The notes under the pieces: model-generated
What the model was told of the DNA's origin: nothing
What the model saw: the letters and a program-made list of their open reading frames with translations, nothing else
Databases searched by the model: none
Translations under genes and position numbers: made by a program
Virus record (IMG/VR): IMGVR_UViG_3300042905_003510
Coordinates: 1 to 25,688 of that record
DNA length: 25,688 nt
Reading direction: 5' to 3' (one strand)
From: a virus
Shown: piece by piece, positions 1-25,688 of the stretch
How the letters are laid out: the number at the start of each line of letters is the position of its first letter
How positions within the stretch are numbered: the first letter of the stretch is position 1

Positions 1-317
1 CGTTCAATGTACAAACGTTAATAGCCAAAGCTCAGGCAAAAATATGCCAGAGAACGCGACCAGGTGCAAAAAAACGCGTTTTTAGGGGGTAACGGTTCGC
101 GCTTTTGCGCCCGTTTCTTTTTATCCTCACCCTCACATATATCCCTTTCCTCGCCCTCACCTCAAAAAAAAATCTATTTTCTTACTAACTTTTTACGCCT
201 GATATTCAACCACTTAGCAAAAAAGTGATATTTTTTTTACTTTTTTTTCTTGTGATGTATTGTTTTTTCAAAAATCCTTTTTACGTTTGTATTGTTCAAC
301 AATCAAAATCAAATACC
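1..317. other. Non-coding leader region at left edge
   Basis: No convincing gene is visible here. The stretch holds a 14-bp A5-CGCG-T5 palindrome at 70-83, a weak GCGC-TTTT-GCGC hairpin near 98-110 followed by a T-rich run, and a pyrimidine-rich tract (about 110-172) with repeated CCTCACC-like words. An AT-rich segment with long T runs and a promoter follow. The region could be an upstream terminator plus the promoter of the operon, or part of a replication or control region. A GTG-started reading frame opens at 225 but runs through the promoter and is not believed. Confidence 0.6.
260..289 (+). promoter_or_regulatory. Bacteroidota-type promoter, left operon
   Basis: TTG at 260-262 and TACGTTTG at 282-289 are separated by 19 bp. 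They match the Bacteroidota vegetative promoter pattern TTG / TAnnTTTG. Transcription would begin near 295, giving a leader of about 20 nt before the ATG at 318. The promoter at 6846-6876 has the same 19-bp spacing. Confidence 0.7.
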
Positions 318-599
318 ATGAACGCACAAACAGCTTTTCTACATTTTGGCGGCTCTTTTACTAGTGCTCAGCCCTGCCCTCGTTTAACTGAAGAAACCGA
401 GGTTAAAGTTAACGCCCTCGAATGGCAAAAAAGAGGGTTGATGTACACTGCAACCGGTTACGGTCGGCGAATCCCCACCTCTTATATGGTTAAACATAAT
501 AACCGGTGGAAGCGCGTGTATTGTTGCGTATATTCCAACTCAGGTGTTTTATATATTGAAGAGAACCGCAAACCTGTAGCAACTGTAGATATTTATTAA
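318..599 (+). CDS. Conserved phage-type hypothetical protein, 93 aa
   Basis: The ATG at 318 is chosen because the promoter at 260-289 would place the transcript start near 295. The same frame is open from a GTG at 225, but that start lies upstream of the promoter and would add an implausible Phe-rich N-terminus. The C-terminal half has a run of aromatic and basic residues (GYGRRIPTSYMVK, then WKRVYCCVYSNSG) suggesting a compact beta-rich fold. Similar-looking short proteins occur in Bacteroidota mobile elements, but I know no function. The gene ends just before the first 8-nt-loop hairpin. Confidence 0.75.
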   Translation: MNAQTAFLHFGGSFTSAQPCPRLTEETEVKVNALEWQKRGLMYTATGYGRRIPTSYMVKHNNRWKRVYCCVYSNSGVLYIEENRKPVATVDIY

Positions 600-607
600 T
601 CCTTTCG

Positions 608-636
608 GCGCCGGCGTAAAATCCGGCGCTTTTAAT
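608..636 (+). terminator. GCGCCGG hairpin, copy 1
   Basis: GCGCCGG (608-614), an 8-nt loop and CCGGCGC (623-629) are followed by TTTTAAT. This is the first of five near-identical hairpins in the left operon. It lies 9 bp after the stop codon and looks like an intrinsic terminator or attenuator. Confidence 0.75.
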
Positions 637-660
637 CCTTAACCCTTAACCCTTTACACC

Positions 661-972
661 ATGTACATCATCTTAAATTTACCCAAAGGCTCCGCCTACT
701 CGCACCTTAACCGTCACACCTTTAAGGTAAAAGAAACGCTTAGCACTTTTGTAGCTGTTGACGTTGACGGCGCAACCGTTGACTTTTACCCAAAAGAGGT
801 CGTTGTGGTTGACTTTCTCAAAGAAATCCAAGCCGCATACGACGCTCAAAATTATTTTAAATTGAAATTTAGCCGTCATACGGAATATGATGGTAAAAAA
901 TTCAGATTCCTTCAAAAGTATGCCGAACTTAATGAAGTTGCGTACAGTTTAGAGTATAATTGCCCTATTTAA
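661..972 (+). CDS. Hypothetical protein, 103 aa
   Basis: I do not recognise the family. The protein is soluble, with alternating beta-type segments (FVAVDVDGATVDFYPKEVVVV) and a basic, aromatic middle around residues 58-72. The start follows a TAACCC-type repeat leader shared with its neighbours. The opposite-strand frame over the same DNA is a shadow. Confidence 0.7.
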   Translation: MYIILNLPKGSAYSHLNRHTFKVKETLSTFVAVDVDGATVDFYPKEVVVVDFLKEIQAAYDAQNYFKLKFSRHTEYDGKKFRFLQKYAELNEVAYSLEYNCPI

Positions 973-1042
973 TTGCTAAATCAATCCCAGAGGGGCGCGG
1001 CTCTGTCAACGCGCAACGTTTAACCCTTTTAACCCTTTTACC

Positions 1043-1252
1043 ATGCTTTTAATCCTTTTGTCTTTCCTTAACCGCAAAGTTCAGCAGGCGGCTTATATTC
1101 TTTCCTTTATTTGCACCCTAGGTTTTTTCCTCCAGGTACTTTATTGGGCAGTAGTTAAAAACGATTTCTTCCTGCTCTTTATGAGTTCTCTGCTTGCTTT
1201 ACTTTGTATTATTTTCGCGGCGAGTTTAGGGAGTATCCTTCGGCGCGATTGA
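1043..1252 (+). CDS. Small membrane protein, 69 aa
   Basis: This small hydrophobic protein has two or three predicted membrane-spanning segments: residues 1-8 are hydrophobic, and the clearer ones are about 17-37 and 42-64. It ends in a basic RRD tail, suggesting a cytoplasmic C-terminus. The function is unknown; small inner-membrane proteins are frequent in phage early regions. It starts after a leader with repeated TTTAACCC words. Confidence 0.7.
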   Translation: MLLILLSFLNRKVQQAAYILSFICTLGFFLQVLYWAVVKNDFFLLFMSSLLALLCIIFAASLGSILRRD

Positions 1253-1297
1253 TTAATCCGATAACTTTTGAATCATTAACCCTTAATCCTTTATATC

Positions 1298-1669
1298 ATG
1301 TTTACCAACTTTCACAAAAACATCATGGGTACCGTTTCTTTTGACTTGAAACTCCCAAAATGGCGCAAACCTCAAGACTTCATTGTTTACCCAATGAGCG
1401 AAGCGACAAAAAAAGTTTATTTACAATCTGACAAACGGTGGATTGAACTCGACCTTGAAACGGGCGCCGCCGAAATGACAAACGGCAAAGGAGGACACCC
1501 GAATTCCTGGCTTTTAATGTTGCAAAAATCCAGAGGACTGCATGAAACATTTACCGTTTCCGCTGTTGACTTGCAAGCCCTAAAAATGCACATCTTTACA
1601 ACGGCAGGCGCTTCTGTTGGTAGCTCGTTTGTGTTATCCGATAACTCTGGAGCTTTTAATATTATTTAA
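1298..1669 (+). CDS. Hypothetical protein, 123 aa
   Basis: The family is unrecognised. The protein looks soluble and beta-rich, with a Lys/Trp-rich N-terminal segment (FDLKLPKWRKPQDF) and a Gly/Ser-rich C-terminus. An internal ATG occurs at residue 10. The upstream start at 1298 is preferred because it directly follows the TTAACCC-type leader seen before neighbouring genes. A GCGCCGG hairpin follows the stop. Confidence 0.7.
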   Translation: MFTNFHKNIMGTVSFDLKLPKWRKPQDFIVYPMSEATKKVYLQSDKRWIELDLETGAAEMTNGKGGHPNSWLLMLQKSRGLHETFTVSAVDLQALKMHIFTTAGASVGSSFVLSDNSGAFNII

Positions 1670-1677
1670 TCCCTTCC

Positions 1678-1703
1678 GCGCCGGCGTCAAAACCGGCGCT
1701 CTT
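1678..1703 (+). terminator. GCGCCGG hairpin, copy 2
   Basis: GCGCCGG (1678-1684), an 8-nt loop and CCGGCGC (1693-1699) are followed by TCTT. The stem is the same as copy 1 with a different loop sequence; the upstream flank is TTCC rather than TTCG. The U-tract is weak. Confidence 0.7.
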
Positions 1704-1730
1704 AATCTTAAACCATTAAACCATTAAACC

Positions 1731-2276
1731 ATGACCAAACAAGAAACAATCATTCACAACTTCGCAAAGATTAAAGGCGGCGAAGTGTTTAAGTACGGAA
1801 AATCATCATTTGTACTCTATGAGCTATGTGCAGCCGAATGGACGCACAACACAAAAAGGCCATCCAGTCATTACCGCTTTAAGACAGAAGAGCAACGCGC
1901 CCAATGGATTGAACAACAGAAAGCATACATCGATAAGCAAACTGAGGTTGCGCAAAGATATGAGGCGCAAAGGAACAAGGACATGGAAGATATCAAAGAG
2001 GGTGCAATCCTTTACGACTCTTGGGGCTGGGAACAAACAAACATTGACTTTTACAAAGTTATTAAGCGCTCTGGAGTATCTGTGACGCTTTTACCTATTG
2101 GCTCCCATGTAGAGCAATCTGGATTCATGAGCGGCAACGCCTCGCCAGACGAATCTAATGTAGTTGGTGACCCTATTGTGCGAAGAGCGGGAAAGTTTGG
2201 GGTGCGGATTGCTTCGCATAGGGGTACATTAACCCTTTATGACGGACGGCCAAAAGGCTGTTCTTGGTACGCTTGA
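1731..2276 (+). CDS. Conserved phage-type hypothetical protein, 181 aa
   Basis: The N-terminal part (about 1-95) contains a charged helical stretch rich in Glu, Gln and Arg (about 50-85). The C-terminal part contains an aromatic segment (LYDSWGWEQTNIDFYKV, about 98-114) and a Gly-rich end. This aromatic segment is reminiscent of a protein often seen in phages and plasmids of many phyla, but no activity is known to me. Overlapping frames on both strands are shadows. The gene follows an AACCATTAA repeat leader and ends at a hairpin. Confidence 0.75.
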   Translation: MTKQETIIHNFAKIKGGEVFKYGKSSFVLYELCAAEWTHNTKRPSSHYRFKTEEQRAQWIEQQKAYIDKQTEVAQRYEAQRNKDMEDIKEGAILYDSWGWEQTNIDFYKVIKRSGVSVTLLPIGSHVEQSGFMSGNASPDESNVVGDPIVRRAGKFGVRIASHRGTLTLYDGRPKGCSWYA

Positions 2277-2285
2277 TTCCTTTCG

Positions 2286-2312
2286 GCGCCGGCCTAAAAA
2301 CCGGCGCTTTAT
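2286..2312 (+). terminator. GCGCCGG hairpin, copy 3
   Basis: GCGCCGG (2286-2292), an 8-nt loop and CCGGCGC (2301-2307) are followed by TTTATT. It is immediately upstream of the longest TTTAACCC repeat leader (2318-2354). Confidence 0.75.
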
Positions 2313-2358
2313 TCAACCTTTTAACCCTTTAATCCTTTAACCCTTTAATCCTTTACCT

Positions 2359-3609
2359 ATGAGCATTTTAATTGAAACCTACTCGGAGAAAGCCATTAAA
2401 ATCTATGGCGACACCAAACCCCTAAAAGATACGCTGCGAAGCCTAGGGGCAAAGTATAACCCCTACTTAAAGGGCGGGCCGGGCTGGATTGCTTCAGCAA
2501 AAAAGCGCGAGACCTTTGAGGCAATTATCTACTCCGCACCCACCTCCGCACCTGTTACCCTCGCAACAGTTACAATGGAAGCGCTAAGCCATGACGCGCC
2601 TAAGGTAGTGGTCCAGGAAGCGCCGGCTATACCATCAACGCCACCAACCCCGCCACGTTCTAAGCGCTCCGCAAAGTTTGGAATTAAGGACTTGTTCAGG
2701 ATTTTACCGATAAGCAAGGCGGTACACTATGCAATCCTGGAGGGTAACGTGCTAAGCTATTTCTCAAAGATAGGGCCGGTGCACTACGAAATTGACGCCA
2801 CCTTTGACAAAGTAAGCATCGACGCCTCATTTATCAAAGATAATGGCATACCGGTAAGCATAGAGGACGGCACCGCCACCTTTGAGAACGGCATGAAGGC
2901 AGGCGCAACGCCCACCGACAGCGACTTTAATATCCCAAAGGAAGGCGAGCTACTTATCACCTCCGGCGCGCTTAGCGCCTTCGACACCCTCAAAACGTTC
3001 CTAGGAAAGGATGAGCTAAGACCGGTAATGACCGGCGCGTACTTTACTAAGGGTAAGATATGCGCCACCGACGCCCACCGTTTACGCGTCCTAGAGGCAC
3101 AATTTGAGAGCGAAGGGGTGATTCTATCAAAGGCAGCGCTTGAGCTTCTTAAATACTCCCAAATCAAAGGATATGACAGGTACGCCACCTTTGAGGATAT
3201 TGGGGTTACTTTGGGAGAGCAGTGGTTAATTGATGGAAGGTATCCAGACTTTAATGCAGTTATTCCAAATCCAGATAGCGCCACCTCGACCTTGACCTTC
3301 AGCAAAAAGGCGCTTCTACCTTTGCTAGAAAATGCCCTTAAAGCTGCGCACAAAGATACAAAGCTAGTGGTATTAACCTGCGATGGCGAAGGACTGAATG
3401 TAAGCGCCTCCGACCTTGACAGAGGCACGAACTTTGCCGCCACCGCACCCGCCTCCGGAAGTATTAAGATAGGGTATAACGCTGCGCAACTTATCGACGT
3501 GCTAAAGAGTATTGAGGCGGACGAGGTTACGATTCACTACTTTGGTGAGTCTAGGCCTTCGCTCTTTAACCTTACATCTTTGTTAATGCCTGTAATGATT
3601 GAGGCGTAA
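2359..3609 (+). CDS. Sliding-clamp (Pol III beta)-like protein with N-terminal accessory domain
   Basis: The 416-aa protein has three parts. Residues 1-58 form a small domain (KAIKIYGDTKPLKDTLRSLG, then NPYLKGGPGWI) of a type I associate with Bacteroidota phage and mobile-element proteins. Residues 60-105 form a Pro/Ala/Thr-rich linker. Residues about 108-416 resemble the DNA polymerase III beta clamp: LRPVMTGAYF and ATDAHRLRVL at 220-246, IDGRYPDFNAVIP at 291-303, and a C-terminal LLMPVMIEA like the conserved clamp end. The clamp part (about 310 aa) is shorter than the usual 366 aa. It probably tethers host or phage polymerase to DNA. The window holds a second clamp-like gene at 16478. Confidence 0.85.
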   Translation: MSILIETYSEKAIKIYGDTKPLKDTLRSLGAKYNPYLKGGPGWIASAKKRETFEAIIYSAPTSAPVTLATVTMEALSHDAPKVVVQEAPAIPSTPPTPPRSKRSAKFGIKDLFRILPISKAVHYAILEGNVLSYFSKIGPVHYEIDATFDKVSIDASFIKDNGIPVSIEDGTATFENGMKAGATPTDSDFNIPKEGELLITSGALSAFDTLKTFLGKDELRPVMTGAYFTKGKICATDAHRLRVLEAQFESEGVILSKAALELLKYSQIKGYDRYATFEDIGVTLGEQWLIDGRYPDFNAVIPNPDSATSTLTFSKKALLPLLENALKAAHKDTKLVVLTCDGEGLNVSASDLDRGTNFAATAPASGSIKIGYNAAQLIDVLKSIEADEVTIHYFGESRPSLFNLTSLLMPVMIEA

Positions 3610-3623
3610 TTTAATAACCTTCG

Positions 3624-3651
3624 GCGCCGGTGAAATATCCGGCGCTCTTTT
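3624..3651 (+). terminator. GCGCCGG hairpin, copy 4
   Basis: GCGCCGG (3624-3630), an 8-nt loop and CCGGCGC (3639-3645) are followed by TCTTTTTC, the best U-tract of the five copies. It lies after the clamp-like gene. Confidence 0.8.
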
Positions 3652-3672
3652 TCAAACCTTAAATAAATAACC

Positions 3673-3876
3673 ATGAAGAACTATATTATTAAAACCTACA
3701 TCGAGCTTATCCCCACCACCGAAATAGGGCCGGACGGTATGTTTATTGAAAAACCGGTTCACAAAAAAGCCCTTTGCGACCTTGAAGGAACAATAATAAA
3801 GGACGACATTAAAACCTCTATTCCTGATGGACTTTACAGAGACCAACCCTCAATTCAAAAAATAATTAACTCTTGA
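3673..3876 (+). CDS. Hypothetical protein, 67 aa
   Basis: This short soluble protein of unknown family is rich in Ile, Lys and Pro (YIELIPTTEIGPDGMFIEKP). It starts 27 bp after the preceding hairpin and ends 4 bp before the RadC-like gene, so the two are probably co-translated. The minus-strand frame over it is a shadow. Confidence 0.6.
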   Translation: MKNYIIKTYIELIPTTEIGPDGMFIEKPVHKKALCDLEGTIIKDDIKTSIPDGLYRDQPSIQKIINS

Positions 3877-3880
3877 AACC

Positions 3881-4309
3881 ATGACACCTGAACTATCAAT
3901 TAAAAAAACTAAGACCGACTTTCCAAAGGTCAAAATAACCACGAGCAAAGCAGCAGAAGAATTTATCCGGCAGTTTTACTCCGATGATATTGGAATCTAC
4001 GAAAGCTTTTTTATCCTACTCCTAAACCGAGGGGGATATACCACCGCCTTCGCAAAGATAAGCCAAGGCGGAACGGCGGGAACGGTTGTGGACGTGAAGA
4101 TTATTGCTAAGTACATAGCGGACACGCTCGCACATGGTATTATCTTAGCACACAATCACCCCAGCGGGAACACCACACCCTCACCCCAAGATAAGCAAAT
4201 GACTGAGCGCATTAAGGACGTGGCTAAGATATTTGAAACGAACGTCCTGGACCACATCATTCTAACCGAGGAGAGTTATTACTCCTTTGCAGATAATTTT
4301 AACCTTTAA
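3881..4309 (+). CDS. radC: RadC-like JAB/MPN domain protein
   Basis: The 142-aa protein consists essentially of the RadC JAB domain. The JAMM metal-binding pattern is complete: Glu41 (ESFFILLLNR), His91 and His93 in AHNHPSGNTTPSPQD, Ser101, and Asp104 spaced 10 residues after the second His. It lacks the N-terminal helix-hairpin-helix region of full-length RadC. Short RadC forms are common in Bacteroidota mobile elements; the biochemical role is unsettled, with zinc-dependent hydrolase chemistry assumed. The ATG at 3881 closely follows the previous stop. Confidence 0.9.
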   Translation: MTPELSIKKTKTDFPKVKITTSKAAEEFIRQFYSDDIGIYESFFILLLNRGGYTTAFAKISQGGTAGTVVDVKIIAKYIADTLAHGIILAHNHPSGNTTPSPQDKQMTERIKDVAKIFETNVLDHIILTEESYYSFADNFNL

Positions 4310-4321
4310 TCCCTTAACACC

Positions 4322-4552
4322 ATGACACGAACTATTAAATTAACAGAAGAACAATTTGCTTTATTGCAACAGGCTTTAGGCATTGCAGAGCGTCAATTCT
4401 CAACCCTGCATAAGCAGATAATTGAAACGACCGTAAACGTGCGGAAGTTTACAAGGCCGGAGCAAACTAAAATAGCAAACTACTACCACGTGAAAGCCTG
4501 CGAGTTTGCAGACCTGAACATTGATTTAAGCAACCTCAACCTTGATGTATAA
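4322..4552 (+). CDS. Hypothetical helical protein, 76 aa
   Basis: A small, probably all-helical protein with an N-terminal LTEEQFALLQQALGIAERQF segment and an Asn/Leu/Asp-rich tail. The family is unrecognised. It starts 12 bp after the RadC-like gene behind a CCCTTAACACC leader and ends directly before hairpin copy 5. Confidence 0.65.
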   Translation: MTRTIKLTEEQFALLQQALGIAERQFSTLHKQIIETTVNVRKFTRPEQTKIANYYHVKACEFADLNIDLSNLNLDV

Positions 4553-4558
4553 CCTTCG

Positions 4559-4584
4559 GCGCCGGTACCCATTCCGGCGCTTTA
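4559..4584 (+). terminator. GCGCCGG hairpin, copy 5
   Basis: GCGCCGG (4559-4565), an 8-nt loop and CCGGCGC (4574-4580) are followed by TTTATTC. This is the last copy of this hairpin family in the left operon. Confidence 0.75.
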
Positions 4585-4612
4585 TTCAAACCTTAAATTA
4601 ACCCTTAACCCT

Positions 4613-4819
4613 ATGAACGAACTGCAATCACTCCAGAACGCCGCCGATAAATGCGGCCTAGTGGTACACGAATGGTATCACAACGATAGGCGGAAAAAGA
4701 TTAAACACTACTTCGCAACGAAGGACGGAATTAGCATAAGCCCCTCCCTAGGCTACGAGCAACTTAACTTTTTCCTCCTCGGATATATTAGAGCCGCCGA
4801 ACACCTGAACACCCTCTAA
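4613..4819 (+). CDS. Hypothetical protein, 68 aa
   Basis: A short protein with a basic middle (HNDRRKKIKHYF) and a C-terminal helix with aromatic residues (LGYEQLNFFLLGYIRAAEHL). No family is recognised. The start follows the characteristic TTAACCCTTAACCCT leader. A minus-strand frame across 4748-4951 is a shadow. Confidence 0.6.
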   Translation: MNELQSLQNAADKCGLVVHEWYHNDRRKKIKHYFATKDGISISPSLGYEQLNFFLLGYIRAAEHLNTL

Positions 4820-4851
4820 AATCAACCCTTTTGCAGATTTGGTAGAATAAT

Positions 4852-5463
4852 ATGATACAGCCCATGAAACCTTTACTCCTTTACTACGTGTACGCTCATA
4901 GTAGCTACCACACACACACCATTTACAAAGGCACCAACCTAAGCCAGGCAACGCTTGAATTTAACAGCGTAAACCTTGAGGACTTTTCCGATGACTTCGG
5001 AGGGTTTGCAACCCTAGAGCAGGAAGAGTACATAGGTGAACCCGCTGAGGACTTTGAGCTTTATTTTGATGACGAGGCCACCTTTAAGCCTATCGGGAAT
5101 ATTGAAGTGCTGCACAGCAGAACCATTTCCCCCGCAAATGAGCAAAGCGACACCCTCCTGATGGACGTTTCGATTTACTTCTCCGACCTTTACGGAGGTA
5201 TTAAGTACCACACCTTAGAACTGGAGGATAAATTCGTTCAGCTCCGCCTCGCCGACCATTCGGAGAACTTACTGAACATAGATAGGTATGGCTCCCACGA
5301 TTATTATTTAAGCGTAGTGATTGCAGATAAAAACTACACCTCACCTCAGCACCTTGACCGGCACTCCAACGAGAAGGAAATTTACTTTACCTCCGAGGAT
5401 TCCTTTCAACACGTAATTGAAACCATTAACCAAACCCTTAAACAATTCAATCATGAAAATTGA
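4852..5463 (+). CDS. Hypothetical acidic protein, 203 aa
   Basis: This soluble acidic protein of unknown family has a cluster of acidic residues at about 45-80 and many aromatic residues; Tyr and His are frequent. ATGs at 4852 and 4864 are both possible; neither has an obvious ribosome-binding site, and 4864 follows a CCC like several neighbouring starts. The last 11 bp overlap the next gene's start, implying translational coupling. Confidence 0.65.
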   Translation: MIQPMKPLLLYYVYAHSSYHTHTIYKGTNLSQATLEFNSVNLEDFSDDFGGFATLEQEEYIGEPAEDFELYFDDEATFKPIGNIEVLHSRTISPANEQSDTLLMDVSIYFSDLYGGIKYHTLELEDKFVQLRLADHSENLLNIDRYGSHDYYLSVVIADKNYTSPQHLDRHSNEKEIYFTSEDSFQHVIETINQTLKQFNHEN

Positions 5464-5677
5464 AATTAGCACCACCTATTTCCTGTTTGGCTTGGAAGCA
5501 GTAGAACAATACCGCTCAGGCAAACCGGTTACCACTTCAATAGGCAACGTGTACGCCTTTGTGAACGGCGTAACACCCCCCTCTAAGCTCTTGGAATCCT
5601 TTGATGGGTACCACGATTTCACCGAAATAAGCAGAGAGGATTACCACGCTCTAAAACCTTTATTCTCAAACCCTTAA
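5453..5677 (+). CDS. Hypothetical protein, 74 aa
   Basis: The ATG at 5453 overlaps the previous stop by 11 bp. The frame is open further upstream to a non-ATG codon, but that part is only the shadow of the preceding gene. The protein (MKIEISTTYFLFGLEAVEQY...) looks like a small alpha/beta protein with no recognisable motif. It ends 12 bp before a small membrane protein gene. Confidence 0.6.
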   Translation: MKIEISTTYFLFGLEAVEQYRSGKPVTTSIGNVYAFVNGVTPPSKLLESFDGYHDFTEISREDYHALKPLFSNP

Positions 5678-5689
5678 CACGTTTAGTAG

Positions 5690-5875
5690 ATGAATATGAT
5701 ACTGGCACTCTTATTACTCCTTTGGATTATCGCTTTTATTATTGTTTTATACCTATTGGTAAACGATAAACCTTCCCTTACCTTTACCAAGAATCAAATA
5801 AAGGTAGCGCGGGAAAGATATAAGCGCCGAAGGGAAAATACTGAGAACTTTGTTAACCATTACTTTGAACTATGA
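5690..5875 (+). CDS. Single-pass membrane protein, 61 aa
   Basis: Residues about 3-24 form one hydrophobic membrane segment (ILALLLLLWIIAFIIVLYLL). It is followed by a soluble, strongly basic tail (VARERYKRRRENTENF) expected in the cytoplasm. ATGs at 5690 and 5696 are both possible. The stop overlaps another ATG (ATGA at 5872). Function unknown. Confidence 0.6.
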   Translation: MNMILALLLLLWIIAFIIVLYLLVNDKPSLTFTKNQIKVARERYKRRRENTENFVNHYFEL

Positions 5876-6171
5876 TAAAGATACAATCAACCGTAAACGC
5901 TAACCCCGCAAAGGACTTCAACGACTTTGCTTCAAATCTGTTAAACAATGAACTTACCACACAGAACCTTAATTCACTTCGAGGAGGACTCGAAGCAAGC
6001 AACTTACAGAATAATCTTCGCCGGCTCCGGCCCGGACAGCAACCTCTTCTTGATACGACTCCTCGCATCGAGGGGGATTGTGAGGAGTGGCCAGGATTGG
6101 ATACTGCCAGACGATACCACCACGGACTTAATCGACCTGCAAGCGGGGAAGATACATTTACCAACCCTTAA
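5872..6171 (+). CDS. Possible overlapping ORF, 99 aa (dual-coding candidate)
   Basis: This frame starts with an ATGA overlap on the preceding stop, the usual start arrangement here. Its first 25 codons (5872-5947) are not covered by any other gene. The rest overlaps the 5948-6319 gene in another frame. Its later residues are Arg/Pro/Gly-rich and could be a by-product of that gene. It may be a real short gene, a leader for the next one, or the N-terminal part of a frameshift product. Confidence 0.35.
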   Translation: MIKIQSTVNANPAKDFNDFASNLLNNELTTQNLNSLRGGLEASNLQNNLRRLRPGQQPLLDTTPRIEGDCEEWPGLDTARRYHHGLNRPASGEDTFTNP

Positions 6172-6319
6172 CGTTAACAGGTATGCGCGTAAAGATGTTC
6201 GGCAAATGGGCTTCGGGCCTGATGCGTTTAAGGCCTTTCTGGAAGGCAAAGATGTTTATCTTAGGATTAATAAAACGTCCGGCGAGTCTGCTGTTATTAT
6301 TAGCTCTCGTCCTGCTTAA
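5948..6319 (+). CDS. Hypothetical protein, 123 aa
   Basis: This frame gives the more protein-like product of the overlapping set: a mixed alpha/beta chain with hydrophobic strands (YRIIFAG, DWILPDD, VYLRIN) and a helix (DAFKAFLEG). Codon use matches the neighbouring genes. The family is unrecognised. It overlaps the 5872 frame by 224 bp, and another hydrophobic ORF overlaps its 3' end. Confidence 0.65.
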   Translation: MNLPHRTLIHFEEDSKQATYRIIFAGSGPDSNLFLIRLLASRGIVRSGQDWILPDDTTTDLIDLQAGKIHLPTLNVNRYARKDVRQMGFGPDAFKAFLEGKDVYLRINKTSGESAVIISSRPA

Positions 6320-6413
6320 AGTTTACATTGTAGCAATTATATTACTATGGCCGATACTAGCAACGATAGAAGCCGAGGATGGCGACAGAATAAACTCGAT
6401 AAACAGCCTCTAA
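6252..6413 (+). CDS. Possible small membrane protein, 53 aa
   Basis: In the third forward frame a strongly hydrophobic peptide (residues about 11-37, rich in Leu, Val, Ile) bridges the gap between the 5948-6319 gene and the HTH gene starting at 6347, overlapping both. The frame is open upstream to an ATG at 6183; 6252 is chosen because it gives a compact single-pass or hairpin membrane protein. Out-of-frame small membrane genes like this are known in phages, but here chance cannot be excluded. Confidence 0.35.
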   Translation: MFILGLIKRPASLLLLLALVLLKVYIVAIILLWPILATIEAEDGDRINSINSL

Positions 6414-6769
6414 AGTTCAACGCCTTGATAAGCGCGGAAGCACACCTCCAGTTCTTGGAGAATAACATTCGCATTATCATGCTCGCTAAGGGCTTAACTC
6501 CTGACCTGCTTACTAGACACCTTCGGCGCCATAAGATAGGCGCAAATAGGTACGTCCTAAAGCCAAGAAAAGGATATTACCCAAGGATTGAACTCGCAGA
6601 GCTTATAGTTATTGCTTGGTACCTGAAAGTACCCCTCGCTGACCTCATGTTTAAGGACTTGACTAAAGGCATAGAGGATTCGATAGCGCTTACCAAGAAA
6701 ATAAACTCTAAGAAAACTGCGGATAAGATGCTGAGAAACAATAAGTTAAGTACAAAAGACACTTATTAG
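6347..6769 (+). CDS. Phage HTH (Xre-like) DNA-binding protein, 140 aa
   Basis: Residues about 33-105 look like a Cro/C1-type helix-turn-helix domain. A helix (LQFLENNIRIIMLAKGLTPD) and a putative recognition region (LLTRHLRRHKIG) are followed by helices (ELAELIVIAWYLKVPLADL) resembling the end of Xre domains. N- and C-terminal tails are basic. It is the last gene before a strong terminator and lies just upstream of the promoter of the next operon, so it may regulate that promoter. Confidence 0.6.
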   Translation: MADTSNDRSRGWRQNKLDKQPLKFNALISAEAHLQFLENNIRIIMLAKGLTPDLLTRHLRRHKIGANRYVLKPRKGYYPRIELAELIVIAWYLKVPLADLMFKDLTKGIEDSIALTKKINSKKTADKMLRNNKLSTKDTY

Positions 6770-6802
6770 AGTGTTAAGGTCAATACTAAATAAGGGTTAG
6801 TT

Positions 6803-6840
6803 AATTATCCGCCTTGAAACATAGGCGGGTAATTTTCTTA
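6803..6840 (+). terminator. Strong intrinsic terminator after left operon
   Basis: A 12-bp stem (6803-6814 with 6823-6834, one G-T wobble, core CCGCCT/AGGCGG) encloses an 8-nt loop and is followed by TTCTTA. It separates the left operon from the promoter at 6846. Confidence 0.85.
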
Positions 6841-6845
6841 AACTA

Positions 6846-6876
6846 TTTGGTAATTGACAAAAAATAAATACCTTTG
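6846..6876 (+). promoter_or_regulatory. Bacteroidota-type promoter, central operon
   Basis: TTTG at 6846-6849 and TACCTTTG at 6869-6876 are separated by 19 bp, a perfect TAnnTTTG match. The predicted start near 6883 gives a leader of about 20 nt. It lies directly after a terminator, so it probably drives the long operon from 6902 onward. Confidence 0.8.
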
Positions 6877-6901
6877 ATTCAAACCTTTAATTTTTACACA
6901 A

Positions 6902-7132
6902 ATGGCAAAAGACAAAAACAGAGAGCGTCAAATGGGCGAGCGCCTGGAGGTAGGCGATGTAGTTTCTATCTCAGCGTGGAGCGGAGAAATGAAGATTACA
7001 ATAGCCGAAACAGACGACACCACAGCGAGTAAAGGGGGCTTTATATTCCCCAGAGAGTATGGTAGGGGGTTTAAAGCTATCAACCCAATCATAGATGGCG
7101 CAACGTACAAAGTATGGGAACGCTTACCATAA
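6902..7132 (+). CDS. Hypothetical protein, 76 aa
   Basis: The first gene of the central operon. The sequence (ERLEVGDVVSISAWSGEMKITIAE) suggests a small beta-barrel-like fold; the N-terminus is basic (MAKDKNRERQMG). No family is recognised. It overlaps the next gene by 19 bp. Confidence 0.65.
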   Translation: MAKDKNRERQMGERLEVGDVVSISAWSGEMKITIAETDDTTASKGGFIFPREYGRGFKAINPIIDGATYKVWERLP

Positions 7133-7374
7133 CCGTAAACGGCAGAACCTTCGAGGATGATTTCGATTCCTTGGATGAGTTAAACGGATTCTACCTCGCT
7201 GCGAGGGTACTCCTTGAAAAGTTTGAAGGGGAGCGCGTTTCGATTCAGTACAAGGTAGAGTATAACGGCGACACGTTTGGCCACACAGACAATAGCCAAA
7301 AGAAAAACCTGCCGGTTCTCATCCCGATACAAGTTTCTATTTACCGAATGAGATTAAGACGATTAACCAAATAA
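7114..7374 (+). CDS. Hypothetical protein, 86 aa
   Basis: A small protein that may have a ubiquitin-like or beta-grasp start (LTITVNGRTFEDDFDSLDEL), a helix, and a basic C-terminus (RMRLRRLTK). The start overlaps the preceding gene by 19 bp. The family is unknown. Confidence 0.6.
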   Translation: MGTLTITVNGRTFEDDFDSLDELNGFYLAARVLLEKFEGERVSIQYKVEYNGDTFGHTDNSQKKNLPVLIPIQVSIYRMRLRRLTK

Positions 7375-7383
7375 CCTTTAACC

Positions 7384-7839
7384 ATGACATTTAAAAAACT
7401 TTTAATCAAATTAGACGCTTGCGAAGAAGCAAGAGAATGGGCAAGAGATATGCCTATCGAAGAAATAGTTTCAACCTGCCACCGAGGAGATTGGTTGCTG
7501 TGGCTTGCCAAAAAAGTTGATGTAGATTTACGCCTTCGCACGTTGGCGAAAGGGCATTGTGCAAACACAGTTAGGCACTTAATGAAAGACGAGCGAAGTA
7601 TAAAAGCTGTTGATGTGGCTATTGCGTTTGGTGAAGGCAAAGCTACTCGTGAAGAGTTAGATGCTGCTGCTTATGCTGCTGTTGCTGCTGTTGCTGCTGC
7701 TGCTGGTGCTGCCGCTGCTGCTTATGCTGCTGCTGGTGCTGCTTATGCTGCTGTTGCCGCCAACCGCCAACAAGCAGCCGACATCTGCCGAAAGTATATC
7801 GGTGAAGCCTTAATCGAAAAAGTAAATCAATTACTATGA
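7384..7839 (+). CDS. Ala-rich protein resembling putative Imm5-like family, 151 aa
   Basis: Residues 1-90 carry a helical segment with a RGDWLLWLA motif (34-42). It is followed by an Ala-rich region (94-126) with repeated AAYAA and AAVAA units and a final helix. The combination of DWLLWLA and an Ala repeat resembles proteins annotated in many bacteria and phages as putative immunity protein-like; the name is historical and no function is proven. The Ala region is encoded by near-perfect GCT repeats. The gene overlaps the next by 4 bp (ATGA). Confidence 0.65.
   Translation: MTFKKLLIKLDACEEAREWARDMPIEEIVSTCHRGDWLLWLAKKVDVDLRLRTLAKGHCANTVRHLMKDERSIKAVDVAIAFGEGKATREELDAAAYAAVAAVAAAAGAAAAAYAAAGAAYAAVAANRQQAADICRKYIGEALIEKVNQLL
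7661..7760 (+). repeat. GCT trinucleotide-rich tract within Ala-rich gene
   Basis: About 100 bp are built from GCT codons with interspersed GTT, GGT, TAT and GCC, in frame with the Ala-rich protein. The repeat is imperfect but low in complexity, so slippage could change the length of the Ala stretch. Confidence 0.8.
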
Positions 7840-8234
7840 CAGAAAGTGGAATGCCAATAGGCAGAAATTTAGAAGCAATACGCAAGGCTCGTGGGCTTAC
7901 CCTCAAAGAGCTTGACTATTCCTCCGGCCCGCGCATCGAAAAGGGCAAGGACGTAACAGTAAACCTCATATCCCGATACATGAAGGCTATGGGCGTAGGT
8001 GTAGAGTTTAAGATTAAGTTCCGAGGCTCCTACACACCAAGCACCGACAACCCTTTCCTGGAAGTTATCCGCTACGCTATGGTGGCGAAGAAGGTAAAGG
8101 TTGCCCAGATTGCGAACCTCGCCGATATGTCCTACGACAAACTCTTCCGTATTCATGGAGGGTATCGCCCTATGCGAATCAAAGATTGTGAACGCATTTT
8201 TAAGCTATTAGGAATAACAACGAAGTTTATATGA
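7836..8234 (+). CDS. Tandem HTH DNA-binding protein, 132 aa
   Basis: Residues about 9-60 form an Xre-like helix-turn-helix domain (NLEAIRKARGLTLKELDYSS, then VNLISRYMKAMGV). Residues about 74-126 look like a second HTH (FLEVIRYAMVAKKVKVAQIA, then MRIKDCERIFKLLGI). Two domains in one chain suggest binding to a long or repeated operator. It is the third HTH-type candidate among the regulators of this window, and lies early in the central operon. It overlaps genes on both sides by 4 bp. Confidence 0.7.
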   Translation: MTESGMPIGRNLEAIRKARGLTLKELDYSSGPRIEKGKDVTVNLISRYMKAMGVGVEFKIKFRGSYTPSTDNPFLEVIRYAMVAKKVKVAQIANLADMSYDKLFRIHGGYRPMRIKDCERIFKLLGITTKFI

Positions 8235-8614
8235 AGTTAGTAGTAGAGAAGAACGTTTTGAAGGCTGTAATGCCTATGAATTTGTTTCGTAAGGTGGAGG
8301 TGAGTAGTCCTGCCACTATGCTTAGTGCCTTTGGGCCGATTATGGTACTCGTTTATCAGAATTTAGAGGAGGTGTTCGGCGCGATACCCCATTCCGGAGA
8401 GTTGCAGTACGCAAAGAACAAAGTAAACGACCTGCGTACTATGTACTGCCCGAAAAATTACATTTGGCAAGACTACTACGCAGAAATGAAACAGGCAATC
8501 ATAGACTACCACCTCACCCTCAACGCTCAGTACAAACCAAACAAGTACTTGGAAGAAAATTTTAGAAACATCTACGCCTTATTTGAACTCCATGAATCAC
8601 TACAAGACAAGTAA
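8231..8614 (+). CDS. Hypothetical protein, 127 aa
   Basis: A helical, aromatic-rich protein (YYAEMKQAIIDYHL, YKPNKYLEENFRNIYALFEL) with no motif I can name. It starts at ATGA overlapping the HTH gene and is overlapped at its end by the HNH-like gene. Confidence 0.65.
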   Translation: MKLVVEKNVLKAVMPMNLFRKVEVSSPATMLSAFGPIMVLVYQNLEEVFGAIPHSGELQYAKNKVNDLRTMYCPKNYIWQDYYAEMKQAIIDYHLTLNAQYKPNKYLEENFRNIYALFELHESLQDK

Positions 8615-8963
8615 CGGAAGGGTATCGAAGAACATCATTGATGCGAAGGTAAAGGAAGCGAAACAAGCCTTAGTAGATAGCGTTGAGCATTACTGCCACG
8701 CTACCGGAAGGACGGATGAACGCTTAGACTGTTCCCACATCATAAGCGTAAAGAGGTGCCAGGAGATGGGTAAGAGTGAACTTGCTTGGGACGTGAATAA
8801 CTTGCAACTTGAAGGGCGCACCGCCCACCATCATTGGGAAAGTTGGGAAGCTTACGTTGAGGAAATAAGGAAGCACGATAATTTAATAACAAAGTTAGAA
8901 TACATTAAGAAACACGACCCGGAAGGATATGCCAGATTCAATAGATATTTCGAAATTGAGTAA
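8592..8963 (+). CDS. HNH-endonuclease-like protein, 123 aa
   Basis: The pattern DCSHIISVKRC (46-56), WDVNNLQLEG (66-75) and AHHHWESW (78-85) resembles a beta-beta-alpha HNH fold with His49, an Asn at 69/70 and His at 79-81. The zinc-binding Cys pairs of many HNH enzymes are absent, and I cannot confirm catalysis. ATG 8592 is preferred over a TTG nine bases upstream. It overlaps its neighbours by 23 and 35 bp. A role in phage DNA processing or recombination is plausible. Confidence 0.6.
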   Translation: MNHYKTSNGRVSKNIIDAKVKEAKQALVDSVEHYCHATGRTDERLDCSHIISVKRCQEMGKSELAWDVNNLQLEGRTAHHHWESWEAYVEEIRKHDNLITKLEYIKKHDPEGYARFNRYFEIE

Positions 8964-9279
8964 GATGGAGCTTATAGCACTAGGCTTAGATATTCAGCAT
9001 AGGATTCGGCAGTTAGATGCTGCTCAGAACTCTGTTGACCATATCCTGCTGTACTATGGGGTGACGCTAGAAGAAGTACGCTCTTCGAGTAGGCTTGCGA
9101 ATTGTGTTTCGGCGCGGTTGGTGATTGTGGCATACTTAACGAAGTTGGGTGTTGCCGACAAGGTAATCTGGCCGTTTGTTGGAAGGGATAGGACGATGCT
9201 CTACCACTACCGCCGAATAATCGAAGGCGCCGAAAAGTATAATAAGGAATTGTTTAGCGACATTCAAAAACTGATATGA
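8929..9279 (+). CDS. DnaA domain IV-like DNA-binding protein, 116 aa
   Basis: Residues about 35-97 resemble the C-terminal DnaA box-binding domain. VTLEEVRSSSRLANCVSARL matches the helix that in DnaA has the R-x-R-x-x-x-x-AR pattern, and VGRDRTMLYHYRRI matches the GRDHTTVLHA-type recognition motif. No AAA+ domain is present. Stand-alone domain IV proteins occur in phages and could bind an origin or a regulatory site. It overlaps the HNH-like gene by 35 bp and the next gene by 4 bp. Confidence 0.7.
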   Translation: MPDSIDISKLSKMELIALGLDIQHRIRQLDAAQNSVDHILLYYGVTLEEVRSSSRLANCVSARLVIVAYLTKLGVADKVIWPFVGRDRTMLYHYRRIIEGAEKYNKELFSDIQKLI

Positions 9280-9680
9280 CAATCTACGCTACGATACGAA
9301 ACGGTATGATTATAGTCGATGAAGACTTTAAGAAATTCCTCCCCAAGATGAACGGAAGGGTAGTAATCACCACCGCAAATAGGGGGAAGGAAGCGATATA
9401 CGCATACTACCACGCTGTAGTGTTAGAAGTGTGTATTGCAATGCTTAGAGATATGGGTGAGGCGTGTGATGAAAGTTATGCTGATGATTTTTTGAAGTTT
9501 ATGTTTGCCAAGCGGAACGTTCACAACCCACTAACCGGTGAGGAAACTGCTGTGCTTATGACCAAGAGGGAAATGAGTTATGGCCGGCTTACCACGTTTG
9601 TAGGGGATTGCGTTTTGTATCTAGAGCAAATGGGATATGAAGTACCAACAAGTGATGAATATAAAAACCAGTTAAAATGA
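9276..9680 (+). CDS. Possible NinB-like recombination protein, 134 aa
   Basis: The order of features resembles NinB/Orf-type phage recombination proteins: a helical segment around ayYHAVVLEVCIAMLRDMGE, FAKRNVHNPLTGEE in the middle, and a final YLEQMGYEVPTSDEYKNQLK. NinB (lambda Orf) is a recombination mediator that binds ssDNA and SSB. The match is by eye and moderate. It lies in a run of DNA-transaction genes and overlaps both neighbours by 3-4 bp. Confidence 0.45.
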   Translation: MTIYATIRNGMIIVDEDFKKFLPKMNGRVVITTANRGKEAIYAYYHAVVLEVCIAMLRDMGEACDESYADDFLKFMFAKRNVHNPLTGEETAVLMTKREMSYGRLTTFVGDCVLYLEQMGYEVPTSDEYKNQLK

Positions 9681-9817
9681 AGAAGTTAGTTACCATTGGC
9701 ACAAAAATAATCAAGGGATTATTATGCATAGGCGTATTTTTCTTGGGTGCAAAGATTTGTTTTATCCCCTTATCGTTAGGGGCACTTGTTTACTTTTTAA
9801 TACTGTTCGAGAAATGA
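9677..9817 (+). CDS. Small membrane protein, 46 aa
   Basis: A 46-codon frame starts with an ATGA overlap on the preceding gene and ends in an ATGA overlap with the thioredoxin gene, so it fills the gap exactly. The product has two hydrophobic segments (about 12-24 and 28-43) and a basic N-terminus (MKKLVTIGTKIIK). Position and composition support a real gene. The thioredoxin frame is also open upstream through this DNA, but that is a shadow. Confidence 0.6.
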   Translation: MKKLVTIGTKIIKGLLCIGVFFLGAKICFIPLSLGALVYFLILFEK

Positions 9818-10098
9818 AAAAGTTAGTTTACATAGGCGCTACGTGGTGTGGCCCCTGCAAATTATTAAAGCCTGTACTTGCAGAGCTTGAAGATGTGGAA
9901 GTGGAGATGCTTACCCTAGACGAGGGAAGCGCCGAAGAGCAAAATAAGAAACAAGAGTATGCTTTGAGTTCCGGAGCGCGTTCTATACCTTACCTCATTT
10001 ACTTTGTAGATGGGGAGCAAGTAAACACTAGCGTAGGGGTTCTGAATAAGGCGCAAATCATGTCAAATTTTGTAACAAATAATGTCAAAAAAAGTTAA
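9814..10098 (+). CDS. Thioredoxin-like protein, 94 aa
   Basis: A compact thioredoxin fold with the canonical active site W11-C12-G13-P14-C15 and a cis-Pro position at SIPYL (Pro59). At 94 aa it is slightly shorter than host thioredoxins (about 105), with the N-terminal strand reduced. The likely role is dithiol reduction, either as reductant for a ribonucleotide reductase or as a polymerase partner as T7 uses host thioredoxin; neither is shown here. ATG 9814 is supported by the overlap with the small membrane gene before it. Confidence 0.9.
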   Translation: MKKLVYIGATWCGPCKLLKPVLAELEDVEVEMLTLDEGSAEEQNKKQEYALSSGARSIPYLIYFVDGEQVNTSVGVLNKAQIMSNFVTNNVKKS

Positions 10099-10101
10099 AC
10101 G

Positions 10102-10269
10102 ATGATACCTATTGTGTTAATAATACTTGTGATTATCTACCTTTACTACGACACGAAGGCGGATATGGGCGATAGGTTAGAGTTAATCGACTACGCCATT
10201 ATCTTAGGTGCTTTGTGCATTGGCCTGGGGATTATCCTTGGCTCTTTACTTGTAAACATTATACCTTGA
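10102..10269 (+). CDS. Small membrane protein, 55 aa
   Basis: A frame between thioredoxin and the next gene gives a peptide with two membrane segments: about 2-16 (IPIVLIILVIIYLYY) and about 30-52 (YAIILGALCIGLGIILGSLL). They are joined by an acidic loop (DTKADMGDRLELID). The spacing of 3 bp on the left and 2 bp on the right supports it as a real gene. Thioredoxin is thus flanked by small membrane proteins on both sides. Confidence 0.6.
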   Translation: MIPIVLIILVIIYLYYDTKADMGDRLELIDYAIILGALCIGLGIILGSLLVNIIP

Positions 10270-10271
10270 AT

Positions 10272-10925
10272 ATGACACACAACATTATCAAAACAGAAAA
10301 CTATCTGCTGGTGGTAGATGATTCTAAGATTAAACAAAACGATTTTTTTTATGGAGTTGCCGATGGAAGCATAAAACCTTTTATCGAAATTGCTGATGAG
10401 CATACGGTTGAAATAGTTACTTGGCAATTAAATGTAATCGGTAAATCTCCAAATAAAAAAATAGCGGCCCACCTACCGCTAAACAACGCTCCCATTCTTG
10501 AAGGTGTGCCACTTTTGCCACCGCTTGAAGATGAGGTTGAGAGGTTGGTTAAAGAGCATTGGGAAAAAGATAAAGAATTAAACAACCCATCATCATTTAA
10601 ATCAGGCTACAAAAAAGCCAAAGAGAAGTATAAGTACACAGAGGAGGATATGACAAGAGCATTTAATATTGGAATTAACAGTCAATTTGAATCAACAGAA
10701 TTGAAATTGAATAAGGATGAATCTTTTGATAGACATTCAAAAAATTTATTAAAACTTATCCAATCCCTCCAACAACCAAAGATGCCTGCAAAGAGGCCTG
10801 TTGCGTTTGAGTGTGAGATGGAAAACAAGATTGCTATTGATGGTCATACAGTAATAGGTAGTGAGCCTAAAACAACCACCAACCCCCAAGGCCAAACCGT
10901 TTGGGTAGGCAAATACATTTACTAA
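10272..10925 (+). CDS. Conserved phage-type hypothetical protein, 217 aa
   Basis: ATG 10272 is preferred; the frame is open earlier only as a shadow of the small membrane gene. The N-terminal half is beta-rich, with AAHLPLNNAPILEGVPLLPP at about 65-84. The middle has a Lys/Glu-rich helical region (about 85-125, including GYKKAKEKYKYTEEDM), and the C-terminus has VWVGKYIY. The combination resembles proteins common in Bacteroidota phages whose function is unknown. The DNA is AT-richer than its neighbours and lacks the TTCGGCG motif, suggesting a separate acquisition. Confidence 0.7.
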   Translation: MTHNIIKTENYLLVVDDSKIKQNDFFYGVADGSIKPFIEIADEHTVEIVTWQLNVIGKSPNKKIAAHLPLNNAPILEGVPLLPPLEDEVERLVKEHWEKDKELNNPSSFKSGYKKAKEKYKYTEEDMTRAFNIGINSQFESTELKLNKDESFDRHSKNLLKLIQSLQQPKMPAKRPVAFECEMENKIAIDGHTVIGSEPKTTTNPQGQTVWVGKYIY

Positions 10926-10926
10926 T

Positions 10927-11970
10927 ATGCTAACCAACAAGTACAACCTCCCAGAGGTAATTGTAAAGGCTGCGAGCCAAGACCACTATGTAGCCTCAGG
11001 CGACATAAGTGTTACCTCCCTCATTGATAGTCCAAAGATACGCGTCTATAAGCGTATGTATCGCGGTAAGATAGAGAAAGACGTTTCCGAAATGCTTATG
11101 GCCATTGAGGGTACTGCCCTCCATCATATCTTAGAGCTTGCCGATGTGTATAACGCAGACGCAAAGAAGATGTATCGTGCTTATGAGACCTTAGATAATG
11201 TTATTGCAGACCTTAACGCTAAGAAGGATAGGGAAAACTATAAGAAGGCGATTCAGGTAAAGGAAATGCTGGGGGATATATTGGCTTCGGCGTTTCCGCA
11301 CTTCCGGAAATACGTTATGACCGAAGAGATAATGCACGTGGATATTAAAGGGTGGATGCTCAAAGGCCAATTCGACCGCCTAGAAATCGACAAGCGTAAA
11401 CTAATCGACTTCAAGAAAGTGTCGGTATGGTCATACGCTAACAAGTACGAATCCGAGCAGCATAACCTCCAACAGAATATCTACCGGTGGATGATAAAAA
11501 AGACCTTCGACATAGACGTGGCGCAATCCGTTCTTATCCGGTGGTATAGAGATTGGCAGAAGAGCAAGGCAGCGACTATGCCCTCTTCCTCCTACCCTCC
11601 GCAGCGTGTCCAGGAGGCAGAAGTACCCCTAATGAGTTATCGTGAGATTGAGGAGTACGTGAGTGAGCGTATCGACTTGCACCAAAGGGTAGAGCGTGAA
11701 GGGCCGGAATCGTACCAATGCACCCCTCAGGAGAAGTGGCAAGGGGCGAGTGAGTGGAAGGTGTATAATGCCGACCCAGAGAAGCAGAAACGCGCTCTAA
11801 CCTCTCCCTTTTATCGTGAGAACGATGCGTTGAAGTGGCAGTTAGAGAATGAACACAAGTACCCCCTAGGCGTGATAGTAAAAAAGGTAGAGGGGGAGAA
11901 TCGTAGGTGTTTAGAGTATTGTGAATTTAGAAACTTTTGTAAGCAGTACCATGAAGAAAATAATGCTTGA
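10927..11970 (+). CDS. Fe-S PD-(D/E)XK exonuclease (Cas4/AddB-like), 347 aa
   Basis: The nuclease core is visible as GTALHHILE (63-70), Glu133/134, GQFDRLEID (147-155) with Asp150, and the IDFKK motif with Asp161 and Lys163. A QxxxY-type segment (about 178-187) resembles RecB/Cas4 motif III. Four cysteines, Cys265 and Cys328, Cys332 and Cys338 near the C-terminus, match the arrangement that binds a 4Fe-4S cluster in Cas4 and AddB nucleases. It probably resects phage DNA ends for recombination or replication. It stands shortly upstream of an SbcC/RecF-like ATPase. Confidence 0.85.
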   Translation: MLTNKYNLPEVIVKAASQDHYVASGDISVTSLIDSPKIRVYKRMYRGKIEKDVSEMLMAIEGTALHHILELADVYNADAKKMYRAYETLDNVIADLNAKKDRENYKKAIQVKEMLGDILASAFPHFRKYVMTEEIMHVDIKGWMLKGQFDRLEIDKRKLIDFKKVSVWSYANKYESEQHNLQQNIYRWMIKKTFDIDVAQSVLIRWYRDWQKSKAATMPSSSYPPQRVQEAEVPLMSYREIEEYVSERIDLHQRVEREGPESYQCTPQEKWQGASEWKVYNADPEKQKRALTSPFYRENDALKWQLENEHKYPLGVIVKKVEGENRRCLEYCEFRNFCKQYHEENNA

Positions 11971-12133
11971 TGATTTTTGTCATTTGAGTATAGATACTCT
12001 TGACAATGTAGTTGTTAAAAAAAGTGAAAAGGGCTTTGATATTTCGGTGAATACGAAGGCGCCGAAGAAAATAAGCCTTACATTTGGGCAGTATTACGCG
12101 ATAAAGAAAGCAATCAAACACCTAATGAAATGA
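11951..12133 (+). CDS. Hypothetical protein, 60 aa
   Basis: ATG 11951 overlaps the nuclease stop by 20 bp. The short protein has a beta-rich, basic middle (VVVKKSEKGFDISVNTKAPK) and a C-terminal helix (FGQYYAIKKAIKHLMK). No family is recognised. It is coupled at its end (ATGA) to the next small ORF. Confidence 0.55.
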   Translation: MKKIMLDDFCHLSIDTLDNVVVKKSEKGFDISVNTKAPKKISLTFGQYYAIKKAIKHLMK

Positions 12134-12288
12134 AATACTATTTTAGCAGAAACTCGTTTTATTTTTTACCCAGCGTGAAGCTTTATTATATGTTTCGGCG
12201 CGGTAGGGTAATGCACCTAGAACTCCAAGTGTCTTGGTTGTTCGTATCGCTTTATTTCCCATTTATTAACTGGAAGGTAAGATTTTAG
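12130..12288 (+). CDS. Small hydrophobic protein, 52 aa
   Basis: A 52-codon frame starts in an ATGA overlap and ends 3 bp before the next gene. The product is very aromatic and basic (YYFSRNSFYFL, FRRGRVMHL) with a hydrophobic stretch at about 33-46 (SWLFVSLYFPFINW), so a membrane-associated peptide is possible. It contains one copy of the TTCGGCGC motif. Its only support is the position filling the gap. Confidence 0.5.
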   Translation: MKYYFSRNSFYFLPSVKLYYMFRRGRVMHLELQVSWLFVSLYFPFINWKVRF

Positions 12289-12291
12289 GTT

Positions 12292-12711
12292 ATGAACACA
12301 AACTATGAAAAGGACTTTGTGCCTAAAAAACAAGCGTTAGCCCTAAAAAAACTTGGGTTTGATGAACCTTGTCTAATGGCGTATTTGGGTAAAGAGAAAG
12401 AACCTTATCTAAAGTGTGATATACATAATATGTGGCATTTACAAGCAAAGGATGTCTTAAATCCACTTAAAACACCAACCTTTTCCCAAGCGTTCAGATG
12501 GTTTAGGGAGAAGTATAACATTGATGCTTGGGTTCAGCCATTTACTTTACAAAAAAGTAATGGGGATTTATATTTGCCCGATGAAACCTATTCGTATTTT
12601 ATTTTTAAAGATGGTGTTTGGGTAGGCGATGGGGTAAATTTTTTAGAACCCGAAGAAGCAGAACTTGAGTGCCTAAAAAAACTAATCGAAATCGTTAAAC
12701 AACAACTATGA
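12292..12711 (+). CDS. Conserved phage-type hypothetical protein, 139 aa
   Basis: The N-terminal FVPKKQALALKKLGFDEPCL and the central PTFSQAFRWFREKY are characteristic of a frequent Bacteroidota phage protein that I recognise only as conserved hypothetical. The C-terminus is an acidic helix (PEEAELECLKKLIEIV). The gene is AT-rich, lacks the TTCGGCG motif and overlaps the next gene by 4 bp, suggesting an accessory module with the next two genes. Confidence 0.7.
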   Translation: MNTNYEKDFVPKKQALALKKLGFDEPCLMAYLGKEKEPYLKCDIHNMWHLQAKDVLNPLKTPTFSQAFRWFREKYNIDAWVQPFTLQKSNGDLYLPDETYSYFIFKDGVWVGDGVNFLEPEEAELECLKKLIEIVKQQL

Positions 12712-12932
12712 GCAACAATCAACAAACGGTAGTGCATTGGCTTCAAGAAGCGTTAGAAGGCACAATACTAACGCAAGACCAAACCATGCAAGTAATTGGC
12801 TTGTTTATGCAAGCAGATGAAATGTTTAAGGAGCAGATAATCGACACCTTCGTAGAGGGTATGCGCTGCCAGAACTTCGACCCAAACAAAGGGCGCGCGG
12901 AGATATACTACAACGAAACCTTTAACCAATAA
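12708..12932 (+). CDS. Hypothetical helical protein, 74 aa
   Basis: A small acidic helical protein (VVHWLQEALEGTILTQDQTM, then FKEQIIDTFVEGM) ending in a polar tail. The family is unrecognised. It starts by ATGA overlap and is followed by the YEAQAQ-repeat gene 3 bp later. Confidence 0.65.
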   Translation: MSNNQQTVVHWLQEALEGTILTQDQTMQVIGLFMQADEMFKEQIIDTFVEGMRCQNFDPNKGRAEIYYNETFNQ

Positions 12933-12935
12933 ACC

Positions 12936-13178
12936 ATGTACGCAGAAGAACAAAATTATCAAGCCGAATACGAAGCACAGGCGCAATACGAGGCGCAGGC
13001 GCAATACGAGGATGAATTAAATGCACAAGGGCAATACGAGGCTGAAAACGAAATAGAAAAAGAAATCAGAGAAAAAGCCATTAAAATTCTAACCGAATAT
13101 TATGGATTAGCACCTGACAATTCTTGCGAGGCCGACAATCTTATAGCATTAGTAATTTTTACACTTCAATTCAAATAA
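12936..13178 (+). CDS. Hypothetical protein with YEAQAQ repeats, 80 aa
   Basis: Residues 8-37 consist of Tyr-Glu-Ala-Gln-type repeats (YEAQAQYEAQAQYED, QGQYEAE) predicted to form an acidic helix or coiled coil. A short helical C-terminal domain (about 41-80) follows. Similar Gln/Glu repeats occur in poorly characterised phage proteins; the function is unknown. The DNA contains a direct 18-bp repeat at 12974-12991 and 12993-13010. Confidence 0.6.
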   Translation: MYAEEQNYQAEYEAQAQYEAQAQYEDELNAQGQYEAENEIEKEIREKAIKILTEYYGLAPDNSCEADNLIALVIFTLQFK

Positions 13179-13181
13179 CCA

Positions 13182-14432
13182 ATGAAACTACAATCAGCTC
13201 ACATCAAGAACTACAAGAACATCAGCGAAGCGGTTATCCGCGTAGATGGTAAGTCGTTCATTGTTACCGCGCCCAATGGTGCCGGTAAGACATCAACTAT
13301 TCAAGCCTTCCTTTCCACCCTCTCCGGCCAAGGGCATCCCACAGAGATAATCAAGAAAGGGGAATCTCTGGCCGAGGTAATCGTGGAAGTGGTAGATGCA
13401 GACGATACCTACAAGGTACGTGCCCTATGGTCGAACAACACCGGAAAGGTTGAAGGTAACATCACCGTACACAACTCACAAGGCCAGAAGCTAGGTATAA
13501 AAGCGTTTCGGCAGATGCTTGGCACTATCTCCTTTGACGTGGTAGAAAACTTCCTTAGACGCAAGAAAAACGAGCAAATTGAGTTACTTAAAACACTCTC
13601 CGGTAAGAAGCGTGAGCTTGATATGTTAGACGTAGAGCGCAAGAGGGTGTACGAAGAACGTACTGAGGTTAATCGCCAGGTTGTTACCTATGAGGGTAAG
13701 CTCAAAGGTCAGGAGTTGGGGGAGATGCTTTCGCCGATTGATACCTCTGCAATCTATGATAAGATGAATGGCTTGTCGGAAGAGATTGAGTTATACTCTA
13801 AGGCAGAACGTGGAGTGCAGGAACGGATTGATAAGATGAATGATAATGCTTCGGCGATTGAGGGTTACCGGAAAAAGATTGAGCAGCTTGAAGCGGAAAA
13901 CATATCCCTTGCCAAAGAAATCGAAAAAGGCAAAGCGTGGTTGAAAGGTAGGGAGAAGCCTGCCCTAGACCAATACTCCGAGCAGCTTAAAAACGCCGAA
14001 GAGCATAACGCAAAGTACCGCACACAACAAGCCCTTATCGAAGAGCATAAAGCCCTACAATCCCTCAAAAAGAATAGCAAGGCGCTCACCGAGAAGCTCC
14101 AAGACATAGACAGGGAAAAGGCAGAGATACTCTCTAACTCCCAGTTACCGGTAGAAGGCTTATCGTTTGACGATGATGGTGTGTACCTAGACGGCCTACC
14201 ATTTGAGGAAGGGCAGATAAACACCGCGAAGATATACGAGGTAGGCTTCCATATCTTCCGCGCTTTAGGTTCAAACTTCAGGGTAATGAAACTCGACATG
14301 AACGCTATGGATAAAGATACCTTCGAGCGCATAATGGATTTGGCCGGAGACGACATTCAAATTATCTTTGAGCGTGTAGGTTGGGACGTGGAAGAGGGCG
14401 TAGAAATTAAATTCACAGAAGAACTACTATGA
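13182..14432 (+). CDS. SbcC/RecF-like ATPase with coiled coil, 416 aa
   Basis: The N-terminus is typical of the SMC/RecF/SbcC family: IKNYKNISEAVI followed by the Walker A motif APNGAGKTS (30-38). A coiled-coil region spans about 140-320. The C-terminal part has a compact motor half (LPFEEGQINTAKI, then FRVMKLDMNAMDKDTF) in place of a classic signature and Walker B; the usual D-E pair is not evident, so hydrolysis may be altered. It is much shorter than SbcC. With the nuclease at 10927 it could act as an SbcCD- or RecF-type end-processing or loading pair. Confidence 0.8.
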   Translation: MKLQSAHIKNYKNISEAVIRVDGKSFIVTAPNGAGKTSTIQAFLSTLSGQGHPTEIIKKGESLAEVIVEVVDADDTYKVRALWSNNTGKVEGNITVHNSQGQKLGIKAFRQMLGTISFDVVENFLRRKKNEQIELLKTLSGKKRELDMLDVERKRVYEERTEVNRQVVTYEGKLKGQELGEMLSPIDTSAIYDKMNGLSEEIELYSKAERGVQERIDKMNDNASAIEGYRKKIEQLEAENISLAKEIEKGKAWLKGREKPALDQYSEQLKNAEEHNAKYRTQQALIEEHKALQSLKKNSKALTEKLQDIDREKAEILSNSQLPVEGLSFDDDGVYLDGLPFEEGQINTAKIYEVGFHIFRALGSNFRVMKLDMNAMDKDTFERIMDLAGDDIQIIFERVGWDVEEGVEIKFTEELL

Positions 14433-14890
14433 TTAAGATTATAATCGAGAAGCGCACCGACTTCGCAGATGATACCTACGTTTACACTGCGATGGGCAAG
14501 GTGTCCTACTCCACCACCCCCCAAGGGCAGCACGAGTTTAACACTTTAGTAAGGGGTTGTAGCGACTGCCTGATTGTTACCTCCTGCGGATATGTTCACT
14601 TCGATGGCTATGGCACGATTGAAACGTATGGCGAGGTAGTTGTAGATACAGACAATACTTCCTTCGCTGAGGTGTATTGCCGAGGGTTAGACGTAGTGTT
14701 TGTACGTGAAGGGGGTAAGTGGTTGGCAGATGGTTCTTCCGAGGCTTCCGACATTATGTACTCCGTATTCCAAGACGCTATTGATACTATGCTAGAGAAA
14801 AAGTGGGAGATTAAAGAACTACATAAAAGGCTCGCTAATATCTTTGAATGTTACAATCAATTTGATACCTTCCTAAGAGCGAACAGATGA
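14429..14890 (+). CDS. Hypothetical protein, 153 aa
   Basis: A beta-rich protein with repeated short strands and several Gly/Tyr turns (TSCGYVHFDGYGTIETYGEV), which could form a small beta-helix or solenoid. A helical C-terminus (about 108-153) follows. The family is unrecognised. It is translationally coupled to both the ATPase and helicase genes by 4-bp overlaps, suggesting it works with them. Confidence 0.65.
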   Translation: MIKIIIEKRTDFADDTYVYTAMGKVSYSTTPQGQHEFNTLVRGCSDCLIVTSCGYVHFDGYGTIETYGEVVVDTDNTSFAEVYCRGLDVVFVREGGKWLADGSSEASDIMYSVFQDAIDTMLEKKWEIKELHKRLANIFECYNQFDTFLRANR

Positions 14891-16488
14891 TTTATTTGAA
14901 GGATAATGGAGACCTGTACTTACAGTATAGGGAGGGGGAGTATTACGCTGAGTTGTATGGCTTGCGGAGGGTGGAGATAAAGGGTAGGAACTATTGGAAG
15001 GGGAATCTTTCGGCGCTTCGCAAAGAGGCGGTAAAGAATCTCCTAGACGATAGAGGCTTAAACTGGAAATCTCCCGAAGGAATCAAAATCGCCGAACAGC
15101 TAAAGACGATGTACGCAAAACTGTACAAGTATTTCGGGAACAAGTTACACTCTATGTTTGACCTAAACGGAAGGAAGCTAAGGCACCACCAGATAGATAC
15201 TTTAATGTTTGCTTGCACCAACAAATACGCTTTAGCTGCCCTCGACCAAGGTACTGGTAAGACTATCACTACCATAATGAAAAGTAGGTACAAGAACTTA
15301 TACCCTACATTAATTGTTTGTGAAGCATCGGCGAAGGACAACTGGGTAACGAGCTTGTCTGAGCAGTGGGGGTTTAACTCCTTCGAGTTTACCGTAGTGT
15401 ACTCTCAGCGCCGGCACTTTATCCAGGCGCTAAACGAGAAGTTTATCATCATCAATTATGACTTACTACACCGGAGCGTAGATTACCTAATTTCAAAGGG
15501 CATAAAGCACATTATCCTAGATGAGTGCCAAAGGGTAAAGAGTACCAAGACGCAAAGGTACAAGGCGGTACGCAAGATTGTAAAGGCGCTTCCTGACGCA
15601 CACATCACCTTTGCATCGGGAACGCCGAACACCAACAGGGCGGATGACTTTTTCGCTTACCTTAAACTCGCAAACCACCCACTAGGAAACAACAAGTTAA
15701 AGTTTGACTTGAAGTTCTTAGAGAAGGAAGGGTTTAAGGTAAAGGGTGCTAAGAACATTCCAATACTCAGGAGGGAAATGGCAAACTTCATGGTAAGGTA
15801 TCGGTTAGAGGATTGTTGGGATATGCCCAAGAAAAACTATATCTTATACTCAGTGAAGGGTGATGGTGAGTGGTTGGAAGAATACGAAAGGGAAATAAAG
15901 CGTATTTGTGAAGAAGAAGTAAGAACTAGGCAGCAGTTAGAAAACAACATACATTCGCTTAATCGCATTATTTCTTTGGCGAAGGTGTCTATCATTAAGG
16001 AAACAATAGATAACCTAATAGAGGCTGGTAAAAAGGCGGTAGTGTTTGGTTCTTATACTGCCCCTTTGCAAGAAGTGTATAAGTTATATCCTTCGGCGGC
16101 TTATATTGATGGGAGCGTAGGAACTGAAAAGCGTGGGGATATTATTCGGCGCTTCCGCAATGACGAAAGGTGCAAGGTGTTCATCGGCAATATGCGTGCC
16201 GCAGGTACCTCAATCGAACTGCAAAACGCATCGGACGTACTCTTTTTGAATTGGGCGTTTGTGCCTACCGACTTCGCCCAAGCAGTAAGTAGGGTGTATC
16301 GCGCCGGCCAAGAAAAACCAGTGAACATATACACAATCCTGGTGAAAGATACCATTGATGAACATATCTGGAAACTTATGGGAAATAAGATGGAAGATAT
16401 TGATAAAATTATTGACGGTAAGCCATATAATATGAAAAAAGAAGATATTTTTGAATCCATTTACAAATACATACGACATGAAGATTAA
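14887..16488 (+). CDS. SNF2-type DEAD/H helicase, 533 aa
   Basis: Superfamily 2 motifs are in order: RHHQIDTLMFA (99-109), Walker A LDQGTGKTITT (119-129), motif II LDECQRVK (211-218), motif III ASGTPNTN (243-250), motif V near AAGTSIELQNASDVLF, and motif VI QAVSRVYRAGQ with the arginine finger. The AGQ ending of motif VI is typical of the SNF2/RapA group. An N-terminal domain of about 90 aa precedes the motor. It probably remodels or unwinds replication or recombination intermediates. It overlaps the next gene by 11 bp. Confidence 0.9.
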   Translation: MIYLKDNGDLYLQYREGEYYAELYGLRRVEIKGRNYWKGNLSALRKEAVKNLLDDRGLNWKSPEGIKIAEQLKTMYAKLYKYFGNKLHSMFDLNGRKLRHHQIDTLMFACTNKYALAALDQGTGKTITTIMKSRYKNLYPTLIVCEASAKDNWVTSLSEQWGFNSFEFTVVYSQRRHFIQALNEKFIIINYDLLHRSVDYLISKGIKHIILDECQRVKSTKTQRYKAVRKIVKALPDAHITFASGTPNTNRADDFFAYLKLANHPLGNNKLKFDLKFLEKEGFKVKGAKNIPILRREMANFMVRYRLEDCWDMPKKNYILYSVKGDGEWLEEYEREIKRICEEEVRTRQQLENNIHSLNRIISLAKVSIIKETIDNLIEAGKKAVVFGSYTAPLQEVYKLYPSAAYIDGSVGTEKRGDIIRRFRNDERCKVFIGNMRAAGTSIELQNASDVLFLNWAFVPTDFAQAVSRVYRAGQEKPVNIYTILVKDTIDEHIWKLMGNKMEDIDKIIDGKPYNMKKEDIFESIYKYIRHED

Positions 16489-17533
16489 CAGAACGCAACT
16501 GAAAAACGCCTTGGCGGTAGTATCGCCAGTAGCAAAAGCAAAGAGTACCGCCCCAGCAACTTCGTGGGTGAGGGTAACAGATACCTTTATGGCCTGCGCA
16601 GGGTTGGAAGCTTCGATTAAAGTAAAGATTGATGCGATTGGAGATACCTTCGCCAATGACTTTTACGTTTCATTCTTTGACCTTGAAACAATCGCAAATA
16701 AGGGAAACGCCGAAGAGATTGAACTGAATTGCGCTGACGTGCTTTACTTCAAAAGCGGTAGAGGTAAGGGGCAAGTACCTTTGCAAGATGGTAACTCTGC
16801 CCTTAGCTTCGACTATGAGCTTGCAGAACCGCTATTCTCTGAGCCGGTGAGGGACTTAGTATCTCACCTTTCCCTTGCTGGTAGGTTTGCCGGAAACGAT
16901 GACCTTCGCCCACAGATGAGCCAAGTAAATCTACAACTCAAAAAGGATAAGGTGTACTGCTATTCCACAAACGCATATAGCGTGTATTTAAGCGATGTTA
17001 AGGACATTAGCTACGAGGAAGCCACAGATGGCAAGATAGTGTCTATAACCCCTCGCTACATACCTATTATCGCAGGTATGAGTGGGTTAGTGAATGTAGG
17101 TAACCATACTAAGGCCGGTTGGCAGCAGTTCAACGATGATTCTATTTCGCTATTTGTTCGTACTGCGGATAATCCTATGCGGTTAGAAACTATTGAAAGT
17201 GTGGTTATCAAGAACTATGCTACGGAGTGTGATATTGATTTGGTAGAGTTCTTCGGCGCCGTTGAGCGTTGCCTATCTTTTTCTAATCGCGCTACCTCGT
17301 TAATCAAGATTGGTAAGGGGAAAATGGCTGCGGAAGATATTGACTTCGGTAAGAATTATGATGAGGAACTTCCCGGACTACTCGAAAGCGCCGAAGTGGG
17401 ACTAAACGGAAAGCAACTACTCCAAGCGGTAGGCATGAATGGCACCGCAAGGCTAGGGTTTGAAGCACCTAACCGAGTGGTTGGAATAACCAAAGACAAT
17501 GTTCGTTTATACTTTATGCCTGTATTGATATAA
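16478..17533 (+). CDS. Second sliding-clamp (Pol III beta)-like protein, 351 aa
   Basis: Length and layout match a full three-domain beta clamp. The N-terminus MKINRTQLKNALAVVSPVAK resembles clamp domain 1. GNDDLRPQMSQVNLQLKKDK (139-158) occupies the place of the LRPVMTGV/ATDAHR region. LVEFFGAVERCLSFSNRA (255-272) resembles the domain 3 helix, and the chain ends LYFMPVLI like the clamp C-terminus. The ATDAHR motif itself is replaced (STNAYSVYLSD), so it is divergent. ATG 16478 overlaps the helicase gene by 11 bp. It differs from the clamp-like protein at 2359, which has an extra N-terminal domain. Confidence 0.75.
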   Translation: MKINRTQLKNALAVVSPVAKAKSTAPATSWVRVTDTFMACAGLEASIKVKIDAIGDTFANDFYVSFFDLETIANKGNAEEIELNCADVLYFKSGRGKGQVPLQDGNSALSFDYELAEPLFSEPVRDLVSHLSLAGRFAGNDDLRPQMSQVNLQLKKDKVYCYSTNAYSVYLSDVKDISYEEATDGKIVSITPRYIPIIAGMSGLVNVGNHTKAGWQQFNDDSISLFVRTADNPMRLETIESVVIKNYATECDIDLVEFFGAVERCLSFSNRATSLIKIGKGKMAAEDIDFGKNYDEELPGLLESAEVGLNGKQLLQAVGMNGTARLGFEAPNRVVGITKDNVRLYFMPVLI

Positions 17534-18378
17534 TGTACTGCACAATACTCAAAGACAACTACCAACTAGAAGGAGAAGATAGGCATATTAAGTCTATCAT
17601 CTCCTACGTGAAGGGGGATATAATGAAGGAGCGTATCTTAGCAATCAAGAAAATGAAAAAGGAAGAGGCAGATAAGGCTAAGATGTTACTCCCTGCGTTC
17701 TTTCCTTCGGGCGTGTTTAGAGGTGGGAAAAAGGCTGAGAACTTAGTAAAGCATTCCGGAATCATACACTTAGACATTGATGGAAAACAAAGGGCAGAAA
17801 GGGTACTATCCTACCTTGACACAACACACGTTTTATTTCTATTCCGCTCCCCAAGGGGAGGAGTTAAGATTGGCTTTAGAGTTACTCCGCCACAAGACAA
17901 CCGACACCACAAGTGGGCGTGGGAGTGCTTGGATAAAGACTTCGCATTCGGACTTTCAGATGCCGCCGGAAAGCCAGTAAACAAGCAGTGTAATCTTTCC
18001 TACGACCCTGAGGCATACCTTAACTTAGAAGCTAAGGTATTCACCCCTCCCACTATGCCCGAAGAACGTCCTATCTACTTTAATCCTATGGAGGTGAGGG
18101 GTATAGACGATGCGCTTAGGATTGCTGAGCGGGCGGTGCAGAATACGGGTATAACCTTTCGGCCTGGCCAAAGGAACCTATACGTTTTTAAGATATGCTG
18201 TATCTTAAATAGAATGGGTGTAGAACAGAATATCGCAGACAGATTACTTGCGGGTAGGTTTGAAGGTAGAAAGTTTGACGGAAAGGAAATAAACATTACC
18301 TTGCGTGGTGTATATGAAAGGTATCGTAATGAATTTGGTTCTCGACCTATAAAATCAAGTAAAAGCGGATTGTTATGA
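17533..18378 (+). CDS. VirE-N/BT4734-type primase-like protein, 281 aa
   Basis: The N-terminal 170 aa carry the pattern of the BT4734/VirE N-terminal domain: KMLLPAFFPSGVF (50-62), HSGIIHLDID (74-83) and FRSPRGGVKIGF (104-115). The paired Asp residues in LDID may bind metal as in archaeo-eukaryotic primases. The C-terminal part (about 190-281) is helical, including GQRNLYVFKICCILNRMG. In Bacteroidota mobile elements such proteins are usually fused to or adjacent to a VirE helicase; here the partner may be the SNF2 helicase. The ATG shares one base with the previous stop (TAATG). Confidence 0.8.
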   Translation: MYCTILKDNYQLEGEDRHIKSIISYVKGDIMKERILAIKKMKKEEADKAKMLLPAFFPSGVFRGGKKAENLVKHSGIIHLDIDGKQRAERVLSYLDTTHVLFLFRSPRGGVKIGFRVTPPQDNRHHKWAWECLDKDFAFGLSDAAGKPVNKQCNLSYDPEAYLNLEAKVFTPPTMPEERPIYFNPMEVRGIDDALRIAERAVQNTGITFRPGQRNLYVFKICCILNRMGVEQNIADRLLAGRFEGRKFDGKEINITLRGVYERYRNEFGSRPIKSSKSGLL

Positions 18379-18491
18379 AACACTGCCCAATATGCTCCGG
18401 CGCTTTAATCAAGCCCGAAAGAACACCTGAGAAGGTGTATAAATGCAAAGAATGTAAAACACAAATCTTTATACTGATTGTCAAGAAGTGA
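18375..18491 (+). CDS. Zinc-ribbon peptide, 38 aa
   Basis: A short frame between the primase-like and nuclease genes encodes CPIC and CKEC pairs 18 residues apart, a minimal zinc ribbon. It overlaps the previous stop (ATGA) and the next start (GTGA), so it fits the operon exactly. Zinc ribbons next to primases are common and could bind DNA or stabilise the complex. Confidence 0.65.
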   Translation: MKHCPICSGALIKPERTPEKVYKCKECKTQIFILIVKK

Positions 18492-18943
18492 GTACCGAGA
18501 AAAATATCCATAAAGCCTTCGCCTACTACCTAAAAGCGAAATACCCAAACGTAGTATTCACTTCCGAGAGTAGTGGCGTGAGGGTAACTATGGGCCAGGC
18601 GGTAGCGTTAAAGGAAGTACGTTCAGCGCATACCCACCCCGACGTTTTTATCTCTGAGCCTAAAGGTATTTATCATGGCTTGTACATAGAGCTAAAGAAG
18701 GAATCCCCCTTAAAGAAAGACGGTACTCTTAAAATGCAAACTGAGGTTAAGCGTAGAGGGCCGTTAATCATTAAGGTAAATCACTTGGAGGAGCAGTTCA
18801 AGACTATTGAGCTTTTACGCTCTAAGGGATATTGCGCTTTCTTTTCTTCTTCCCTAGATAATGCTATGGAGATTGCGGATAGGTATATGGCGCTTAAATG
18901 TGAAGAAAAGTTAAATGGTAAATATCTTTTGGATATTACGTAA
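18488..18943 (+). CDS. VRR-NUC domain nuclease (Holliday junction resolvase-like), 151 aa
   Basis: The PD-(D/E)XK core of the VRR-NUC family is present: THPDVFISEPKGIYHGLYIE around residues 49-68 gives Asp52 and Glu68, and Lys70 completes E-L-K. VRR-NUC phage proteins are thought to resolve branched DNA. The start is a GTG at 18488, chosen because it overlaps the zinc-ribbon stop; no ATG lies nearby in frame. The 3' end contains the promoter of the next gene. Confidence 0.85.
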   Translation: MSTEKNIHKAFAYYLKAKYPNVVFTSESSGVRVTMGQAVALKEVRSAHTHPDVFISEPKGIYHGLYIELKKESPLKKDGTLKMQTEVKRRGPLIIKVNHLEEQFKTIELLRSKGYCAFFSSSLDNAMEIADRYMALKCEEKLNGKYLLDIT

Positions 18944-18959
18944 ATTGTACTTTCCTTTG
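18928..18959 (+). promoter_or_regulatory. Probable promoter upstream of transglycosylase-like gene
   Basis: TTTG at 18928-18931 and TTCCTTTG at 18952-18959 are separated by 20 bp, one base off the TAnnTTTG consensus (T instead of A at position 2). The start would be near 18966, about 12 nt before the ATG at 18978. It allows separate expression of the gene at 18978. Confidence 0.55.
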
Positions 18960-18977
18960 CATTAAATACGACAAAAG

Positions 18978-19295
18978 ATGAATATTTTAGTTTTAATTGC
19001 TGCTATCGTTATGGTAGAAAGCGGGGGTAACCCTTCGGCGCGAAATGGCGATGCGGCAGGGTGCTTACAAATCCGCCCTACAATGGTGCAACACTTCAAT
19101 AGTATTGGCATAGAGTTTACCTTAGAGGATAGATTCGATTGCGACAAGTCTAAGGAAGCCTTTGCTGAGTGGGTGAGAATCTCTGGGTATAAAAACTTTG
19201 AGGTTATTGCTCGGAAATGGAACGGCGGGCCGAAGGGACACCTTAAAGAATCAACACTTAAATACTGGGAAAAAGTAAAACAACAAATACCATGA
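18978..19295 (+). CDS. Lytic transglycosylase / lysozyme-like protein, 105 aa
   Basis: The sequence reads as a compact SLT-like domain. Hydrophobic residues IAAIVMVESGGNPSAR contain the catalytic Glu14, followed by GDAAGCLQIRPTMVQ (24-38), a typical substrate-binding loop, and KWNGGP and YW near the end. It has no separate signal peptide; the N-terminal hydrophobic stretch is part of the domain. It lies far from the minus-strand lysis genes and has its own possible promoter, so it may act during infection or as an extra endolysin. Confidence 0.75.
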   Translation: MNILVLIAAIVMVESGGNPSARNGDAAGCLQIRPTMVQHFNSIGIEFTLEDRFDCDKSKEAFAEWVRISGYKNFEVIARKWNGGPKGHLKESTLKYWEKVKQQIP

Positions 19296-19534
19296 TTCAC
19301 GCAAATCACCTTTACGAATTAGCAACCAAAAAGCCAACCGCCAAGCCAACAATTTCAATGGCTGAAATCGAAGCCGCCTGCATTGAAATGGCCAAGCTGG
19401 GCGAATTGTACTGCTACATAGACAGCCCAATTGCCGATAAAGATGTTGAAATACTTGAAGAGAAAGGCTTTGAGGTGGAAATTCTGGACAAAGCAACCTG
19501 CCGCATTGTTTGGGCAAAACGTACTAACCTTTAA
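19292..19534 (+). CDS. Hypothetical protein, 80 aa
   Basis: A small alpha/beta protein (IEAACIEMAKLGELYCYIDS, then VEILEEKGFEVEILDKATCR). The pattern of helix, strand and EKGFEVE strand looks like a small nucleic-acid or dimerisation domain, but no family is recognised. It overlaps the previous stop by 4 bp. Confidence 0.65.
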   Translation: MIHANHLYELATKKPTAKPTISMAEIEAACIEMAKLGELYCYIDSPIADKDVEILEEKGFEVEILDKATCRIVWAKRTNL

Positions 19535-19552
19535 CCATTAATACATAACACC

Positions 19553-20068
19553 ATGAAAACAATCGCAGAATGGTTCTTAGAACTACCCGAAGGAGTGAAG
19601 CAAAAGGCACTCTCCAACCTTAACCAAGAGGTCAAAGACCTCAAAGTAACCTCCCTACGTACAGCGCTTGCAAGAGGCTTTTCGTGGAAAGATGCCCCCG
19701 AAGGTTTGCTATATTGGGAATCTGTCGGCGTAAACTCCGGCGCACCCCTACCCACAACCTTTGAACCGCTAGCTTCTAGCATTTGCCAGTGGGCGCAAGA
19801 GCGGGACATAAACAATCCTGCAAAGCAACTACTAAAGGTTTTCGAGGAAGCGGGAGAGCTTAGCGCTGCCTACCTTAAAGGCAAGACCGCCGAAGAAAAA
19901 GACGCTGTGGGTGACGTTCTTGTAACCCTAATTATCTACTGTAACATTCGGGGCCTAAACATCAACGAATGCCTAAGCCTAGCGTGGAACGAAATCAAGA
20001 ACCGCAAAGGAGTAAACGTAAACGGAACATTTATCAAAGATGAAGCAGACGACACTACACCTAATTGA
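19553..20068 (+). CDS. MazG-like NTP pyrophosphohydrolase, 171 aa
   Basis: Residues about 76-163 form an all-alpha NTP-PPase domain: QWAQERDI, then QLLKVFEEAGELSAAYLKGK (92-111) with the E-x-x-E metal motif, and EKDAVGDVLVTL (115-126) supplying the second metal-binding residues. The N-terminal about 60 aa (FLELPEGVKQKALSNLN) is an extra domain, probably regulatory. MazG-like enzymes hydrolyse nucleotides such as ppGpp or damaged dNTPs and are common in phages. The start follows the AACCATTAATACATAACACC leader. Confidence 0.85.
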   Translation: MKTIAEWFLELPEGVKQKALSNLNQEVKDLKVTSLRTALARGFSWKDAPEGLLYWESVGVNSGAPLPTTFEPLASSICQWAQERDINNPAKQLLKVFEEAGELSAAYLKGKTAEEKDAVGDVLVTLIIYCNIRGLNINECLSLAWNEIKNRKGVNVNGTFIKDEADDTTPN

Positions 20069-20237
20069 AACGATTGAGGACATTCTAAGTGAATTGCGCC
20101 TACACATCGAAACCGCCGAAAATGGTAATAAGAGTAGCCAAAAGATAATGAGCAAAGCCTCCTTCCGATTGGTACGCAACGCCACCGGCATCAAGAATAT
20201 GATTAAAGAATTAAAGCCCTACGGCAAGAAAAGTTAA
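20040..20237 (+). CDS. Hypothetical basic protein, 65 aa
   Basis: A short helical protein, Lys/Arg-rich in its second half (SSQKIMSKASFRLVRNATGI, then KELKPYGKKS). It resembles small basic DNA-binding proteins in phages, but the family is unclear. It starts inside the MazG-like gene, overlapping it by 29 bp. Confidence 0.6.
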   Translation: MKQTTLHLIETIEDILSELRLHIETAENGNKSSQKIMSKASFRLVRNATGIKNMIKELKPYGKKS

Positions 20238-20255
20238 CTTTTAATACGTTTAATT

Positions 20256-20939
20256 ATGAGCAGATTCAAGCCTCGTAACACAAACCAGCACCCTTGCACT
20301 CTTTGGTTAGAGTGGGGTGGCGCTGATGGTAACTTCTACTACTACGACAAAGAGTCGAAGTCGAGAGTACCCTTTGACCTCAAACGATTTATCGTTTTGG
20401 ATTCTCTGAGTACGATTGTCGGCTATGACGAAAGCAGAAACATGGGAGTGTACTCCAACGAAGTACGCGACACTACCAAACAACAATTCATCATCCGTAA
20501 CAAGGAAGGTGTAGTTGAAAAGGGATTGTACGCAGAGATTAAAGACAAGCTACCTAAAGGCATCAAATACGCTGCCTCAGTGTATCTCGCTGTTGAGCAT
20601 AATGGTGAGGTTAAGTTAGCGAATGTTAAGCTCTCTGGCGCTGCCCTAAGCTCTTGGGTGGACTTTAAGAAAGCCGCTCGTATCTATGATGGTGCGATTG
20701 AGATTTCTGAGATTGCTTCTGGTAAGAAGGGTGCAGTAACCTACAAGTTCCCTAAGTTTTCGCTTGTGGCTACTTCCCCTAGCGAAGAGGATAGCGCAAA
20801 GGGTGTGTGGCAGTTGTTAGATGATTACTTGGAATCCTACTTTGGAGGTAGTGCTTCGGCGCCGACAAACGCTCCGGAAACAACGCCAGGTGAAGAAGAA
20901 ATCCTTGCCGATGAACCCGAAGAAGAGTTCCCATTCTAA
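20256..20939 (+). CDS. ssDNA-binding protein-like (phage SSB), 227 aa
   Basis: The N-terminal domain (about 1-190) has LKRFIVLDSLSTIVGYDESR, a pattern seen in phage ssDNA-binding proteins. The last 20 residues are very acidic and end in EEEFPF, like the C-terminal tip of SSB proteins that recruits partners. It is placed next to nucleotide-metabolism and DNA genes and ends at a terminator. The fold was judged by eye. Confidence 0.7.
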   Translation: MSRFKPRNTNQHPCTLWLEWGGADGNFYYYDKESKSRVPFDLKRFIVLDSLSTIVGYDESRNMGVYSNEVRDTTKQQFIIRNKEGVVEKGLYAEIKDKLPKGIKYAASVYLAVEHNGEVKLANVKLSGAALSSWVDFKKAARIYDGAIEISEIASGKKGAVTYKFPKFSLVATSPSEEDSAKGVWQLLDDYLESYFGGSASAPTNAPETTPGEEEILADEPEEEFPF

Positions 20940-20949
20940 ACCTAAATCC

Positions 20950-20976
20950 GCCCCGGTGTAACAGCCGGGGCTTTTA
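20950..20976 (+). terminator. Intrinsic terminator after SSB-like gene
   Basis: GCCCCGG (20950-20956), an 8-nt loop and CCGGGGC (20965-20971) are followed by TTTTAT. The stem length and the 8-nt loop match the hairpins of the left operon, with a different sequence. Confidence 0.85.
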
Positions 20977-20981
20977 TACCT

Positions 20982-21188
20982 ATGGAATTACTTATCTACG
21001 CAAAGGACGGAAAGATTAAAGCGATTAGCTTTGATGAGGCTTGGGGAGATAGCGAGAAGCTCTTGGCCGAAGGGTGGGAGCATACCCACACCATTAACCC
21101 CGCAACCTTCCTCCAATTCATTCACAACGAATGTAAAAACGATGATGCGCTATTCTACATTCAATCACTTGGATTTAAAGATTTTTGA
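20982..21188 (+). CDS. Hypothetical protein, 68 aa
   Basis: A short acidic protein with DEAWGDSEKLLAEGWEHTHT, reminiscent of small phage proteins, without a named family. It starts just after the terminator, so it must be read through or from a weak promoter. The next gene begins one base after its stop. Confidence 0.6.
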   Translation: MELLIYAKDGKIKAISFDEAWGDSEKLLAEGWEHTHTINPATFLQFIHNECKNDDALFYIQSLGFKDF

Positions 21189-21189
21189 C

Positions 21190-21684
21190 ATGAAGCCACT
21201 AATCGAAATCATAAACACTGACAACGAACCGAATATTATTGAGCAAATTATGACACATCAAGATTACATCAAAACAGAAAAATGGTTTGCATGGCATCCA
21301 GTAAAAACCGACAACAAAGGCTGGGTATGGCTTAATTTCGTAAACAGAACCATTGATGAAAGACCTTTGGTTTACTTAGGACTACACGCTGAATATTCTT
21401 ATACCAACAAACCCATGCAACAACAAATTAACTACTGCGACATCAAGGCCCTTGGCTTTACCGCCGAAGACGGCCACGACCAAGTGTTTGAAAATGTACA
21501 CGGCTACCCGTACACAATCTTCACCAAGATGCTTACGCCAACGCTGATGCTTGACTGGCGGCAAACAACACGGCTTTGCGAATTGCTGGTGATTCGCCAC
21601 GAAGATGGGCATATATTTGAACGCATCCCGATTGTGGATTTGGCGCATTTGCAAGCGATTGTTGATGCGTTTGCCCAGCGTTAA
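21190..21684 (+). CDS. Hypothetical protein, 164 aa
   Basis: ATG 21190 is chosen; the frame is open upstream only as a shadow of the preceding gene. The protein is soluble with many aromatic residues (EKWFAWHPVKTDNKGWVWLN, then LGLHAEYSYTN). The family is unrecognised. Its codon use is less GC-rich than the replication genes. Confidence 0.65.
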   Translation: MKPLIEIINTDNEPNIIEQIMTHQDYIKTEKWFAWHPVKTDNKGWVWLNFVNRTIDERPLVYLGLHAEYSYTNKPMQQQINYCDIKALGFTAEDGHDQVFENVHGYPYTIFTKMLTPTLMLDWRQTTRLCELLVIRHEDGHIFERIPIVDLAHLQAIVDAFAQR

Positions 21685-21782
21685 GGATTTAACAAAGGCG
21701 CAACGATGGTTTTGGCCAACACGAAAACAAATAACCGCTACGTGCTGGGCGGTTTGTCAGCACAAAATTTAATTTGAAAACG

Positions 21783-22055
21783 ATGTTTAAAGAGTACAGA
21801 AAAACAGCCACAGTAAAGGCCAAACTATTTGAAAAAGGTGATGAAGATGGTTTTGTTCACCGTGATGGTGTGCTTGGTGCTATGGAAGATGCTAAATACG
21901 GAACACAACCTAATTTAGTGCCATACATAAGCACATTAGAAAACCAATTTCATAAAGGTGAATTTGGTCAGCATTATGTTTGTGTTGGTGTAAAAGGCGA
22001 ACGCTGGCTTGTTGAAAAGTCAATATTTGAAGCTACTTACGAAGCAGTCAATTAG
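21783..22055 (+). CDS. Conserved phage-type hypothetical protein, 90 aa
   Basis: The C-terminus FGQHYVCVGVKGERWLVEKS, followed by IFEATYEAVN, resembles a small domain often found in phage proteins (GDWIITGVKGE...FEATY) of unknown function. ATG 21783 is preferred over a TTG nine bases upstream. It lies in a region of foreign-looking AT-rich genes. Confidence 0.65.
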   Translation: MFKEYRKTATVKAKLFEKGDEDGFVHRDGVLGAMEDAKYGTQPNLVPYISTLENQFHKGEFGQHYVCVGVKGERWLVEKSIFEATYEAVN

Positions 22056-22090
22056 CCTTGCGAATAAGTAACGCACCCACACCAATCAAT

Positions 22091-22126
22091 CCACACCTTT
22101 ACGAAACCAACAAAACAATTAATAAA
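22091..22126 (+). repeat. Intergenic repeat copy A (partial)
   Basis: CCACACCTTTAC at 22091-22102 is identical to copies B and C, and AAAACAATTAA at 22112-22122 is shared with copy B just before the following ATG. It separates two small genes. Confidence 0.6.
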
Positions 22127-22309
22127 ATGGAAGAAGAAGTACTGAAAGAGTTAATCAAAGAAATGGAGCTTAGGGCAGCATCATTTGAGTATAACCGTGA
22201 CTTGAATAAAGAAGTTGATGCACAGCATGGTTATTGGGACGGCAAACGTTCAGAAGCGCAATTTATGGTCGAAAAATTAACATATATTTTGGATAATGGT
22301 GGGCTTTAG
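22127..22309 (+). CDS. Hypothetical helical protein, 60 aa
   Basis: An acidic, helical protein (MEEEVLKELIKEMELRAASF, then KRSEAQFMVEKLTYIL). ATG 22127 is preferred to an upstream TTG because the repeat lies between them. The family is unknown. It is bounded by repeat copies A and B. Confidence 0.6.
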   Translation: MEEEVLKELIKEMELRAASFEYNRDLNKEVDAQHGYWDGKRSEAQFMVEKLTYILDNGGL

Positions 22310-22311
22310 GG

Positions 22312-22350
22312 AGTCAACCCACACCTTTACAAAATAACTAAAAAGTAAAC
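22312..22350 (+). repeat. Intergenic direct repeat copy B
   Basis: A 39-bp unit, AGTCAA, one variable base, CCACACCTTTAC, then AAAATAACTAAAAAGTAAAC. It differs from copy C at three positions. It lies 18 bp upstream of the P-loop gene. Confidence 0.85.
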
Positions 22351-22367
22351 CAATAAAACAATTAAAT

Positions 22368-23033
22368 ATGGAAGTTTATTTAGGACAAAAAGCAAGACAC
22401 AAAGACTTATGCGGAGGTAAGGAAACCTTTGAAGTCGTTGGTATCAAAAAGAATGAAGTATTGCTTGAAGGTGATTTTTCGGGCGGAACTCATAATGTAA
22501 AACAAGAAAGTTGGATACCCAAAAAAGGTTTGATTATACAAAATCGTTGGGGTGCTTGGATTGATGAAGAAACAGTTAGTGATTTTACGAAAAATGCTGG
22601 GCCGAGAGCGATGTTAGTGGCTGGCTTTCCTGGAACTGGTAAAACATCTTATTGCTACAGAGATGCTGATTATATGCCACAAGGATTTGCAACCGATAGC
22701 GATAGTAGTAAATTTGATAAGGCTAATTTTCCACAAAACTATATTGAGCATATCAAAGAAAAAATATCAGAAGGTTATGCAAGAATTTTTATTTCAAGCC
22801 ATAAAGAGGTTAGAGATGCTTTAGTAGAAAATGGATTAGAATTTACGTTAGTTTATCCAAAAAAGGAATTGAAAGAAGAATATTTGAAACGATATAAAGA
22901 AAGAGGTTCTACTGATGCTTTTATAAATCTTATTTCAAATAATTGGGATTTATGGCTTGATGAATTGAAAAATCAAAAAGGTTGTAAACATATAGAATTA
23001 GAAAGTGGTCAGTTTGTCGCTAACGTTTGTTAA
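22368..23033 (+). CDS. P-loop kinase-like protein, 221 aa
   Basis: Residues about 1-65 form a small beta-rich domain (VYLGQKARHKDLCGGKETFE). Residues about 80-221 contain Walker A GFPGTGKTS (86-94), DSDSSKFDKANFPQNYIEHI (110-129), FISSHKEVRDAL and LVYPKKELKEEYLKRY, and an RGSTDAFI segment that may be a lid. The order suggests a small-molecule or nucleotide kinase. The gene is AT-rich, lacks the TTCGGCG motif and is flanked by 39-bp direct repeats (B and C), suggesting an acquired cassette. Confidence 0.7.
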   Translation: MEVYLGQKARHKDLCGGKETFEVVGIKKNEVLLEGDFSGGTHNVKQESWIPKKGLIIQNRWGAWIDEETVSDFTKNAGPRAMLVAGFPGTGKTSYCYRDADYMPQGFATDSDSSKFDKANFPQNYIEHIKEKISEGYARIFISSHKEVRDALVENGLEFTLVYPKKELKEEYLKRYKERGSTDAFINLISNNWDLWLDELKNQKGCKHIELESGQFVANVC

Positions 23034-23063
23034 GCTTGCCACTAACTAATGTATAGGCGAAAC

Positions 23064-23102
23064 AGTCAAGCCACACCTTTACAAAATGACTGAAAAGTAA
23101 AC
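23064..23102 (+). repeat. Intergenic direct repeat copy C
   Basis: A 39-bp unit matching copy B at 36 of 39 positions (AGTCAA, CCACACCTTTAC, AAAATGACTGAAAAGTAAAC). It lies downstream of the P-loop gene, so B and C bracket that gene. Confidence 0.85.
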
Positions 23103-23133
23103 AAACAACTTTACCTTTTTTAGAACCCGAATC

Positions 23134-23155
23134 AGCCCCTACCTTGGGGCTTTTT
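23134..23155 (+). terminator. Intrinsic terminator
   Basis: AGCCCC (23134-23139), a 6-nt loop and GGGGCT (23146-23151) are followed by TTTTATT. It separates the repeat-bounded genes from the gene at 23170. Confidence 0.8.
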
Positions 23156-23169
23156 ATTATCTTTACGCC

Positions 23170-23547
23170 ATGAACAGAAGACAACGCAAAACTCAAATCA
23201 AAAAGGAAGCTCTAGATACGGAGATTCTGGACGCATTTATGCGGAGGATAAACAACATCACCTTTGAAGTTAAGGAAGGGGAAACGGAAATCGAAGCCGC
23301 CCGGAAAGCGGTATTCCTACAATGCCACGCATTCCTAAATCGCTGGAACACGCAATACCTAAAAGGTAAGCGTGCAAACCTCCTCGCCCCCACATTCCCA
23401 GAGCAAATGTTAACCATATTCGGACTGCATGAAGAAGATACAAATAAAGACGCTGAAATTCATCCTGAGGTACCTGATACCGATGGAGGACTACCACCTA
23501 GCAAACCTGCTCGTAAACGGCGTGGAGCCGCTAAGAAAAAGGATTAA
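23170..23547 (+). CDS. Hypothetical protein with Lys-rich tail, 125 aa
   Basis: A helical N-terminal part (about 1-90) and a disordered Pro/Lys-rich tail (KPARKRRGAAKKKD) that could bind nucleic acid. Both N- and C-terminal ends are basic. The family is unknown. The 3' part overlaps the next frame by 119 bp, and the tail is of low complexity. Confidence 0.65.
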   Translation: MNRRQRKTQIKKEALDTEILDAFMRRINNITFEVKEGETEIEAARKAVFLQCHAFLNRWNTQYLKGKRANLLAPTFPEQMLTIFGLHEEDTNKDAEIHPEVPDTDGGLPPSKPARKRRGAAKKKD

Positions 23548-23743
23548 AACCCCTCACGATTTATTCTCCCTCGTTGATGAGATACCTCTCACAATGATAC
23601 AGAATAAGCAAGACCTTATTAACGTAAAGAAAAACGAAAAGGGATTGATAGTGTGGTTCGACAATCAAATATCGTGGACGGTTTCTACCCACCTATCTAC
23701 GAAGGGGAATAATACATTCGGCGCACCCAAACCAACCAAATAG
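23429..23743 (+). CDS. Hypothetical protein, 104 aa
   Basis: The start is uncertain: ATG 23429 overlaps the preceding gene by 119 bp, and ATG 23483 by 65 bp. After the second Met the sequence (MEDYHLANLLVNGVEPLRKR) looks like a typical small phage protein with a helical N-terminus and a beta C-terminus. Its last 79 bp overlap, tail to tail, the minus-strand gene ending at 23665. The family is unknown. Confidence 0.6.
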   Translation: MKKIQIKTLKFILRYLIPMEDYHLANLLVNGVEPLRKRIKTPHDLFSLVDEIPLTMIQNKQDLINVKKNEKGLIVWFDNQISWTVSTHLSTKGNNTFGAPKPTK

Positions 23744-24003
23744 ATTGGCCGGTGTATCTTCACCTTTGAAGATACATTGTAATTACGCAACCCCTTCATC
23801 ATTAACAATAAAGGTAACCCCTTTAATATCACACACCCAAAATCTACAAAGTAAAAGTCGGGAGAGTGTAGCACGTCAAACCGATACAAATTCGTGAAAC
23901 TATCTTTCCGGTAACAGAATATATCCCTGGAGGTTAACTCCTCATAATAATAGTTCGATAAGTTTTCATCAGCGCAAACAATGGCGCATTTAGTGAGCTT
24001 CAT
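23665..24003 (-). CDS. Hypothetical protein, last gene of lysis module, 112 aa
   Basis: An aromatic-rich soluble protein (YYYEELTSRDIFCYRKDSFT, then FYFVDFGCVILKG). The start overlaps the holin stop by 14 bp, so it belongs to the lysis operon. Its function is unknown; a small regulator is possible but not shown. Its 3' end overlaps the plus-strand gene at 23429-23743. Confidence 0.6.
   Translation of the reverse strand: MKLTKCAIVCADENLSNYYYEELTSRDIFCYRKDSFTNLYRFDVLHSPDFYFVDFGCVILKGLPLLLMMKGLRNYNVSSKVKIHRPIYLVGLGAPNVLFPFVDRWVETVHDI
23753..23776 (+). other. Perfect 9-bp inverted repeat
   Basis: TGTATCTTC (23753-23761), a 6-nt loop and GAAGATACA (23768-23776). It starts 10 bp after the plus-strand stop at 23743 and is followed by TTGTAATT. 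It may act as a weak plus-strand terminator between convergent genes, and it lies inside the minus-strand coding region. Confidence 0.5.
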
Positions 24004-24448
24004 CCTTGAAGTCCTTAATTATCCCTACGGCCTTCTTCGCCTTGCGGATAAACTCAAATATCCTATCTGTAATGCCTTTTCCCTTCACCCACTTGACTTT
24101 CTCGTCAATGGATGAATACTCTATCCAAATTAAAAATAAAGCCGTTAGAAGCGTTGAAAGGTGGTCTTTTGGGAAGTACATCATAACCACATCGTTTAAC
24201 ACCCAACTATCCAAAAGGAATATAAAGGTCAAACCCCCACCATAACTAATCATCTTTGAAACGAATCCTTCTCTAGTTTTCTTGCTTGTTACCTGTGCGC
24301 CCTGCTGCTTCGCGTACCATCTCCCTACGAAGGTATCAGCAACCACAGCGAAAAACACCAAAATTAAAAGCGGTGCGAGTGGCATGAAGAATGATATTAC
24401 CACCGAAATATATGACAACAACGTTGCCTTAAAAGTTACTTTATCCAT
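23990..24448 (-). CDS. Phage holin (phage_holin_4-like), 152 aa
   Basis: Three hydrophobic segments lie at about 9-39, 68-82 and 98-112, in an order typical of the phage_holin_4 family. They are followed by IEYSSIDEKVKWVKGKGI, a characteristic segment, and a basic C-terminus. The holin permeabilises the inner membrane so the endolysin reaches peptidoglycan. It is coupled to the spanin by a 13-bp overlap. The family assignment is by eye. Confidence 0.8.
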   Translation of the reverse strand: MDKVTFKATLLSYISVVISFFMPLAPLLILVFFAVVADTFVGRWYAKQQGAQVTSKKTREGFVSKMISYGGGLTFIFLLDSWVLNDVVMMYFPKDHLSTLLTALFLIWIEYSSIDEKVKWVKGKGITDRIFEFIRKAKKAVGIIKDFKDEAH

Positions 24449-24864
24449 CGTTTCCCAATTACGTATAGCATACTTGCTAACAACAAAAATAAGAAGAATT
24501 TACCAATCAAAATGAAGGCTTTCTCCCACCATGTTAATCCCTTTACTATGGTGCGTATCGTGTGGCGGTGGCGGTCTTGTAAGGTGGCCAGAAAATCCTT
24601 CGGCGCCGAAACACAATCCACCCACATTCTACCCTTCTCACGTATCACCCGAACCTTCCCCTTCTGAGTAATAAACACCGTATCCATATCCTGACACGTA
24701 TCTATAAACGTAAAGGATATAGTGTCCGGAGGAATGATTATAGTCGTATCGCGATACACAATAGAATCTAAAACTACAACAGTTTCTTTTGGAGGAAACT
24801 TTTCATTACAACGCTTCTGCGTTACACATGATGATAGTAAAAAGATAAGAAGCAAATACCTCAT
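24436..24864 (-). CDS. Putative unimolecular spanin (lipoprotein with C-terminal TM), 142 aa
   Basis: The N-terminus carries a lipoprotein signal with lipobox LSSC (Cys13 acylated). A periplasmic segment predicted as beta-rich (about 25-85) follows, then a C-terminal membrane helix (about 112-134, IGKFFLFLLLASMLYVIG) and a basic end. An outer-membrane lipid anchor joined to an inner-membrane anchor is the layout of u-spanins (T1 gp11), which fuse the two membranes at the end of lysis. It sits between endolysin and holin, the expected place. Confidence 0.75.
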   Translation of the reverse strand: MRYLLLIFLLSSCVTQKRCNEKFPPKETVVVLDSIVYRDTTIIIPPDTISFTFIDTCQDMDTVFITQKGKVRVIREKGRMWVDCVSAPKDFLATLQDRHRHTIRTIVKGLTWWEKAFILIGKFFLFLLLASMLYVIGKRWIK

Positions 24865-25370
24865 AACCTCACGTATGTAGTTCCGGGAATAAAATCCTTC
24901 GCGTTGTGGCGAGCAAGCAACTCCCGCGTAGATAAACCAAACGTCTTTTCAAGGTGTGGCCGGTCAATAAACTTCCAATCACCACCCCACGCCCAACCAT
25001 AAGACTTGAATATCTCTACCACCTCCATCCAATCGCTTTTCTTATCCTTGTCGAAGTCTTGCCTAAAATCCCAAGAAGCAACCTTACCATCAATAATCAA
25101 GACAATATCAACCGCTAAACCGTAATTGTGGTACGACTGCCCACCCTTAGCGTTAGTAACAACACCAAGGCGCTTTCCTTTTGAATCAAATAGTTTAGTC
25201 CTTCCATTGGTGTAAAGGTCATCTTGCTCCTTAAAAGTGCGTAAGGTGTACGCAAAACGACAAATAGCGCGGCCAGTCAAAACCTTGCATACCTTATCGT
25301 AAATCTCACTAACCTCAGCACGTAACTGAGGGTGTAATAACTCAATGCGGTCTAGTGTTACTTTGTCCAT
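24861..25370 (-). CDS. Peptidase M15 family endolysin, 169 aa
   Basis: The zinc-binding pattern of M15/VanY peptidases is complete: GQSYHNYGLAVDIV with His81 and Asp88, and RPHLE with His139. Upstream, TNGRTKLFDSKGKRLGVV matches the L-alanyl-D-glutamate peptidase group. It cuts the stem peptide of the peptidoglycan. It has no signal peptide, fitting a holin-dependent endolysin. It overlaps the spanin gene by 4 bp. Confidence 0.9.
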   Translation of the reverse strand: MDKVTLDRIELLHPQLRAEVSEIYDKVCKVLTGRAICRFAYTLRTFKEQDDLYTNGRTKLFDSKGKRLGVVTNAKGGQSYHNYGLAVDIVLIIDGKVASWDFRQDFDKDKKSDWMEVVEIFKSYGWAWGGDWKFIDRPHLEKTFGLSTRELLARHNAKDFIPGTTYVRL

Positions 25371-25373
25371 GAT

Positions 25374-25466
25374 TTATAGATTAATTGGTTTTGTGGTAGC
25401 GGTTGATGCCGTGGCCGTTACTGCGCTGGCTGTCGTGTGCAGAACAATATGGTTAATTGGCCGCAT
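25374..25466 (-). CDS. Possible small ORF before endolysin, 30 aa
   Basis: A 30-codon minus-strand frame starts at an ATG overlapping the previous stop by 14 bp and ends 3 bp before the endolysin start. The N-terminus (MRPINHIVLHTTAS) is vaguely like the start of amidase_2 enzymes, but the rest is Ala/Thr-rich. It may be chance or a translational leader. Confidence 0.25.
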   Translation of the reverse strand: MRPINHIVLHTTASAVTATASTATTKPINL

Positions 25467-25688
25467 CTTCAAATGGGTTTACTGGTGTAGGCGCAACCCA
25501 AGGTATCAACGGCAAGTCCTTTACCCAAGCAAATTCTTCGTTCACCGTTTGGTCGATTTCTTCAATCGAAATCACCCAGTTGGGCGGCTCGTTGCCATCT
25601 TGAATTGGGTTGTAGTAGCTATCAGGGGCGAATAGATGCCCTACTAAACTATCCTTTTGCATTTCGGTTAAGCGGCCAACAAACTCGG
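25453..25688 (-). CDS. Hypothetical late protein, 5' end outside window
   Basis: The minus-strand frame is open to the window edge: upstream of the Met at 25662 it continues with EFVGRLTE, so the true start is beyond 25688. The readable part (FVGRLTEMQKDSLVGHLF, then NWVISIEEID, EFAWVKDLPLIPW) closely resembles a small protein frequent in Bacteroidota phage late regions, of unknown function. It is the first visible gene of the minus-strand operon. Confidence 0.7.
   Translation of the reverse strand, partial: EFVGRLTEMQKDSLVGHLFAPDSYYNPIQDGNEPPNWVISIEEIDQTVNEEFAWVKDLPLIPWVAPTPVNPFEDAAN

Follow-up and report, generated by a model that had tools for sequence, protein, structure and literature searches.

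Mobile regulatory cassettes of T4-type phages (PeSLs) consist of a regulatory stem-loop with an early promoter, located between exchangeable early genes. The system described here is similar in that a common regulatory leader stands beside exchangeable early genes, but this leader has no stable stem-loop and site-specific cassette ends are present too. It also resembles the classical integron, as found in Vibrio phage Va_90-11-286_p16 (MK672802), by the G|TT and AA|C boundaries (AA|CA...CG|TT when the boundary bases are read from the classical side), by the complementary ends of the cassette body and by the position of attI beside the recombinase. The two differ by the extra domain of the classical integrase IntI, which the recombinase described here lacks, and by the direction of the ORFs, which face away from the integrase in classical integrons but towards the recombinase in our phages.

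Qi et al. (2023; PMC9892861) described CALINs of virulent phages, Polaribacter phage P12002L among them; one attC site of P12002L recombined with IntI1, and the divergent attC directions of this phage were ascribed to mosaicism. Such CALINs, attC-bearing phage cassettes without an integrase, are similar to the situation studied here, and in our own reading of the P12002L sequence its cassettes show the same inverted ends. The text of that article, as consulted here, reports no dedicated non-IntI recombinase and does not mention the Freya phages. In the Polaribacter phages Freya and Leef, an integrase adjoins the same kind of array. Bartlau et al. (2021; PMC8776804) took this integrase to indicate a temperate lifestyle, and nowhere does their text use “integron,” “cassette,” or “deletion.” Integrons are considered rare in Bacteroidetes, for which a 2022 survey (PMC9024848) names a single complete one, in Salinibacter.

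We analysed a stretch of 25,688 nt (positions 1-25,688 of record IMGVR_UViG_3300042905_003510), hereafter the window, in which all features of the accessory slot are given on the plus strand. The reading that we favour, with a probability of roughly 0.8, is that of a hotspot with a captured integron-type cassette belonging to a system with a non-IntI recombinase, the window phage being a recombinase-less remnant.

An Accessory Slot Variable Among Related Phages

The slot between gene A (21190..21684) and a terminator hairpin followed by a U tail (23134..23151) is an accessory-gene hotspot of one group of Bacteroidota phages, every contig of which is metagenomic. Related phages were gathered by scanning for the core of the repeat described below, and the slot was read from gene A, which precedes it in these phages, to the terminator, which is conserved in them. 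The initial annotation had noted here a resemblance to modular gene insertion, to be checked by searching relatives for empty or swapped sites. We indeed found one empty slot with a single repeat and no gene (L015), and other genes in the slot of several relatives: an HNH gene (L001 and L003), a small gene with an HNH gene (L019), a different small gene (L023), gene C with a 151-aa gene (L032), genes B and Y (L044) and gene C with two other genes (L047, with flanks 97.7% identical to those of the window). Gene C was alone in the slot of L013 and L041. The relatives thus do not all carry the same gene set. An independent 4-kb record (L017) carries the locus of the window at 99.95% identity, and the locus is therefore no assembly error.

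In the window, the slot contains gene B (21783..22055), an accessory gene with a weak PHROG 419 match and decayed cassette ends, whose right end is still GCACATAACTAATGTATAGGCG in L044; gene C (22127..22309), an accessory gene of 60 aa that moves with its leader; and the P-loop gene. Gene C and the P-loop gene had been noted as AT-rich; G+C is 31% in the P-loop cassette body and 38% in the preceding domain and gene C, against 43% in the window. Strong GC hairpins lie between genes elsewhere in the window (600-632, 1670-1702, 2278-2310, 3616-3648, 4551-4583, and 20942-20974); this intergenic family, probably of terminators, is absent from the accessory slot. A GCT-rich run at 7642-7777 encodes a poly-alanine stretch within the ORF 7384-7839.

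The P-Loop Gene as a Fused Cassette Body

The P-loop ORF is an in-frame fusion with its junction at 22613/22614 (GCGATG|TTAGTGGC). Its N-terminal part (22368..22610) corresponds to a separate 81-aa phage protein (L084): in tblastn searches residues 1-80 alone matched this protein, homologues from other phages matched nothing but residues 80-221, and the L084 ORF ends in TKNAGPRD* where the window reads TKNAGPRA-MLVAG. The remainder is a cassette body with a P-loop NTPase domain (22614..23045), starting with TTAGTGGC and ending with GCCACTAA, with G|TTAGTGGC and GCCACTAA|C (at 23045) as mobile boundaries. Its last 8 bases (23038-23045) are the reverse complement of its first 8 from 22614; in phage arrays, reverse-complementary body ends at G|TT and AA|C extend over 8-9 nt.

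The same body was present between unrelated flanks in seven other phage stretches (L068, L069, L072, L073, L074, L076, and L077), with unrelated DNA past AA|C and, in most of them, an attC-like hairpin ahead of the body. Between L073 and L074, body and attC hairpin are alike whereas the DNA beyond both ends differs. Since the body stands alone with other flanks elsewhere, the in-frame fusion arose secondarily in the window phage. The complete attC hairpin of the cassette was not found in the window, although in L072-L077 this body does have one. As the window has neither a full attC nor a recombinase, the identity of its cassette depends on the two ends and on the relatives. In all likelihood, what lies between the repeats is the gene-bearing body of an integron-type cassette that is mobile among phages of Bacteroidota bacteria.

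Immediately to the right lies a recurring flank, CTAATGTATAGGCGAAACAG (23046..23065), attI-like or marking the end of an array, which occurs in 15 viral contig stretches after differing xxxTAA ends and occupies the position that, in full arrays, belongs to the attI-like site next to the recombinase. In the window phage the right boundary and the attI-like flank are intact, but the left attC has been lost and the body is fused to an unrelated ORF. We had considered CTAATGTATAGGCG as half of an attC and dropped this possibility, its position matching attI in full arrays; judged by that position, it would represent the attI.

The predicted structure of the P-loop domain (mean pLDDT 87.5) is weakly similar to nucleoside-monophosphate and polyphosphate kinases (TM near 0.5); a single-sequence fold of the full ORF was too poor in quality to be used. 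The body was found in none of 296 Flavobacteriales genomes, in a search run without a positive control. Distant relatives of the domain (47% identity) occur in T5-like phages of Salmonella and Escherichia (e.g., MK947459, 94780-95235), where the features at these places bear capsid and scaffold protein annotations.

Leader Repeats

The two 39-bp direct repeats with three differences reported by the initial annotation were recovered at the same positions: the copies at 22312-22350 and 23064-23102 share 36/39 bases in a repeat comparison, the latter corresponding to the sole copy at the empty site. Allowing up to 3 mismatches, the pattern occurs at 2 places in the window, both known copies, and at none in 100 shuffles. 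The third, partial copy noted ahead of gene C, delimited here as 22084-22128, does share the core CCACACCTTTAC but is just 64% identical to a full copy. Leaders stand immediately ahead of accessory genes, and in L044 the leader continues directly into the start codon of gene Y. We detected no stable RNA fold of the repeat by fold prediction, no stem-loop with an early promoter of the PeSL kind, and no promoter-like excess over shuffles in a scan limited to the sigma-70 type. A tiny ORF, e.g., ATG ACT AAA AAG TAA, is frequent in leader copies (22334-22348 and 23086-23100 in the window), although ATA replaces its ATG in the first copy of the window.

In a rival explanation, the genes would be moved by nothing but homologous recombination between leader repeats, as has been proposed for the promoter stem-loop cassettes of T4-type phages. 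The leader copies bound gene C, gene Y and the HNH gene, and the block formed by the leader and gene C is shared at 96% identity with an unrelated 118-kb phage (L011), where it has another context. However, the P-loop body, the L023 gene, gene X of L047 and the L019 gene have self-complementary TT...AA ends that are not leader edges, and the P-loop body occurs in leader-less phages, which refutes the leaders as sole cause for the P-loop gene. We thus consider this explanation improbable for the locus as a whole. The insertion is modular, as initially annotated, but the mobile boundaries of the P-loop gene lie inside the repeat interval. We read the repeats as a 5′ leader travelling with accessory genes rather than as recombination sites of the P-loop gene. 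This leader would form a second layer, probably serving both expression and homologous exchange, and gene C is likely to be exchanged via homology between leaders.

attC-Like Sites

The arrays gave 81 candidate attC sites. All 44 sites of typical length begin with CG and end with TG. The arms of 54 non-redundant sites covary: Watson-Crick pairs make up 59%, whereas shuffled partners give 35% (maximum 40%) and shifted registers 20-44%. Two non-pairs, C-A and G-T, are conserved. Every unit would comprise an imperfect attC-like hairpin, about 120 nt long, and a gene body with mutually reverse-complementary ends, and folded single-stranded attC may be the substrate of recombination. A model built from the 44 typical-length sites (R1) yielded 59 further matches in chromosomal loci, but did not match anything in two classical integron phages or in the window. 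Rfam scans revealed no known attC-like RNA.

Several loci deserve separate mention. In the 118-kb phage L060, a cassette with an attC match (7952-8180) lacks a clear ORF, and ARAGORN gives no tRNA in its tRNA-like 3′ part; the same record carries a group I intron (3473-3709; Rfam RF00028). Two adjoining cassettes of L057 (4170-5408) both have the same attI-like flank and terminator behind them, which gives the impression of a duplication of the entire platform. In Flavobacterium sp. 7A (L088, near 2414, reverse strand), the attI-like sequence precedes a DNA methylase operon, with no recombinase nearby.

A Dedicated Xer-Like Recombinase

The statement that no recombinase is visible holds for the window, where neither a tyrosine (PF00589) nor a serine recombinase (PF00239) was detected, and none adjoins an array in the phage group of the window; it does not extend to other phages and to host chromosomes, in which a dedicated one is present. 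The L072 contig encodes one tyrosine recombinase directly after four cassettes, and relatives of this protein were found in 19 further loci. It is a Xer-like protein of 267 aa, encoded right after cassette arrays. Automatic detection placed a self-complementary cassette end directly ahead of the recombinase in 14 of 17 tested loci, and in 16 of these 17 phage loci once two start codons set too late were corrected, compared to 13 of 422 control windows. The distance from this end to the recombinase start codon is mostly 53-54 bases. Counting against the model, the recombinase locus L110 has no 8-nt pair.

The solved structures nearest to the recombinase are XerA and XerD. TIGR02249 (IntI) gave a split match of 139.6 bits, for a cut-off of 265, and the IntI-specific insertion is absent in the alignment. 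In a strict search without positive control, no IntI exceeded this cut-off in the phage records or in 396 Flavobacteriales genomes. In our tree, in which several deep joins involve long branches, the phage recombinases formed a group together with a single phage-type copy from a chromosome and another chromosomal row, and the IntI controls formed a separate branch. The Freya recombinase, 34% identical to the query, branched apart, which counts against the model.

We infer from these sequences that recombinases of the L072 family catalyse cassette exchange. A Xer-like, non-IntI tyrosine recombinase would adjoin the attI-like site and exchange units at the boundary AA|C (phage ORF strand). As the window phage has no recombinase, movement of its cassette must occur in trans, and we assume that the cassette arrived by such a supply.

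Cassette Orientation in Phages and Host Chromosomes

The longest ORF faced the recombinase in 59/59 phage cassettes, none of which thus has its ORF in the attC direction and away from attI, whereas it faced away in 53/57 chromosomal cassettes. An independent count between attC model hits on chromosomes gave 33/36 facing away. The polarity of attC relative to the recombinase is identical in phages and chromosomes; loci with a single cassette provide no polarity test on their own. We had supposed ORFs to be inverted in all arrays of the family, an idea dropped because chromosomal ORFs face away. In phages, each ORF is inverted relative to attC, reading towards the recombinase and with the phage operon, whereas the ORFs of host chromosomes read away from the recombinase, like those of classical integrons.

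The recombinase was detected in 85 of 396 Flavobacteriales genomes (threshold E 1e-45). Sites of the attC type were present in 141/392 genomes overall, that is, in 72/85 recombinase-bearing genomes versus 69/307 others (p = 7e-26). Chromosomal arrays adjoining the recombinase gene contain up to 12 cassettes. Among the cargo of the phage arrays are methylases for cytosine and for adenine as well as a Mom protein, a set that suggests a role in counter-defence. It appears rather probable to us that Bacteroidota phages and their hosts share one class of integrons with a Xer-like recombinase devoid of the IntI domain, and that the phages maintain a distinct inverted-ORF pool, rich in genes for DNA modification and serving as exchangeable accessory genes, from which recombinase-less phages like that of the window borrow in trans.

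Natural Cassette Losses or Gains in Freya Phages

The near-identical Polaribacter phages Freya_1, 2, 5, 8, and 10 were isolated on one host. The differences between Freya_1, 2, 5, and 8 on one side and Freya_10 on the other correspond to whole cassettes cleanly lost or gained. Each junction lies at AAC, and the attC retained is the one predicted by an AA|C cut. Site-specific gain or loss of cassettes was thus observed as natural variation rather than in an assay.

Plain leader duplication combined with illegitimate phage mosaicism, without any site-specific system, would agree with the fusion junction at 22613, which looks illegitimate, just CGATG being left of the attC. It is disfavoured by the exact recurring boundaries, the covarying arms, the recombinase linkage and the Freya losses, as well as by the control rates (13/422 for cassette ends, and the shuffled-arm pairing), and we regard it as very unlikely. 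Least credible of all is an insertion driven by an HNH homing endonuclease, whose gene (Pfam HNH, 3.9e-07) does occur in the slot of L001, L003, and L019, placed within the leader tail, but is missing from most slot variants, the cassette ends being moreover unlike homing sites.

Discussion

The integron-type system favoured here would be an integron variant whose recombinase differs from the integron integrase known so far and whose phage ORFs are reversed, a variant that seems little recognised in the literature that we searched. If our interpretation is correct, Flavobacteriales commonly harbour integron-like systems, which searches relying on IntI have probably overlooked. The extra domain of IntI would then seem unneeded for attC-type cassettes, and phages would have a dedicated route for swapping genes. 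As the Freya phages are isolated, this mechanism is directly testable. In L096, L098, and L100, phage cassettes carry genes for DNA methylases of the C5 and N6/N4 types, for Mom and for a protein resembling PAPS reductase.
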